Below, one piece after another: positions 1 to 64,000 of a DNA stretch of 64,000 nt (within the stretch, counting starts at the first letter, position 1; every line of letters starts with the position of its first letter). The notes under the pieces were generated by a model. That model did no database searches. It saw nothing but the letters and a program-made list of their open reading frames with translations, and had not been told where the DNA came from. The position numbers were made by a program, and so were the translations under genes. Source of the DNA: Rhizobium sp. FKL33 (GTDB lineage Bacteria; Pseudomonadota; Alphaproteobacteria; Rhizobiales; Rhizobiaceae); NCBI RefSeq assembly GCF_005222915.1, contig NZ_STFX01000024.1, forward strand, positions 164,590-228,589. Direction: 5' to 3'.

Positions 1-1
1 G

Positions 2-340
2 TCCGCCCGCGAACAGTCGACCGGCTTGGCCGAAGTGAATGTCGCGGTCAACCAGATGGACCAGACGACCCAGCAGAACGCCGCGATGGTGGAGCAATCG
101 ACCGCCGCCGCAGCCTCGCTCGCCCAGGAAGCCGGCAAGCTGCGCGATCTCGTCGCCCAGTTCCGGCTGGAACATGGAGCGGCCGCCCAGACGGCGGCGC
201 TTCGCCAGACGGCCGCCGCCATGGCGCGTCCCGTTGCGACATCCCGCCCGCCTGCGGCTCGCCCTGCCCCGGCCCGTCCCGCCGCCAAGGCGGCGTCATA
301 TGGCAATGCCGCTGTGAAGGACGAGTGGGAAGAGTTCTAA
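2..340 (+). CDS. Methyl-accepting chemotaxis protein, C-terminal fragment (5' end outside window)
   Basis: This is the last 112 residues of a chemoreceptor; the reading frame enters from the left edge at base 2. It holds the end of the cytoplasmic signalling helix ([20 protein letters not shown] and onward), a linker rich in Ala, Pro and Arg, and the C-terminal tail DEWEEF. That tail fits the W-x-x-F pentapeptide by which CheR and CheB dock on receptors (NWETF in E. coli Tar). The sequence is nearly identical to the 3' ends of the next two receptor genes, so it is one more copy of the same tandem family. The sensor domain is not visible, so no ligand can be proposed. Confidence 0.93.
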   Translation, partial: SAREQSTGLAEVNVAVNQMDQTTQQNAAMVEQSTAAAASLAQEAGKLRDLVAQFRLEHGAAAQTAALRQTAAAMARPVATSRPPAARPAPARPAAKAASYGNAAVKDEWEEF

Positions 341-368
341 GCAAACAACTCGACCATGAACAGAACAG

Positions 369-393
369 CGCGGGGCTTCGGCCCCGCGTTTTT
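369..393 (+). terminator. Rho-independent terminator after the first chemoreceptor gene
   Basis: Stem CGCGGGGC (369-376), loop TTCG, stem GCCCCGCG (381-388), then TTTTTC. It lies 28 bases after the stop codon. A related hairpin with the same core follows each of the next two receptor genes. Confidence 0.85.
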
Positions 394-654
394 CATTTCA
401 GGTGCGAGTTTCCAATGCAGAAACACCCATTAGACGATCGTTTTTTAAGCATCACTAAACTACTTTCTCGTAGCCTTAACCATGGACCGTGACGTTCTGT
501 AAAGAACTGACGGCTGACCGCGACGACACCGCACCTCTCGGGGTGAGACAGCGCGAAATGATTTCGTCTGCGCTTGCGTTTCGAAACCCTTAGAGGGTGG
601 GATGCAGGCGAACTCTTCCAAAGTGCGATCGGACCAGATTCTCGAAGGATCGCC
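394..654 (+). promoter_or_regulatory. Intergenic leader upstream of the second chemoreceptor
   Basis: The gap between the first two receptor genes holds no convincing gene. It includes the terminator and then more AT-rich DNA that presumably carries the promoter of the next receptor. At 445-459 there is TTAA-N7-TAAA, one mismatch from the CtrA consensus TTAA-N7-TTAA. CtrA controls motility and chemotaxis genes in many alphaproteobacteria, but one imperfect match is weak evidence. A GAAGGA ribosome binding site lies just before the ATG at 655. Confidence 0.4.
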
Positions 655-2610
655 ATGAAAAACACTCCTATCGTCTACAAAGTCCTGCTGATACTGATCG
701 TGTTCGGCGTTTATGCGATCGCAGCGTCGCTATATGCAGGCCAGAAAATCAAGCAGGTCGACACCGCCTACTCCGAACTTCTGTTGAAGGAACAGCGCGC
801 AGCCCAGTTTCTCGCGAAGTCCAATCGCGCATTCCAGAACGCCCGAGCAGCGATCGGCGAAACCATCATGGTTTCCGATCCTGCAGCTGTTGAAACTGCA
901 AAAGCGGAATTTTCTGCGGCGCGAAAGAGCTTCGACGATTTCTCGAACACAGCCATCAAGGCGCTCCCGGACGACCAGAACCTGAAAGCATTTCGCGAAC
1001 AAGGGATTGCAATCCTAGACAAGGATTGCGCGACGTCATTTACGGCAGGCGCGGCAACCACATCAGATGCAGAAGTTTTAAAGGCGATTGAGATATTCAG
1101 AAGCCAATGCCAGCCGAAGTTTCCGCCATTAAGCAAGGAAATCGCCGAGAAGACGAAAAAGCTGGAAGCCGTGGCGGCTGAAGTCAGCGACGAATTGACG
1201 GCTGAATCGATCTTCACAGCCAATTCCACCCTTGCCGGTATGGTCATTGGCACTGCGATCATCATGGCGGCCGCCTACTTCGCCATTCGCGCCTGGCTCG
1301 TCGCACCGCTCGACATGATGCGTTCGGGCATGGCGAAGCTGGCCGACGGCGACCTTAACGTCGATGTGACCGGCCGAGACCGCCGCGATGAAATCGGAAG
1401 AATGGCTGTCGCAGTCCAGGTGTTCAAGGACAATGCATTGCGCGCCCGCGAACTCGAAGGCCAAAGCGAGCAACTGCGCAGCGAGGCGGAGCGTAACCGC
1501 GTCGCCGAACAGCAGCGCACAGCGCGCGAAGCCGAACAATTGCGCATCGCCACCTCGACGCTCGGCGAAAACCTGAAGAAGCTCGCTTCCGGCGATCTCA
1601 CCTGCCGGATCGACACGGCCTTCGCCGCCGAATATGAAAGCCTGAGGGCGGATTTCAACGTCACCGTCCAGCAGCTGTCGCAGACCATCGCCTCGGTGTC
1701 GGTTGCGGTGCAGAACATGGACTCGGGCACCCGCGAAATCTCCTCCGGGGCGTCGGACCTCTCCAAGCGCACCGAACAGCAGGCCGCTTCGCTCGAAGAA
1801 ACGGCTGCGGCGCTCGACGAGATCACCGCCAATGTCTCGAGCTCCAGCAAGCTGACCGACGAGGCCCGGGGCGTGGCGCAATCGGCCAACCAGAGCGCGG
1901 CGCAGTCCGCCCAGGTGGTCGCCCATGCCGAAGAGGCCATGCAGCGCATCGAGCAATCGAGCCAGCAGATCTCAAACATCATCGGCGTGATCGACGAGAT
2001 CGCCTTCCAGACCAATCTGCTGGCGCTCAACGCCGGCGTCGAAGCCGCACGCGCAGGCGAAGCCGGCAAGGGTTTCGCCGTCGTCGCCCAGGAAGTGCGC
2101 GAGTTGGCCCAGCGTTCCGCTCAGGCTGCCAAGGAGATCAAGGGCCTGATCCAGAACTCGACCTCGGAAGTCGAAAGCGGCGTGAAGCTGGTGCGCGACA
2201 CCGGCGAAGCGCTGAAGACGATCGGCGGCTATATCGGCACGATCAACCGTCACATGGAATCGATCGCCACCTCGGCCCGCGAACAGTCGACAGGACTTGC
2301 GGAGGTGAATGTCGCCGTCAACCAGATGGACCAGACGACGCAGCAGAACGCCGCGATGGTGGAGCAGTCGACCGCCGCCGCCGCCTCGCTCGCCCAGGAA
2401 GCCGGCAAGCTGCGCGATCTCGTCGCCCAGTTCCGGCTCGATCAAGGCGCGACAAACCAGACGGCGGCGCTTCGCCAGACGGCCGCCGCCATGGCGCGTC
2501 CGGTCGCCGCATCCCGCCCGGCCGCGGCTCGCCCTGCCCCGGCCCGTCCCGCCGCCAAGGCGGCGTCGCATGGCAATGCGGCGGTGAAGGACGAGTGGGA
2601 AGAGTTCTGA
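655..2610 (+). CDS. Methyl-accepting chemotaxis protein, four-helix-bundle-type sensor
   Basis: Membrane chemoreceptor of 651 residues that relays periplasmic signals to CheA/CheW. TM1 is about residues 8-28. The periplasmic domain, about 30-210, is predicted helical and of four-helix-bundle type, with cysteines at 125 and 152 that are conserved at the same positions in the next receptor. TM2 is about 213-236, followed by HAMP with D-R-R-D-E-I-G and a coiled coil. The signalling hairpin contains [20 protein letters not shown]. The tail ends in DEWEEF, a CheR/CheB tether. I chose the ATG at 655 because GAAGGA precedes it and it gives the same length as the next receptor; an in-frame ATG at 574 lacks such support. 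From about 1805 on, the DNA matches the next gene almost base for base. Confidence 0.92.
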
Positions 2611-2634
2611 AACATACGCCACGGTTATGATGCG

Positions 2635-2670
2635 ACGGCGCGGGGCTTCGGTCCCGCGCCGTTTGCTTTT
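2635..2670 (+). terminator. Rho-independent terminator after the second chemoreceptor
   Basis: ACGGCGCGGG (2635-2644) pairs with CCCGCGCCGT (2653-2662) around GCTTCGGT, followed by TTGCTTTT. The same hairpin recurs almost unchanged after the third receptor at 5009-5046, showing that the duplicated unit includes the terminator. Confidence 0.87.
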
Positions 2671-3026
2671 CCGGGGGCGTGCGGCTCGCGTCACGGATCC
2701 TCGCCAATTCACTCTTTGGATGGCGCAAGCGCTGCTGCCGGTCCGCTCACAGCCTCCCAGACACCGAACTCGCGCTGAAGCGCCATCGCGCGCATGCGCC
2801 GCAAATCCCCCGCAACCGGGACAATCGGTTCTGTCGGAGCACACGGCTATCGTAAAATTCGCCATTATATTACATTGTAGTAATATGCAACAATAGTGCT
2901 AGTGCCTATACTTATATTTTAACTTTTCTTTTCCATTTTTTACTTAATCAAGGGTCAAGTCAATATAGACAATCCTCGAAAGAACGAGGGTCGCCGGATA
3001 GACAAATTCTAATTGCGGGAGTTGAA
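2671..3026 (+). promoter_or_regulatory. Intergenic region upstream of the third chemoreceptor; AT-rich in its second half
   Basis: No convincing gene here. The first part is GC-rich. From about 2856 the sequence turns sharply AT-rich, with runs such as ATTATATTACATTG and TATTTTAAC, as expected of a promoter and leader. The ribosome binding site GGGAG sits at about 3017, just ahead of the ATG at 3027. I could not identify the sigma factor: no clean sigma-28 or sigma-54 element is visible. Confidence 0.4.
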
Positions 3027-4982
3027 ATGCGAAATCTGAAAATTCTTTCAAAATTCCTTGTCATCATGGGGATATTCGCGGTCGTCTCACTGAGTATTGC
3101 AGGTTTTTCAATCCTGCAGATGAAGCATATCGATTCCGAGTATAGCGACCTCCTCGCTCAGGAAGCCACATCCACGATTGCCGTTGCACGATCGGCGCGC
3201 AATTTTCAGACGATGCGCGCCGCAATTGGCGACATCATCATGGCAGTCGACCCGGAGGTGGTGAAGGCAAGCAAACGGGAGTTCGACGAGGCTCGCAACA
3301 AGTTCATTAATTATATGGACGCTGCGATTGAAGCGATGCCTGAAGAACAGATCATCAAAACGCTCAAGGCGCAAGGGCTGACGGTTGCGGATACGACCTG
3401 CGCGGGCGTCATCACCGCCGGAATGAACACGCTCGATCCGCTGGAAAATCAAAAAATCCAGGAAGAATTCTATAAGCACTGCCAGCCAGAGATCCTGGCC
3501 ATGACCAACAAGATGGCCGACTACACCAAACAGGTGGTGGCGCGGACGAGCGCCGAAAACACCGAATTGTCGGCTGAGACAAATTCCATGGTTGGATGGC
3601 TGTCGGTCGCCTTCATCGGTGGTCTGGCTCTCGTTTCCGGCGCAGGCGCCTTTCTGATCCGTGGAAGCATCACCAAGCCCATACAGGGATTGGGCGACAT
3701 CATGCGTCGCATGGCGGATGGCGATCTCACCGTTTCCGTCGACGGCCTTGATCGTCGCGACGAAATCGGGGGCATGGCCAAGGCGGTGCAGGTGTTCAAG
3801 GACAACGGCCTCAAGGCCCGCGACCTCGAAACCCAGGCCGACCGGTCGCGCAAGGCGACGGAAGCCGAGCGCGCCCGCTCGGCCGAGATCGACAGCCGCC
3901 GCGCCAGCGAAATGGCCGAAGCCACGGCCGGTCTCGCCGACGGGTTGAAACAGCTGTCCAACGGCAATCTGTCCGTCACGCTTGATCGCCCGTTCGCCGC
4001 GAATTTCGAAGGTCTCCGCCAGGATTTCAACGCAGCGGTCTCGCAGCTCCGCGATACGCTCGCATCGGTCGCCGAAGCCACGCGCTCCATCGATTCCGGC
4101 ACCCGCGAAATCGCGTCCGGCGCGTCCGACCTCTCCAAGCGCACCGAGCAGCAGGCTGCATCGCTGGAAGAGACGGCTGCGGCGCTCGACGAGATCACCG
4201 CCAATGTCTCGAGCTCCAGCAAGCTGACCGACGAGGCCCGGGGCGTGGCGCAATCGGCCAACCAGAGCGCGGCGCAGTCCGCCCAGGTGGTCGCCCATGC
4301 CGAAGAGGCCATGCAGCGCATCGAGCAATCGAGCCAGCAGATCTCAAACATCATCGGCGTGATCGACGAGATCGCCTTCCAGACCAATCTGCTGGCGCTC
4401 AACGCCGGCGTCGAAGCCGCACGCGCAGGCGAAGCCGGCAAGGGTTTTGCGGTCGTCGCCCAGGAAGTGCGTGAACTCGCCCAACGCTCGGCGCAGGCCG
4501 CCAAGGAGATCAAGGGCCTGATCCAGAACTCGACCTCGGAAGTCGAAAGCGGCGTGAAGCTGGTGCGCGACACCGGTGAGGCGCTGAAGACGATCGGCGG
4601 CTATATCGGCACGATCAACCGTCATATGGAATCGATCGCCACCTCGGCCCGCGAACAGTCGACAGGACTTGCGGAAGTGAATGTCGCCGTCAACCAGATG
4701 GACCAGACGACGCAGCAGAACGCCGCGATGGTGGAACAATCGACCGCCGCCGCAGCCTCGCTCGCCCAGGAAGCCGGCAAGCTGCGCGATCTCGTCGCCC
4801 AGTTCCGGCTGGACCATGGAGCGGCCGCCCAGACGGCGGCGCTTCGGCAAACGGCCGCCGCCATGGCGCGTCCCGTCACAGCATCCCGCCCGACTGCGGC
4901 TCGCCCTGCCCCGGCCCGTCCCGCCGCCAAGGCGGCGTCGCATGGCAATGCGGCGGTCAAGGACGATTGGGAAGAGTTCTGA
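3027..4982 (+). CDS. Methyl-accepting chemotaxis protein, paralog of the preceding receptor
   Basis: Chemoreceptor of 651 residues with the same architecture and length as its upstream neighbour. TM1 is about 9-30. The periplasmic helical sensor carries cysteines at exactly 125 and 152. TM2 is about 190-213, followed by HAMP (D-R-R-D-E-I-G-G), the signalling hairpin with [20 protein letters not shown], and the C-terminal tether DDWEEF. The sensor half has clearly diverged from the neighbour (for example [12 protein letters not shown] against [12 protein letters not shown]), while the signalling half is almost identical at DNA level from about 4180. The pattern suggests duplication followed by sensor divergence with continued homogenisation of the output half. 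The shared cysteine pair could form a disulfide or bind a ligand; that is inference. Confidence 0.93.
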
Positions 4983-5008
4983 TTACATCGCCGATAAGAT
5001 TTCATAAC

Positions 5009-5046
5009 GCGGCGCGGGGCTTCGGTCCCGCGCCGTTTGCTTTTTT
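5009..5046 (+). terminator. Rho-independent terminator after the third chemoreceptor
   Basis: CGGCGCGGGGC, loop TTCG, GTCCCGCGCCG, then TTTGCTTTTTT. It is nearly the same as the hairpin after the second receptor. The following 5060-5270 is AT-rich (for example TGCAATTTTATATTG) and probably holds the promoter of the fourth receptor. Confidence 0.87.
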
Positions 5047-5270
5047 CCGGCGCCACCCGGCGGACCCGCCGTGAGCGCCGGAGCGAAAGCGCATAATAGT
5101 GTTATCAAATGCAATTTTATATTGTTTTTACAGATGGTTGCGCGCAGAGCAAGAAAAGTAAATCCACGTGACGAACCAACGTTTCATTAATTTTATATGG
5201 CTAAAACATAGTCAGGTTTCGCATGGCTTGCGCTTTGTCAAACCTTCGAGTCGAATAGGGCGGGGCTATC

Positions 5271-7229
5271 TTGAAATCCATCATCAATTCTCTGCCGCTG
5301 TCGGTGCAGATCATCGGCAGCGTTGCCGCGGTTCTGGTTCTGGTCGGGGCGGCCAATCTGACTTATGAAATTTCCCAGCAGCATGCGGCGATAGAGGATA
5401 ACGCCAGAAAGCGCGGCGATGCAGCGCTCGACATGCTGGAGTCCGTGCATGTCAGCGCCATGTTGAACCGGGACAAGGTTGCCGACGGCGATCCGGCGAT
5501 CGGCACGCTCGACGGAACCATGGATCGCTTTTCCGCACAGAGCCGCGGCGTCGATCTCTGGCTGGTCATGGGTCCGAAGATCGTGGCTTTCCAGAAATCG
5601 GAAGGCGCGACGGAAGTCGAAGGACCGAAAGACGACGTCGACGAAAAGACGATCTCAGACAAATCCGCCCAGGTTACGGTGACAGGGGATCATATGCGCA
5701 TCACCCGTCCCGTCATTCTGGGACAGGGTTCGGCGGCCGATCCGGCCTGCGCGGCCTGCCACACGGCGAAGATGAACATTCAGGCCGGGGAAATCGTGGG
5801 CGCCTATAGCGCCGCTGTCGATCTCGCGCCCGAGCGGGCTGCAGTCTCCGCAGCGATCAAGAGCAAGTTGATGATCGGCGTCGCCGTTCTCGCCGTGGCG
5901 CTCGGGGCCATCACCCTGCTGTTGCGCCTGACCGCGATCCGGCCGCTGCGCAAGCTCGCCGCCGCCACCGAACATCTTGCCAATGGCGACATTTCCGTCG
6001 ACGTCAATGGCCAAGACCGCGCCGACGAGATCGGCTCCATGGCGCGCGCGCTCGACGTGTTCCGCGCCGCCTTCCAGCGCAACCGCACGCTCGAGGCGGA
6101 AGCCGAAGAGAACCGCCGGACCATGGAGCGCGATCGACTGGAGGCGCAGGCCCGCGCCGAAGCGGAAGCGGCTGCGCGCCTCAAGCAGGCGACGTCAGGT
6201 CTCGCTGGCGGGTTGAAGCGCCTGGCCGACGGCGACCTCGCCTTCGAACTCACCGAGGCTTTTGCGCCTGATTTCGAACCGCTGCGCCACGATTTCAATG
6301 CGTCGGTCAAGCAACTCGGCGACGCCCTTTCCGCCATCCGGGCCAGCGTGACCGTCATCGACGCCGGCTCGCGCGAAATCGCCACCGGCGCCGCCGATCT
6401 CGCCAAACGCACGGAATCGCAAGCCGCATCGCTGGAGGAGACGACGTCCGCCGTCGAACAGATCACCGTCAACGTCTCCAACTCGGCGCATCTGACCGAG
6501 GAAGTGCTGGAAGAAGCCACGGTCGCCAATGCCGATGCCAGCAAATCTGGCGCGATCGTCGCCAATGCCGAAGCCGCGATGCAGCGCATCGAGGATTCCT
6601 CGGGCAAGATCGCCAGCATCATCAGCGTAATCGACGAAATCGCCTTCCAGACCAACCTTCTGGCGCTGAACGCGGGCGTCGAAGCCGCCCGCGCCGGAGA
6701 CGCCGGCAAGGGCTTCGCGGTGGTGGCGCAGGAAGTGCGTGAGCTCGCCCAGCGATCGGCCAACGCCGCCAAGGAGATCAAGGGCCTGATCCAGAACTCG
6801 TCGAACGAAGTCGGCAATGGCGTCAAGCTGGTGCGTGACGCGGGCGCCGCGCTCAATTCGATCGGCGGCCACATCCTGACGATCAATCGCAAGATGGAGG
6901 AAATCTCCACCGCGTCCCGCGAACAGTCGATCGGGTTGAAGGAAGTCAACACCGCCGTCTCCACGATGGACCACTCGACGCAGCAGAACGCCGCCATGGT
7001 CGAACAGTCGAGCGCGGCTGCGGCGACGCTAGCCCAGGAGGCCGCCAAACTGCGCGATCTCGTCGGCAAATTCGCCCTCGTCCAGACGGCGAGCCATGCC
7101 AACCTTCTGCGCAACACCGCCGCGCGGATGGCGAGCCCAACCTTCAGCGCGCCGCAACGCAGCCGGAGCGCCTCTCCGCGGGCGGCGAGCGGCAATCTGG
7201 CCGTAAAGGACGATTGGGAAGAGTTCTGA
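5271..7229 (+). CDS. Methyl-accepting chemotaxis protein with a periplasmic c-type heme motif
   Basis: Chemoreceptor of 652 residues starting at TTG 5271 behind GGGCGGGG. TM1 is about 9-29, the periplasmic domain about 30-198, TM2 about 199-221, then HAMP with D-R-A-D-E-I-G, a coiled coil and the signalling hairpin [20 protein letters not shown]. It ends in DDWEEF. The periplasmic domain contains CAACH at residues 160-164, the CxxCH signature for covalent heme c. This differs from the two upstream receptors, whose sensors have two isolated cysteines and no CxxCH. Heme-c chemoreceptors are known in Geobacter, where they are thought to sense redox state or small ligands; by analogy this could be a redox, oxygen or NO receptor. 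Heme attachment is inferred from motif and topology only. Confidence 0.92.
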
Positions 7230-7253
7230 TCGGCGTCCCTCCCCTGCAACACG

Positions 7254-7285
7254 CCCCCGGACGGTCCGCCGTCCGGGGGTTTTCA
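7254..7285 (+). terminator. Rho-independent terminator after the heme-type chemoreceptor
   Basis: CCCCCGGACGG (7254-7264), loop TCCG, CCGTCCGGGGG (7269-7279), then TTTTC. An 11-bp perfect stem. Its sequence is unrelated to the shared hairpins of the upstream receptor genes, in line with a separate origin for this receptor. Confidence 0.92.
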
Positions 7286-7332
7286 TTTTCCGGCTCCTCG
7301 GCCATAGTCGTTGTCTGAACAGGAGCCAGACC

Positions 7333-8256
7333 ATGTCCTTCTTTCCCGGCCACGATCCAGAGCCCGGCGACGCGCACGCCGTCGACCAGGTCGAGCTTCT
7401 AATCGTTCCACGCTCGTCCGACATCGGCAATTTCGAAGTGCGCCGGGCGCTGCCGACAGCCAAGCGCCGCATGGTCGGCCCCTTCATCTTTTTCGACCGA
7501 ATGGGCCCGGCGCTGTTGCGCGCCGGCCAGGCGATGGATGTGCGGCCGCATCCGCATATCGGCCTCTCCACCGTCACCTACCTGTTCGACGGCGAGATCC
7601 ATCATCGCGACAGTCTCGGCACCGGCATGGTGATCCAGCCCGGCGACATCAATCTGATGACGGCCGGACGCGGCATCGTGCATTCCGAGCGGACGCCGGA
7701 CAAGCTGCGCGGCAAGCCCTTTTCGATCTCGGGCCTGCAGACCTGGCTGGCTTTGCCGGAGAGCCATGAGGAGATCGATCCCTTCTTCGCCCATACCGGC
7801 GTGAACGACCTGCCGAGCTTTGAGGACGGCGCTTCGCGCGGCCGCGTGGTGATCGGCTCCTGGCAGGGGCTGACCTCGCCCGTGAGGACGCCGACGGATA
7901 CGCTCTATGTCGACCTGACGATCGGCGCGGGCGAAACCTGTCCCTTCCCGGCCGGCGCGGAAGAGCGCGCCGCCTATGTGCTCGACGGCTCGGTGATCAT
8001 CTCCGGCATCGAACATCCCGCCGATCAACTGCTGGTGTTTAGGCCCGGCGACGCGATCGACCTGACGGCGGGGCCGGCAGGCTGCCACATCATGCTGTTT
8101 GGCGGCGAGACGATGGCCGAGAAGCGTTACATCTGGTGGAATTTCGTCTCGTCGTCGAAGGAACGGATCGAACAGGCCAAGGAAGAATGGCGCACCGGCA
8201 AGTTCGATATCGTGCCCGGCGACGAGGAAGAATTCATCCCCTTGCCGGCGACGTAA
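7333..8256 (+). CDS. Pirin family protein (bicupin)
   Basis: Cytosolic double-cupin protein of 307 residues. The N-terminal cupin has the pirin metal ligands: His73 and His75 in RPHPHIGLST, and His117 and Glu119 in GRGIVHSER. Their spacing matches the Fe ligands of human pirin (56, 58, 101, 103). Bacterial pirins include quercetin 2,3-dioxygenases and regulators of pyruvate metabolism or stress; which applies here cannot be told. AGGAGCC precedes the ATG. It stands alone between the receptor array and dxs and is probably transcribed singly. Confidence 0.9.
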   Translation: MSFFPGHDPEPGDAHAVDQVELLIVPRSSDIGNFEVRRALPTAKRRMVGPFIFFDRMGPALLRAGQAMDVRPHPHIGLSTVTYLFDGEIHHRDSLGTGMVIQPGDINLMTAGRGIVHSERTPDKLRGKPFSISGLQTWLALPESHEEIDPFFAHTGVNDLPSFEDGASRGRVVIGSWQGLTSPVRTPTDTLYVDLTIGAGETCPFPAGAEERAAYVLDGSVIISGIEHPADQLLVFRPGDAIDLTAGPAGCHIMLFGGETMAEKRYIWWNFVSSSKERIEQAKEEWRTGKFDIVPGDEEEFIPLPAT

Positions 8257-8408
8257 GGACGCGTTTTCCGTCGCATGCTTGGCGTATGCGGCCAATCGGG
8301 CTAGTATGTCCCGATGCGCGCCTCATTTTCAGCGTTGTTTGTTGTTGAAAAAGGCTCAAAGAGCGATAATAAGCCGGCTTCCACTTTGTCCGGTGACAGG
8401 ACCAGCCC

Positions 8409-10322
8409 GTGAACGCAATGCCCCAGACGCCGCTCCTCGACAAGGTTTCCTATCCCGAGGATCTCCGCAAGCTCGACGACAAGGAGATGCCGCAGCTCGC
8501 CGCTGAGCTTCGGGTCGAGATGATCGACGCCGTCTCCAAGACCGGGGGCCATCTGGGCGCGGGTCTCGGCGTGGTCGAGCTGACCATCGCGCTTCACAAA
8601 GTGTTCGACACGCCTGACGACCGCATCATCTTCGATGTCGGCCATCAATGCTATCCGCACAAGATCCTCACCGGCCGGCGCGACCGCATCCGCACGCTCC
8701 GGCAGGAAAACGGTCTGTCCGGCTTCACCAAACGGGCGGAAAGCGAATATGATCCTTTCGGCGCGGCCCATTCCTCGACTTCGATTTCCGCAGGCTTGGG
8801 AATGGCCGTGGCGGCCGACCTCGATGGTCGCAGGCGCAATGTCATCGCCGTGATCGGGGACGGCGCGCTGTCGGGCGGCATGGCGTTCGAAGCGCTCAAC
8901 AATGCCGGTTCGCTCGACGCCCGGCTGATCGTGATCCTCAACGACAACGACATGTCGATCGCCCCACCGACGGGCGCGATGAGCGCCTATCTCGCCCGCC
9001 TCGCCTCGGGCCGCACCTATCTCGGCTTTCGCGAACTCGGCAAGAAGCTGACCGCCTATCTCGGCAAGAAGGTCGATCGGGCCATCACCCGCGCCGTGGA
9101 GCATGCGCGCGGCTATGTGACCGGCGGCACGCTGTTCGAGGAGCTTGGCTTCTACCATATCGGCCCGATCGACGGTCACTCCTTCGACCATCTCCTGCCG
9201 GTGCTGCGCAATGTGCGCGACAATTCCACCGGTCCGGTGCTGATCCATGTGGTGACGCAGAAGGGCAAGGGCTATGGGCCCGCCGAAGCCGCCGCCGACA
9301 AATATCACGGCGTCAACAAGTTCGACGTCATCACCGGCGCGCAGGCGAAAGCAAAGCCGAACGCGCCGTCCTACACCTCGGTCTTCGCCGATGCGCTGAT
9401 CCAGGAGGCCCATCACGATTCCAAGATCGTCGGCATCACCGCCGCGATGCCCACCGGCACGGGGCTGGACAAGTTCGGCGAGATTTTCCCCAAGCGCTGC
9501 TTCGATGTCGGCATTGCCGAACAGCATGGCGTGACATTCGCCGCCGGCCTTGCAGCCGATGGCTACAAGCCGTTCACGGCGCTTTATTCGACCTTCCTGC
9601 AGCGCGCCTATGACCAGGTCGTGCATGACGTGGCGATCCAGTCGCTGCCGGTGCGCTTCGCCATCGATCGCGCCGGTTATGTCGGCGCCGACGGGCCGAC
9701 CCATGCCGGATCCTTCGACACGACCTTCCTCGCCACGCTGCCGGGCATGGTGGTGATGGCCGCCGCCGACGAGGCGGAACTCAAGCATATGGTGCGCACG
9801 GCGGCCGCCTATGACGACGGCCCGATTTCGTTCCGCTATCCGCGAGGCGAAGGCGTGGGCGTCGATATGCCCGAACGCGGCGAGATCCTGCAGATCGGCA
9901 AGGGCCGCGTGGTCAAGCAGGGTTCGAAAGTGGCGCTCCTGTCCTTCGGCACCCGCCTTGCCGACTGTCTGATGGCGGCGGAAGATCTCGATGCGGCGGG
10001 CCTGTCGACCACGGTCGCCGACGCCCGCTTCGCCAAGCCGCTGGATCTCAAGCTGATCCGTCAGCTGGCGCGGCACCATGAAGTGCTGGTGACGGTGGAG
10101 GAAGGCGCGATCGGCGGCTTCGGCGCGCATGTGCTGCATGCGCTGGCGATCGAGGGCCTGCTCGACGGCCGCCTCAAGGTGCGGCCGCTGGTGATGCCGG
10201 ACATCTATATGGACCAGGCCAAGCCCGAGGCGATGAACGCTTACGCCGGTCTCGACCGCAAGGGCATCGTCGGCGCGGTGTTTTCCGCGCTGGGACGCGA
10301 TCTTGCGGAACGCCTCGCCTGA
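8409..10322 (+). CDS. dxs: 1-deoxy-D-xylulose-5-phosphate synthase
   Basis: First enzyme of the MEP isoprenoid pathway: a thiamine-diphosphate-dependent condensation of pyruvate with glyceraldehyde 3-phosphate to give DXP. The 637-residue length is normal. Visible features are the substrate region [16 protein letters not shown], the ThDP/Mg motif from [18 protein letters not shown] to NDNDMS, and the transketolase-type PYR domain with [17 protein letters not shown]. The GTG at 8409 has AGGA at proper distance; an ATG at 8418 would remove three residues. A rhizobial-type N-terminus (MPQTPLLD) follows. In rhizobia dxs usually sits beside xseB and a histone-deacetylase-like gene; here those lie about 2.4 kb away on the other strand. 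Confidence 0.97.
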
Positions 10323-10514
10323 GTTTTTGCTCCATCGCGCCGCCCTCAGGCGCGGTTCTCCCGGCTCAATCAAGCCGCGGCCCCATTCTCGCCCGACTGT
10401 GGTGGAATTTGGGACGCGCATCGCATGCGCCGATGCGCATGATCGTCACCTGACGACATTTCGCCGTCGCTTTGCCGACCGCTTTTCAGCAGACTGAACG
10501 AGGTTAGAAACGGA

Positions 10515-10886
10515 ATGAAGACCAGAAGAATGGCAGCCTTGGCCGCCAGTCTCCTCGCGCCCATGCCGGCACACGCCATCGACCAGAAAATGCTCAGCCA
10601 GATCAAGCGGCTGGCGCCACGCGACCAGCTGGAGCAGCGCTGCGACACCGAAGGCATGGCCAAAGTGAAAGGCGACAAGGTGATCGCCTACACCTTCGCC
10701 GACCCGCGCTACCGCAAGGCCCATATCGACGCCCCCGGCGCCGTCTTCCGCCGCAAGGGCGAATGGTACCGGCTCTCCTACAGCTGCACCACCAGCCCCG
10801 ACCATGTCGATGTCGTCAGGTTCGACTACAAGATCGGAAGCAGGGTTCCGCGGGAAGAGTGGGAGCAGTATCAGCTTTATGATTGA
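10515..10886 (+). CDS. DUF930 family exported protein
   Basis: Small protein of 123 residues with a signal peptide (M-K-T-R-R, hydrophobic core, A-H-A cleavage near residue 21). The mature part has the DUF930 hallmarks: L-E-Q-R-C-D, AYTFADPRY, GEWYRLSYSC and a closing E-W-E-Q-Y. Two cysteines (in QRCD and YSCTT) probably form a periplasmic disulfide. DUF930 proteins are common in rhizobia and have no known function. GAGGT precedes the ATG at a rather long distance. Confidence 0.8.
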   Translation: MKTRRMAALAASLLAPMPAHAIDQKMLSQIKRLAPRDQLEQRCDTEGMAKVKGDKVIAYTFADPRYRKAHIDAPGAVFRRKGEWYRLSYSCTTSPDHVDVVRFDYKIGSRVPREEWEQYQLYD

Positions 10887-10961
10887 GAGGGATCTGCCGG
10901 TCGCGGAGCTTCTTGCGGACACGCCGGCAAGCGTGGCATAATTCCTCGACGGAGAAAAACG

Positions 10962-11219
10962 ATGCCGCGCAGTGACAATCTCGGCCCCCAGTTGGAAAGC
11001 TATGTGGCTGACCTCGTGAAGTCAGGCCGCTACACATCCCGGAGCGACGTTCTCAGGGAAGGTGTTCGTTTGCTCGAAGAACGCGACACCCGGCTGAGCG
11101 CCCTGGATGCGGCAATCGCTCGTGGCCTGGCCGACGCCGACGCTGGGCGGATGAAGCCCATTGAGGATGTCGCGGACCGGCTGAGCGCGAAATATCTGAA
11201 GATGGCCAGGGATGGGTGA
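10962..11219 (+). CDS. parD: ParD-type antitoxin
   Basis: Antitoxin of 85 residues for a type II toxin-antitoxin pair. The N-terminal half (LGPQLESYVADLVKSGRYTS then SDVLREGVRLLEER) is the ribbon-helix-helix fold of ParD, which binds the operon operator as a dimer. The C-terminal tail (DVADRLSAKYLKMARDG) would wrap the toxin. GGAGAAAAACG precedes the ATG. The stop overlaps the start region of the toxin gene, so the two are translated together. Expected regulation is autorepression by the ParD-ParE complex. Confidence 0.88.
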   Translation: MPRSDNLGPQLESYVADLVKSGRYTSRSDVLREGVRLLEERDTRLSALDAAIARGLADADAGRMKPIEDVADRLSAKYLKMARDG

Positions 11220-11221
11220 CC

Positions 11222-11521
11222 ATGTTCGTTGTGATCACCGACGAGGCCGAAGCAGACCTCGAGCAGATCGGTGATTATATTGCTGCGGACAATCCAAAGC
11301 GGGCGGTGAGTTTCGTTCAAGAGCTTCTTTCGCTTTGCCGTCAGTTGCGTGAGATGCCTCGCGCCTATCCACTGGTTCCACGCTATGGGCACACAGGAGT
11401 GCGCCGCCGCACTTATGGCGACTATCTGATCTTCTATCGCATCAATGGAGACGCCATTGAGGTGCTGCATATCCTCAATGGCGCGATGAATTACGAGGCA
11501 ATATTGTTTCCCAAACCATAG
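11222..11521 (+). CDS. parE: ParE-type toxin of the RelE/ParE superfamily
   Basis: Toxin of about 99 residues directly after the ParD gene. It shows ITDEAEADLEQIGDYIA at the start, the central R-Q-L-R-E-M-P-R, and the end RRRTYGDYLIFYRING followed by VLHILNG, all typical of ParE. ParE proteins characterised so far mostly poison DNA gyrase; RelE relatives cleave mRNA, and sequence alone does not settle which applies. The ATG at 11222 is preferred; a GTG at 11216 would add two residues and overlap parD by 4 bases. The frame is intact, so the pair is probably active. Confidence 0.88.
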   Translation: MFVVITDEAEADLEQIGDYIAADNPKRAVSFVQELLSLCRQLREMPRAYPLVPRYGHTGVRRRTYGDYLIFYRINGDAIEVLHILNGAMNYEAILFPKP

Positions 11522-11603
11522 GGACCGCTTGGAATGGGCGGTGAACAGAGCGAAGGGCGCGCCACTTACGTAAGTGGCCGTGCCCATCACCCTTCCACTC
11601 CCA

Positions 11604-12626
11604 TCAGCCCGGATTTCCCGCCTGCAAATTGTAATTCAGGATCAGAATATCGAGATCCTTTTCCGGCCAGAAATCCGTCGCCTTCATCTCGAAGGTCGTC
11701 GGGCCGATCTTCTTGACGTTGGTCCCGCAGAAGCTGACATAGTTGTCCTTCGAGCCCTTGTCGACGATCAGCGTGAAGTCCTTGATCGGACCCGCCCAGT
11801 TGGCGCCGGTGGTCAGCACGTAGGAAATCCAGGATTCGTAGTGATAGGGCTTGCCCTCGTCCAGGGCCTTCAGCGTCTTCTGGGCTGCGCGCACGAAGGC
11901 GTCGTCGATGCAGTATTTGGCCTTGTATTCCTCATAATACTGCCCCTGGGGCTGCCGGTTTTCGTCCAGGAAGGCCGGCTGCACGGTGCCGCCCACGCTG
12001 GGCTTATAGGTGTGGGACACTTTGATATCGACGCCCGGCTCGTAATGGGCGCGCCAGTAATAGGCCGATTTCAGCGTCCAGATCGGCATGTAATGGGTCT
12101 CTTCGCCATTGCCCTGATCCCAGCTGTCGATGCGGAGCAGGCCGTCGGCGACCCATTTGTCGCGGGTTTCCTGCGGCAGGTTTTCCACTGCCTTGATGGT
12201 CTCGTCGCTGTTGGGCAGGAGCGAGACGCCGGCCGCCTTGATCTCTTCGGTCACGTCGAGCGCATTGGCCCAGGCGCGCTGCTGAAGCTCGGGCTCGATC
12301 GCCTCGCCGTCCTGCATGACGGTGAAATCCAGGAAATTGTCACGGTTCTGATCGCCCGAGGAGACGTCCGACATCGGGCCGCCCTCGATATCGGGCATCG
12401 GAAAAGCGACCAGCGTGTCGACCGCCTTGTCGGAGGAGTTGCGGAACACGTAATCGACGCGGATTTCCTTCATGGAGATGAAGAGGACTTCCTTCTCCAT
12501 GGAAATATCGGCGCGGCGGGTGAATTCCAGCCCGCCGGTCTTCAAGACGGCGGTGGTGTCGTTGGCCAGTGCAGTGCTCGCGCCAAGGGCAATCATCCCG
12601 GCGGCTATGGCGAATTGTTTGGTCAT
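11604..12626 (-). CDS. DUF4424 family exported protein
   Basis: Protein of 340 residues with a clear signal peptide (M-T-K-Q-F-A-I, hydrophobic stretch, T-A-L-A-N). The body matches the DUF4424 pattern: N-D-T-T-A-V-L-K-T-G-G-L early on, a region on FPMPDIEGGP, a conserved YYWRAHYEPG, and two late cysteines (YCIDDAF and FCGTN). Such proteins are found singly in rhizobia, often in several paralogs; their function is unknown and the location is presumably periplasmic. The gene converges with the ParDE pair and has no operon partner, since xseB is 92 bases upstream. Confidence 0.8.
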   Translation of the reverse strand: MTKQFAIAAGMIALGASTALANDTTAVLKTGGLEFTRRADISMEKEVLFISMKEIRVDYVFRNSSDKAVDTLVAFPMPDIEGGPMSDVSSGDQNRDNFLDFTVMQDGEAIEPELQQRAWANALDVTEEIKAAGVSLLPNSDETIKAVENLPQETRDKWVADGLLRIDSWDQGNGEETHYMPIWTLKSAYYWRAHYEPGVDIKVSHTYKPSVGGTVQPAFLDENRQPQGQYYEEYKAKYCIDDAFVRAAQKTLKALDEGKPYHYESWISYVLTTGANWAGPIKDFTLIVDKGSKDNYVSFCGTNVKKIGPTTFEMKATDFWPEKDLDILILNYNLQAGNPG

Positions 12627-12718
12627 AGGGTCCCTCCTGATGATGAGGCGGGACGCTAGCGGGCTTGGCTGCGGGGGTCAACGCCCCCAATACTATGAAG
12701 ACAGACGCGATTCCCGGT

Positions 12719-12970
12719 TCAGGCCGGGTCGAGCGGCTCGACGCCTGCGGGCTTGCCGGCGCGGTCGAGGCGGATCTTCTCGATGCGGGATTCGGCGGCT
12801 CCGAGCAGGGTCTCGCAATGCTTCTTCAGCGCCTCGCCGCGCTCGTAAATGGCGATCGACTGATCGAGCGGCACGTCGCCGCGTTCGAGACGGGCAACGA
12901 TCGATTCCAGTTCCTGCACGGCCTGTTCGAAGGTGAGGCCGGAAAGTTCTGTCGTGTCGGTCATCGTCAT
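12719..12970 (-). CDS. xseB: Exodeoxyribonuclease VII small subunit
   Basis: Protein of 83 residues, the normal size. The core [45 protein letters not shown] is the XseB helical hairpin; XseB binds XseA to form the exonuclease that degrades single-stranded DNA from either end. Its ATG overlaps the stop of the deacetylase gene by four bases (ATGA), so the two are translationally coupled. xseA is not in the window. Confidence 0.95.
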
Positions 12971-13896
12971 CCCCTCATCAGTCGCGCGATATGCAGGCCT
13001 GCCGATTCCGCCAAGCCTTCGAGGTCATAGCCGCCTTCGAGCACGCTGACGAGACGGTTTGACGCATATTTCCCCGCGATTTCCATCAGGCGGCCGGTGA
13101 TCCAGTCGAAATCGTCGCCGACCAGATTGATCTGGGCGAGCGGATCGCGGTGATGGGCGTCGAAGCCGGCCGAGATCAGCAGGAAATCGGGCTGGAAATT
13201 TTCGAGCGCCGGCAGCACGCGGCTCTTCATCGCCTCGCGGAAATGATCGCCGGCAGAATTGGGGCTGAGCGGCGCGTTCACAATCGTATCATGAGCGCCC
13301 GTCTCGTCCTTGGCGCCCGTGCCGGGATAGAGCGGCATCTGATGCGTCGAGCAGAACAGCACCGACGGATCGTTCCAGAAAATATCCTGGGTGCCATTGC
13401 CGTGATGCACGTCGAAATCGACAATGGCGACGCGTTCGACGCCATAGGTCTTCTGCGCATGGCGGGCGGCGATGGCCACGGTGTTGAAGAAGCAGAAGCC
13501 CATGACCTTGTCATGCTCGGCGTGATGGCCCGGCGGGCGGCCCGCCACGAAGACATTGTCGGCCTTGCCGGCAAAGACGTCGTCGACGCCGGCCATGGCG
13601 CCGCCGATGGCGGTCAGCGCCGCCTTCAGGCTTTCGGGGCTGGCATGGGTGTCGGCCTCGATCTGACGCACGCCTTCTTCGGGCATGGAGCGCATCACCG
13701 AGAACAGATGCTCCTCGGGATGGGCGAGCAGCACCGCGTCCTCATTGGCGACGGGCGCTTCCTTGCGGTCGAGCGTGGAGAAATGCGGATGTTCGAGCGC
13801 CGCGTTCAGGGCGCGCAAACGATCGGGGCGTTCCGGATGGCCTTCCGGAACATGATGGGCGAGAAAGACCTGGTGTTCGTAAAGGCGTGTCGTCAT
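12967..13896 (-). CDS. Histone deacetylase family protein (acetylpolyamine/acetoin-utilisation type)
   Basis: Zinc hydrolase of 309 residues. Visible are [11 protein letters not shown] with the catalytic His pair, [15 protein letters not shown], the zinc ligands in [26 protein letters not shown], and [12 protein letters not shown] with the last zinc Asp. The family removes acetyl groups from lysines, polyamines or other amines; the bacterial substrate is not predictable. The ATG at 13896 begins M-T-T-R-L-Y-E-H like homologs; an in-frame ATG 13 codons upstream is unlikely. The pairing with xseB is a conserved rhizobial arrangement. Confidence 0.9.
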
Positions 13897-14050
13897 GGAG
13901 CCTGATATAGCCGTTCCGGCCCTGCGGGTCCACACTCGCCCACGCTGCGGCGCGGGATAAAATCGTTAACCTCTCCGAAGGACGGATTGACAAGCCGTGA
14001 CCGGTTTGTGACAGAGGAAGCACCATATTTCGCAGGAAGGGAAATTTCCG

Positions 14051-14647
14051 ATGGCAAATCTCGCTCTCTCCTCGGGCGCCCAGACGCTCGACACGCTGTT
14101 CGGCTCGACGCTCGCCCGCAAGGCGGCCATCGCGTTCGGCGGCAGCCTGTTCCTCGCCGCCATGTCGCAGATAGCGATTGGCCAGCCGGTGCCGACGACG
14201 CTGCAGACGCTCGCCGTGATCCTGATCGGCCTGACCTTCGGCCACCGCCTCGCCGCAGCCTCGCTCGGCCTCTACCTGCTCGAAGGCGCGATGGGCTTTC
14301 CGGTGTTCGCCCAGTTCAAGTCGCTTATGCCGCTCGGCCCTTCGGCCGGCTACCTCGCCGGCTTCTTCCTGCAGGCCGTGATCATCGGCTGGATGGTCGA
14401 TCGCGGCTTTGCTCGCGGTTATGTCGGCGCGGCCGTTGCCGTCGTGATTGGCGAAATCGTGATGATGGCTTGCGGCGCAGCCTGGCTCTCGACCTTCATG
14501 GGCCAGCCGACCCTGATCGAAAACCTCAAGGCCGCTTTCATGGCCGGCGTGGTTCCGTTCATCGCCATCGACCTGGTCAAGGGCGCGCTCGCGATCCTCA
14601 TCGCCAAGGGCGTGATCTCCGGCGCGTCTAGCCTGATCCGTGGCTGA
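14051..14647 (+). CDS. bioY: Biotin transporter substrate-binding subunit BioY
   Basis: Integral membrane protein of 198 residues with about six helices. BioY is the biotin-binding S-component of an ECF transporter. The motifs QPVPTTLQTLAVILIGL and LGPSAGYLAGFFLQA match the family. No bioM or bioN is near, so it must act alone, as reported for some solitary BioY proteins, or with energising subunits encoded elsewhere. I looked for a BioR-type TTATCTATAA site upstream and did not find one. GGAAATTTCCG precedes the ATG. The stop overlaps the following DUF1284 frame. Confidence 0.93.
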   Translation: MANLALSSGAQTLDTLFGSTLARKAAIAFGGSLFLAAMSQIAIGQPVPTTLQTLAVILIGLTFGHRLAAASLGLYLLEGAMGFPVFAQFKSLMPLGPSAGYLAGFFLQAVIIGWMVDRGFARGYVGAAVAVVIGEIVMMACGAAWLSTFMGQPTLIENLKAAFMAGVVPFIAIDLVKGALAILIAKGVISGASSLIRG

Positions 14648-15104
14648 TCAATCCGACATTTTGTTGAATGACATGATGCCCGTGCGCTTGCGCGGGCATC
14701 ATTTTTTATGCGTGCTGACCTATCGCGGTTACGGCTATACGCCGGCCTTCGTCGCCAATATGAGCCGGGTGGTCGCGGCGATCAAAGCCGGCGCAGCGGT
14801 GGAACTCACAGAAGGTCCGGATGACATCTGCAACGGCTTCACCGCCGCCTGCCGCGACATGTCCGACCACGACTGTTCTCTGGTGTCGACGATGGAGATG
14901 GACCGCACGGCCATCGCCTCGGTCACGAGCCTGCTGCCCGATCTCGCAGACAAGGGCTCCGCCATCGTGCTGAGCGCGGAGCGGGTCGAGGCATTACGCG
15001 CCGCCTTCGCGAGCGGAGACATCCGTCAGGCCTGCAAGGATTGTTCCTGGGCGGAGTTCTGCACGGCGATCGCCGCAGACGGATTTTCCGACACCAAGCT
15101 CTGA
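14640..15104 (+). CDS. DUF1284 domain protein, possible metal or Fe-S protein
   Basis: Protein of up to 154 residues. The DUF1284 opening V-R-L-R-G-H-H-F-L-C-V-L-T-Y-R-G-Y-G-Y-T is clear and EGPDDICNGF follows. Cysteines cluster as D-I-C, A-A-C, H-D-C and a late C-K-D-C with F-C six residues on, which suggests metal or iron-sulfur binding; that is inference. The frame is open from a GTG at 14640 that overlaps the bioY stop, but family members usually begin just before V-R-L-R, so the ATG at 14673 or 14676 may be the true start. It is probably co-transcribed with bioY. Function unknown. Confidence 0.8.
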   Translation: MADQSDILLNDMMPVRLRGHHFLCVLTYRGYGYTPAFVANMSRVVAAIKAGAAVELTEGPDDICNGFTAACRDMSDHDCSLVSTMEMDRTAIASVTSLLPDLADKGSAIVLSAERVEALRAAFASGDIRQACKDCSWAEFCTAIAADGFSDTKL

Positions 15105-15108
15105 CCCG

Positions 15109-15867
15109 TCACCCCTTCTTGGCGAAAAAGCCGGCATAGACGCCAGCGGCTTCCTTGGAGCGCAACTGGGCGAGGAAGTGTTTCATCTCCTCATCCATGT
15201 GATCGCGCAGCGCATCGACGTCGCCCTTCAGCAGCCGGCGCGAGATCATCAGCGAGTCGCGCGGCTTGGCGGCCAGTCGGGACGCGGCGGCGAGCGCTGC
15301 GCCTTCGACCTCGTCTTCCGGCAGAACCTTCCAGATCAGCCCGGCTTCGCGGGCCTCTTCGGCGGAGAAGCCCTCCCCCATCACCAGCATGGCGAAAGCG
15401 CGCTGATAGCCCATGATGCGCGGGCCGAGCAGCGACGAACCGGCTTCCGGCACGACGGCGAGATCGGTGAACGGCGTCTTGAACACGGTGCGCGTCGAGG
15501 CGAAGGTCAGGTCGCAATGCATATGCATGGTGACGCCGACGCCGATGGCGATGCCATCGACCGCCGACAGAAGCGGCTTGGTGAAGCGCGCCAGCTCATG
15601 CAGGAAAGCGATGACATTCTTGGCCTCGCCTTCGGCGGCGGCGATCTGGATGAAATCTGCGAGATCATTGCCGGAGGAAAAGCAGCCGGGGCCGCCTGAG
15701 AGAACGACGGCGCGGATCGCGTCATCGGCGTCCGCCTCGGCCAGCGCCAAGGCCATCTGGCCATACATGTCGCGGGTGATGGCGTTCTTCTTGTCGAGCC
15801 GGTTCATCCGGATGACGATGACGCCGGGATGCGCCTCGGGACGTTCGATCAGGATATGGTCGGTCAT
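15109..15867 (-). CDS. Enoyl-CoA hydratase/isomerase (crotonase) family protein
   Basis: Crotonase-fold enzyme of 252 residues. Visible are NRLDKKNAIT, the first oxyanion-hole region SGGPGCFSSGNDLADF and the second VDGIAIGVGVTMHMHCD, then PFTDLAVVPEAGSSLL. The acidic residue in VPEAGS fits a hydratase or isomerase, but the exact substrate is unclear. The start is ATG 15867 with GAGGAGA at good distance. The gene begins 11 bases after the stop of the acyl-CoA dehydrogenase gene and is surely in the same operon, giving successive steps of a beta-oxidation-like route. Confidence 0.92.
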   Translation of the reverse strand: MTDHILIERPEAHPGVIVIRMNRLDKKNAITRDMYGQMALALAEADADDAIRAVVLSGGPGCFSSGNDLADFIQIAAAEGEAKNVIAFLHELARFTKPLLSAVDGIAIGVGVTMHMHCDLTFASTRTVFKTPFTDLAVVPEAGSSLLGPRIMGYQRAFAMLVMGEGFSAEEAREAGLIWKVLPEDEVEGAALAAASRLAAKPRDSLMISRRLLKGDVDALRDHMDEEMKHFLAQLRSKEAAGVYAGFFAKKG

Positions 15868-15877
15868 GTCAGTCTCC

Positions 15878-17656
15878 TCAGGCAAAAGCGGCGCGAACGG
15901 CGGCGAGGCTTTCGGCGCCGTGCATCACACGATCTTTCAGCGCCGCGGTTTCGGCGATCAGGTTTTCGGCGGCGAAGCGGGCGAGCGCGACGCGCGTCTC
16001 GGCCCTGCCATCGTCAACCGGGGTGATGGCGGCTTTGGCGAGATAGACGCCGGTGAGCGTGAGCCCGAACTGGCGCTGATAGGGCGTGGCGCCGGCCAGC
16101 GCCTCGGTCATCTTCCCCTCGCCCATACTGGCGAGCAGCCAGGCGGTGGCTTCGCGGAGATCGGCGAGCGCGGCGTCGAGCTTGTCGGCGGTGCGGCCGA
16201 AGGCGGGATCGTTGGAGGCGCGGACCTGATCGACGGTCGCGGCGAGTTCATCAATGAAGCCGAGCACATGCGCGCCATTCGACTGCGGCAGCTTGCGGCC
16301 GATGAGATCGATGGCCTGGATGCCGTTGGTGCCTTCATAGATCGGGGTGATGCGCACATCGCGATAGAGACGGGCCGCGCCGGTTTCCTCGATGAAGCCC
16401 ATGCCGCCATGCACCTGCACGCCGAGCGATGCGACCTCGACGCCACAATCGGTGGGGAAGCTCTTGGCGATCGGCGTGAGCAGATTGGCGCGCTCCTGCC
16501 AGTGACGGCTCTCCTCGCCGTCCGTCACATGCGCCATGTCGATGGCGTGGGCGCAGGCGTAAGCGATGGCACGAGAACCAGCCGTCAGCGCCTTCATGGT
16601 GGCGAGCATGCGCTGGATGTCAGGATGTTCGATGATCGGGCTCATGCCGGCGCCGGCCCAGCCTGGCGCACGGCCCTGCGTGCGGTCCTTGGCGTAGGCG
16701 ATGGCCTTCTGGGTCGCCGCTTCGCAGACGGCGACGCCCTGCATGCCTACGGCCAGCCGGGCGTTGTTCATCATCGTGAACATGCAGGCGAGGCCCTTGT
16801 TCTCCTCGCCGATCAGATAGCCGATCGCGCCCTTCTCCTCGCCGAATTTGCCGTCGCCGAAGATCATGGTGCAGGTGGGCGAGCCGTGAATGCCGAGCTT
16901 GTGCTCGATGGAATGACAATAGGCGTCGTTGCGGGCGCCGAGCGAGCCGTCGTCATGGACGAGGAATTTCGGCACGAGAAACAATGAGATGCCGCGCGAG
17001 CCGGACGGCGCGTCCGGCAGGCGGGCGAGCACGAGATGGATGATGTTGTCGGTGAAATCGTGTTCGCCATAGGTGATGTAGATCTTCTGGCCGAAGATGC
17101 GGTAGCTGCCGTCGTCGCGGCGTTCGGCGCGCGTGCGCATGACGCCGAGATCGGAGCCGGAATGCGGCTCGGTCAGGTTCATCGAGCCTGTCCATTCGCC
17201 CGAGATCATTTTGGGGAGGTATTTCTCCTTGAGCGCGTCGGTCGCATGCGCCTCGATAGCTTCGATCGCGCCGATGGTCAGGGTCGGGCAGAGCGAGAAG
17301 GCGAGCGAACCGCCGTTCCACATTTCCAGCGTTGCGACCAGCAGCATATGCGGCAGCGCCTGGCCGCCATAGGTTTCCGGCGCGGTGAGCGAGTTCCAGC
17401 CGGCGGCCGACCAGGCTGTATAGAGATCGGCCCAGCCGTCGGGCGTCTTGACAGCGCCATCGACCAGCCGCGAACCCTGCTTGTCGCCGATCTCGCCCAG
17501 AGGCGCGACCTCGTCGCTGGCGAATTTGCCGGCCTCCTCGACGATGGCCTCAACGACATCGCCTGTGAGCTCCCCATAGGCGCCGCGTCCCAGCGCCATG
17601 TCGAGACCTTGCGCCTTGAGCGCAGCCAGAATTTCTCCCACGGGCGCCTTGTACAT
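15878..17656 (-). CDS. Long acyl-CoA dehydrogenase (DmdC/FadE-like, about 590 residues)
   Basis: Flavoenzyme of 592 residues, longer than the usual 380-residue acyl-CoA dehydrogenases because of an extra C-terminal domain. It starts M-Y-K-A-P-V-G-E-I, typical of the DmdC-like group that includes 3-methylmercaptopropionyl-CoA dehydrogenase and fatty-acyl enzymes. Core motifs are MNLTEPHSGSDLG, GQKIYITYGEHD, SPTCTMIFGDG and YRDVRITPIYEGTNGIQAID, the last holding the expected catalytic Glu and FAD contacts. ATG 17656 has GGAGGAG ahead of it. It forms an operon with the crotonase gene and is divergent from the Cache/channel operon, with a 26-bp palindrome between. Confidence 0.93.
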   Translation of the reverse strand: MYKAPVGEILAALKAQGLDMALGRGAYGELTGDVVEAIVEEAGKFASDEVAPLGEIGDKQGSRLVDGAVKTPDGWADLYTAWSAAGWNSLTAPETYGGQALPHMLLVATLEMWNGGSLAFSLCPTLTIGAIEAIEAHATDALKEKYLPKMISGEWTGSMNLTEPHSGSDLGVMRTRAERRDDGSYRIFGQKIYITYGEHDFTDNIIHLVLARLPDAPSGSRGISLFLVPKFLVHDDGSLGARNDAYCHSIEHKLGIHGSPTCTMIFGDGKFGEEKGAIGYLIGEENKGLACMFTMMNNARLAVGMQGVAVCEAATQKAIAYAKDRTQGRAPGWAGAGMSPIIEHPDIQRMLATMKALTAGSRAIAYACAHAIDMAHVTDGEESRHWQERANLLTPIAKSFPTDCGVEVASLGVQVHGGMGFIEETGAARLYRDVRITPIYEGTNGIQAIDLIGRKLPQSNGAHVLGFIDELAATVDQVRASNDPAFGRTADKLDAALADLREATAWLLASMGEGKMTEALAGATPYQRQFGLTLTGVYLAKAAITPVDDGRAETRVALARFAAENLIAETAALKDRVMHGAESLAAVRAAFA

Positions 17657-17723
17657 TCCGCTCCTCCAAGCTGATCTTCCCACCGCAGCCCAGCGCGCGC
17701 CGCGGTCTTCCGGAAGACGATCT

Positions 17724-17749
17724 AATTGATTTTTACGTAAACGTCAATT
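17724..17749. promoter_or_regulatory. 26-bp palindromic operator in the divergent promoter region
   Basis: AATTGA-N4-TACGTA-N4-TCAATT, with three perfect palindromic blocks. It lies 68 bases before the acyl-CoA dehydrogenase ATG and about 100 bases before the Cache gene. The core TTTACGTAAACGTCAA resembles, from memory, sites of regulators of acyl-CoA and branched-chain catabolism such as LiuR. That makes control of the dehydrogenase operon most likely; control of the divergent operon is possible. Confidence 0.6.
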
Positions 17750-17815
17750 AAAGCGAAATGTAGAATGCATCATTCCGCATAGTTCACCGCCATCGACAAG
17801 TTTTTCTGCGCCCGC

Positions 17816-17831
17816 TAACGCTCTGGCGTTA
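17816..17831 (+). promoter_or_regulatory. Small hairpin in the leader of the Cache/channel operon
   Basis: TAACGC, loop TCTG, GCGTTA, ending 20 bases before the ATG at 17852. It could affect translation start or bind a regulator. No other support. Confidence 0.3.
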
Positions 17832-17851
17832 ACTTCCATCGCGGGACGAAC

Positions 17852-18931
17852 ATGAAGCTCGAACGCAGAATATCCGTCATTGCCAGTCTGATCCTCGGCG
17901 CCACATTGGCGATCGGCGGCTGGATGCTCTATTCCGACGGGCGCGCGGCGCTTTCCGACAGCGAGAAGAAGGAAATTGAGGCGACGAGCCTCGTGCTGAC
18001 CACCGCCATGAGCCAGGCGGAAAACCTGACCGTCAGCCATTCGGAATTGATCGCCCAGAACCCTGATGTGGTGGCGCTTATAAAAGCCGGCGACCGACCG
18101 GCGCTGCTTGAGAAGATGAAGCCGGTGCTGGCCAGCCTGAAGCTGGAAGCCGGCATGGATGTGCTGCATTTCCAGACCGCCGACATCAAATCCTTTCTGC
18201 GCGTATGGGCTCCCGAGGATTTCGGCCAGGATCTCTCCAAGATCCGACCGATGGTCTTGGCCGCCAATCGCAGCCGCAAGCCGCAAAAGGGGCTGGAAAT
18301 CGGCCTGAAGGGACTCAGCCTTCGCGCCGTTTCCGCCGCAATGGACGGCGATCGGGTGATCGGCACGGTGGAAGTCGGCGTCAGCCTGAAGATGCTGATG
18401 GAAGCGTCGAAATCCTCGACAGGCGCTGATTTCGCCATTTTCCTCGATCCGCAATACATCCCGACCGCGAAAGGCGGTTTCGGCGAGCGCGGGGAAAAGC
18501 TTCAGCCCGACGCTTCCACCGATAGCGCGCTGTTCGATGGGCTGCAGCAGGGTGGATTGATCAAGCTGTCGCGCGGCCCGGAACTGACCATCACCAAGCG
18601 GGACGCCGCGACCATCGGCGTCATGACGAGGCCGTTGCTCGATTATTCCGGCAAGGTGATCGGCGCGATGATCGTCGCCCGCGATTTCTCGACAGAAGAA
18701 GGCGCTTTCCGCGCCACATTGGTGACTGTGATCGTGGTGGCGCTGTCGGGTCTGATGATCGCCTTTGGCGTGATCATGGCGACGCTCCGGGCCTTCGTGT
18801 TCCGCCCTCTCGAAGAACTGGCGGATGATCTGCAGAGCGGCCGCATCGGCGCGCCCACCACGGCGCTGTCCGCCTATCTCAAGCTGCGCGACGGCGCCGG
18901 CCGGGCGCTCCGCAACAGCGGAGACGCCTGA
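17852..18931 (+). CDS. Double-Cache membrane sensor protein without an output domain
   Basis: Protein of 359 residues: TM1 about 9-27, a periplasmic domain about 30-280, TM2 about 288-312, then only some 45 cytoplasmic residues. The periplasmic part has the pattern of double-Cache domains found in chemoreceptors and kinases: FLRVWAPEDFGQDLSK, GLEIGLKGLSLRAVSA, GDRVIGTVEVGVSL, and a second Cache lobe ending GKVIGAMIVARDFS. After TM2 come F-R-P-L-E-E-L-A-D-D-L, like the first HAMP helix, and then the protein stops. No kinase, cyclase or methyl-accepting domain follows. Its stop overlaps the start of the ion-channel gene by one base (TGATG), so the two are translationally coupled. It may be an accessory ligand-sensing subunit of that channel; that is inference. 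Confidence 0.88.
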   Translation: MKLERRISVIASLILGATLAIGGWMLYSDGRAALSDSEKKEIEATSLVLTTAMSQAENLTVSHSELIAQNPDVVALIKAGDRPALLEKMKPVLASLKLEAGMDVLHFQTADIKSFLRVWAPEDFGQDLSKIRPMVLAANRSRKPQKGLEIGLKGLSLRAVSAAMDGDRVIGTVEVGVSLKMLMEASKSSTGADFAIFLDPQYIPTAKGGFGERGEKLQPDASTDSALFDGLQQGGLIKLSRGPELTITKRDAATIGVMTRPLLDYSGKVIGAMIVARDFSTEEGAFRATLVTVIVVALSGLMIAFGVIMATLRAFVFRPLEELADDLQSGRIGAPTTALSAYLKLRDGAGRALRNSGDA

Positions 18932-19992
18932 TGGCCCGGCTCGTCAGGCTCCTCGCGTTCATTCTGTTGGTTGTCGCGCTGGCGCCCGAGGCTTCCGCCG
19001 CCGCTCCGCCGCCATCCCTGCCCGGACGGGTGCATCTGCCGATCGAGACCCATCTTTCGGTCCGGCTGCTCAACATCACCCGGCTGGAAGAAACCAAAGG
19101 CGAGATTTCAGCGCGGGTGGAATACACCCAAGGTTGGAAAGACCCGAACCAGGCCTTCGATCCGCTCGCGGCCGGCGTCTATCGCCATGACTATTTCGGC
19201 GAGGAAGCCGAGAGCAAAATCGCCGCCATCTGGACGCCCGACGTCACGATCGCCAATCAGATCGGCGAGCCGCGCTCGCGCTCGGTGGCGCTGTCGATTT
19301 CCGCAGATGGGACGATTTCCCTGATCCGGCAGCTGGATGCGGATTTCCGCATTTCCGTCGATCTCGCCGCCTTCCCCTTCGACCGGCAGAACCTGGACTT
19401 CGTTTTCACCGCGCCGCGCTACTCGGCGAGCGACGTGATCTTCGTGGTCAATGATCGCGACCGCGAAGTCTCCGCCATATCCGACCAGATCTCGATCTCG
19501 GACTGGCGGCCGGAGCGGCTGTCCTTCGCGCTCACGCAATTCTATGGCTGGAACGCCAAGCCTTTCGTGCGCGCCACCGTGACGGCGACCGTCAGTCGCG
19601 AATGGCCGCGCTATCTGCTGCGCATCTTCATCCCGTTTGCGGCGGTGGTGTCGGTGTCGCTTTTCATTCTCTGGGCGCCGGAGAAGGTCAAGGTCGATCA
19701 CGCCGGCATTACCTATTCGGCGCTGCTGGCGCTCGCGGCTTTGTCCTTCACCTTCGAATCGAGCTTTCCGGGATCGATGTCGGTCAATTCGCCGATCGCC
19801 TTCATGATCTCGCTCGGCTATTTCTATCTGGTGCTGACGCTGCTCGTGCATCTCGGCCTGCAGCATGCGGAGTTCCCCGCCGTGCGCCGCAACATCTATC
19901 TGATCGAGGAGATCCATCGCAGCGTGCGCTTCACTCTGCCGGCGATCTTCACGCTGATCTGCATCTGCTCGGTCGTGCGCTCGCTGTCATGA
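18931..19992 (+). CDS. Prokaryotic pentameric ligand-gated ion channel (Cys-loop/pro-loop superfamily)
   Basis: Protein of 353 residues related to GLIC and ELIC. Signal peptide to about residue 24. The beta-sandwich ligand domain shows W101-T-P-D-V-T-I-A-N (loop A) and the pro-loop F148-P-F-D-R-Q-N-L. Transmembrane helices: M1 about 228-248, M2 about 257-279, M3 about 287-311, M4 about 331-350. Like other bacterial members it lacks the disulfide of animal Cys-loop receptors. By ungapped eye alignment to GLIC, M2 has Asp at about -1', Ser at 6', Leu at 9' and Glu at 19', which would suit a cation pore. Five subunits would surround the pore in the inner membrane, with the ligand domain in the periplasm. 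It is coupled to the upstream Cache gene. Ligand unknown. Confidence 0.93.
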   Translation: MARLVRLLAFILLVVALAPEASAAAPPPSLPGRVHLPIETHLSVRLLNITRLEETKGEISARVEYTQGWKDPNQAFDPLAAGVYRHDYFGEEAESKIAAIWTPDVTIANQIGEPRSRSVALSISADGTISLIRQLDADFRISVDLAAFPFDRQNLDFVFTAPRYSASDVIFVVNDRDREVSAISDQISISDWRPERLSFALTQFYGWNAKPFVRATVTATVSREWPRYLLRIFIPFAAVVSVSLFILWAPEKVKVDHAGITYSALLALAALSFTFESSFPGSMSVNSPIAFMISLGYFYLVLTLLVHLGLQHAEFPAVRRNIYLIEEIHRSVRFTLPAIFTLICICSVVRSLS

Positions 19993-20066
19993 TTTTGTAG
20001 CAAAACTGTCATGTCGGCGACCTATTGCTGTCCGGGCAGCATTTCGGACAGAAGGACGTCGCCAGC

Positions 20067-21062
20067 ATGGAGCTTCCCGTCTCCGCCATTCCCGGTTTCG
20101 TCTGGGCGACGCGTTTCGAACCGGAGAGCGGCTCGAGCCTGCGACTGCCGCCGGAAACCGATCTCGACGCGTTATTGTCGCAACAGGGTTTTCTCTGGCT
20201 GCATCTGGGCCTGTCGGACGCGCGGGTGCCGCATCTCCTCGAACGCATCCCGGACCTGCCGCCGGAAGCCGTGCAGGCGCTGACCAGCCGCGACGCGCAT
20301 GCGACCCTGTCGGTGTCGCTGGACATCGTCTGCGGCACGATCATCGACTTGCAACGCGGCTTCGACGAAATGACCTCGGAGATCGGCTGGCTGCATTTTG
20401 CCATCACCGACCGGATGATCATCACTACGCGGCTGCATCCCTTGCGCAGCATCGACCGGGCGCGGCAGGCGCTCGAGAAAAACAGCGCGCGCGTTTCAGG
20501 CCCGATGGATGTGTTCTCGACCCTGGTGATCGAATTCCAGCGCACGGTGATGGCGATGGCGCAGGAGATCAACGACGAACTCAACCGCATCGAGGATTTC
20601 GTCTATGAAAACGCCGAGAGGGACGAGCGCCACCGGCTGGCCCCTGCCCGGCGCTCGATCGTGAAACTCTATCGCCACCTGCGCACCGAACTGGCGCTGC
20701 TCCGCCGCGCCGCCGCATCCGACGACGACGAGGCGCCGGCGGGCTTTCAGGAAATCGCCCAGAAGCTCACCGAACGGATCGAGGTGGTGGAGCGGGACGT
20801 CTTTTCGCTGCAGGAACGGGCGCGGCTTCTGCATGAAGACATCGATTCCCGGGCGCAGGCCGAGACCAACCGCCATCTCTATATCCTCTCGCTCCTGACC
20901 GCCTTCCTGATGCCGCCGACGCTGGTCACGGGGTTTTTCGGCATGAACACCGAAAACCTGCCCTTCGCCCATACCGACGGCGGCACCTTCTTCGCGGGCG
21001 TGCTGATCACGCTGTCGATCGGCGCCGCCTGGATGCTTCTGAAGCGCGCGGGAATCCTGTGA
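20067..21062 (+). CDS. CorA/ZntB-family divalent cation transporter
   Basis: Inner-membrane transporter of 331 residues. The long N-terminal cytoplasmic part ends in an extended helix; TM1 is about 271-291 and carries the family signature G292-M-N, followed by T-E-N-L-P-F; TM2 is about 306-326. The loop after GMN (TENLPF) resembles ZntB, a Zn transporter, more than Mg-type CorA with its acidic MPEL loop. I chose ATG 20067 with GAAGGA upstream; a TTG at 20025 is less likely. It lies 74 bases after the ion-channel gene, perhaps in the same transcript. Confidence 0.92.
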   Translation: MELPVSAIPGFVWATRFEPESGSSLRLPPETDLDALLSQQGFLWLHLGLSDARVPHLLERIPDLPPEAVQALTSRDAHATLSVSLDIVCGTIIDLQRGFDEMTSEIGWLHFAITDRMIITTRLHPLRSIDRARQALEKNSARVSGPMDVFSTLVIEFQRTVMAMAQEINDELNRIEDFVYENAERDERHRLAPARRSIVKLYRHLRTELALLRRAAASDDDEAPAGFQEIAQKLTERIEVVERDVFSLQERARLLHEDIDSRAQAETNRHLYILSLLTAFLMPPTLVTGFFGMNTENLPFAHTDGGTFFAGVLITLSIGAAWMLLKRAGIL

Positions 21063-21066
21063 GGGT

Positions 21067-21660
21067 TCAGACCCTGTAGACTTGGCCGGTTTGGGCGCCT
21101 TCGACGCTTTTCGAATAGGCCAGCGCGGCGTCGGCCACGGGAACCGGCTTGTAGCCGCGGAAGAACGGGCCGTAGCCTTCCATGGATTCCTCGAAGACAG
21201 TCGGGCTGACGGCGTTGATGCGGATGCCGCGCGGCAGTTCGATCGCCGCGGCCTTGACGAAAGAGTCGATCGCGCCATTGACCAGGCTGGCGCTGGAGCC
21301 GGCGCGGATCGGGTCATGGCCGAGAATGCCGGAGATCAGCGTGAACGAGCCGCCATCGCGAACGAAAGAGGTTCCTTCGAGCACCAGATTGACCTGACCC
21401 ATCAATTTGTCCTTGATGCCGACAGCCATGAGATCGGCGGTCATGTCCTTGAGTGGACCGAAATGCACCTTGCCGGCGGCGGAGACCACCGCGTCCACCT
21501 CGCCGACCGTCTTGAACATCGCCCGGATGCTATCGACATCCTTTACGTCGACCTTGACGTCGCCATTGCGCGAGGCGGAAATCACCTCGTGGCGCGCCGA
21601 CAATTCGCGCACCACCGCCGAGCCCAACACGCCGCTCGCGCCGATCACCAGAATCTTCAT
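21067..21660 (-). CDS. SDR-fold protein lacking the catalytic Tyr-Lys pair (Lin1944-like)
   Basis: Protein of 197 residues. The Rossmann nucleotide site is clear at the start (MKILVIGASGVLGSAVV), followed by D-V-K-D-V-D-S and V-S-A-A-G-K-V. Where classical SDR enzymes have Y-x-x-x-K before the helix leading to A-x-E-L, this protein reads SSASLVNGAIDSFVKAAAIEL: the Lys position is Asn and the Tyr is absent. A CDD subgroup named after Listeria Lin1944 is described in the same way, with a good cofactor site but no active-site residues. Start ATG 21660 follows GGGAGAGA. Function unknown; it may bind NADP(H) as a sensor or act by another mechanism. Confidence 0.82.
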   Translation of the reverse strand: MKILVIGASGVLGSAVVRELSARHEVISASRNGDVKVDVKDVDSIRAMFKTVGEVDAVVSAAGKVHFGPLKDMTADLMAVGIKDKLMGQVNLVLEGTSFVRDGGSFTLISGILGHDPIRAGSSASLVNGAIDSFVKAAAIELPRGIRINAVSPTVFEESMEGYGPFFRGYKPVPVADAALAYSKSVEGAQTGQVYRV

Positions 21661-21787
21661 AGAGGTCTCTCCCTTGTCCTTGCCTTCGTCTTTCCATCGG
21701 TAGCGCAAACGCATCCGTGGGGGCAAGGTGGCCTGTTTCGGAACATGCGACCGGCAAAATCGCGATCCTGACCCGAAAGAACCCCAA

Positions 21788-21807
21788 TCCGCTAAAACTT
21801 TAGCGAC
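21788..21807 (+). repeat. Copy 1 of a 20-bp near-palindromic intergenic motif
   Basis: TCCGCTAAAACTTTAGCGAC, containing the palindrome CGCTAAA-AC-TTTAGCG (21790-21805). A copy with one base changed lies at 55956-55975. This copy is 65 bases before the cupin gene and may be an operator or a small dispersed repeat. Confidence 0.6.
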
Positions 21808-21872
21808 CTGTTCAAGGGTTCCGCGATGGTTTTGTGCGATGACGGGTCAATCGGGAGAAAGGGAATTCGAAG

Positions 21873-22382
21873 ATGGCTCAGGCGAGTGCAGGCACATTGA
21901 AGGCGCTGGACGGTTCGTTCGTGGCGGGACGCCCTGAAGACGTGACGCTCGAAGACGCGCCGATCAATCCGGCCTGGATCGTCTCTGGCGCTCCAAAAGC
22001 GCGGGCCGGGCTGCATTCGCCGAGCGTCGACGGCCGCGCGGAGACCAAGATCTGGGAATGCAGCGCCGGAAGCTTCTGGTGGACCTTTCATGACGAGGAG
22101 ACGGTGGTCATTCTCGAAGGCGCGGTGCGGGTGACGACGGAGGACGGCGCCACGCGGCTCCTGAAATCCGGCGATATCGCCTATTTCGCCCAGGGCAGCC
22201 GCGCGCTTTGGGAGATCGAGGATTATGTCCGGAAGATCGCCTTCTGCCGCCGCAAATATTCGGCTCAGGTGCTTCTGCTTCGCACCATGCTCGGAAAGTT
22301 GAAGCGGAAGGGTGTGCCTTACATCCTGCCGCCGGCCATTGTCGGCTCGATGGCCCTGATGATGACGCCCGACTTTTTCTAG
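21873..22382 (+). CDS. Cupin domain protein (DUF861/EutQ-like)
   Basis: Single-cupin protein of 169 residues. The pattern TKIWECSAGSFWWTFHDEET, then VILEGAVRVTTEDG, LLKSGDIAYFAQGSRALWEI, is that of the DUF861 cupin group. Only some of the metal-binding His residues of classical cupins are present (H88-type in TFHDEE), so metal binding is uncertain. After the cupin comes a basic stretch and a hydrophobic C-terminus (VGSMALMMTPDFF). No operon partner is evident. Exact role unknown. Confidence 0.8.
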   Translation: MAQASAGTLKALDGSFVAGRPEDVTLEDAPINPAWIVSGAPKARAGLHSPSVDGRAETKIWECSAGSFWWTFHDEETVVILEGAVRVTTEDGATRLLKSGDIAYFAQGSRALWEIEDYVRKIAFCRRKYSAQVLLLRTMLGKLKRKGVPYILPPAIVGSMALMMTPDFF

Positions 22383-22455
22383 AGCCGGTCGCATTCTCAC
22401 CACTTGTTAACCTTAGTGGCGCACGCTTTGCTTTGAACACAACGGCAAGGCGAGC

Positions 22456-23415
22456 ATGACATTATTCCGAGCGATCATCCTGGCGACAGCCTTTCTGGCG
22501 GGACTTTCCGCCGCGCACGCGGCCGACAACGAGCCGTGGAAAGATCCGCGCCAGGCGATCGTGCTCGACGCCTACGAGCTGAACATTCTCGACTGGGAGA
22601 AGCTGTTCGCCAACAAGCGCATCGCCGGCTTCATCTCCAAAGCCTCGGACGGTCAGCCGGAAGTCTATGACTGCTCGAAGCCGCATAAGGGCGACACGGC
22701 GGCGCATTGCAAGACGATGTGGCGCAAATATGCGGTCAGCCGGGAACTCTACCAAACACGCCGCTTGCTCGCGCGGCAGAACGGGCTGCTCTGGGGCGCC
22801 TATCATCTGGCGCGCCCGGGCAACCCTGTCGACCAGGCCAATCACTTTCTCGACTACGCACGGCCGGCAGCCGACGATCTCATCGCCATCGACATAGAAG
22901 GCCTCGATTCCGAAAAATACATGTCGCTCGAGGACGCCGAGATTTTCGTCGGCCATATCAAGGCCCGCATCGGGCGCTATCCGGTCCTCTACACCAATCA
23001 CGACACCGCGAAGCTGATCGCCCTGAAGCGAGAGGAGTATCCGGTGCTGTCGCGGCTGCCGCTCTGGTATGCGCGCTACAAGCCGGAGATCAAGGGCGTC
23101 TTCCCGATGGGTCATTGGGAGAACTATTTCCTCTGGCAATTCTCCTCCATCGCCAATTGCGACGAAAAAGCCTGCCCGATGCGCATCGACGGCGCGCAGG
23201 AGGATATCGACGTCAACGCCACCGGCGGCGACAGACAGATGCTGGCCCGCGCCTGGAGCCGGGGAGAGCTTCTGCCGAAACGGCCGCCCGTGCTGCAATA
23301 TCTGGTCAGCGCCAAAGGCGCCCTGGGCATCAGCCATATCGGCGGGGCGACATTCACGCTCCCAGGAGGGGAACAGGCGGCTTCGGAAACCGAGACGGCG
23401 CAGTATTTTCGTTGA
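22456..23415 (+). CDS. Exported glycoside hydrolase family 25 (lysozyme-like) protein
   Basis: Protein of 319 residues with a signal peptide (to about residue 22, A-H-A-A-D). The body follows the GH25 muramidase fold: an early strand with V-L-D-A-Y, a middle block WGAYHLARPGNPVDQANHFL, DDLIAIDIEGLD with acidic residues at the end of a strand, RYPVLYTNHDT, PLWYARYKPE and WQFSS, and near the end D-V-N. GH25 enzymes cleave the MurNAc-GlcNAc bond of peptidoglycan. The first strand has D-A-Y where typical members have D-V-S, so activity should be tested rather than assumed. Likely periplasmic. Confidence 0.83.
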   Translation: MTLFRAIILATAFLAGLSAAHAADNEPWKDPRQAIVLDAYELNILDWEKLFANKRIAGFISKASDGQPEVYDCSKPHKGDTAAHCKTMWRKYAVSRELYQTRRLLARQNGLLWGAYHLARPGNPVDQANHFLDYARPAADDLIAIDIEGLDSEKYMSLEDAEIFVGHIKARIGRYPVLYTNHDTAKLIALKREEYPVLSRLPLWYARYKPEIKGVFPMGHWENYFLWQFSSIANCDEKACPMRIDGAQEDIDVNATGGDRQMLARAWSRGELLPKRPPVLQYLVSAKGALGISHIGGATFTLPGGEQAASETETAQYFR

Positions 23416-23494
23416 GTTTCACGGCCTTGGGCAAGCCTCGCGTAACCATGCCCCACTAGCCTGCAATGCAAGTGAACGAGCCTAGAGCGAGCGA

Positions 23495-24136
23495 ATGCAA
23501 GCGCAGCAACGATTGACAGACAAGACCGAGATGATTGCACAGCTGCGATATTTCGAGGAGAAGAAGCAGGCGGAGCAGGCTCCGAAAAAGCCGGCCCTCC
23601 ATTCCGAATTCCTGCGCACCGGCCGCATCGACCGCAACCGCCCCAATTGGGACGGCGTCCAGAAACGCTACCTTTCCTATGAGGAAGTCGCCGAACGCGC
23701 CGGCAAGCAATTGACGGCGGCGGGCGAGCGCACCCATGAGCGGCTGAACTCCTTCCACCGTTCGATCCGTTTCCCCAAGCTCGTCTTCCATCGCACGCTC
23801 AAGGGCACGCCGCATCTCGGCTACTGTCACGTCACCGCCGCCAAGACCAGTTTCGCGGAATTCAAGGAGGTGAAATGGGCGTTCTACATCGCCAATTTCT
23901 TCGCCGACATCGAAGCCGAGCATCTGACCTTCGAGAGGATCAATATGCGCGCCGAGCGGATGTATTTTGCCCTCGCTGTGGAGAAGGACGAGGAACAGCA
24001 GAAGCTCACCATCAACACCGCCGTGCGCGGCAATGGCCTGTTGTTCCGCACCCAGGACCCCAAGGTGGCCTTCAAGAATGTGCTGATGCTGGGGGCCAGG
24101 GAAGATCAGTTGCGCCAGATCATTCGCGCGCTCTGA
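23495..24136 (+). CDS. Conserved hypothetical protein (possibly DUF6656)
   Basis: Soluble protein of 213 residues with no signal peptide or membrane segment. It is rich in Lys, Arg and Glu, with a helical N-terminus (MIAQLRYFEEKKQAEQ) and a central aromatic-rich region (KWAFYIANFFADIE). I believe it matches a rhizobial family annotated as DUF6656, but from memory only. It stands between the GH25 gene and the Sua5 homolog. No function can be inferred. The start is supported mainly by the lack of a better in-frame choice. Confidence 0.7.
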   Translation: MQAQQRLTDKTEMIAQLRYFEEKKQAEQAPKKPALHSEFLRTGRIDRNRPNWDGVQKRYLSYEEVAERAGKQLTAAGERTHERLNSFHRSIRFPKLVFHRTLKGTPHLGYCHVTAAKTSFAEFKEVKWAFYIANFFADIEAEHLTFERINMRAERMYFALAVEKDEEQQKLTINTAVRGNGLLFRTQDPKVAFKNVLMLGAREDQLRQIIRAL

Positions 24137-24199
24137 TACACTCAACTTGGCAAGCCGATCCGCCCGCGCTATAGGCGAGGCCTGACGAAAGACGGCTTC

Positions 24200-25171
24200 A
24201 TGGCGGACATCATCGACATCAGCACCCAAAGGGACGCGGGCCTCGCCCGCGCCGTCGAGATCCTGTCTTCCGGCGAACCGGTGGCGATGCCCACCGAAAC
24301 CGTCTATGGGCTGGCCGCCGACGCCACCAATCCCGACGCCATAGCCCGCATCTACGAGGTCAAGGGAAGGCCGCGCTTCAACCCGCTGATCGCCCATGTC
24401 GCCGATCTCGCCATGGCCGAACGCCACGCCCATTTCGATCCCCTGTCGCGCAAGCTGGCCGAAGCGTTCTGGCCCGGGCCGCTGACGCTGGTGCTGCCGC
24501 TGACGGCGGAGAGCGACATCCACGATCTCTGCACCGCTGGTCTGCCGACGGTTGGTTTGCGCTGCCCGCTCGGTTTCGCCGCCGAACTGATCGCCGCTTA
24601 CGGCAAGCCGCTCGCGGCGCCCTCCGCCAATCGCTCGGGACGGATCAGCCCGACCTCCGCCGCCCATGTCGCCGAAGATCTGGGCGACCGGATCAAGCTG
24701 GTGCTCGACGGCGGTTCGGCCCCGGTCGGCGTCGAAAGCACCATCGTCAAGATTGAGAATGACGAAGCCAAACTGTTGCGTCCCGGCGGCCTCGACGCCG
24801 CCGACATCGAAGCCGTCATCGGCATGCCGCTCATTCGCGCCGATCATGGCGCGGCGATCGAGGCGCCGGGCATGCTGGCGTCGCATTACGCCCCCGATGT
24901 CGGGGTGCGCCTCGACGTGGATTGCGTCCAGCCCGGCGAGGCGCTGATCAATTTTGCCGGCCAGGACATCGCCGGCCGCGACATGGCCGTAGAAGAATGG
25001 GATCTCAGCCCGCGCGGCGATCTGCGCGAGGCGGCGGCCAATCTTTTTGCGATGATGAAGCAGGCGGATGCGCTGGCGCCCACAGCAATCGTTTTCGCGC
25101 CCATTCCGGCGGATGGCCTCGGCGAGGCGATCAACGATCGCTTGGCGCGGGCTGCGGCGCCCAAAGGTTGA
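24200..25171 (+). CDS. L-threonylcarbamoyladenylate synthase, Sua5 type
   Basis: Enzyme of 323 residues that makes threonylcarbamoyl-AMP from threonine, bicarbonate and ATP for the t6A37 modification of ANN-decoding tRNAs. The YrdC domain has PTETVYGLAADATNPDAIARIY and YEVKGRPRFNPLIAHV, then PSANRSGRISPTSA. The extra C-terminal domain (from about residue 210, with PGMLASHYAPDVGVRL) marks the two-domain Sua5 form rather than short TsaC. It is followed 27 bases later by an FAD-linked oxidase gene, probably in one transcript; this pairing is common in rhizobia. Confidence 0.94.
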   Translation: MADIIDISTQRDAGLARAVEILSSGEPVAMPTETVYGLAADATNPDAIARIYEVKGRPRFNPLIAHVADLAMAERHAHFDPLSRKLAEAFWPGPLTLVLPLTAESDIHDLCTAGLPTVGLRCPLGFAAELIAAYGKPLAAPSANRSGRISPTSAAHVAEDLGDRIKLVLDGGSAPVGVESTIVKIENDEAKLLRPGGLDAADIEAVIGMPLIRADHGAAIEAPGMLASHYAPDVGVRLDVDCVQPGEALINFAGQDIAGRDMAVEEWDLSPRGDLREAAANLFAMMKQADALAPTAIVFAPIPADGLGEAINDRLARAAAPKG

Positions 25172-25198
25172 TCGAGGCGAAAGCTGGAAGGACGAAAC

Positions 25199-26620
25199 AT
25201 GCTCGACAAGACGCTTCTCGACCGCTTCAAGGCCATTGTCGGCGAGGCCAACGCGATTACCGACCAGTCCGAAATCGCCCCGCATCTGAAAGAGACCCGC
25301 GGCCTCTATTTCGGCGCCTCCCCTCTCCTCCTCAAACCCGGCACGGTGAACGAAGTCTCAGCGATCATGGCGCTCGCCAGCGAAACCGGCACGCCGATCG
25401 TGCCGCAATCGGGCAATACCGGCCATGTCGGCGGCCAGACGCCGCGCGAAGGCGGCGCCGATGTGCTGCTGTCGCTGGCGCGGCTCAATCGCATCCGCGA
25501 GGTGGACGTTGCCGCCAACACGATGACGGTGGACGCCGGCTGCATCCTGCAGACCATCCAGGAGGAGGCGGAGCGCCACAACCGACTGTTCCCGCTGTCG
25601 CTGGGGTCGCAGGGCTCCTGCCAGATCGGCGGCAATCTCTCCACCAATGCCGGCGGCACGCAGGTGCTGGCCTATGGCAATATGCGTCAGCTCTGCCTGG
25701 GGCTTGAAGTGGTGCTGCCGACTGGCGAAATCTGGAACGGACTGCGCAAGCTCAAGAAGGACAATACCGGTTACGACCTGCGCGACCTGTTCATCGGCGC
25801 GGAAGGCACGCTCGGCGTGATCACCGGAGCGGTGCTGAAGCTGTTTCCGCGTCCGCGCGGCCATCAGGTCGCCTTTGCCGGGCTCGACAGCGCGGAAGCT
25901 GCGCTCTCGCTGTTCGAACGAGCGTCAGCGGTCTGCGGCTCGTCGCTGACCGGCTTCGAGTTGATGGCGCGGATCGGCGTCGAGTTCACCGTCAAGCATA
26001 TCCCGGGCGTTCGCGAACCCTTGGCGGAAACCTATCCATGGTATGCGCTGATCGACATCTCGACCTCCGACAGCGCGGACGCCGCCGCGACGATGATGCA
26101 GAGCCTGATGGAGGAGGCCTTCGAGGCCGGGCTGATCAAGGACGCTGCGATCGCCGCCTCCACCCAGCAGGCGCGGGATTTCTGGCGTCTCCGGGAAAGC
26201 ATGTCCAACGCGCAAAAGCCGGAAGGCGGGTCGATCAAGCATGACGTCTCGGTGCCGGTGTCGGCCATTCCCGCCTTTATGGCCAAGGCGGAAGAAGCGG
26301 TGATGGCGGCCATCCCCGGCGCGCGGATCTGCGCCTTCGGCCATCTCGGCGACGGCAATATCCATTACAACATTTCCCAGCCGATCGGCGCCGACAAGCA
26401 GGCCTTCATCGACTGCTGGCGGGAAATCAACGCCATCGTGCATGCGCTGGTGCTGGATTTCGGCGGCTCGATCTCGGCCGAACACGGCATCGGACAGTTG
26501 AAGCGCGACGAACTGGCCGAGATCCGCTCCGACATCGAGATCGACCTGATGCGGCGGATCAAGAAGGCGTTCGACCCGGCCTTGATCATGAACCCCGACA
26601 AGGTGATCCGGACGCCATGA
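25199..26620 (+). CDS. FAD-binding 2-hydroxyacid oxidoreductase (GlcD/D-2-hydroxyglutarate dehydrogenase-like)
   Basis: VAO-type flavoenzyme of 473 residues. The FAD domain shows PIVPQSGNTGHVGGQTP, TVDAGCILQTIQEEAE, GSCQIGGNLSTNAGG and DLRDLFIGAEGTLGVIT. The C-terminal substrate domain includes RICAFGHLGDGNIHYNISQP and SISAEHGIGQLKRDEL, with His residues expected to bind metal and substrate. Family members oxidise D-lactate, glycolate, D-2-hydroxyglutarate and similar acids; the architecture is closest to D-2-hydroxyglutarate dehydrogenases. The stop overlaps the ATG of the ModE-like gene (ATGA), so these two are coupled. Confidence 0.92.
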   Translation: MLDKTLLDRFKAIVGEANAITDQSEIAPHLKETRGLYFGASPLLLKPGTVNEVSAIMALASETGTPIVPQSGNTGHVGGQTPREGGADVLLSLARLNRIREVDVAANTMTVDAGCILQTIQEEAERHNRLFPLSLGSQGSCQIGGNLSTNAGGTQVLAYGNMRQLCLGLEVVLPTGEIWNGLRKLKKDNTGYDLRDLFIGAEGTLGVITGAVLKLFPRPRGHQVAFAGLDSAEAALSLFERASAVCGSSLTGFELMARIGVEFTVKHIPGVREPLAETYPWYALIDISTSDSADAAATMMQSLMEEAFEAGLIKDAAIAASTQQARDFWRLRESMSNAQKPEGGSIKHDVSVPVSAIPAFMAKAEEAVMAAIPGARICAFGHLGDGNIHYNISQPIGADKQAFIDCWREINAIVHALVLDFGGSISAEHGIGQLKRDELAEIRSDIEIDLMRRIKKAFDPALIMNPDKVIRTP

Positions 26621-27006
26621 CGGACCGCATCCGCACCAATCTGCGTTTCACCTTTCCCGGCGGCGCGCCGCTCAGCCATGGAAAGGCGCAACTGATGGAG
26701 TTGATCCGCGAGACCGGCTCGATCCGCCAGGCGGCGCAGCGCATGGACATGTCCTATCGGCGCGGCTGGCTGCTGGCCGATGAGCTCAACCACCTGTTCA
26801 TCGAGCCGGTGATCGCCACCAAGCATGGCGGCAAATCCGGCGGCGGCGCGGCGCTGACCCCGTTCGGCGAGGAATTGCTGACCCGCTTTCGAGCGATGGA
26901 GGCGCGCACCGCCGAGGCGCTCCGCGCCGATCTCGCCTGGATGGAAGACAATATGCGGATCGAGGAAAGCGCAAACAGCGCCGAGAGCGATCAGGCGTCT
27001 CGATAG
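26617..27006 (+). CDS. ModE-like winged-helix regulator without a molybdate-binding domain
   Basis: DNA-binding protein of 129 residues. The region LSHGKAQLMELIRETGSIRQAAQRMDMSYRRGWLLADELN is the LysR/ModE-type helix-turn-helix, and G-G-K-S-G-G-G-A-A-L-T-P-F-G forms the wing typical of ModE. Full ModE is about 260 residues with two Mop/TOBE domains that bind molybdate; these are absent here. The gene is coupled to the oxidase gene upstream and is convergent with modC, overlapping its 3' end by 16 bases. It is the obvious candidate regulator of modABC, but how it would sense molybdate is unclear. Mop-less ModE proteins are common in alphaproteobacteria. Confidence 0.88.
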   Translation: MTDRIRTNLRFTFPGGAPLSHGKAQLMELIRETGSIRQAAQRMDMSYRRGWLLADELNHLFIEPVIATKHGGKSGGGAALTPFGEELLTRFRAMEARTAEALRADLAWMEDNMRIEESANSAESDQASR

Positions 27007-28070
27007 ATCCCGGCTCCTTCGACCGTCACCGCCTTGAAGACAGCATGCACATGGTCTCCGGGCGCGAGTTCCAGGCGCTCGGCGGAGAGAAGCGTGATCC
27101 GCGCCAGCAGCGTCTGACCATGACAATCCAGCGTGACGAGAACCTGTCGTCCCTCCCGAGCGATGGTCCTGACGAAGCATGGCAGGATGTTGAGCGCGCT
27201 CAGCCCGACCGGACGCGCTGCCGACAGCACCACGTCGGCGGCGGGAATGCGGAGCCGCAGCATGGCCCCGATCGGGGCGGCGACCTCCTGAATGGTGACG
27301 AGATGCGCGCCAATCTCGGCGATGCTGACGCCGTAATAGGGATCGTGCCCCACAAGGCGCGCTTCGATGATCGCCTGCGGCGCGAGCGGCTCGGCAAGCC
27401 CGCCGACGCCCGCCAGAACCTCCGCCGGCGCGCCCCCGGCTTTCACCTGCCCCTCGTCGAGCAGCACGATGCGGTTGGCCAGACGCGCGACTTCCTCGAC
27501 GGAATGGCTGACATAGACGATCGCGATGCCGAACTCGTCGCGGATGCGCTCGATATAGGGCAGGATTTCTGCCTTGCGGGCGCGGTCGAGCGCCGACAGC
27601 GGCTCGTCCATCAGGATCAGTCGTGGGTTGGACAACAGGGCGCGGCCGATGGCGATGCGCTGTTTCTCCCCGCCTGAGAGCGTGGCGGGGCGTTGCGCCA
27701 ACAGGCGCGACACGCCGAGGAGATCGACGACGTCGCTTTCGCTGATCCGGCTCTCGCCCCGCGAGAAGAAGCGGCCATAGAGCAGGTTCTGGCGGGCGGT
27801 GAGATGCGGGAAAAGCAGGCTTTCCTGAAAGACGTAGCCGATGCGGCGGCGGTGCGGCGGCGTGAACAGGCCGCGTTCGGCGTCGCTCCAGACGGTGTCC
27901 TCGAAGCGAATGACGCCTTTTTCCGGCCGCGTCAGCCCCGCCAGCATGCGCACCAGCGTGGTCTTCCCCGAGCCCGAGGCGCCGAACAGGGCGGTGAGCC
28001 CGCCATCGACAGCGAAACGGGCGGCGAGGTCGAAATCGCCCTGGCGGTGGCGGATATCCACCTCGATCAT
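26991..28070 (-). CDS. modC: Molybdate ABC transporter ATP-binding protein
   Basis: ATPase of 359 residues. Walker A GASGSGKTT, signature LSGGEKQRIAIGRALL and Walker B RLILMDEPLSALD are all intact. The C-terminal part, from about residue 235, is the Mop-type molybdate-binding domain (for example IPAADVVLSAARPVGLSALN and LVTLDCHGQTLLARIT), which distinguishes ModC from other ABC ATPases. The start is ATG 28070, overlapping the modB stop by four bases; longer readings upstream run through modB and are not credible. The complex imports molybdate for molybdopterin enzymes. Confidence 0.95.
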   Translation of the reverse strand: MIEVDIRHRQGDFDLAARFAVDGGLTALFGASGSGKTTLVRMLAGLTRPEKGVIRFEDTVWSDAERGLFTPPHRRRIGYVFQESLLFPHLTARQNLLYGRFFSRGESRISESDVVDLLGVSRLLAQRPATLSGGEKQRIAIGRALLSNPRLILMDEPLSALDRARKAEILPYIERIRDEFGIAIVYVSHSVEEVARLANRIVLLDEGQVKAGGAPAEVLAGVGGLAEPLAPQAIIEARLVGHDPYYGVSIAEIGAHLVTIQEVAAPIGAMLRLRIPAADVVLSAARPVGLSALNILPCFVRTIAREGRQVLVTLDCHGQTLLARITLLSAERLELAPGDHVHAVFKAVTVEGAGIYRDA

Positions 28071-28759
28071 GAGCGCGCTCCGAGCCGCGCCGCGACAAAA
28101 CGCGAGACATAGCCGGAAAGAAAGATGGCCAGCATGGAAAGCGCAATGGAGAGAAGCGTCAACCTGAAGGCCTGCGGCTCGCCATCGGGATCCTGAAGCG
28201 CCGTATGGATGGCCGAAGCGAGCGTCTGGGTCTCGCCCGGGATGGCCGAGACGAAGGTGATGGTGGCGCCGAATTCGCCCAGCGACCGGGCGAAGGCGAT
28301 CACCACCCCGGCGATAATGCCGGGAAGACAGAGCGGCAGGGTCACCGTCAGGAACACCCAGGCGGGCGAGGCGCCGAGCGTGCGGGCCGCCTGTTCCAGC
28401 CTGCCATCGATGGCTTCCATGGAAATACGGATCGCCTGAACGAGAAGCGGAAAGCCCATGACGGCGGCAGCGAGGGCCGCGCCTGTCCAACGGAAGGAAA
28501 GCACGATGCCCATACTTTCCAAGACGCCGCCGAGCACGCCCTTGCGGCCGAAGGCAATGAGCAGGAGATATCCCGTGACCACGGGCGGCAGGACGAGCGG
28601 CAGGGTCACAAGGCCCGACAACAAGGTCTTGCCGAGGAAATCACGCCGCGACAGCAGATAGGCGACGGCTATGCCCACAGGAAGACTGAGCGTGACGGCC
28701 AAGGCCGCCACTTTCAGGCTCAGTATGATCGCGACCCATTCTTCATCCGAAAACGCCAT
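28067..28759 (-). CDS. modB: Molybdate ABC transporter permease
   Basis: Inner-membrane permease of 230 residues with about five helices. It starts MAFSDEEWVAIILSLKVAAL, a standard ModB opening. The EAA loop, which contacts ModC, is visible as QAARTLGASPAWVFLTVTLP. ATG 28759 lies 8 bases after the modA stop and the gene overlaps modC by four bases. Confidence 0.95.
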   Translation of the reverse strand: MAFSDEEWVAIILSLKVAALAVTLSLPVGIAVAYLLSRRDFLGKTLLSGLVTLPLVLPPVVTGYLLLIAFGRKGVLGGVLESMGIVLSFRWTGAALAAAVMGFPLLVQAIRISMEAIDGRLEQAARTLGASPAWVFLTVTLPLCLPGIIAGVVIAFARSLGEFGATITFVSAIPGETQTLASAIHTALQDPDGEPQAFRLTLLSIALSMLAIFLSGYVSRFVAARLGARS

Positions 28760-28766
28760 GCGCCGA

Positions 28767-29555
28767 TCATGACCCGGCGAGGACGGTAAATCCAGCCTGT
28801 TTGAAGATCGCCTGCGCCTCTGAGCCATTCAGGAAGGAGAGGAAATCCTGCGCCGAAACGTTGGTCGAGGCGGCGATCGGCGCGATCGGATAGATGATCG
28901 GCGCATGGCTCTCCTCCGGGAAGATGCCGATAACCTTCACGCCGGCTTCCGCCTTGGCGTCGGTCTCATAGACGATGCCGAGCGGCGCTTCACCGCGGGC
29001 GACCAGTTGCAGCGCGGCGCGGACATTGTCGGCTGAAGCGACCTTGGGCTTCACCGCCTTCCAGACGCCGTAATATTCCAGCGCTTCGCGGCCATATTTG
29101 CCGGCCGGCACGCTTTTCGGTTCGCCCATGGCGATGCGTCCGTCGCCCAGCGCCTCGACGAGCGGAAAGTCCTTGCCGATGGCGAGCGGCTTTGAGAAAT
29201 CCGGCGCGCCGACGAGGACCAGGCGGTTGCCGAGCAGCTTGATCACCTGCTCCTTCTTCACCGCGCCCTTGTCGACCAGATAGGACATCCATTTGAGATC
29301 GGCCGAGAGAAAGACATCCGCCGGCGCGCCGGCTTCGATCTGTTTGGCGAGCGCGGAACTGGCGGCGAAGGAAATTGCGACCTTGACGCCGCTCTCACTC
29401 TCGTAAAGCTGCGCGGCCTTGTCGAGCGACCCCTTCAGGCTGGCGGCTGCGAAGACCGTCAGGGCTTTCGCCTCGTCCGCCAGCGCCGCGCCGGAACCGG
29501 CCACGCCCATTATCGCCGCTGCAAGCAAGCCCAGAACCGTTCGACGCAACATCAT
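28767..29555 (-). CDS. modA: Molybdate ABC transporter periplasmic binding protein
   Basis: Periplasmic protein of 262 residues with a signal peptide (M-M-L-R-R-T-V, hydrophobic core, cleavage after A-L-A near residue 26). The mature N-terminus LTVFAAASLKGSLDKAAQLY and ISFAASSALAKQIEAGAPAD carry the Ser residues that contact molybdate in ModA. Two ATGs stand side by side; GGGAGG is four bases from the first and seven from the second, so 29552 is equally possible. First gene of the modABC operon. Confidence 0.95.
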   Translation of the reverse strand: MMLRRTVLGLLAAAIMGVAGSGAALADEAKALTVFAAASLKGSLDKAAQLYESESGVKVAISFAASSALAKQIEAGAPADVFLSADLKWMSYLVDKGAVKKEQVIKLLGNRLVLVGAPDFSKPLAIGKDFPLVEALGDGRIAMGEPKSVPAGKYGREALEYYGVWKAVKPKVASADNVRAALQLVARGEAPLGIVYETDAKAEAGVKVIGIFPEESHAPIIYPIAPIAASTNVSAQDFLSFLNGSEAQAIFKQAGFTVLAGS

Positions 29556-29568
29556 ACTGCCTCCCTAC

Positions 29569-29592
29569 CGTGATATCCTAATGGATATATCG
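29569..29592. promoter_or_regulatory. ModE-box-like palindrome upstream of modA
   Basis: CGTGATATCC-TAAT-GGATATATCG: half-sites matching at 8 of 10 positions, with ATAT at the centre of each half. It has the CG-NN-ATAT-N8-ATAT-NN-CG layout expected of a molybdenum box. It sits 14 bases upstream of the modA ATG, where a bound regulator would block expression. The likely binder is the ModE-like protein at 26617-27006, as repressor when molybdate is plentiful. Inferred by position and symmetry. Confidence 0.68.
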
Positions 29593-29653
29593 ATGCATGG
29601 CACGACGCAATCGGTTTCTTTCGCCGAATTGTCTATTGGCTAACGGACGCGGA

Positions 29654-31822
29654 TCAGCTGTTTCTCAGCTGTGAAATCGACAGCAGCGTGTCGGCGCTGA
29701 TGGAGCCTGACGACGACGAGAACAGGCTGAGGGTCGGATCCTGCGTCGTGTCGTTCTGCAGATCATACATAGCGGCAAAGCGCGTGATGAACTTCTGCAG
29801 CTCGTCTGGATCCTGCAGTTTCTCGAAATCCATGTATTTCTCGACCAGCGCTTTTTGCTTGTCGATGTCCATCGACGACATTTCTGTCGGCAGTTGATAG
29901 GCCGTGCGGAACACTTCGAGCATGGCCTTGTCGCCGAGAATGTCGTAGGCGGTGTTGACGTTTGAGAAATTGCGCTGGAAATACAGGGCCAGCTGTGCGC
30001 CGACGCTGTCTTCTCCGGTCTGATCTTCAAGGCTTTCCTGAAGATAGAGATATTCCGTCGTCAAGCGGCCATGCTCATCCTGAATGCCCGTCGTTCGCGG
30101 GGCGATGCCGCCATCCTCATTGAAATTGAAGAGAGAGGCTATTTCGACGAAGCGGTGATCATCCTGCTTGTTGGCGAAACTGTCGGGATCGGAAAGATCC
30201 GAGGTCATCACCTGCTTCAGGAAATCCGCGCTGACATCCTTTGGATCGAGGCCATAGGCTTCCAGCACGACATCGGTCAGGCGGGAATCGGCCAAGAACT
30301 CGTCGCGCGTGGTGATGGATTGCATGGTCTTGGTGTAGTAGCTGGCCTCCTCGGTGGCCTTCTCTTTCTCGTCCTCATGGCCAAATCGCGTCTTGCGCAC
30401 GACATAATCCTTGGCGATTTGCTGGAGATTGGCCTGGGATTGGGCAAGATTGGGGGCTTCCATCTGGCCTTCGTCATCGAAGTTGAACGCGCTGGCCAGA
30501 GACTTGAAACGCTCGTCCTTGCTGGCGCTCGCAAAGCTCGTGGGATCCGAAAGGTCGCTGGTCAGCGCCTTCTCGATGTCCTTCTTGCGCGCGTCGCTGT
30601 CGAAACCGAAGGCGGCGAGGACGAAATTGTAGAGTTTCGAGGTTCCCTCGAGATCCTCCACACTCTCCACCGTGCCGATCGTGTTGCGGTAATAGGTGTA
30701 AAGGTCGTCGTCGGTCTGCTGCTGCTTGTCGTCGTAACCCGAGACGTAGCCGGCCGATGTGGCGGCCATCTGGCTCGCCGTCTGTGCGCCGCCGGCGCCC
30801 TTGATCGAGCCGTCGGTATTGAAGTTGAACGTCTTGGCGACCGCCTCATATTTCGCCCCGCCCATGGTGGTGGCGTAATTGGCGGGATCGGACAGGTCCG
30901 ACGTAAGGATGTTCTTCAGCGTGCTCCGCAACGTGACGTCCTGCAAGCCGAAGGCGTTGCGCACATAGTCGAACATGCGGCTGTCATTGACCAACTCGTC
31001 CACGGAGGTAATGGTCGAGATCTTGGACTCGTAATATTCCTTATTGAGCGTGGCCAGCGCCGGCGTCACGCGGCCCGGCACGGTGCTCGTATAGTTATAC
31101 ATCGTCGCGGCGGTCTGATCCGCTGTCTGGGCGGAATCGCCACTGTCCAGCGCGCCGGATGCGTTGAAATTGAAGGCCTTCGCCATCGCGACGTAGCGAT
31201 TCTTGTCCGACGTGGTCAGCTGATTCACGAAACTGCTGGGGTCGCTCACATCGCTGGTCAGGACCTTCGAGAGGAAGTCCTTGTCCCAATAGGGCGAATC
31301 CACGCCATAGGCCTTGAGCACGTAGTCCCGCAAACCGGAATTGTCGAGGAGGTTGTCAACCGTCTTCACACTACCGATGGCGGATTTGTAATAGGCGTTT
31401 GCGGAGGCCGTCTCTTCGTTGGTCGCCTGAATTTCATCCTGATAGGAGTCGATGACGTCTTCGACCTGATTGCTTGTCTGGGTGACGGCGGCGTCATTGG
31501 TCGAAAACTTGAACGCGGCGGCGAAATCCCGGTATTTCTGATCGGTCAGCTTGTTGGCGAAGGAATTTTCGTCGGTCAGATCGCTGTTCAGCACCTTCTT
31601 CATGAAGGCGGTCGCGTAGGTCATATCCTCGAGACCGTAAGCCTTCATAGCGTAGGAATAGAGGCGGTAGTCGTCGACGAATTCGTCGACTGTTTTCACC
31701 TTACCGATATTGTCCTGATAATATTGCGCTTCACGCGTGGTCGCAGCGTCGCTTTTCACCCGGTCGAGACTGGACTTGTAGTTCCGGTTGACCATTTCAT
31801 AGCTGAGATAGGTGGAGACCAT
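29654..31822 (-). CDS. DUF1217 protein with at least five tandem repeats
   Basis: Protein of 722 residues built almost wholly of a repeated unit of roughly 120-130 residues. Each unit has a Y-Y lead-in, an I-x-x-V/I-x-x-x-D-E-x-x opening, a helix ending in K/A-A-Y/F-G, then SDLSDP, S/N-F-A and a closing A-F-N-F pattern. I count five clear units and one degenerate unit at the end (NVNTAYDILGDKAMLEVFRT). DUF1217 proteins are known from rhizobial flagellar gene regions, where single-domain members are usual; their role is not established. No signal peptide or membrane segment is seen. ATG 31822 has AAGGG upstream. The neighbours are not flagellar genes. Confidence 0.85.
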   Translation of the reverse strand: MVSTYLSYEMVNRNYKSSLDRVKSDAATTREAQYYQDNIGKVKTVDEFVDDYRLYSYAMKAYGLEDMTYATAFMKKVLNSDLTDENSFANKLTDQKYRDFAAAFKFSTNDAAVTQTSNQVEDVIDSYQDEIQATNEETASANAYYKSAIGSVKTVDNLLDNSGLRDYVLKAYGVDSPYWDKDFLSKVLTSDVSDPSSFVNQLTTSDKNRYVAMAKAFNFNASGALDSGDSAQTADQTAATMYNYTSTVPGRVTPALATLNKEYYESKISTITSVDELVNDSRMFDYVRNAFGLQDVTLRSTLKNILTSDLSDPANYATTMGGAKYEAVAKTFNFNTDGSIKGAGGAQTASQMAATSAGYVSGYDDKQQQTDDDLYTYYRNTIGTVESVEDLEGTSKLYNFVLAAFGFDSDARKKDIEKALTSDLSDPTSFASASKDERFKSLASAFNFDDEGQMEAPNLAQSQANLQQIAKDYVVRKTRFGHEDEKEKATEEASYYTKTMQSITTRDEFLADSRLTDVVLEAYGLDPKDVSADFLKQVMTSDLSDPDSFANKQDDHRFVEIASLFNFNEDGGIAPRTTGIQDEHGRLTTEYLYLQESLEDQTGEDSVGAQLALYFQRNFSNVNTAYDILGDKAMLEVFRTAYQLPTEMSSMDIDKQKALVEKYMDFEKLQDPDELQKFITRFAAMYDLQNDTTQDPTLSLFSSSSGSISADTLLSISQLRNS

Positions 31823-32152
31823 GGCTGACCCTTCGCGCGCGCTCATTTATTGTCTCACAGAGTTCTTATGCGAAACTTACTGTCGCGACGGGGAACGATA
31901 ATGCAGCCTCTGGCTGCCGCAATAGGTTAACGAAGCGTATCTCCAGACAGCAAAAGTAGACTCCAAGCGTAAACCCGAATGAAACCAATTCAGGTCGGCA
32001 ATTGCTAACCATCTGTCAGAACAAAGGTTTTTTAACCAGAGTTTTTAAGTCGGCTCACACAGACCACGCCTATTCTGACCCCATCAGAGAGGACGCAAAG
32101 TCCCAACGCAGAGAAGAGCAGAAGCTCTCAAGCTAAAACAGGGTCAAGAAAA
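31823..32152. promoter_or_regulatory. Divergent intergenic region between the DUF1217 and DUF6101 genes
   Basis: This 330-bp gap has no credible gene. It is less GC-rich than the flanks and should hold two divergent promoters. AGGGTC lies ahead of the ATG at 32153 as a ribosome binding site. TTAACC and TTTTTAAG near 32030-32050 look like promoter-type DNA, but no specific factor site is convincing. Confidence 0.4.
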
Positions 32153-32719
32153 ATGCAGAACACCGTCATGCAACCGTCCTGGGCTACCGATGTCCTCAGG
32201 CTCGATCCGGGTCTCTTCCCCCAGCAGCTGACCTATGACGTGGGCGGCACGGACGACAAGGTTTCGGTGACGCTCGACGAACGCGGCGCCGTCATGCGGC
32301 GCATGTTGCCGGGCAGCGGCCTTCCGCTCACCATCGCCCTGCCCTCCCGCGTCTTCTCGGGCGTCGCCGCTCGCGCCATCGACCATGGAAATGGCGAAGT
32401 CACGGTGACGCTGGAGCTGCACCATACGGATCCGAATTGCTGCGTGCCGCTCCTGGTCGCACATGATCTCTACGACATCGCCGCCGACTGGCGCGCCTGG
32501 TCGGAAGCTTATCGCATTCCGATGCTGATGGTGGAAGCAGACGGCGTCGCCCGTCAGCTGGACGACCATCTGCTCGGCGCCGCCGCCCGTCCTGCAAAAC
32601 CGCGCCGCCGTCATTCCTATTTCGCGAGCCGCCGTCCCCGTTTCCTGGTGCGCCGGAAGACTGGGGCATTGGGTGTGAGCATGAAGATACAGGGCCGCGA
32701 GATTTTCGCTCGCGACTGA
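32153..32719 (+). CDS. DUF6101 family protein
   Basis: Protein of 188 residues, soluble, no signal peptide. It starts with a variable segment followed by LRLDPGLFPQQLTYDVGGTD, a hydrophobic middle (SRVFSGVAARAI) and CCVPLLVAHDLYDIAADWRAW. The C-terminus is strongly basic (RPAKPRRRHSYFASRRPRFL), which could bind nucleic acid or acidic surfaces. I recognise this as the rhizobial DUF6101 family, of unknown function. A terminator follows at once. Confidence 0.75.
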   Translation: MQNTVMQPSWATDVLRLDPGLFPQQLTYDVGGTDDKVSVTLDERGAVMRRMLPGSGLPLTIALPSRVFSGVAARAIDHGNGEVTVTLELHHTDPNCCVPLLVAHDLYDIAADWRAWSEAYRIPMLMVEADGVARQLDDHLLGAAARPAKPRRRHSYFASRRPRFLVRRKTGALGVSMKIQGREIFARD

Positions 32720-32736
32720 CCCGAAACACATACAGA

Positions 32737-32766
32737 AATGGCGCCTTGAGGCGCCATTATCGTTTT
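32737..32766 (+). terminator. Terminator between the DUF6101 gene and the RTX gene
   Basis: AATGGCGCC (32737-32745), loop TTGA, GGCGCCATT (32750-32758), then ATCGTTTTT. The T-run is offset by four bases and lies on the plus-strand side, so it suits the DUF6101 gene best; the stem may also stop transcripts of the convergent RTX gene. Confidence 0.75.
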
Positions 32767-32771
32767 TGAGA

Positions 32772-35447
32772 TCAGAACGAGAAGTTCGAAGACGTCAGAT
32801 CGATCGAGCCATCAAGCTGGATCTGCATATCAACGACGCCGTCTCCATCAAGGTCGAGCTGCACATAGGTGTCGCCCGAGATTTTTTCGTAGCGGACTTC
32901 GGCGGTGCCGCCGGCTGTAAAGTCGTCGTCTCCCTTAAAGACGAATTCATCGGCGAGAGTGAACTCGCTGAAATCGAACTTGTCATCGCTCACGTTGAAA
33001 TCGGAGATGTAATCGAGATCGTCGACGCGACCGCTCTCCTTGGTGGAGGAGTATACATAGACGTCAGAGCCGTCGCCGCCGGACATGGAATCCATCCCCA
33101 CGCCGCCAGTGATGGTGTCATTGCCTTCGCCGCCCGAAATCGTATCAGCGCCATAGCCGCCGTTGATCTGGTCGTTTCCGGCTTCGCCATAGATCGTATC
33201 GCCGCCCGAGCCGCCGATGATCGTATCCTTGCCGTCTCCGCCGTAAATCGTGTCCGCACCTTCGCCGCCATCAAGGCTGTCATTGCCGTCGCCGCCCACC
33301 AGACTGTCAGCGCCCAGTCCGCCGGCAATCACGTCATTTCCGTCGCCGCCGTCGATGTCGTCCTCGCCATCGGCGCCGGACAAGTTGTCATTGCCCTCGT
33401 CGCCGTCGATGCTGTCGGCTCCTTCGCCGCCCGTGACCGAATCATTGCCCGCTCCGCCAGAAACCGTGTCGTCTCCGGTAGCGGCGACGATGACATCTGC
33501 GCCCGAGCCGCCGGAAAGCGAATCCGCTCCAGCGCCGCCATTGATCTGGTCATCACCGGTCTCACCGCTGATCGTGTCATTGCCATCCTGGCCGAAGAGT
33601 TCGTCATCGCCCTCGCCGCCGCTGATGTCATCCGCGCCGGCCCCGGTCTCGATGCGATCCGCCCCGTCACCACCGCTCACAGTGTCGACGCCGTTTCCGG
33701 CCGTGATCACATCCGCGCCGGCGCCGCCGTCGATCGAGGAACCACCGTCGCCCACGGTGATCACATCGGCGCCTTCCGCGCCGATAATGGTGTCGAAACC
33801 CTTGCCGAGAATGATCGTATCGGCGCCGGCGCCGCCATTGATCGAATTGTCGCCGTCGCCGAGCTCGATGCGATCCTTGCCATCGCCGCCGACCACCGTG
33901 TGATCGCCGGCTCCAGCGATGATCCGGTTCGCGCCGTCGCCGCCGTCGAGGAGAGCGTCCCCTGCCCCGATTTCGATGCGGTCGTCGCCATCCCCACCAT
34001 AGATGCTGTGGAAATCACCGTCTCCCGCGGTTATCTTGTCGTCGCCGTCGCCGCCCTTGATCGACGAACTTCCGGCGCCCGCGCGGATGATGTCCGCGCC
34101 ATCGCCGCCGATGATCGTGTCGTCGCCGTCACCCGCAGTGATGGTGTCGTCGCCTTCGCCGCCCGAGATCGAGTTGGCGCCATCGCCTGCCTTGATCACG
34201 TCAGCTCCATCGCCGCCATCGATCACGTCGGCGGCATCGCCGCTCGTGATCGTGTCCTGTCCCGTCCCGCCGAAGATCGTGCTGACACCGTCGCCGCCGT
34301 CGATAACGTCAGCGCCGTCGCCGCCATCGATCGAATCGACGCCAGCGCCGCCATTGATCGTGTCTGCGCCCGCGCCGCCCGAAATGACGTCGTCGCCCTT
34401 TGCGCCATCGATCGAATCGGCGCCGGCGCCGCCGTCGACCGTGTCGTCGCCTGCATCTGCAAGGATGGTGTCGTCGCCAGAGCCGCCCTTGATATCGTTA
34501 TCGCCGACGCCTGCGGTAATGGAGTCCGCGCCGGCGCCGCCGGTCAAGGTGTCGTCGCCCTTCAGGCCAATGATCGTGTCGTCACCGCCGCTGCCTTCGA
34601 GGATGTTGTCTTCATCATTGCCGGTGATCGTGTCATCGCCAGCCGAGCCAACGATGTTTTCGACCTCCGTGATCTCGACCCATCCACCATAGGACCCGAA
34701 ATTGGACCAGCCATCGAGCTTGACGGTAAAGCCGTTGCCTTCTTGAAGAATAAGCGTGTCGGACCCTTCGCCGCCAGATACGTGGTAGCTGTCCGAAACG
34801 AACCTGTCATCAGACTGATATTCCGTGGTGAAGATCCGGTCGTTTCCGCCACCGAGATCCATTTTTCGGTAAAATCTGTTGAGCCCGAAATCACCGGCGC
34901 CATCGCCGAAATTGTGCTCCCGACGCGATTCGTAATACAAGCTCTTCAGATAGGTGTATTTGCCCTGATCATCTTCAGGGAAGTCCGGGAGAGAGTATTC
35001 AGAGTTCATGAAAGCGGTAACGATTTCGCCGTCCCAGCGAACATAGTCTTCGTCGGTATCGTCTTCGGTGTCGGTATCGTCCTCTTCCGTCGTCTCGTCG
35101 TCCTCGCTGGCGGCGTCGGACGCGGGGGCGGACGCACTTTCGACCGCGGAAGAATCGCTGTCTTCGTCGTCCCCTTCATCAGATCCGGCATCGCCGTCAT
35201 CCACATCGACGGTCAAATCCGTATCGGACATGCTGTCCGTTATCGCGGAAGCCGAGGACGACTGCCCGTCTGCATCCTCCTCTTCCTCGCTGGCCGACAA
35301 GATCGACGTCAACGCATCCACGTCGTAATCAGTCGTCTCGAGCGTCTCAAGAAGATCCGTCAGCCAGTCGACGCCGTTCTGTTCGACAAGGTCCGCAAAA
35401 TAAGGAATGTCGAGAAGTTTATCGACCAGCGTTTGAGTATCAGACAT
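32772..35447 (-). CDS. Large RTX (hemolysin-type calcium-binding repeat) secreted protein
   Basis: Protein of 891 residues. Residues about 55-140 are an extreme Asp/Glu/Ser region. A short unique domain follows (about 140-255), then about 59 nonapeptide repeats of G-G-x-G-x-D-x-I type from about 255 to 790. Such repeats coil into a calcium-loaded beta-roll. The C-terminal 100 residues (DYISDFNVSDDKFDFSEF, LDLDGDGVVDMQIQLDG, end N-F-S-F) resemble the type I secretion signal region of RTX proteins. No protease, lipase or adhesin domain is recognisable and no type I secretion genes are near. It is probably an extracellular or surface calcium-binding protein, perhaps for adhesion or biofilm; that is inference. 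The middle repeats alternate between two forms. Confidence 0.9.
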   Translation of the reverse strand: MSDTQTLVDKLLDIPYFADLVEQNGVDWLTDLLETLETTDYDVDALTSILSASEEEEDADGQSSSASAITDSMSDTDLTVDVDDGDAGSDEGDDEDSDSSAVESASAPASDAASEDDETTEEDDTDTEDDTDEDYVRWDGEIVTAFMNSEYSLPDFPEDDQGKYTYLKSLYYESRREHNFGDGAGDFGLNRFYRKMDLGGGNDRIFTTEYQSDDRFVSDSYHVSGGEGSDTLILQEGNGFTVKLDGWSNFGSYGGWVEITEVENIVGSAGDDTITGNDEDNILEGSGGDDTIIGLKGDDTLTGGAGADSITAGVGDNDIKGGSGDDTILADAGDDTVDGGAGADSIDGAKGDDVISGGAGADTINGGAGVDSIDGGDGADVIDGGDGVSTIFGGTGQDTITSGDAADVIDGGDGADVIKAGDGANSISGGEGDDTITAGDGDDTIIGGDGADIIRAGAGSSSIKGGDGDDKITAGDGDFHSIYGGDGDDRIEIGAGDALLDGGDGANRIIAGAGDHTVVGGDGKDRIELGDGDNSINGGAGADTIILGKGFDTIIGAEGADVITVGDGGSSIDGGAGADVITAGNGVDTVSGGDGADRIETGAGADDISGGEGDDELFGQDGNDTISGETGDDQINGGAGADSLSGGSGADVIVAATGDDTVSGGAGNDSVTGGEGADSIDGDEGNDNLSGADGEDDIDGGDGNDVIAGGLGADSLVGGDGNDSLDGGEGADTIYGGDGKDTIIGGSGGDTIYGEAGNDQINGGYGADTISGGEGNDTITGGVGMDSMSGGDGSDVYVYSSTKESGRVDDLDYISDFNVSDDKFDFSEFTLADEFVFKGDDDFTAGGTAEVRYEKISGDTYVQLDLDGDGVVDMQIQLDGSIDLTSSNFSF

Positions 35448-35592
35448 GCGCCCCGAATCCCCGGCAAATCATGGTAAATTAAAGGTTGTTTCCCATAGGG
35501 CCAACGGCCTGTCAATTTAACCGAACAGGACAACAGAGCTTTTCCAAGCGGCTGATCAGTTGCGCACAAATATGCAACAGAATGGCCCCGCC

Positions 35593-36546
35593 TCACGCAA
35601 AGGGAAGCGCCAGGAAAAGCCCCGCAAAGATCGCCGCGCCGACAACCGAATTGAACTTGAACAGATCCAGGCACCGACTGGCGTCGTCGATATCAAGAAT
35701 CAGCAGTTGCCAGCCGAACAGGGCCACGGCGACAATGAGGCCCAACCAGGCCGGGAAGGACACGCCGACTGCCCCGAAGGAGATGGCGAGAAGCAGAACT
35801 GTGAGCGCAAAGAAGATGGTCAACCAGATCTTGGTGGCGTCGCCGAACAGGCGCGCGGTGGAGCGGACGCCGACCAGCGCGTCGTCTTCCTTGTCCTGAT
35901 GGGCGTAGATCGTGTCGTAGCCGATCGTCCAGGCGACCGCCGCGAGATAGAGCCAGACGGACGCCCAGGAGACGCTGCCGAACACCGCCGCCCAGCCCAT
36001 CAGCCCGCCCCAGGAAAAAGCGAGGCCGAGGAAGAATTGCGGCCAGTCGGTGAAGCGCTTGGCGAAGGGATAGATGGCGACGATGCCGAGCGAGAGGATG
36101 CCGAGCAGGATCGAGAAACCGTTGAAGCTCAAGAGCGCCAGGAGGCCGGCGAAAGCCTGCAGCGCCAGGAAGATCTTGGCGTTGAGACGGCTGACGCGAC
36201 CTGACGGCAGCGGCCGCGAGCGAGTGCGCGCCACCGCCATGTCGATGTCCTGGTCGACGAGATCGTTATAGGTGCAGCCGGCGCCGCGCATGGCGACCGA
36301 GCCGATGAAGAACAGGAGAAGATGGCCGATCAACTGCCAAAACGCTGGACGCCCTTCGGAAAGCGCGGCGTTTGCGGCGAGCGCCGCCGACCAGAAGCAG
36401 GGCCACATCAACAACTGCCAGCCGATGGGCCGATCCCAGCGCGCGAGCTGCGCATAGGGCCAGGCCCAGCGCGGCAGAGCCCGGTAAACCCAGTTGTCGG
36501 AAGGCGCGTCGGCCACGCGGCCGTTGTCGGAAAATTGGCTGGTCAT
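35593..36546 (-). CDS. ubiA: 4-hydroxybenzoate polyprenyltransferase
   Basis: Integral membrane enzyme of 317 residues that prenylates 4-hydroxybenzoate in ubiquinone synthesis. The two Asp-rich Mg-diphosphate motifs are visible: N-D-L-V-D-Q-D-I-D followed by RTRSRPLPSGRVS, and YDTIYAHQDKEDD. About eight or nine helices are expected. The N-terminal RWAWPYAQLARWDRPIGWQL is typical of alphaproteobacterial UbiA. Its polyprenyl donor would come from the synthase encoded at 43850-44866. Confidence 0.96.
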   Translation of the reverse strand: MTSQFSDNGRVADAPSDNWVYRALPRWAWPYAQLARWDRPIGWQLLMWPCFWSAALAANAALSEGRPAFWQLIGHLLLFFIGSVAMRGAGCTYNDLVDQDIDMAVARTRSRPLPSGRVSRLNAKIFLALQAFAGLLALLSFNGFSILLGILSLGIVAIYPFAKRFTDWPQFFLGLAFSWGGLMGWAAVFGSVSWASVWLYLAAVAWTIGYDTIYAHQDKEDDALVGVRSTARLFGDATKIWLTIFFALTVLLLAISFGAVGVSFPAWLGLIVAVALFGWQLLILDIDDASRCLDLFKFNSVVGAAIFAGLFLALPFA

Positions 36547-36597
36547 GACCTAAGCCATGACCACGACATCCGGCAGGCGTCAAGCGGGCATTGCGTC

Positions 36598-37404
36598 TCA
36601 GGGCAGCGTGAAGCCGAATTTGTAGCTGGTGGAGATGCCGACCACGAACTGATCCTTGGAGCCGCGCTCCTCAACCAGGCTCGAATCGGCGGCGGGGCCG
36701 ACGAGACGATTATACTGGCCGAACACGCCCGCCTCGATGCGGTCGGTCGCCTTCCAGACGACTTCCGAACCGAAACCGACCGACTTGAAGCCGCCCTCTG
36801 GATCATAAGCCGACAGGCCATGCTTGGCGCTGCGCTTCTTGGTGACCTTGTAATAGGCGTCCATATAGTCTTCGGAGGCGATCGACAGGCGCGGACCGGC
36901 GGAGACCCGCACCGTATCGGTCACGTCCACGAAGCCATCAAGCGCGAGGTCGGCGACGACGCCGTTATGGCTGCGGATGCCGTGGCGGATTTCGGTGCGG
37001 AAGCGCATCCAGTCGGTCGGATAGACTTCGCCGAACACGCCGGCTTCCAGGCCGAACTTGACCGCCTTCAACGCCTTGAGATCATCGGACGTGTCGCGGT
37101 CGCGCGGCATCACCAGCTTGCCGGTGATGCCGGCGCGGATCATGTCGTTCTCGAAGAGAGCGAAGGACGGATTGTCGTCGCGCGAGGTGAAGCGCGGCGC
37201 CGTCGCCGACTGCCGGCTGAGCGAGATGATCGGCGAGGCCTGGAGAATGTAGGACTTGGAGCCTTCGAAGCGCGGCGCGACGAAGCCAGAGGCGCCAGCC
37301 TTTAGATACCAGTCGCCCGACCAGAAATACTGACCGTCTTCCGCGAGAGCGGAAAGCGGGAGCGTGACGAGTGCGGCGGCGAGAACTAGGGCGCGACGGG
37401 ACAA
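36598..37404 (-). CDS. MipA/OmpV family outer-membrane protein
   Basis: Protein of 268 residues with a signal peptide (M-S-R-R-A-L-V, cleavage at A-L-A-E near residue 21). The mature protein is an amphipathic beta-barrel with alternating strands and a C-terminal Y-K-F-G-F-T-L-P. Conserved MipA features are the early PRFEGSKSY and a middle G-L-E-A-G-V-F-G. MipA scaffolds murein enzymes in E. coli, but most rhizobial members are just outer-membrane barrels of unknown cargo. It has its own promoter region upstream, shared with divergent purD. Confidence 0.87.
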   Translation of the reverse strand: MSRRALVLAAALVTLPLSALAEDGQYFWSGDWYLKAGASGFVAPRFEGSKSYILQASPIISLSRQSATAPRFTSRDDNPSFALFENDMIRAGITGKLVMPRDRDTSDDLKALKAVKFGLEAGVFGEVYPTDWMRFRTEIRHGIRSHNGVVADLALDGFVDVTDTVRVSAGPRLSIASEDYMDAYYKVTKKRSAKHGLSAYDPEGGFKSVGFGSEVVWKATDRIEAGVFGQYNRLVGPAADSSLVEERGSKDQFVVGISTSYKFGFTLP

Positions 37405-37592
37405 GGAAACCTCCTACTGGCGTTCGCCTCAATTAGACGAAACCTGTTATGCCGGCATTTACGATAAGACTGTCCTAACGGATTTGGTTACCGGATGTCT
37501 AACGCTGAGTTGCGCCCATCCCGATCAATCCAGGCCTTGACCTTTCCGCCCACCGGGTTAAACCGCCCGAAAGTTCACGATGGAGGCTGCGC

Positions 37593-38864
37593 ATGAAGGT
37601 TCTGCTGATCGGTTCGGGCGGGCGCGAACACGCCTTGGCGTGGAAGCTGGCGCAATCTCCGCTTCTCGGCAAACTCTACGCCGCGCCTGGCAATCCCGGG
37701 GTCGCCGATCACGCCGAACTGGTCGCGCTCGATGTCGACGACCACAAAGCCGTGGTTTCCTTCTGCAAGGACAAGGCGATCGATTTCGTCGTCTTCGGAC
37801 CGGAAGCGCCTCTCGTCGCAGGCCTGAGCGACGTGTTGCGCTCAGAAGGTTTCCTGTGCTTTGGCCCATCCCAGGCAGCGGCGCAGCTCGAGGGCTCCAA
37901 GGGCTTCACCAAGGATCTCTGCGCCCGCTTCAACATTCCGACCGGCGCCTATCAGCGCTTCAACAACGCGCCCAAAGCCAAGGCTTATGTCCGGGCGCAG
38001 GGCGCGCCGATCGTGGTCAAGGCCGATGGTCTGGCGGCAGGCAAGGGCGTCACGGTGGCGATGACCATCGAGGAAGCCTGCGCGGCGATCGACGACTGTT
38101 TCGAAGGCGCATTCGGCGCGGCCGGCGCGGAAGTCGTGGTCGAAGCGTTTCTCGACGGCGAGGAAGCCAGCTTCTTTGCGCTTTGCGACGGCAGGACGGC
38201 GCTGGCGCTGGCCTCGGCTCAGGATCATAAGCGCGTCGGCGATGGCGACACCGGCCCCAACACCGGCGGCATGGGCGCCTATTCCCCCGCCCCGGTGATG
38301 ACGCCTGACCTTACCGAGCGCACGATGAAGGAGATCATCGAGCCGACCATGCGCGGCATGGCGGAGATGGGCCATCCCTTCACGGGCGTTTTCTTCGCCG
38401 GCCTGATGATCACCGACAAGGGTCCGGAACTCATCGAATACAATGTCCGCTTTGGCGATCCGGAATGCCAGGTGCTGATGATGCGGATGAAATCCGATCT
38501 TCTTCCGCTTCTGCTCGCCGCCGCCAGGGGTGAACTCGACCGCGCCCAGGTGGAATGGCGCGATGAGACAGCTCTGACGGTGGTGATGGCCTCCAAGGGC
38601 TATCCCGGCGCCTATGACAAGGGCACGGAGATCGAGGCGCTGCCGGAAAATGCCGCGAATCTGCACGTGTTCCACGCCGGCACGGCGCTCAAGGACGGAC
38701 GCCTCGTGGCGACCGGCGGACGCGTTCTCAATGTGACGGCGCTCGGCGACAGCGTGTCGGAGGCGCAGAGCAAGGCCTATCGCGCCATCGATGATCTGCG
38801 CTGGGAAAGCGGCTTCTGCCGCCGGGACATCGGCTGGCGCGCGGTCGCTCGCGAACGGAATTAA
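37593..38864 (+). CDS. purD: Phosphoribosylamine-glycine ligase
   Basis: ATP-grasp enzyme of 423 residues, normal length, catalysing the second step of purine synthesis. It starts [20 protein letters not shown]. Characteristic parts are [44 protein letters not shown] and [15 protein letters not shown]. No other pur gene lies in the window. AATGGAGGC-like DNA precedes the ATG. Confidence 0.97.
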
Positions 38865-38944
38865 CGTCTCGTTCACCAGCACTGCTGACCGGACCTTAAG
38901 AGATTTTTCATAAGCTTCCCGAAATTCGTTATCGGGAGCCTGTC

Positions 38945-39409
38945 ATGCGTCTGGCCGTCATCGCCGCCCTCGCCGCCGTATCCGCTCCGGCCTTTGCCGG
39001 ATCGATCGACGTGAAGTCGACAGATCGGACCAATCGCAGCGTCGAGTTCATTCGTTGCGACTTCTGTGAGCCGGAGGTGGAAGCCAAGCAAAAGGCCGAA
39101 GCGCCGGTTCTGAAGCCGGGCGAACAGAAGATCGAAATCCGCACGGTCAATGGCCAGAAGATGATCTACCGCACCGAAGCCTTCATGGGCGGGTCCCCGG
39201 TAGTGATCGTCAGCAAACTTCCCGCGAGTCTCGACAGTGCGGTGGCTGGAGCCGAAACGCCTCCCTCGGAACCGCAGCCGGTCATCGACCGGGACGCCAC
39301 CACGTCGGCGGTTACGGCCGATATGCAGCCCATGCCGCCTGCGCATGAAGAGGCGAAGGCCGAACCGCAATCCTTCGATCCGGCGAAACTGGAATTGCGC
39401 CTGCGTTGA
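38945..39409 (+). CDS. Small exported protein with HPE1-like domain
   Basis: Protein of 154 residues with a signal peptide (M-R-L-A-V-I, cleavage after A-F-A-G near residue 18). The mature part begins with a C-D-F-C pair, has EIRTVNGQKMIYRTEAFMGG, then V-V-I-V-S-K and an acidic, Pro-rich tail ending K-L-E-L-R-L-R. I recall this as the family annotated 'plant virulence effector HPE1-like' in rhizobia. The name comes from distant similarity and does not show that the protein is an effector. The Cys pair suggests a disulfide or metal site. Confidence 0.7.
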   Translation: MRLAVIAALAAVSAPAFAGSIDVKSTDRTNRSVEFIRCDFCEPEVEAKQKAEAPVLKPGEQKIEIRTVNGQKMIYRTEAFMGGSPVVIVSKLPASLDSAVAGAETPPSEPQPVIDRDATTSAVTADMQPMPPAHEEAKAEPQSFDPAKLELRLR

Positions 39410-39898
39410 TCAATCCGCCGCCAGCCTGGCGGCGAGACGGTCGATATCGACGGGCGCGAAGACCTCGACGCCGTTTTCGGCCAGCAGGGCCGCCGTGACG
39501 CCCCTGCCCTCATGGCGCCGACCGGAAAACGCTCCATCATAAATACTGAGCGACCCGCAGGACGGACTGCCGTCGATCAGAAGCGCATATCGACAGTTCT
39601 CGTCGCGAGCCTTGCGCAGCGCCTGCCGCGCGCCTTCCACGAACATGTCGGTCACGTCAGCGCCGTCGACATCGACCACCCGCCCCTCGCCTGCGAGCAC
39701 GGCGTCGCCCGTGGCCTGCGCGGCGATTTCCGCGGCAGGACGCGGGGTCTGGAACCCGCCGGCCAGTTCCGGACAGAAGGACACGAGCCGGCCCTCGCTG
39801 CGCCAGCGGTCGATCAGCGGATGGGCAAACAGCTTGCCCTTGCCGTCATAGCGCACCGGCGCGCCCAGAAGACAGGCGCTGATCAGGATCTTATCCAT
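39410..39898 (-). CDS. DUF523 domain protein
   Basis: Protein of 162 residues. The motifs ISACLLGAPVRYDGKGK, FCPELAGGFQTPRPAAEI and LIDGSPSCGS are those of DUF523, with conserved Cys and Asp residues that look like a catalytic or metal-binding site. Its start overlaps the end of moaB by eight bases, so the two are co-expressed. Function not established. Confidence 0.88.
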   Translation of the reverse strand: MDKILISACLLGAPVRYDGKGKLFAHPLIDRWRSEGRLVSFCPELAGGFQTPRPAAEIAAQATGDAVLAGEGRVVDVDGADVTDMFVEGARQALRKARDENCRYALLIDGSPSCGSLSIYDGAFSGRRHEGRGVTAALLAENGVEVFAPVDIDRLAARLAAD

Positions 39899-40439
39899 TG
39901 CCGCGCCTGAGATGCTCGTCGAGCCTCGGCATGATCTCCACGAAGTTGCAGGGCATGTGGCGATAATCGAGCTGCAGCTTGAGAATGCCGTCCCAGGCGT
40001 CCTTGCAGGCGCCGGGCGAGCCGGGCAGCACGAAGATGAAGGTGGCGTTGGCGACGCCGCCGGTGGCGCGGGACTGGATGGTCGAGGTGCCGATCTTGTC
40101 GTAGGAGATGCGGTGGAAGACTTCCGAGAAGCCGTCCATACGCTTTTCGAACAGCGGCTCCAGCGCTTCCGGCGTCACGTCGCGGCCGGTGAAGCCGGTG
40201 CCGCCGGTCGTGATGACCACATCGATGCGTTCATCCAGCGTCCAGGCCTTGACCTGATCGAAGATCGCCTGCTTGTCATCCGTCACGATGGCCCGGGCTT
40301 CCAGCCGATGACCGGCTCCCTCTATCCGGGCGACCAGAGTGTCGCCGGAGCGGTCTTCGGCGAGGCTGCGCGTGTCGGAGACAGTGAGCACGGCGATGCC
40401 AACGGGGATGAACGGCCTGGTGTCGTCGATGCGAGACAT
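39891..40439 (-). CDS. moaB: Molybdenum cofactor biosynthesis protein B
   Basis: Protein of 182 residues starting MSRIDDTRPFIPVGIAVLTV. VSDTR, the molybdopterin-binding V-V-I-T-T-G-G-T-G-F-T-G-R-D-V-T-P-E and FVLPGSPGACKDAWD are the MoaB/MogA hallmarks; such proteins adenylylate molybdopterin before Mo insertion. It begins 2 bases downstream of the ispE stop, giving an ispE-moaB-DUF523 operon. It complements the modABC system 11 kb away. Confidence 0.94.
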   Translation of the reverse strand: MSRIDDTRPFIPVGIAVLTVSDTRSLAEDRSGDTLVARIEGAGHRLEARAIVTDDKQAIFDQVKAWTLDERIDVVITTGGTGFTGRDVTPEALEPLFEKRMDGFSEVFHRISYDKIGTSTIQSRATGGVANATFIFVLPGSPGACKDAWDGILKLQLDYRHMPCNFVEIMPRLDEHLRRGNG

Positions 40440-40440
40440 A

Positions 40441-41313
40441 TCAGAATTCTCCCTTGGAAACGCAAGCCTGCCAATACCAGTGCGGCCGCTCCGCCTCAAG
40501 CGCGCGGCTTGCGGCCGAACGTCTTTCCTCATCCGCATAGATGGCAAAACAGGTCGCTCCGGAGCCAGACATGCGGGCGAAAAGCGGTTCGGTCGAGGAG
40601 AGAAGCGCCATCGCTTCCGGGATTTCCGGCGCCAATTGTTCGGCCGGCGGCTGCAGGTCATTGCGCGCGAGGCTGAGTGAGGCGACCCAATCGACGAGCC
40701 CTGCCCCTTCTGCCGGCAGCGACAGCGGTGGATTGGTCTTGTTGGCGAGCCGCTTGAAGATCGCCGGGGTGGCGACTTCCACCAACGGATTGACCAGCAG
40801 GATTTGCAGGCCGGGGAAATCGGGCACCAGCTTGATGTCCTCGCCGACGCCGCGAGCGACCAGGGGCCGGCTCTCCACGCACATCGGCACATCGGCCCCG
40901 AGCGGCAGACCGAGTTCACGCAGGTCTGCCGTGGCGAGACCGAGACCCCAAAAGCGGTTCAGGCCGCGCAAGGCGGCCGCCGCATCCGCCGATCCGCCAC
41001 CGATGCCCGAGGCGATCGGCAGGTTCTTTTCGAGATGGATATGGACGGGAGACGCCTCGCGGTCCATCTCGCCGGCTCTCGTCCGCAAAGCATCTCGAGC
41101 CCTGAGCGCCAAGTTGCCCGAATCATTCGGCGACAACAAAGACCCGAAACGGCCCGACAGGCTGAATCCGTCTCGCTCGGCTGGCGCGAAGGTCACACGG
41201 TCGCCGGCGCTCGCGAACACCACAAGCGAATCCAGAAGATGATAGCCGTCGGCGCGCTGACCCGTGACATGCAGCGCGAGATTGATTTTCGCGGGCGCGA
41301 ATTCTTCGATCAT
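40441..41313 (-). CDS. ispE: 4-diphosphocytidyl-2-C-methyl-D-erythritol kinase
   Basis: GHMP kinase of 290 residues, the fourth step of the MEP pathway, like dxs earlier in the window. It starts E-F-A-P-A-K-I-N-L-A-L-H-V-T-G, with substrate-binding Lys in A-K-I-N-L. The ATP loop LPIASGIGGGSADAAAALR spans about residues 98-116, and late M-S-G-S-G-A-T-C-F-A-I is the third GHMP motif. First gene of an operon with moaB. Confidence 0.96.
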   Translation of the reverse strand: MIEEFAPAKINLALHVTGQRADGYHLLDSLVVFASAGDRVTFAPAERDGFSLSGRFGSLLSPNDSGNLALRARDALRTRAGEMDREASPVHIHLEKNLPIASGIGGGSADAAAALRGLNRFWGLGLATADLRELGLPLGADVPMCVESRPLVARGVGEDIKLVPDFPGLQILLVNPLVEVATPAIFKRLANKTNPPLSLPAEGAGLVDWVASLSLARNDLQPPAEQLAPEIPEAMALLSSTEPLFARMSGSGATCFAIYADEERRSAASRALEAERPHWYWQACVSKGEF

Positions 41314-41395
41314 AGGTCACCGTGCATTGGGCGGCGGTTTCGTACAGCTTGCGAAGCATCCTGACACAGGACGGCCAACCACCCAGTTCGTCACC

Positions 41396-41482
41396 CTCGG
41401 GCTTGTCCCGAAGGTCCGCTTTGGAAAACAATGACGCTCGAACGTCACTTCAGCCGATGCAGATGCTCGGGACAAGCCCGAG
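41396..41482. repeat. Pair of inverted 16-bp intergenic repeats
   Basis: CTCGGGCTTGTCCCGA at 41396-41411 and its perfect reverse complement at 41467-41482, about 55 bases apart, between ispE and the TPR-LysM gene. They also share flanking CGTCA-type bases. The motif resembles dispersed intergenic repeats common in rhizobial genomes. It could fold into a long hairpin in RNA from either side. Confidence 0.75.
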
Positions 41483-41511
41483 CATGACGGTTCGCCTCTC
41501 GGCTGGAACAG

Positions 41512-43671
41512 TCAGTTCTTGACCGGCAGCTTCAGCACCTGGCCGGGCGTCAGCGCGTTGGGACGCCGCTTGAGATCCGGATTGAGCTCGATGATTTCCC
41601 GGAACCGGTGTCCGTCGCCGAGGCGATCGCGGGCGATGATCCAGAGGTTGTCGCCGTTGACGACCGTATGGGTGGCCGCTTCGGTCGCAGGAGCGGGTTC
41701 GGTGACGGCTGGCGTCGCCGCCGGCTTGTCTTCCGTCTTCGGGGCGTCCTCAGTCTGCGTCTGCACCGGCTGGGCTGGCGCGGCCTTGATCGGCTCGGCA
41801 GCGGCAGGCGTCACTTTCGCAGGCTCCGGCGTCTTGGCTTCCGTGGCGGGCGGCGTCTGCTGCGCGGTCTTCACCGATTTGGTCGTCTCGGCGCTCGCTT
41901 CGATCGGCGGCAGGCCTTCGCGAATCTTTTTCTGGATCTTCGGGATCAAATCGGCGTCGGGCTTCAGTTCGAGCGCCGTCTTCCACTGGAAGATCGCTTC
42001 GAGCTTGCGGCCGACGCGCCAATAGGCGTCGCCGAGATGGTCGTTGATGGTCGCGTCCGACGCCCGGAGGTCGGTGGCGCGCTCCAGTTCGGACACTGCA
42101 TCGTCAAAACGACCGAGACGGTAATAGGCCCAACCGAGCGAATCGACGATGTAACCATCATCGGGACGCAGATCGACGGCCTTGCGGATCATCTCAAGGC
42201 CTTCCTCGAGATTGATGTTCATGTCGACCCAGGAATAGCCGAGATAGTTGAGCACCTGCGGCTGATCCGGATAGAGCGCCAGCGCCTTGCGGAAATTCGG
42301 CTCGGCGAGATCCCACTTCTTGAGACGCTCGTAAGCGATGCCGCGCTGGAAGAAGATCGACCAGTCGGTGCGCTTGGGCATGGGCCCGATGACTTCGACC
42401 GCCTTGTCGTAATTGGCGGCCATTTCGGCATATTCCTTGTTGTCGGACAACAGGCTGCCGTAAGCGAGATAGGCGCGGGCGTCGCGCGGATCGGCGGCGA
42501 TGGCGGCCTTCAGATGCTCGCGCGCTTCCTCGATCTTGCCGGTGCCGGCGAGGTTGAGGCCGAGCTGAAGGTCGGCGACGCGGCGCAGGATCGAATCTTC
42601 CTGCACCTTGCGATACCATTCGATCGCCTTTTCCGGCTTGTCATTGGCCTCGGCGAGACCGCCGAGCAACACGGCTGTGTCCGCGTCCTTGGGCGACAGC
42701 GCGTTGGCCGTGACCAAATAGAAGGTCACGATATCCTGGGCGCTCGCCCGGTCCGGCGCGCTGGACAGCGACTGGTTGAGGGCGCCGCCGACCGAGAACA
42801 GCACCGAGGCCATGCCCTGGGTGGCGTCGGATATGGCGAAGTCGGGCTTCTCGCCCGCTTCGATCTTCTTGCGGAAGGCGTGCAACGGGATGTAGCCGGG
42901 CGCAAAGGTTTCGCCGGCCGAAATGGCGTCCAACGCTTTCTGGCGATTGCCGGCGCGAGCTTCGAGCGTCGCCAGCGCGATGACCGCGCGCATGTAGGTG
43001 TCGCTGGCGGCCGTGCCTTCTTCGCGGTTGGCCACGGTTTCGGCAAGCTTCCGGCGCGCGGTGTCGGTGTCGCCTGCGGCGGCGGCGATCACGCCGGCCG
43101 TATAGTTGCGAAACACCGAGAACCATTCGGGGCCCTTGAGGCTGCCGGCGGCGGCGATGGCTTCCTTGGTCTTGCCTTCGCCGAACTTGCCCCAGGCGAC
43201 GATCAGCGAATTGATCATGCGGTCGAGCTCGTTCGGGCCTTCATATTTCAGGAATTTATAGGCTTCCTCGAAATTCTTCTTGCGGATGGCGTCGATGCCC
43301 CGGGCGATCTTGGCGATGCGCTCCACCGCCGGATCGTCTTTGAGCTTGACGGCTTCGGCCACGCCCTCGTCGAAATCGCCATTCATGAACAGGCAGATCA
43401 TCAGCCGTTCGCGGACTTCGAGATTGGCGGGATCGAATTTCAGCGCCGTGCGGTAAAGCGTGATCGCGCTTTCGTAATCGTAATCGCCATCGGCGGTGCG
43501 GGCGGCCAGGAAAGCCCCGGAAAACGTGTCGACGCTCGCAATGTCGAACTTGACCTCGGGCGCCGCCGCTTCCGGCTTGGCGGCCTCGACGGCGAGGGCC
43601 GGCGCAGACAGAGTGAGAAGAACCCCAAGAGCCGTGCCGAGCTTCAACCGGCCGATGTTCAAGAATGCCAT
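41512..43671 (-). CDS. Tetratricopeptide-repeat protein with C-terminal LysM domain
   Basis: Exported protein of 719 residues. Signal peptide to about residue 27 (GVLLTLSAPALA). TPR-type helical pairs run through about residues 40-580, for example YESAITLYRTALKFDPANLE and AEPNFRKALALYPDQPQVLN. A Pro/Ala/Thr/Glu-rich linker follows (about 590-665), then a LysM peptidoglycan-binding domain (HTVVNGDNLWIIARDRLGDG, end PGQVLKLP). The layout suggests a periplasmic, wall-bound scaffold. ATG 43671 with AAAGG upstream is preferred over a start 36 codons earlier. Confidence 0.87.
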   Translation of the reverse strand: MAFLNIGRLKLGTALGVLLTLSAPALAVEAAKPEAAAPEVKFDIASVDTFSGAFLAARTADGDYDYESAITLYRTALKFDPANLEVRERLMICLFMNGDFDEGVAEAVKLKDDPAVERIAKIARGIDAIRKKNFEEAYKFLKYEGPNELDRMINSLIVAWGKFGEGKTKEAIAAAGSLKGPEWFSVFRNYTAGVIAAAAGDTDTARRKLAETVANREEGTAASDTYMRAVIALATLEARAGNRQKALDAISAGETFAPGYIPLHAFRKKIEAGEKPDFAISDATQGMASVLFSVGGALNQSLSSAPDRASAQDIVTFYLVTANALSPKDADTAVLLGGLAEANDKPEKAIEWYRKVQEDSILRRVADLQLGLNLAGTGKIEEAREHLKAAIAADPRDARAYLAYGSLLSDNKEYAEMAANYDKAVEVIGPMPKRTDWSIFFQRGIAYERLKKWDLAEPNFRKALALYPDQPQVLNYLGYSWVDMNINLEEGLEMIRKAVDLRPDDGYIVDSLGWAYYRLGRFDDAVSELERATDLRASDATINDHLGDAYWRVGRKLEAIFQWKTALELKPDADLIPKIQKKIREGLPPIEASAETTKSVKTAQQTPPATEAKTPEPAKVTPAAAEPIKAAPAQPVQTQTEDAPKTEDKPAATPAVTEPAPATEAATHTVVNGDNLWIIARDRLGDGHRFREIIELNPDLKRRPNALTPGQVLKLPVKN

Positions 43672-43803
43672 TCGACAGCCTTTCAATGATGCGCTTTGCA
43701 CAATCCGCTTCGCGCATGTGGCGACGTCGGCAGCGGCATGCAAGCCGACGACGCAAATCATAAGAATCCTTAAGACCACAATTCGCCAGACCTCACAAGA
43801 GAT

Positions 43804-43827
43804 CCGGACGCGCGCTTAAGCGTCCGG
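43804..43827 (-). terminator. Hairpin after the polyprenyl synthase gene
   Basis: CCGGACGC, loop GCGCTTAA, GCGTCCGG, located 23 bases after the minus-strand stop at 43850. There is no strong T-run, so termination is uncertain. Confidence 0.4.
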
Positions 43828-43849
43828 CGCTACAGGGCGAAACAGGCAA

Positions 43850-44866
43850 TTAGTTGACGCGCGCAATACAAAATTCGATCACATCGATCAAAGCCGACTT
43901 GAGCGGCGACGCCGGCAGAGCCGCAATCGCGTCATGCGCCATGGTGCCGTAATGATTGGCGCGGGCGATCGTGTCGGACAGCGAGCCGTATTTGGTGATC
44001 AGACCCATGGCGCGCTCGAGATTTTCTTCGGTCGATTCGCCGCCTTCGATGGCCTTGCGCCAGAAGGCCCGCTCATCCTCGGATCCGCGCCGCCAGGCGA
44101 GAATGACCGGCAGCGTGATCTTGCCTTCGCGGAAATCGTCGCCGGTGTTCTTGCCGAGTTCGGCGGCCTTGCCGCCGTAATCCAGCGCATCGTCGACGAG
44201 CTGGAAGGCGAGACCCAGATTCATGCCGTAGGAGCGCAGCGCGGCGCGATCGGCCTTGCTGGCGCCGGCGATGATCGGGCCGACTTCGGCGGCGGCGGCG
44301 AAGAGCGCGGCGGTCTTTGCGCGGATGACCTGCAGATAGTCGTCCTCTGTCGTCTCCATGTTCTTGGCGACCGACAATTGCAGCACTTCGCCCTCGGCGA
44401 TGACGGTGGCGGCGGTGGCGAGCACATCGAGCGCGTCGAGCGAACCGACCTCGACCATCATCTTGAAGGCCTGACCTAGCAGAAAGTCGCCGACCAGCAC
44501 GCTCGCCTGGTTGCCCCAGAGGATTCGCGCCGTCTTGCGTCCGCGGCGCATGTCGCTTTCATCGACGACATCGTCATGCAGAAGCGTCGCCGTATGCATG
44601 AATTCGACGCTTGCCGCGAGCTTCACATGGCCTTCGCCCTTGTAGCCGAACAGATTGGCCGACGCGAGCGTCAGCATCGGGCGCAGACGCTTGCCGCCCG
44701 AGGAAATCAGGTGGTTGGCGACTTCCGGGATCATCTGGACGTCGGAACCAGCCTTCGACAAAATGAGTTGGTTCACGCGCTCCATGTCGGCCTTGGTCAG
44801 ATCGACCAGAGGCTTGATGGACGCCTGTTTGTTTTTGCTTTCATCAAGCGGTATGACCACGCCCAA
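43850..44866 (-). CDS. Polyprenyl (octaprenyl/decaprenyl) diphosphate synthase
   Basis: Trans-prenyltransferase of 338 residues that makes the ubiquinone side chain. The first Asp-rich motif is HDDVVDESD and the second is LVDDALDYGG. GGKRLRPML binds diphosphate. The start is TTG 44866: the sequence from there (G-V-V-I-P-L-D-E-S-K-N-K) matches rhizobial homologs, and AGGAG lies upstream at good distance; the longer reading lacks support. It works with UbiA. Product chain length cannot be read from sequence here; decaprenyl is usual in rhizobia. Confidence 0.94.
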   Translation of the reverse strand: MGVVIPLDESKNKQASIKPLVDLTKADMERVNQLILSKAGSDVQMIPEVANHLISSGGKRLRPMLTLASANLFGYKGEGHVKLAASVEFMHTATLLHDDVVDESDMRRGRKTARILWGNQASVLVGDFLLGQAFKMMVEVGSLDALDVLATAATVIAEGEVLQLSVAKNMETTEDDYLQVIRAKTAALFAAAAEVGPIIAGASKADRAALRSYGMNLGLAFQLVDDALDYGGKAAELGKNTGDDFREGKITLPVILAWRRGSEDERAFWRKAIEGGESTEENLERAMGLITKYGSLSDTIARANHYGTMAHDAIAALPASPLKSALIDVIEFCIARVN

Positions 44867-44984
44867 GGAACCGGCTCCTGTTGAATTCTTTGGGCGGACC
44901 ATAAAAACCAAGGGGCCGAGCGGCAAGAGGCGAATTGACCCGGCGCCCATGAATTGACGAAATTTGACCCTCAGGGAGCGTGAA

Positions 44985-45203
44985 GTGATCGAAATCATGC
45001 GCAGCAACGACCCGGTGACCATGTCCTACGCCGAAAGCCTGCTCAAAGACCGGGACATCGTCTGTTTCATTGCGGACCAGGGCATGAGCGTGCTCGAAGG
45101 CTCGATCGGCATCCTGCAACGTCGGCTTCTTGTGGAAGACGAGCGCATCGACGAGGCGCGGCGGACGCTTCGGGACGCCGGCCTCGGCGGGGAGCTAAGA
45201 TGA
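44985..45203 (+). CDS. DUF2007 domain protein
   Basis: Small soluble protein of 72 residues (start GTG 44985, with AGGGAG upstream). The sequence V-T-M-S-Y-A-E-S-L-L-K-D-R-D-I, then F-I-A-D-Q-G-M-S and RRLLVEDERIDEARR, is the DUF2007 fold, a putative signal-transducing or PII-like domain of unknown ligand. Its stop overlaps the start of the methyltransferase gene by four bases. It is divergent from the polyprenyl synthase gene, a conserved rhizobial order. Confidence 0.85.
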   Translation: MIEIMRSNDPVTMSYAESLLKDRDIVCFIADQGMSVLEGSIGILQRRLLVEDERIDEARRTLRDAGLGGELR

Positions 45204-46024
45204 ACGCCAACGCATCGCAGGCTGCGGCGATTGAGGATGATCAGGGCGTGAACGACACGATCGACGCCTTTCACTTCGGCCGCTTCTACCTCGTCCAACC
45301 CAAGGGGCGCGGCCATCGCTCCGGCATGGACGCCATGTTGCTGGCCGCGATGGTGGATGCGGACGGGCCGATCGACGTCGCCGACCTCGGCGCGGGCGCG
45401 GGCGCGGCGGGCCTGGGCGTCGCTGCGCGGCTCGAGGCGGCGCGGGTGACGCTGGTCGAGAAATCCCCTGACATGATCGCCTATGCGGAAAAGACGCTGG
45501 CTTTGCCGGAAAACGCTCCCGTCGCCTCCCGCGCCCGGCTGATCGAGGCCGATGTGACCCTGAAAGGTCGCGAACGGGTGGCCGCGGGTCTGCCGGACGA
45601 CATGTTCAACCATGTGATCATGAACCCGCCCTTCAACCATGCCGGCGACCGGCGCGCGCCGGATGGTCTGAAAGCGCAAGCGCATGTGCTGCAGGACGGG
45701 CTGTTCGACGCCTGGATCCGCACCGCCGGCGCCATCCTGAAACCCGGCGGCCAGATGTCGCTGATCGCAAGACCGGAATCGATCGCCGAGATCATGAGCG
45801 CCTGCGGCAAGCGCTTCGGCGGACTGGAATTCACGATGATCCACCCCCGCCAGGGCGAAAGCGCCATCCGGCTGCTGGTCAACGGGATCAAGGGATCACG
45901 GGCGCGGCCGGTGTTTCGCGCACCTGTTTTCATGCATCCGGAAGGTTCGCATAAATTCCTTCCCGATGTCGACGACCTCAACAATGGCCGCGCGGCCTAT
46001 CGCCGGCTCGCGCCGCGCCGCTAG
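45200..46024 (+). CDS. TrmN6-like SAM-dependent methyltransferase
   Basis: Methyltransferase of 274 residues. SAM is bound by VADLGAGAGAAGLGVAAR, and VIMNPPFN is the catalytic N-P-P-F motif of N6-adenine or exocyclic amine methyltransferases. It is closest to TrmN6/YfiC, which methylates A37 of tRNA-Val. Translationally coupled to DUF2007. The identity of the RNA target is by family similarity only. Confidence 0.88.
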   Translation: MNANASQAAAIEDDQGVNDTIDAFHFGRFYLVQPKGRGHRSGMDAMLLAAMVDADGPIDVADLGAGAGAAGLGVAARLEAARVTLVEKSPDMIAYAEKTLALPENAPVASRARLIEADVTLKGRERVAAGLPDDMFNHVIMNPPFNHAGDRRAPDGLKAQAHVLQDGLFDAWIRTAGAILKPGGQMSLIARPESIAEIMSACGKRFGGLEFTMIHPRQGESAIRLLVNGIKGSRARPVFRAPVFMHPEGSHKFLPDVDDLNNGRAAYRRLAPRR

Positions 46025-46093
46025 GGCCTTCCAAAGGGGCTCGCGCTCTCCTATATCCGTCTGAACGACCGCACGCAGGATCAGGAACAATCA

Positions 46094-46957
46094 ATGGGTT
46101 TTCTCAGCCGTCTCATTCCCGCCCGCTTCCGCAAGAAGAAGGTCAAGATCCCTGTGGTGCGGCTGTCGGGGGTGATCCAGGCGGGGGGCAGCCAGTTCAG
46201 GCCGGCGCTCAATCTCGCCAATGTCGAGGAATTGCTGGAAGACGCTTTTGAGACCAAGAAGGCGCCGGCGGTGGCCATCGCCATCAATTCGCCCGGCGGA
46301 TCGCCGGTGCAGTCACGGCAGATCTTCTACAAGATCCGCGCGCTCGCCAAGAAGCATGAGAAGAAAGTGCTGGTGTTCGTCGAGGATGTCGCCGCCTCCG
46401 GCGGTTATCTGATCGCGCTCGCCGGCGACGAAATCATCGCCGACCCGACCTCGATCGTCGGATCGATCGGCGTCATCTCCGGCGGCTTCGGCTTTACCGA
46501 ACTGATCAAGAAAGTTGGCGTCGAACGCCGCATCTACACGGCCGGGGAAAACAAGTCGGTGCTCGATCCGTTCATGCCCGAAAAGGAAAGCGATATCGCG
46601 CATCTGAAATCGCTGCAGCTCGACGTGCACAAAGTGTTCATCGACATGGTCAAGGAAAGCCGCGCCGGCAAGCTGGCCGAGGACGACACGCTGTTCACCG
46701 GCCTGTTCTGGTCCGGCGAGAAGGGTCTGGCGCTCGGTCTCGTCGATGCGCTCGGCGATATGGAAACCGAACTGCGCTTGCGTTATGGTGACGATGTCGA
46801 GATCGAACAGGTCGAGGCCTCGCGCGGCTTCGTGGCCCGGATGATTTCCGGGCGTTCGACCGCGCCGCAATTGGGCGGACAAATCGGCGCCGGCGCCGCG
46901 GAAGCGGCGATCTCGACCGCGGAGGAGCGGCTCTGGTGGAGCCGATACGGACTTTAG
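46094..46957 (+). CDS. S49 family serine peptidase (SppA/SohB-like)
   Basis: Peptidase of 287 residues. The Ser-Lys dyad is visible: Ser102 in DVAASGGYLIALAGD and Lys154 in Y-T-A-G-E-N-K-S-V-L-D-P-F, as in SppA. INSPGGSP forms the oxyanion region. There is no clear signal peptide or membrane helix, unlike classic SppA, so it may act from the cytosol on membrane peptides. The following small membrane-protein gene begins 9 bases later and is probably in the same operon. Confidence 0.92.
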   Translation: MGFLSRLIPARFRKKKVKIPVVRLSGVIQAGGSQFRPALNLANVEELLEDAFETKKAPAVAIAINSPGGSPVQSRQIFYKIRALAKKHEKKVLVFVEDVAASGGYLIALAGDEIIADPTSIVGSIGVISGGFGFTELIKKVGVERRIYTAGENKSVLDPFMPEKESDIAHLKSLQLDVHKVFIDMVKESRAGKLAEDDTLFTGLFWSGEKGLALGLVDALGDMETELRLRYGDDVEIEQVEASRGFVARMISGRSTAPQLGGQIGAGAAEAAISTAEERLWWSRYGL

Positions 46958-46966
46958 GATCTGAAC

Positions 46967-47167
46967 GTGGGTTTTTCGAAGATCATCTTCGTCGTCGTGA
47001 TCGGGCTTGTCGGCTGGATGGTCTACAAGAAATTCGTCGCCGACGCATTGAAACTGGCCAAGGCCAACGCCGCCAAGCGGCGCGAGACCGAGACCGGGGC
47101 GATCGGCACGCTGGTCAAGGATCCGGCGACGGGCGAATATCGTGTCAAGCGCCCCGACGAAGCCTAG
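46967..47167 (+). CDS. Small single-span membrane protein
   Basis: Protein of 66 residues starting at GTG 46967. One membrane helix, residues about 5-20 (IIFVVVIGLVGWMVY), followed by a basic stretch and a tail with PATGEYRVKRPDE. Its place directly behind the S49 peptidase gene suggests an accessory or membrane-anchor role; that is inference. The last 23 bases overlap the 3' end of the convergent P-type ATPase gene. Confidence 0.7.
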   Translation: MGFSKIIFVVVIGLVGWMVYKKFVADALKLAKANAAKRRETETGAIGTLVKDPATGEYRVKRPDEA

Positions 47168-49778
47168 AGCGCCGCCTCACCGCCTTTTCGGTCTCCATCG
47201 CCAGCAAGAGAGCTGCGGCGGGCGCGAGCAGCATCGCCCATTCCTCGAAGGTCACGGGACTGATTCCGAGCGTGCCGGAGAGGCCGGGCACATACATGGC
47301 CCCGACATGCAGAAGCTGGGTGATCGCGACGCCCGCAAGCAGCAGGGGATTTGAGAAAAAGCGCCGGCTGAACAGACTGGCCCGCTCGCTGCGGGCGCTC
47401 AGCGTCAGCACATTTTCGAACATCACGAACAGCAGAAGCAGTTCGTTGCGGATCGTCTCGATCGGCGCGCCAGCCTGAAGCCGCCAATAATAGAGAGCAA
47501 AGCCGCCGCCGGCCATCAGCAGCGCGGCAAACACGATGCGCCCGATCATCACGCGATCGAAGATCGGCTGGTCCGGCCGGCGCGGAGGCTGAGCGAGTTC
47601 GTCGCCTTCCGCCTGTTCAGCGGCGAGCGCCACATCCTGAACGCCATTGGTGACGAGATTGAGCCAGAGAAGCTGGACGGCCAGCAGCGGCATCGGCAGG
47701 CCGAGCGGCACGGTGAACAGAAACAGCAGCACCTCCGCCGCGCCCGTCGCCACCAGCATGAAGATGACTTTGCGGATATTGGCGAAGGCGACGCGACCCT
47801 CGCGCACGCCCGCGACGATGGAGGCGAAATTGTCGTCGGTGACGATGATATCGGCGCTTTCCCGGGCGATATCCGTGCCCTTGCGGCCCATGGCGACGCC
47901 GGCATGAGCGTTTTTCAGCGCCGGCGCATCGTTGACGCCATCGCCGGTGACGGCGACGATATGTCCGCGCCGGGCCAGCGACCGGACGATGGCGAGCTTC
48001 TGCAGCGGCTCGACCCGCGCATAAATGCGCGCCTTGGCCGTAAGCGCGTCGACCGCCGCCGGTCCCTTCGCCTCGGCCTCGGCCAGCTGCGGGCCGGTCA
48101 CGATCTCGTCGTCCTCAGCCCGAAGACCGGCTTCGCGGGCTATGGCGGCGGCGGTGACCGGATCATCGCCGGTGACCACGGCCACGCCGATGCCGGCGGC
48201 GGCGCAGGCCGCCATCGCCTGGGGAACTTCCGGCCGCAGCGGGTCCTTCATGCCGGCGAGACCGAGAAAGGTCAGCCCCGCGAGATGCGCGCCGGTAAGC
48301 TGCCCGCTGGCGCCCGAGGCGATCCGGCCCTCCGCAAAGGCCAGCACCCGCAATCCGCGCTCCGCCATCGCATCCTTCTGCGCGGCCAGCAGAGCGCGAT
48401 CGATCGGTTGGTCGTCTTCGCCGATCGCCATTGCGTCGGCCATGGCGGCGAGCGTTTCCGGCGCACCCTTGACGAAAATCCTGATTTCGTCGCCCGCATC
48501 ATGGAAAGAGGCGGCGTATTTCAGATCCGGCTCGTAAGGGATGCGGCTGAGCAGCGGATGGTCGGCCAGCACATCGGCATGGATCAGGCCGCCTTTGCGC
48601 GCGGCGTGCAGGAGGGCGACGTCGACGCTGTCGCCCAGCCCGCGCCAGCCCTCTTCTTCCGACACCAGACTGGCTTCATTGGGAAGGCAGGCGGCGCGTA
48701 GAAGCCGCGCCATACGAGGGCCGGCCTGCGGATGGGCATGCGACAGAGGCGGCTCGTCCTCGATCGACTGAGGCGGGCGGTGATCCTCGAGCGTGATTTC
48801 GGAGCCGTCCGGCAGGAGAATGTCGGTGACGGTCAGCTCGTTCATGGTCAGCGTGCCGGTCTTGTCGGTGGCGATCATGGTGCATGACCCCAGCGATTCG
48901 ATCGCCGGCATGTTGCGCATGATCACATTGCGACGCGCCATGCGCCGCATGGCGATGGCAAGCGCCACGGTGATCGCCACCGGCAATCCCTCGGGAATGG
49001 CGCTGACGGCGAGACCGACCGACACCATGAACAGCTCGGCAAGCGGCATGCCGCGCAGCCAGCCGGCGGCGATCAGCAGCACGGCTGCAACGAGCACCGC
49101 AATCGCCAGATTTTTCGAAAAGCGTTCAAGCCGGACGAGCAAGGGCGGGCGTTCGCTCTGGGATCCGCTGATTGCGGCGGCGATCTTACCGAACTCGGTC
49201 GCCAGCCCCGTCGCCACCGCCTCGCCCAGACCCCGACCGCGCGTGACCATCGATCCGGAAAAGGCGGTGGAGGCCCTGAGATCGCCCTGGTCGTCGTCGC
49301 GCGGCCATTTGCGCACCGCATCGGGTTCGCCCGTCAGCAGCGACTCGTCGCAGCGGAGGTCATTGACCTCGATGAGCCTGAGATCGGCGGGCACGCGTCC
49401 GCCCGCCTCAAGGCAGACGAGATCGCCCGGAACGAGATCGCGGGCGGGAAGTTCCTGGCGCTCGCCGTCGCGGATGACGATCGCCCGCGCCTCTTCCATC
49501 TGCCGAAGCGCTGCCGCCGCCTTGCCCGCCTGAAACTCCTGCACGGCCCCGATCAGACCATTCGCCAGCAGAACCACGCCGATGAAACCGGCATCCTCGA
49601 CATCGCCGAGAAAAACCGAGAGGGCCGCGGCGGCAAGCAGGATGTAGATCAGCGGACTGAGAAACTGACGGAGAAAAACGCGAAAGAAGGACGGGGATTT
49701 CCGTTCCGGCAAGGCATTGGGGCCGAATTGGAGACGGCGCGCAGCGGCTTGATCGTTTGTCAGGCCTTGTCTGTCCAT
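47145..49778 (-). CDS. P2-type cation-transporting ATPase (Ca2+-ATPase-like)
   Basis: Membrane pump of 877 residues. Residue Asp305 in D-K-T-G-T-L-T is phosphorylated; L-T-G-E-P (residues 148-152) is the actuator motif; IPEGLP (261-266) in M4 is typical of P2A/P2C pumps; TGDGVNDAPALKNAHAGVAM is the hinge. The C-terminal cation ATPase domain adds four helices. P2 pumps of bacteria mostly move Ca2+ or Mn2+ out, but bacterial sequences of this kind are rarely tested. It sits between genes that lie close together in rhizobia (S49 peptidase and glyQ), suggesting later insertion. Confidence 0.93.
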   Translation of the reverse strand: MDRQGLTNDQAAARRLQFGPNALPERKSPSFFRVFLRQFLSPLIYILLAAAALSVFLGDVEDAGFIGVVLLANGLIGAVQEFQAGKAAAALRQMEEARAIVIRDGERQELPARDLVPGDLVCLEAGGRVPADLRLIEVNDLRCDESLLTGEPDAVRKWPRDDDQGDLRASTAFSGSMVTRGRGLGEAVATGLATEFGKIAAAISGSQSERPPLLVRLERFSKNLAIAVLVAAVLLIAAGWLRGMPLAELFMVSVGLAVSAIPEGLPVAITVALAIAMRRMARRNVIMRNMPAIESLGSCTMIATDKTGTLTMNELTVTDILLPDGSEITLEDHRPPQSIEDEPPLSHAHPQAGPRMARLLRAACLPNEASLVSEEEGWRGLGDSVDVALLHAARKGGLIHADVLADHPLLSRIPYEPDLKYAASFHDAGDEIRIFVKGAPETLAAMADAMAIGEDDQPIDRALLAAQKDAMAERGLRVLAFAEGRIASGASGQLTGAHLAGLTFLGLAGMKDPLRPEVPQAMAACAAAGIGVAVVTGDDPVTAAAIAREAGLRAEDDEIVTGPQLAEAEAKGPAAVDALTAKARIYARVEPLQKLAIVRSLARRGHIVAVTGDGVNDAPALKNAHAGVAMGRKGTDIARESADIIVTDDNFASIVAGVREGRVAFANIRKVIFMLVATGAAEVLLFLFTVPLGLPMPLLAVQLLWLNLVTNGVQDVALAAEQAEGDELAQPPRRPDQPIFDRVMIGRIVFAALLMAGGGFALYYWRLQAGAPIETIRNELLLLFVMFENVLTLSARSERASLFSRRFFSNPLLLAGVAITQLLHVGAMYVPGLSGTLGISPVTFEEWAMLLAPAAALLLAMETEKAVRRRSRLRRGA

Positions 49779-49932
49779 CCTGCGGTCCTTCCCGATGTTG
49801 CGCCGAATACTGCAGGGGAAGCGTCCGACGCGCCTTGAAGCAGATCAATTTGAGCCCCACAAAATCAAGCGGATCGCTTGACAGCCGACGGGAAATATCT
49901 AGAACATTTAGAGAACATACATGGAGGACAGC

Positions 49933-50316
49933 ATGCTCGACCATATCGGTTTTCCGGTTTCGGACTATCAACGCGCCCGCGCTTTCTACGATGCGATCAT
50001 GCCGGCCATCGGCGCGGGGCGGATGATGGAGGTGACGGCGGAGATGACGGGCGGGGCGGCGCATGCCGGCTACGGCGTCGACAAACCGGATTTCTGGATC
50101 AGCAGCGGCGGGCCGGTGACCGGCGTGCTGCATATCGCCTTCCAGGCCAAGGACCGCGCTGCGGTGCGCGCCTTCCATGAAGCTGCGATGGCCGCAGGGG
50201 CAAGGGACAATGGCGCGCCGGGGCTGCGGCCGCATTATCACGAGAATTATTACGGCGCCTTCGTGCTCGATCCGGATGGCCATAACATCGAAGCCGTCTG
50301 CCATCTGCCGGAGTGA
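49933..50316 (+). CDS. VOC family protein (glyoxalase/extradiol dioxygenase fold)
   Basis: Small protein of 127 residues. MLDHIGFPVSDYQRARAFYD at the start with the first metal His, G-V-L-H-I-A-F-Q-A-K-D-R in the middle, and FVLDPDGHNIEAVCH at the end follow the vicinal-oxygen-chelate pattern of a single module pair. Likely a dimeric lyase or binding protein; the substrate is unknown. ATG 49933 has GGAGG; a start at 49921 would include that site. Confidence 0.88.
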   Translation: MLDHIGFPVSDYQRARAFYDAIMPAIGAGRMMEVTAEMTGGAAHAGYGVDKPDFWISSGGPVTGVLHIAFQAKDRAAVRAFHEAAMAAGARDNGAPGLRPHYHENYYGAFVLDPDGHNIEAVCHLPE

Positions 50317-50409
50317 TGGCGGCGGGACGCGGCGCTTGACACGGCAAGGGCCTTGACCCTTCCCGCCCGCCATGGCACTCAGCCGCCAGCAATTGCCGAG
50401 GTAGATGTC

Positions 50410-51357
50410 ATGTCCGCGATCCCTGATCATATGAACCCGAAGCGCTCGTTCCAGGCGCTGATCCTGACCCTGCATAACTATTGGGCGGACAAGGGTTGCG
50501 CGGTTCTGCAGCCTTACGACATGGAAGTGGGCGCCGGCACGTTCCATCCGGCGACCACGCTGCGCGCGCTCGGCCCCAAGCCATGGAAGGCCGCCTATGT
50601 GCAGCCGTCCCGTCGTCCCTCGGACGGACGCTATGGGGAAAACCCGAACCGGCTGCAGCATTACTATCAGTATCAGGTGATCCTGAAGCCCAATCCGTCG
50701 AACCTGCAGGAGCTCTATCTCGGCTCGCTGGCGGCGATCGGGCTGGATCCGCTCCTGCATGACATCCGCTTCGTCGAAGACGACTGGGAAAGCCCGACGC
50801 TGGGCGCCTGGGGTCTCGGCTGGGAATGCTGGTGCGACGGCATGGAAGTCAGCCAGTTCACCTATTTCCAGCAGGTCTGCGGCATCGAATGCTCGCCGGT
50901 GGCGGGCGAACTGACCTATGGTCTCGAGCGGCTCGCCATGTATGTGCAGGGCGTCGACAATGTCTACGACCTCAACTTCAATGGCCGCGAGGGCGCCGAG
51001 AAGATCTCCTATGGCGACGTCTTCCTGCAGGCCGAGCAGGAATATTCTCGGCATAACTTCGAATACGCCAATACCGAGATGCTGCACCGGCATTTCATCG
51101 ACGCCGAAAAGGAATGCCAAGCGCTGCTGGCCGCAGGCGCGCCCGGAGACCAGGACAATCAGCGCCTGCACAAATGCGTGCTGCCGGCCTATGACCAGTG
51201 CATCAAGGCGAGCCATGTTTTCAACCTGCTCGACGCGCGCGGCGTGATCTCGGTGACGGAACGCCAGAGCTATATCCTGCGCGTGCGCACGCTGGCCAAA
51301 GCCTGCGGCGAAGCCTTCCTGCTGACCGACGCCGGCGGGGTCAACTGGACGGCGTAA
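50410..51357 (+). CDS. glyQ: Glycine-tRNA ligase alpha subunit
   Basis: Protein of 315 residues, the catalytic subunit of the tetrameric bacterial Gly[20 protein letters not shown] and [23 protein letters not shown] are highly conserved class II motif regions, as is [19 protein letters not shown] 50410 has GAGGT seven bases upstream; ATG 50431 would also serve. glyS lies about 4.7 kb downstream, with aroA, a membrane-protein gene and a two-component pair in between; in most bacteria the two are adjacent. Confidence 0.97.
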
Positions 51358-51443
51358 GCCGTCCGCCGCAGACAATTCGCATCCGGCCCTCGCCGTGATA
51401 TCGACGGGGCCGGCTCCCACGCACCGCTCTTTCGGATCGCCTG

Positions 51444-52700
51444 ATGACGCTTGAGAAACTCACCATCGTCCCGACCTCCAAGCCGCTCGAAGGCCGCGTG
51501 AGCCCACCGGGCTCGAAGTCGATCACCAATCGCGCGCTGCTGCTTGCTGGCCTCGCCAAGGGCGTGAGCCGGCTGACCGGCGCGCTGAAGAGCGACGACA
51601 CCCGCTATATGGCCGAGGCGCTGCGCGCCATGGGCGTGACGGTCGACGAGCCCGACGCGACAACCTTCGTCGTCACCAGCGACGGCGTCTGGAAAGAACC
51701 TGCTACGCCGTTGTTTCTCGGCAATGCCGGCACGGCGACGCGCTTCCTGACGGCGGCGGTGGCGCTCGCCAAGGGGCGCTTCGTGGTGGATGGCGACCAG
51801 CATATGCGCAAGCGGCCGATCCTGCCGCTGGTCGAGGCGCTGCGCTCGCTCGGCGTCAAGATCGAGGCGCCGACCGGCTGCCCGCCGGTGACCGTTGACG
51901 CCGAGGGACGCTTCACCACCAATCGCGTGGTGATCGACGCCGGCCTTTCCAGCCAGTATGTCTCGGCGCTGCTGATGGCCGCGCCGCTCGCCAGCGAACC
52001 CTTCGACATCGAACTCGCCGGCGCCGAGATTGGCGCGCGCGGCTATATCGACCTGACGCTCGCCTCGATGCGCGCTTTCGGCGCCGAGGTCGAGCAGACC
52101 TCGCCCGCCACCTGGCGCGTGCAGCCCACCGGCTATGTCGCCGCCGATTACCATATCGAGCCTGACGCCTCGGCCGCCACCTATCTCTGGGCGGCGGAAG
52201 CGCTCACCGGTGGCAAGATCGATATCGGCGTGGACGCCGGCGCCTTCACCCAGCCGGACGCCAAGGCCTATGAGGTCATCTCCGCCTTCCCGCATATTCC
52301 CGCCGTGATCGACGGCTCGCAGATGCAGGACGCGATCCCGACCATCGCCGTGCTCTCAGCCTTCAACGAAACGCCGGTGCGCTTCGTCGGCATCGCCAAT
52401 CTGCGCGTCAAGGAATGCGACCGCATCCGCGCTTTGTCGACCGGCCTCAACGCCATCCGTCCGGGGCTGGCGACCGAAGAGGGCGACGACCTGATCGTGG
52501 CCTCGGACCCGAGCCTGATCGGCCAGCGCCTGCCGGCCGAGATCGACACTTTCGCCGATCACCGCATCGCCATGAGCTTTGCGCTGGCCGGCCTCAAGAT
52601 CGACGGCGTCACCATTCTCGATCCGCTCTGCGTGGGCAAGACCTATCCGGATTACTGGAAGGCGCTGGGCTCGCTCGGAGTGGAACTCGTCGAAGGCTGA
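51444..52700 (+). CDS. aroA: 3-phosphoshikimate 1-carboxyvinyltransferase (EPSP synthase)
   Basis: Enzyme of 418 residues, the sixth step of the shikimate pathway. Conserved sites: PGSKSITNRALLLA with the substrate Lys25, HMRKRPI, SSQYVSALLMAAPL, DGSQMQDAIPTIAVL with the catalytic Asp, RVKECDRI, and DTFADHRIAM. The loop usually GNAGTAMRPL is GNAGTATRFL: residue 99 is Thr rather than Met and residue 101 is Phe rather than Pro, numbered as in E. coli because the alignment here is ungapped. Substitutions at 101 are known to alter glyphosate binding. No other aro genes are near. Confidence 0.95.
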   Translation: MTLEKLTIVPTSKPLEGRVSPPGSKSITNRALLLAGLAKGVSRLTGALKSDDTRYMAEALRAMGVTVDEPDATTFVVTSDGVWKEPATPLFLGNAGTATRFLTAAVALAKGRFVVDGDQHMRKRPILPLVEALRSLGVKIEAPTGCPPVTVDAEGRFTTNRVVIDAGLSSQYVSALLMAAPLASEPFDIELAGAEIGARGYIDLTLASMRAFGAEVEQTSPATWRVQPTGYVAADYHIEPDASAATYLWAAEALTGGKIDIGVDAGAFTQPDAKAYEVISAFPHIPAVIDGSQMQDAIPTIAVLSAFNETPVRFVGIANLRVKECDRIRALSTGLNAIRPGLATEEGDDLIVASDPSLIGQRLPAEIDTFADHRIAMSFALAGLKIDGVTILDPLCVGKTYPDYWKALGSLGVELVEG

Positions 52701-52819
52701 CTGGGCCATCGCCAAGCGGCTTGACGTTTGCACACGGAAGAATGACTTCGACAGTTGACAATTCGATGCCCTGATTGCGACGGTGCGGCACTCTTGCAAT
52801 CCTTGCGATTGGACGGTCG

Positions 52820-53440
52820 ATGAAATTTTCTGCCTGGATCGTGCGGCGGGGGCCGCAAAGTTTTGTCGCCGCCGGTCTTGTCGCCTATGCCTGTTGGCTG
52901 TTGGACGACACTCTCGTATTCTGGCCGAGCTGGGCTTCAGGCAACCGACTGGTGTTGGAATTCGTCTATGGGCCGGGGCCGGAAATACTGAGCTATCTGG
53001 GGCTCATCACCTCTTTCGCCACCACGATCATCATGTCGGCCTGGATTTATGGGGCAGTGAAGCTCCTGCGGCGGGAAAACGATAACTTCAGTCTTTCACC
53101 CTGGGTCGCATCCCTGAGCATTTATGCGCCCGTGCTGATTTACATCATGCCGCTCTTCGCACTCAGTCAGATCGCCTTGCACACCAAAAGCGCCGGCGAG
53201 CAACCCGTAAAACGGCCATTTCACCTCGGAGCAATGGCCGGAGCGCTCTTCTCTTTACGCTTCATCCTTTCAAAAGCCATCACCCTGACGCAGGAGACTC
53301 CCGTTTCGGAAAACGTCGCCCTTGCTATCGACATCAGTTCATTCGTCGTCCAACTCGCCTTCTTCGTGACGACCATCCTTTTCATGCGGCGCATGCAGCG
53401 CCTGCATCTGGACATGCTCGCCGAGAGGCCGGTCGCCTAA
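52820..53440 (+). CDS. Hypothetical membrane protein with about four to five helices
   Basis: Protein of 206 residues from ATG 52820 (G-G-A-C-G-G upstream). Membrane segments: about 12-32, 50-75, 90-113 and 175-200, possibly one more. It shows no motif I can name. The charge pattern puts the short N-terminus (K-F-S-A-W-I-V-R-R) inside. Its 3' end overlaps the convergent response regulator gene by four bases. Function not recognised. Confidence 0.65.
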   Translation: MKFSAWIVRRGPQSFVAAGLVAYACWLLDDTLVFWPSWASGNRLVLEFVYGPGPEILSYLGLITSFATTIIMSAWIYGAVKLLRRENDNFSLSPWVASLSIYAPVLIYIMPLFALSQIALHTKSAGEQPVKRPFHLGAMAGALFSLRFILSKAITLTQETPVSENVALAIDISSFVVQLAFFVTTILFMRRMQRLHLDMLAERPVA

Positions 53441-53838
53441 AACTCCAGCCCCGCCGCGACCCGGTTTTCGATCCGGAGAGCGAGGCCCTGGATCTTGGCC
53501 ATCAGCACATCGAAATCGATGGGCTTGGTCATGTAGTTGTCGGCGCCGGCGCGCATGCCTTCGAGCATCTTTTCCCGGTCGGCGAGCGCGGTCAGGAAGA
53601 TGAAGGGCATGTTGGCGAATTGCGGATAGTTGATCTGCAATTCCGCCAGAAGCTCGGTCCCGTCCATCTCCGGCATGGTGATGTCGGAGATGACGATATC
53701 AGGCCGGTGCTGTAGAATTTTCTCCAGCCCTTCCTTGCCGTTGGAGGCCTGAAGCACGCGCAGGCCGGCGTCTTCCAACTCCTCGGTGATCAGCTCGCGG
53801 ACGTCCATTTCGTCTTCGACGCAGAGAATGGTGATCAT
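53437..53838 (-). CDS. Single-domain response regulator
   Basis: CheY-like receiver of 133 residues with no output domain. Acidic pocket E8-D9-E10, phospho-acceptor Asp52 in V-I-S-D-I-T-M-P-E-M-D-G, Thr83 and Lys105 (T-K-P). It begins four bases before the end of the histidine kinase gene, so the two are coupled and the kinase is its evident partner. The signal must pass to another protein, for example by binding or by a phosphorelay. Confidence 0.93.
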   Translation of the reverse strand: MITILCVEDEMDVRELITEELEDAGLRVLQASNGKEGLEKILQHRPDIVISDITMPEMDGTELLAELQINYPQFANMPFIFLTALADREKMLEGMRAGADNYMTKPIDFDVLMAKIQGLALRIENRVAAGLEF

Positions 53839-55886
53839 GCCGATATCCTTTCGTCTTGCTGGGCCGGACGGATGGGCGCGTTTGCGCGCTCCGCCTGCGG
53901 CTTGGTTGCAGGTCCATGCACGGGCAGGATGAGGGTGAATGTCGACCCCTGCCCCCGCTCGCTGTCGACCCTGATGTCCCCTTCATGCAGATCGACGATC
54001 TGCTTGACGAGGTTGAGCCCGATCCCCGTGCCGGCGATGCCCGTGGAGGTGCGGGCGCGGAAATAGAGCGAGAACATTTTCGGTATGTCGTCGGGGTCGA
54101 TGCCGACGCCATGATCGCGGAAGGAGATCACGGCGTAATCGCCTTCGTCCCAGCCGGTGATCTCGATGTCGGGGGCGTGCGGCGAGTATTTCACCGCGTT
54201 CGACAGCAGATTGGTGATCGCCTGGCCGATCCCCAGCGGATCGCAGCGGACTTTGTCCGGCAGGAGTTGCAGATCCACATGGAAGCGATGGCGCTTGGAG
54301 AATTCGCGCTGACGCTCCACCGCCTGCTCGATCAGTGTCTTGATCGAGCATTCGGCGAGATTGAGCTCGATCTTGCCGGTCGTCATGCGACCAGCGGAGA
54401 GGAAGCTTTCCATCAGCTCGACCATGCGCGCTACCGAGGCGCGGATCTGGCCTGTCTTCTCGACGAGAAAGTCCTGATCGACCGCGCCCCTGCGGCGGAG
54501 CAGCCGCTGGGCGGCGCCGTCGATGATGGCGAGCGGCGTGCGGAATTCGTGGCTGGTCATCGAGACGAACTGGCGCTGCAGCGCATTGATCTGCTTTTCG
54601 TGGTTGAGCGCCTCTTCGAGCGCATGCGCCTGGGCTTCGATTTCCAGCGTGCGTTCGCGGACCTGATCCTCCAGCTGGTCGCGATGGCGGATGAGCTCCA
54701 TCTCAGCCTGCTTGCGCACGGTGATGTCGGTGTAGCTGAGAATGTAGCCGCCGGCGGCGAGCGGCTCGGCGCGCACCGCGAGCACGCGGCCATTGGCGCT
54801 GACCCGCTCGAAACTATGCGGCAGGAACAGCCGGGCGTGATTGACCCGCTCCAGAACCAGCGCGTCGATGTCGCCGTCGCCATATTCGCCGCGCTCGGCA
54901 TTGATGCGGATCAGGCTTTCGAAGCTTGCGCCCGGCGGAAAGGCGTCCGGCGTCACATCGAGCATCTCATAGAGATGACGGTTGGCGATCATCAGGTCGA
55001 GCCGATGATCGAAGACGGCGATGCCGCCCGGGAAGGCCTCGAAGGCGGCTTGCAGGATGCCGAGCATCTTGCGCTGTTCTTCGGTCGTGTCGAACACCAC
55101 TTCGGCGAGGCATTCGCCCTTCTCGCCCCTGAGCGAGATGACTTTGACGGTGACGCGGTACTGGCTGCCGTCGCGACGGGAGTGGAAGGTTTCGAAGGTC
55201 ACGAATTTCTCGCGCCCCGTAATCACCGGATTGATCAGAATGCGATATTCGTCAAGCGTCAGGTCGGGCTTGAGCGACACCGGCGTCATCCGGATCAACT
55301 GGTCTTCACGGTAACCGGTCTTGATCGTCGCCGTGCCGTTAGCGCGGAAGATCTCCAGCATTTCGGGATCGATGAGATAGATTTCGTCGGTCGAGATCTC
55401 GACGAGATCGGCGAACTGATGGTCGGCGTCGGCGCGGCGGCGCGACAGAACGATGTCGGCGAGATCGCAGATCAGCAGCCGCAGTACCGCCATCCGCTCC
55501 TCGTCCATGCGGCGGCGGCTCTTGCCGAGGAACAGCACCGAGCCGAAAATCGCCCCCGAACTGCGGTCGATCAGCGGCAGGAGATAGGATCGCGCCCTAT
55601 CCTCCGCGCAGAGCGGCTGCGCCTGGCCCGACTGGGGATCATACTCCAAGGGAATGGTGCACCAGTCCGCCTGGGTGTGATAGAGCAGCTTGTGGCGGCC
55701 GCCATAGGGCGTTTCGTTGAAGATGGCGGCGCAGGGGCCGAGGTCGAATTCGCGCGTCGAAATGATTTCGTTGAGCACGCCGGAGAGAACCTCGTCGCGG
55801 CTCTTGTCGCTCAGCGTCCAGCGCAGCATGGCGCGGGTGGTGACCAGACCCCAGATGGGCATTGCATTCCAGACTGCCTGCGGCAT
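53835..55886 (-). CDS. Sensor histidine kinase with GAF-like and PAS domains
   Basis: Soluble kinase of 683 residues with no membrane helix. From the N-terminus: a GAF-like region (about 1-145), a PAS domain (about 155-270), a PAS_7-type domain (about 280-390, GIAVFDHRLDLMIANRHLYE), a coiled coil (about 395-440), a HisKA domain with His446 in MTSHEFRTPL, and HATPase_c with ITNLLSNAVKYS, FRDHGVGIDP and G-T-G-I-G-L-N-L-V-K. ATG 55886 has AGGGGGA upstream; a start at 55931 is possible. It senses a cytoplasmic signal; a cofactor such as flavin or heme cannot be judged by eye. Confidence 0.9.
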   Translation of the reverse strand: MPQAVWNAMPIWGLVTTRAMLRWTLSDKSRDEVLSGVLNEIISTREFDLGPCAAIFNETPYGGRHKLLYHTQADWCTIPLEYDPQSGQAQPLCAEDRARSYLLPLIDRSSGAIFGSVLFLGKSRRRMDEERMAVLRLLICDLADIVLSRRRADADHQFADLVEISTDEIYLIDPEMLEIFRANGTATIKTGYREDQLIRMTPVSLKPDLTLDEYRILINPVITGREKFVTFETFHSRRDGSQYRVTVKVISLRGEKGECLAEVVFDTTEEQRKMLGILQAAFEAFPGGIAVFDHRLDLMIANRHLYEMLDVTPDAFPPGASFESLIRINAERGEYGDGDIDALVLERVNHARLFLPHSFERVSANGRVLAVRAEPLAAGGYILSYTDITVRKQAEMELIRHRDQLEDQVRERTLEIEAQAHALEEALNHEKQINALQRQFVSMTSHEFRTPLAIIDGAAQRLLRRRGAVDQDFLVEKTGQIRASVARMVELMESFLSAGRMTTGKIELNLAECSIKTLIEQAVERQREFSKRHRFHVDLQLLPDKVRCDPLGIGQAITNLLSNAVKYSPHAPDIEITGWDEGDYAVISFRDHGVGIDPDDIPKMFSLYFRARTSTGIAGTGIGLNLVKQIVDLHEGDIRVDSERGQGSTFTLILPVHGPATKPQAERANAPIRPAQQDERISA

Positions 55887-55955
55887 ATGGGGCTTCCCCC
55901 TGAAATGGCTTGGAGGATCAGAATAGGTCATGCCCGCTAATGAAGCTTGCAAGGC

Positions 55956-55975
55956 TCCGTTAAAACTTTAGCGAC
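55956..55975 (+). repeat. Copy 2 of the 20-bp near-palindromic motif
   Basis: TCCGTTAAAACTTTAGCGAC, differing from the copy at 21788-21807 in one base. It lies in the divergent gap between the histidine kinase gene and glyS, 69 bases before the kinase start. Confidence 0.6.
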
Positions 55976-56095
55976 GCCTGATATTTCGCGGTTTCCGAGC
56001 ATGGGACCGGGCGCAATTCAGGCATGACAAGCGCCGCGGAACTTGCTAGGTCCGGCGCGACATTTCCCTATCCGCCCGCGAAAGCGAAAGACACC

Positions 56096-58327
56096 ATGCC
56101 CGATCTTCTTCTTGAACTCCGCTCCGAGGAAATTCCCGCCAGCATGCAGCGCAAGGCCGCGGGCGATCTGAAAAAGCTGTTGACGGATGCGCTGGTCGAA
56201 GCAGGCCTCACCTATGAAGGCGCGCGCGAGTACTGGACGCCGCGCCGGCTGACGCTCGATATTCGCGGCCTGACCGCCCGCTCCGCCGACCAGCATGAAG
56301 AGCGCAAGGGACCGAGCACGAAAGCGCCGCAGGCGGCCATCGACGGCTTCCTGCGCTCCGCCGGCCTCGCCTCGATCGATCAGGCGCAGGTGAAATCGGA
56401 CCCGAAGAAGGGTGATTTCTATGTGGCGACGATCCACAAGCATGGCCGCACCGCAGAGGAGATCATCACCGAGGTGATGCCAGGCATCATCCGCAATTTC
56501 CCCTGGCCGAAGAGCATGCGCTCGGGCGCAGCCTCCGCCAAGCCGGGCTCGCTGCGCTGGGTGCGTCCGCTGCAATCGATCGTCTGCACCTTCGGGCCCG
56601 AGCATGACGAACCGGTGGTCATTCCCTTCGAAATCGACGGCATTGTGGCCTCCAACGTGACCTATGGCCATCGTTTCCACGCGCCTGAGGCCATCACCGT
56701 CAAGCGGTTCTCGGACTATGTTTCGTCGCTGGAAAAGGCCAAGGTCATTCTCGACGCCGACCGCCGCAAGGAAATCATCCTCGCCGACGCCAAGAACATC
56801 ACCTTCGCCTCCGGGCTCGACCTCGTCGAGGACGAGGGCCTGCTCGAGGAAGTGTCGGGGCTGGTGGAATATCCGCATGTGCTGATGGGCAGCTTCGAAG
56901 AGGATTATCTGAAGATCCCCGCCGAAATCATCCGGCTGACCATCAAGACCAACCAGAAATGCTTCGTGACCCGCCTGCATGGCCAGGAGGCGCTGTCGAA
57001 CCATTTCATCCTGATCTCCAATATCGAAGCCAAGGACGGCGGCGCCGAGATCATTCACGGCAATGGCAAGGTCGTGCGCGCCCGCCTGTCGGATGCGGCG
57101 CATTTCTACAAGCGCGACCAGGGCGACCTGCCCGATCTCGACACGCTGAAGGCGTCGGCAGTGAAATTCGGCCTCGATCTTTCCAAGCCGCTCGACCAGC
57201 GCATGGCCAAGCTCGACCATCTCAATGTGACCTTCCACGCCAAATTGGGCAGCCAGGGCGAGCGCGTGAGCCGCATCCGCGCGCTGGCGGCCAAGCTCGC
57301 TCACGTCACCGGCGCCGAAGCCGCGCTTGCCGACCGCGCCGCAGTGCTCGCGAAAGCCGATCTCCGCACCGAAGCGGTGGGCGAATTCCCGGAACTGCAG
57401 GGCATCATGGGCCGCAAATATGCGGCGCTGCAGGGTGAAGACGCAGCGGTCGCGGTAGCAATTGAGGAACACTACAAACCGCAAGGTCCTTCCGACCGAG
57501 TCCCCACTGATCCTGTAGCGATAACCGTAGCGCTAGCCGATAAGCTCGACACTCTTGTTGGTTTCTGGGCAATCGACGAGAAGCCGACGGGTTCGAAGGA
57601 TCCCTATGCGCTGCGCCGCGCCGCACTCGGTATAATTAGAATTATCACACAGAGCCGGATTAGCACCCGGTTGCGGTTTATGATTGAGGACGCTCGTAAG
57701 TGTTTGAATGATCAACGATCTGAAAAGGGCGTTGAATACATTGACAATCACTTGGATGAAGATCTTGTTGGATTTCTAGCTGATCGGTTTATTGCTCAGA
57801 TGAAATCTGATGGTAAGCGCTATGACCTAGTTGATGCAGTATTTGGCTCTTCAAACTACGGCGCTTCATGGATGGCGACGCCTGGTGTCGCAGGTAGCTT
57901 CATCCTAGACGATTTTGTTTCTGTGAGTGACCGAGTGGAAGCCCTGTCGGCCTTCATCGGCACCGAGGACGGCAAGAACCTGCTGGCGGGAACCAAGCGC
58001 GCCACGCAATTGCTCGCCGCCGAGGAGAAGAAGGGAACGAAGGCCGCCGAACGGATCGATCTGTCGCTGCTGGCACTGCCGGCAGAGACCGCGCTGCATC
58101 AGGCGATCGTCAACGCCAGCCAGAGCGCGGCTCAGGCCGTGGCGCGCGAGGATTTCGCCGCCGCCATGGAAGCGCTCTCCAAGCTGCGCGGCCCCGTGGA
58201 CGCCTTCTTCACCGACGTGCTGGTGAACGACGAAAACCCGGAGATCCGCGCCAATCGCCTTGCGCTTCTCGCCGCCATCCGCAGCGCGACCAGCACGGTG
58301 GCGGATTTCAGCAAGATTGCGGGATGA
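56096..58327 (+). CDS. glyS: Glycine-tRNA ligase beta subunit, with an atypical internal patch
   Basis: Protein of 743 residues that binds tRNA-Gly for GlyQ. It starts [15 protein letters not shown]. Conserved blocks are [27 protein letters not shown]-type [31 protein letters not shown] and [21 protein letters not shown]. From about 57440 to 57945 (residues about 449-617) the DNA changes character: frequent ATA, AGA, GTA and CTA codons, and GC near 40% over 57721-57840 by hand count. The frame stays open. The protein here also seems longer than rhizobial homologs around [14 protein letters not shown]. See the findings. ATG 56096 was chosen over a longer reading from 56024. Confidence 0.95.
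57440..57945 (+). other. Compositionally foreign patch inside glyS
   Basis: Both flanks use the GC-ending codons of the rest of the window. Inside, A/T-ending codons dominate, with ATA, AGA and TTG codons rare elsewhere. Hand counts: 23 of 60 GC for 57721-57780, 25 of 60 for 57781-57840, 33 of 60 for 57841-57900. A short native-looking stretch (about 57560-57630) encodes the conserved [18 protein letters not shown]. The mosaic fits homologous replacement from a distant donor. Confidence 0.75.
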
Positions 58328-58439
58328 TCCCCGGCAGAAGATCGCCGCCAATGATCGCGGCGGTCTTCACGCATCTTGCGCAATGCTCTAATATAAAAGG
58401 GTTCCTTGCGCTGCTCAGCGCCGAGCGGAGATCGGGATC

Positions 58440-58757
58440 ATGAGCCTGCCACAGGAATTTATGGACACGGTGCGCTCCCGTCTCAAACATGACGGAGCCC
58501 TTCGCGCCGCCATGCTGGCCGAAGCCGCGAGCGCGTTTCTCTCGGGCGATCTCGGCATCGGGCTCCAGCTCATCGCCGATATCGTGCAGGCGACCACGGA
58601 GGTGACGCGTCTGGCTGCGGGAACCGGCATCGAGCCCGATCGGATCAACGAGATTCTCGGCCTGAAGGGTCGGCCGCATGCGGACGAGATCGTCAAGATC
58701 TTCGTTTACCTGCAGGACGATTTCGGCGTCCGGCTCACGGTGCAGCCAGCCGCATAA
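58440..58757 (+). CDS. Addiction-module antidote-like DNA-binding protein, orphan
   Basis: Protein of 105 residues. The middle ALRAAMLAEAASAFLSGDLG and the later T-E-V-T-R-L-A-A-G-T-G-I-E-P-D-R-I-N-E-I-L, followed by a helix on V-K-I-F-V-Y-L-Q-D-D-F-G-V-R-L, resemble the helix-turn-helix of HigA-type antidote proteins (COG3636). No toxin gene lies next to it, so it may be an orphan regulator or an unrelated small protein. Confidence in the family is moderate. Confidence 0.65.
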   Translation: MSLPQEFMDTVRSRLKHDGALRAAMLAEAASAFLSGDLGIGLQLIADIVQATTEVTRLAAGTGIEPDRINEILGLKGRPHADEIVKIFVYLQDDFGVRLTVQPAA

Positions 58758-58770
58758 CTCTCAATCCAAC

Positions 58771-58806
58771 AAAAAGCCCGGCGACCGCGAGGCGCCGGGC
58801 TTTTTT
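58771..58806. terminator. Bidirectional rho-independent terminator
   Basis: AAAAAGCCCGGCG (58771-58783), loop, CGCCGGGCTTTTTT (58793-58806). The A-run on one side and T-run on the other serve both the antidote-like gene and the convergent chemoreceptor gene. Confidence 0.92.
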
Positions 58807-58823
58807 CACGAGAGACCGTATGG

Positions 58824-60713
<1,890 letters not shown>

Positions 60714-60904
60714 TTAAGGTTCCACTAATTCTAGTCCGAACTTGCGGTGAATCATCGCATGAAACGACTGATTTCAGCGATCACCCATGAAAACCGCAGC
60801 GATGATCGATCTCGCTGACCCATCGTGAGGTGGCCAGCCTGCACCGATCGAGATCATCAGTGGTTGCGACGATGATTGGATTGCGCCAGTGCGATAACCC
60901 GGCT

Positions 60905-61438
60905 TTACGCGGAGGCTTCCCGGGTCCTACCGCGCAAGACCCATGCCGGTATAAGTTCCGACCGCAGTCGCCGGGCAGCAGCCCCGCGCGCGAACCCCGC
61001 CATATCGGCGCCAGACTTAAGCGCCGCGAGCAGATCGCGCTTGCGGACGAGCAAGCCGTCTTCGAGAGGCTGGTTCCGTCGCATCAGGCGCTGGAACCAC
61101 GGCCTGCGAAACCGCCGCGATTGTGAAAACCGCGCCGGCTTGCCGTCGATCGAGGCATATTCGAGAACTTCTTCCACCCAACCGCTCTGCGGCCGGGCGC
61201 CTGGCTCAAGAAACAGCAGCCATTCGCCCCGCGCGCCATGCACCGTATCGCTCAGCGTCCAGTTCTGCAGATACTTGCAGCCTGCGGCGTCCGCGAGCCG
61301 GGCGGTGCCATCCTGGGAGCCGCGGTCGAGGACGATCACTTCGCTGACGACGCCGTCCACCGCGCCCGAAACGAGCACGGAGAGGGTGTAGGCGAGCTCG
61401 GGCTCGCTGTTTTCGCATTCCAACATCACCGTCAGCAT
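60905..61438 (-). CDS. Short glycosyltransferase-2-like protein
   Basis: Protein of 177 residues. The first half follows the GT-A nucleotide-sugar fold: V-M-L-E-C at the start, then VIVLDRGSQDGTARLADAAGC, a version of the D-x-G-S-x-D-G-T motif, and EWLLFLEPGARPQSGWVEEV. The second half is short and Arg-rich. Full GT2 enzymes are longer and show a D-x-D and a second acidic motif that I do not see, so it may be non-catalytic. Function uncertain. Confidence 0.72.
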   Translation of the reverse strand: MLTVMLECENSEPELAYTLSVLVSGAVDGVVSEVIVLDRGSQDGTARLADAAGCKYLQNWTLSDTVHGARGEWLLFLEPGARPQSGWVEEVLEYASIDGKPARFSQSRRFRRPWFQRLMRRNQPLEDGLLVRKRDLLAALKSGADMAGFARGAAARRLRSELIPAWVLRGRTREASA

Positions 61439-61559
61439 CACTTACCTTTACCCAAAGCCGCCCCCGATTGCCAGCCGCATTTTGTTCTTGCATTGTTCTC
61501 TTTTCCGCGTTAGGAATATTGTCATCAGGCGGTGAGACGAGCCGCGCCGGAGAAGCCCA

Positions 61560-62717
61560 ATGATCAATCTGTCCCTTTCGCGGCAGGCTGCATTCCAGCC
61601 TGCCAACACGGCGGAACTTGCCGATGGACTGCTCAAGGAAAGCGGCCTGAGGATCGACGTGGACCGGCGTCGCGGACGCGGCGCGGGTCTCAATCCCGCC
61701 GGCCGCTTCGAAGCGCAGGAACGGGAAACGCTCGACGACGGCTGGCAGACGCTCGAAAGCCTTGAGCCCTTTCGCACGGAAGTGCAGGTCGAGAAGCCGC
61801 GTAGCATCATCACCCGCAACGACAGTCCCGACGTGCCTTTCGACCGGTCGATCAATCCCTATCGGGGTTGCGAGCATGGCTGCGTCTATTGCTTCGCCCG
61901 GCCGAGCCACGATTATATGGGCCTGTCCGCCGGTCTGGATTTCGAGGCCAAGCTCTTCGCCAAGCCGGACGCCGCCCGTCTGCTCGAACGCGAGTTGTCG
62001 AAGCCCGGCTATAAACCCAAGACCATCGCCATCGGCACCAATACCGACCCCTATCAGCCGATCGAAAAGGAATGGCGCATCATGCGGCAGATCCTGGAGG
62101 TGCTGGCCGCCGCCAACCACCCTGTGTCGATCGTGACGAAATCGGCGTTGGTGATCCGCGACGTCGACATCCTCGGCAAGATGGCCGAGAACGGGCTCGC
62201 CAAAGTGGCGCTGTCGGTGACGACGCTCGACCGAAAGCTGGCGCGGCTGATGGAACCGCGCGCCTCGACGCCGTCGCGACGGCTGGAGGCGATCCGGGCG
62301 CTGACCGAGGCCGGCGTGCCCACGGCCGTGATGGCTGCGCCGATGATCCCGGCGCTCAACGATCACGAACTCGAACGCATTCTCGACGCCGCCGCCGCTG
62401 CGGGCGCGAAGGAAGCCAATTATATCCTTCTTCGTCTGCCTTTCGAGGTGAGCCCGCTGTTTCGCGACTGGCTGCTGCGGAATTACCCCGACCGCTACCG
62501 CCATGTGATGAACCTGGTGCGCTCGATGCGCGGCGGCAAGGATTATGACGCCGAGTTCGGCAAACGCATGAAGGGCGCCGGTCCCTATGCCTGGCAGCTG
62601 CATCGGAGATTCGAGCTCGCCGCCAAGAAGCTCAATCTCAAACGCCGCGGCATGCAGCTGAACACCGACCTCTTCGTGCCGCCCTCGGGGCATGGCGTGC
62701 AGCTGAGCCTGCTCTAG
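61560..62717 (+). CDS. PA0069-type radical SAM protein
   Basis: Radical SAM enzyme of 385 residues. The cluster motif is C-E-H-G-C-V-Y-C in YRGCEHGCVYCFARPSHDYM. NTDPYQPIEKEWRIMRQILE and SVTTLDRKLARLMEPRA follow. It belongs to the group related to spore photoproduct lyase, found widely in non-sporing proteobacteria, with unknown reaction. ATG 61560 is preceded by G-A-G-A-A-G. Confidence 0.92.
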   Translation: MINLSLSRQAAFQPANTAELADGLLKESGLRIDVDRRRGRGAGLNPAGRFEAQERETLDDGWQTLESLEPFRTEVQVEKPRSIITRNDSPDVPFDRSINPYRGCEHGCVYCFARPSHDYMGLSAGLDFEAKLFAKPDAARLLERELSKPGYKPKTIAIGTNTDPYQPIEKEWRIMRQILEVLAAANHPVSIVTKSALVIRDVDILGKMAENGLAKVALSVTTLDRKLARLMEPRASTPSRRLEAIRALTEAGVPTAVMAAPMIPALNDHELERILDAAAAAGAKEANYILLRLPFEVSPLFRDWLLRNYPDRYRHVMNLVRSMRGGKDYDAEFGKRMKGAGPYAWQLHRRFELAAKKLNLKRRGMQLNTDLFVPPSGHGVQLSLL

Positions 62718-62866
62718 TTTTCCCGATCGGACGCTGGGCGCGGCATGTCCCTGAAGCCGCGGCCAACGTCGAATAGCGCCTGCCGTCGGACCGCAACGAC
62801 GGACGGCGTCCGCGAGTGACCCGGACCGCCGCCCTCGATCCGGGACTTGCGGGGAATCGGCGGGAT

Positions 62867-63526
62867 ATGTCAGATACCCGCATGACGCGTCCCGCCGATT
62901 CCCTACCTTTTCTGTTCGAAGACGCCGCCCCGTCCTTCGCGATCGAGGACGCCTTGATGCGGGAAGGTTATGCCCGCATCGTCGGCCTCGACGAAGTCGG
63001 GCGCGGCCCGCTGGCGGGCCCCGTCGTCGCCTGCGCGGTGGTCCTCGATCCCGCCAACATCCCCAATGGCCTCAACGATTCCAAGCAGCTCTCGCTCGCC
63101 GAGCGCGAGAGGCTCTATGTCGAGATCCTCGCGAGCGCCGATGTCGCCATCGCCTCGGTCAGCGCGCGTGAGATCGATCGGACCGATATCCGGAAAGCGA
63201 GCCTCGAGGCGATGCGGCGGGCGGCCTTGTCACTGAGCCGAAGTCCCGACTTCGCCGTCATCGATGGACGGGATGTGCCTCCCGGGCTGCCCTGCCCCGG
63301 CAAGGCCTATGTCAAAGGAGACTCCCGTTCTGTGTCCATCGCCGCCGCTTCAATCGTCGCCAAGGTCACCCGCGACAGGATGATGGAGGCTGCGGCCCTG
63401 GCGCATCCGGACTACGGCTTCGAAAAACATGCGGGTTATGCAACGGTCGTGCACAGGCGCGCCATCGCCGAGCTCGGCCCCTGCCCGCTGCATCGCATGA
63501 GCTTTCGTCCGTTGCGCAAAGACTGA
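62867..63526 (+). CDS. rnhB: Ribonuclease HII
   Basis: Endonuclease of 219 residues that cuts RNA in RNA-DNA hybrids. Catalytic residues appear in the [14 protein letters not shown] block and in [22 protein letters not shown] follows, and [14 protein letters not shown]. The start is unsure: ATG 62867 or ATG 62882; a GTG at 62816 is unlikely. Confidence 0.95.
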
Positions 63527-63574
63527 TCCATGTCGCAAGCCGGGTTGCCCTGATGGCGAGGGATCAGCTACAGC

Positions 63575-64000
<426 letters not shown>

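Follow-up and report, generated by a model that had tools for sequence, protein, structure and literature searches.

Bacterial pentameric ligand-gated ion channels (pLGICs) are models for nerve receptors, yet what they sense and do is largely unknown. The closest described relative of the arrangement considered here is a predicted operon of Rhodopseudomonas, in which an ART-LGIC channel gene is accompanied by a stand-alone Cache gene (Tasneem et al., 2004; PMC549065). The available sections of that paper also describe channel fusions with MCP-N/Cache and PBP-I domains and operons with PBP-II genes, and the role proposed is that of chemotaxis receptors.

The same kind of gene pair, a stand-alone Cache gene in a predicted operon with a channel gene, is found in a 64,000-nucleotide stretch of Rhizobium DNA, here termed the window. 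As presented in those sections, the published operon is a single case, given without a clade, residues or a pairing phylogeny, whereas here the pairing is obligate across 60 loci. Three Rhodopseudomonas loci (L071, L074 and L078) fall within the paired clade and, judging by the genus, the operon of Tasneem et al. is presumably one of them. Precedent and present results together thus raise a known arrangement from a single case to an obligate, clade-defining system. What is new is the obligate, clade-defining pairing, a set of residues open to test and a lead to the ligand.

A preliminary description of this DNA knew of no characterisation of the exact pair. This stands insofar as the papers listed in the open-access literature search include no experiment on the pair, and only the study of Tasneem et al. 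bears on the pairing among them, but the operon, as the available sections show, was already in print in 2004. In the main text of Jaiteh et al. (2016; PMC4795631) the words cache, operon, periplasmic, fused and neighbor do not occur.

Several other known systems are alike in part. GLIC, the proton-gated channel of Gloeobacter, has the same subunit fold as the window channel (20-22% identical in Foldseek), and the two share the coupling residues, i.e., an acidic residue on β1-β2, the Pro-loop PFD and the pre-M1 Arg, but GLIC has neither the GW of loop C nor the insert in loop F. According to the parts of two papers at hand, a periplasmic accessory domain also tunes the bacterial pLGIC DeCLIC, but this modulatory N-terminal domain is fused in one chain and is a jelly-roll, not a Cache (PMC9897478, PMC12664993). 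The 2025 DeCLIC paper, in the text available, names DeCLIC as the only pLGIC with a partially characterised N-terminal domain. Chemoreceptors of the dCache_3 type carry the same sensor domain and have conserved residues in common with the channel partners, but have HAMP and MCP signalling domains that the partners do not have. The α2δ subunits of animal voltage-gated calcium channels are regulatory channel subunits that contain Cache domains, as noted in the available sections of Tasneem et al. (PMC549065), but they serve another channel family and whole-protein homology is not claimed.

A partner that is obligate and carries a sensor domain of known type provides a handle on such channels, in the form of a candidate ligand class, a protein for co-expression and mutable residues. 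Work on this family has mostly dealt with homopentamers that are complete in themselves. If the Cache protein gates the channel, it would be an accessory ligand-binding subunit among them, and an example of sensor re-use through exchange of the output for an ion channel.

Gene pair in the window

The features of the pair are as follows; all are on the forward (+) strand.

17852-18931, +: output-less double-Cache membrane protein, proposed accessory sensor subunit, 359 aa (ORF, Pfam, model)
17870-17926, +: first hydrophobic span of the Cache protein, aa 7-25 (hydropathy; helix 2-68 in the model)
17960-18685, +: periplasmic dCache_3 domain, aa 37-278 (Pfam, structure comparison)
18719-18775, +: second hydrophobic span of the Cache protein, aa 290-308 (hydropathy)
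18920-18923, +: GGAG, Shine-Dalgarno-like, within the Cache gene, 8-11 bases 5′ of the channel start (sequence)
18931-19992, +: pentameric ligand-gated ion channel subunit, 353 aa, its start sharing 1 base with the Cache stop (ORF, Pfam, model)
19039-19563, +: extracellular ligand-binding domain, aa 37-211 (PF02931)
19453-19473, +: loop F segment, aa 175-181, with clade-typical D177 and S181 (alignment; short helix 175-180 in the model)
19546-19554, +: loop C tip, G206-W207-N208 (alignment; hairpin 192-205/211-223 in the model)
19699-19764, +: pore helix M2, aa 257-278 (model; alignment with GLIC)

The 359-aa open reading frame matches PF14827 (dCache_3) with E 5.8e-23 over profile positions 3-234 of 239. 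A 51-residue tail follows the second span, and an output domain is absent in the Pfam scan. Hydropathy and Pfam thus bear out the preliminary description of a two-span protein with a periplasmic double Cache and no output domain; the description can be refined in that the Cache type is dCache_3, a type that chemoreceptors carry among the nearest non-partner relatives. The predicted model of the Cache protein has a pLDDT of 91.1. By sequence, the whole protein has no significant solved relative. By structure comparison, the citrate sensor CitA is the closest fold to the distal module (about aa 50-185), and the module displays the CitA fold that marks citrate/C4-dicarboxylate sensors (CitA/DcuS), although a CitA-like fold does not by itself show the ligand. 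Matches by hhalign are weak, both to E. coli DcuS (probability 13.0) and to DpiB (5.5). In the latter, low-probability alignment, R117 and R158 stand opposite arginines of DpiB, in a region that lies outside the DcuS alignment. Such arginines bind the ligand in citrate/C4-dicarboxylate sensors.

The channel protein matches Neur_chan_LBD (PF02931) with E 1.4e-17 and 64.3 bits, against a cut-off of 26, and its top solved relatives by sequence are GLIC chains (best E 9e-17, residues 24-343). The model (pLDDT 86.5) has the fold of a pLGIC subunit, a beta-sandwich followed by four membrane helices at residues 225-248, 257-278, 288-312 and 322-352. In Foldseek it matches a GABA receptor (E 5.3e-23) and GLIC (E 4.7e-22), with matches that span 320-342 columns. 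Domain match, GLIC relatives and pLGIC-like model all agree with the assignment as a GLIC/ELIC-type channel. The nearest named loci, which agree with a placement of the window in Rhizobiaceae, are those of Rhizobium sp. G21 (channel 96-97% identical) and SG_E_25_P2 (88%); there is one pLGIC-family match in its own genome, and the protein has no match among plasmids.

The last base of the Cache TGA is also the first of the channel ATG (TGATG), as had been reported, the two open reading frames being 17852-18931 and 18931-19992. Equal production of the two proteins, which had been deduced from the coupling, is not entailed by the overlap alone. Across the clade the junction is similarly tight: the channel start lies -3 to +5 bases from the Cache stop in 58 of 60 clade loci (55/56 and 3/4). 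Genes were taken as open reading frames, not annotations, and starts were assigned by a fixed rule in which ATG had priority over GTG or TTG; by this rule a 4-base overlap is present in 37 of 56 loci and a 1-base overlap in 11. The two misses are L008, with no start codon within -45 to +10 of the Cache stop, and L053, with no in-frame start within -3 to +6. Locus L053 also displays an apparent frameshift in the signal-peptide region of the Rhizobium sp. G21 channel (L053:4869-5010).

In the window, a CorA-like metal transporter gene (20067-21062, PF01544, E 4.4e-52, start taken as the first ATG) lies on the same strand 74 bases past the channel. Of 53 relatives, 3 also have a CorA-like gene in the neighbourhood of the pair, downstream in L052 and L053 and upstream in L055.

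Pairing across the clade

The preliminary description had named missing adjacency in relatives as a refutation of its proposal, and this is not borne out. A Cache gene is found directly upstream, on the same strand, at 60 of 60 testable pLGIC loci of the clade. These consist of 52 loci from a scan of named genomes, the window, L112, L118 and L128, and L005, L006, L008 and L010; four loci recorded twice (L056, L058, L075 and L095, identical with L003, L004, L007 and L009) count once each. As the named-genome scan used the channel alignment only, the choice of loci is independent of the Cache gene. It gave 53 loci, of which 52 have a same-strand Cache profile match directly upstream; the remaining one, L103, is untestable for pairing, with only 168 bases between its start and the end of the contig.

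Among 397 genomes of the order, channel matches are present in 18 and Cache matches in 64, with up to five Cache candidates scored per genome. A Cache match is just upstream of all ten channels that are at least 40% identical to the window channel and of one that is 24% identical (G167). Ten of the Cache matches scored lie in open frames of less than 500 aa; nine of these adjoin a channel, and the other one is truncated where its contig ends. Paired genera include Rhizobium, Shinella, Hoeflea, Bosea, Bradyrhizobium, Rhodopseudomonas, Rhodoplanes, Reyranella, Chelatococcus and Plastoroseomonas, and the pair is also found in one Acidovorax and in G427, which belongs to another class. Clustering of neighbours at 54 loci gives the channel at 54 and the Cache at 51, with two further Caches missed by the gene caller and found by profile and one locus untestable. 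The next commonest cluster is present at 10 loci; with no other cluster above 10 of 54 loci, there is no conserved third gene beside the pair.

Two variants of the arrangement were observed. Genome G065 has two diverged Cache-channel pairs (L005 and L128), with channels 48% and 40% identical to that of the window. The paired channel of G167 (L118:3970-5337) has an extra, proline-/alanine-rich stretch of ~100 residues after the signal peptide.

More distant proteobacterial pLGIC loci, 18 in number, were taken from samples of 397, 398 and 385 genomes, the last searched with the clade's own profile at E 1e-6. None of the 18 has a Cache profile match within the ~4 kb fetched per side, or less at contig ends (only 429 bases before the channel in L115). 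When 75 channels are placed in a tree, those with a Cache partner form one side of a branch with SH-aLRT 98, and the pairing label changes once, compared with 16.2 times in shuffles; GLIC carries the label 'none' by default. The trees are quick maximum likelihood trees with SH-aLRT support only, and in the channel tree long branches meet, including branches next to the paired clade and at its base. The 185-aa piece L117 was omitted from this tree, and L005, L006, L008 and L010 are outside the trees.

Trees of 56 Cache and 56 channel proteins have 36 of 53 splits in common (random mean 0.3, maximum 3), with zero conflict among splits supported at 95 or above, and the distances of the two proteins correlate at 0.777, compared with a permutation maximum of 0.315. 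Such mirror trees show a joint history of the two genes rather than contact of the proteins, and are also expected from plain joint inheritance. The Acidovorax proteins, from a betaproteobacterium, are placed among those of Alphaproteobacteria in both trees, which could reflect transfer of both genes together or contamination of the contig. The partners do not form one clade in the Cache tree; with two label changes and weak deep branches, this tree fits one or several origins of the partners.

The clade is also marked by residues of the channel. The Pro-loop residues P149, F150 and D151 and the pre-M1 R223 are present in 57/57 clade rows of the alignment and in 18/18 outside, and the coupling residues in clade rows are E54 (56/57, with D in the remaining one), D151 (57/57) and R223 (57/57). 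By comparison, G206 and W207 of loop C are found in 57/57 clade rows and the W in 0/18 outside; D177 of loop F is found in 56/57 (E in one), with a gap at this position in 14/18 outside, and S181 in 57/57, with S at the same place in 4/18 outside. In pLGICs generally, loops C and F flank the place on the outer face where agonists classically bind, and the two loops may therefore mark a special site for a ligand or one for docking. An acidic D or E directly precedes M2 in 49/57 clade rows and E276 is present in 55/57. Acidic residues near M2 go with cation pores, and by this selectivity rule these residues suggest a predicted cation pore.

The Cache partners display an intact sensor. All 53 scanned have dCache_3 in Pfam, and neither MCPsignal nor another output family is among the 14 families they match at E 0.01; these families include HAMP in one partner (E 0.0064) and GAF in four (E 7e-4 or worse). 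Past the second span there are 7-13 residues in 29 of 56 partners and 51-66 in 27. One partner, L102, has three hydrophobic stretches rather than two. Among non-partner relatives, ten were scanned of 20 fetched; nine carry MCPsignal and are chemoreceptors, and one has a Cache match only. Residues R82, R117, D127, R132, N139, E149, R158 and E174 are conserved in 53-56 of 56 partners and in 18-20 of 20 non-partners and, judged from the fold, would line a pocket. E65, M134, Q145, K187, T223 and F228 are commoner in partners and rarer in non-partners. Seven pairwise comparisons give dN/dS values of 0.07-0.24 in the Cache gene and 0.07-0.17 in the channel gene, which indicate purifying selection on both.

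Proposed working of the pair

It is very likely that Cache and channel constitute one functional unit. As the genes are together wherever this kind of channel was checked, the pair is probably a two-part, chemical-gated channel. On balance, we favour the Cache protein as an obligate, membrane-anchored accessory sensing subunit of the channel, which is proposed to gate or tune it in trans. The outer Cache module would bind a small organic anion, with a di- or tricarboxylate as the best lead. Docking of the Cache protein would take place on the outer side of the channel in the region of loops C and F, or else along the membrane helices, and ligand binding would alter the open probability of the pore, which is probably cation-selective. 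An outside chemical would thus be converted to an ion current, which could feed motility or ion balance.

A bolder version can be put forward only tentatively: the whole pLGIC clade might work solely as a two-protein carboxylate-gated channel, with a chemoreceptor sensor, stripped of its signalling part, docking at loops C/F and opening a cation pore in trans. If true, this would be a bacterial counterpart of the Cache-bearing auxiliary subunits of animal channels. Some points are at odds with these proposals. dCache domains often dimerise, and a dimeric Cache would mismatch a pentameric channel, which counts against an accessory subunit. The clade residues of loops C and F may belong to the channel's own ligand site instead of docking, and the channel may have an agonist of its own, e.g., protons. 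The weak hhalign matches to DcuS and DpiB and the split placement of the partners in the Cache tree are further points on this side.

It is also conceivable, if rather unlikely, that the Cache protein serves the channel without gating it, by concentrating or handing over the ligand or as an assembly or stability factor. Obligate pairing is equally compatible with such a helper, but a full two-module sensor with residues shared with chemoreceptors and under purifying selection exceeds what a chaperone needs. Less probable still is that the operon is shared for the same stimulus while the Cache protein signals via another membrane partner, a chemoreceptor or kinase. The chemoreceptor relatives of the Cache (MCPsignal in 9 of 10 scanned) are in keeping with this, as are CheW-domain matches in 11/11 and flagellin in 10/11 of the pair-bearing G genomes, but the short tail of 7-13 residues in about half of the partners (29/56) and the lack of a conserved third gene beside the pair speak against it. 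Moreover, of 121 genomes sampled from the order, 87 have a CheA domain, and with this high base rate the link to motility and chemotaxis by genome content is weak.

A decayed chemoreceptor beside the channel by chance, the refutation envisaged in the preliminary description, was rejected as highly improbable: some Cache tails do look like a HAMP start by eye (the single HAMP match noted above), but the pairing is 60/60, dN/dS is 0.07-0.24, the residues conserved in chemoreceptors are kept and no signalling family is found in 53 partners.

Channel genes outside the paired clade

At two of the 18 outside loci, L126 (G316) and L127 (G149), which are the same as L018 and L019, a different, PDC-type sensor is encoded just downstream of a pLGIC; the C-terminal half of this sensor has no Pfam match. 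A gene for a PLP-dependent decarboxylase stops 10 bases before the divergent pLGIC (L126:2582-6444, L127:2644-6493), and that of L126, the one scanned, matches PF00282 with E 9e-53. Genes that by eye resemble ABC transporter parts are found upstream. The run may combine production of an amine with a channel and a sensor. At another of the 18 (L116:1-5013, G405) the pLGIC gene is followed by one gene for a periplasmic protein of phosphonate-binding-like type (PF12974, E 2e-65) and by another for a histidine kinase with a PAS domain. From the neighbours in L126, L127 and L116, the theme of a channel beside a sensor recurs with other sensor families. In G1089 (L137:3365-5985), the gene of an ATP-grasp and cyclic-nucleotide-binding protein shares 4 bases with that of a divergent pLGIC.
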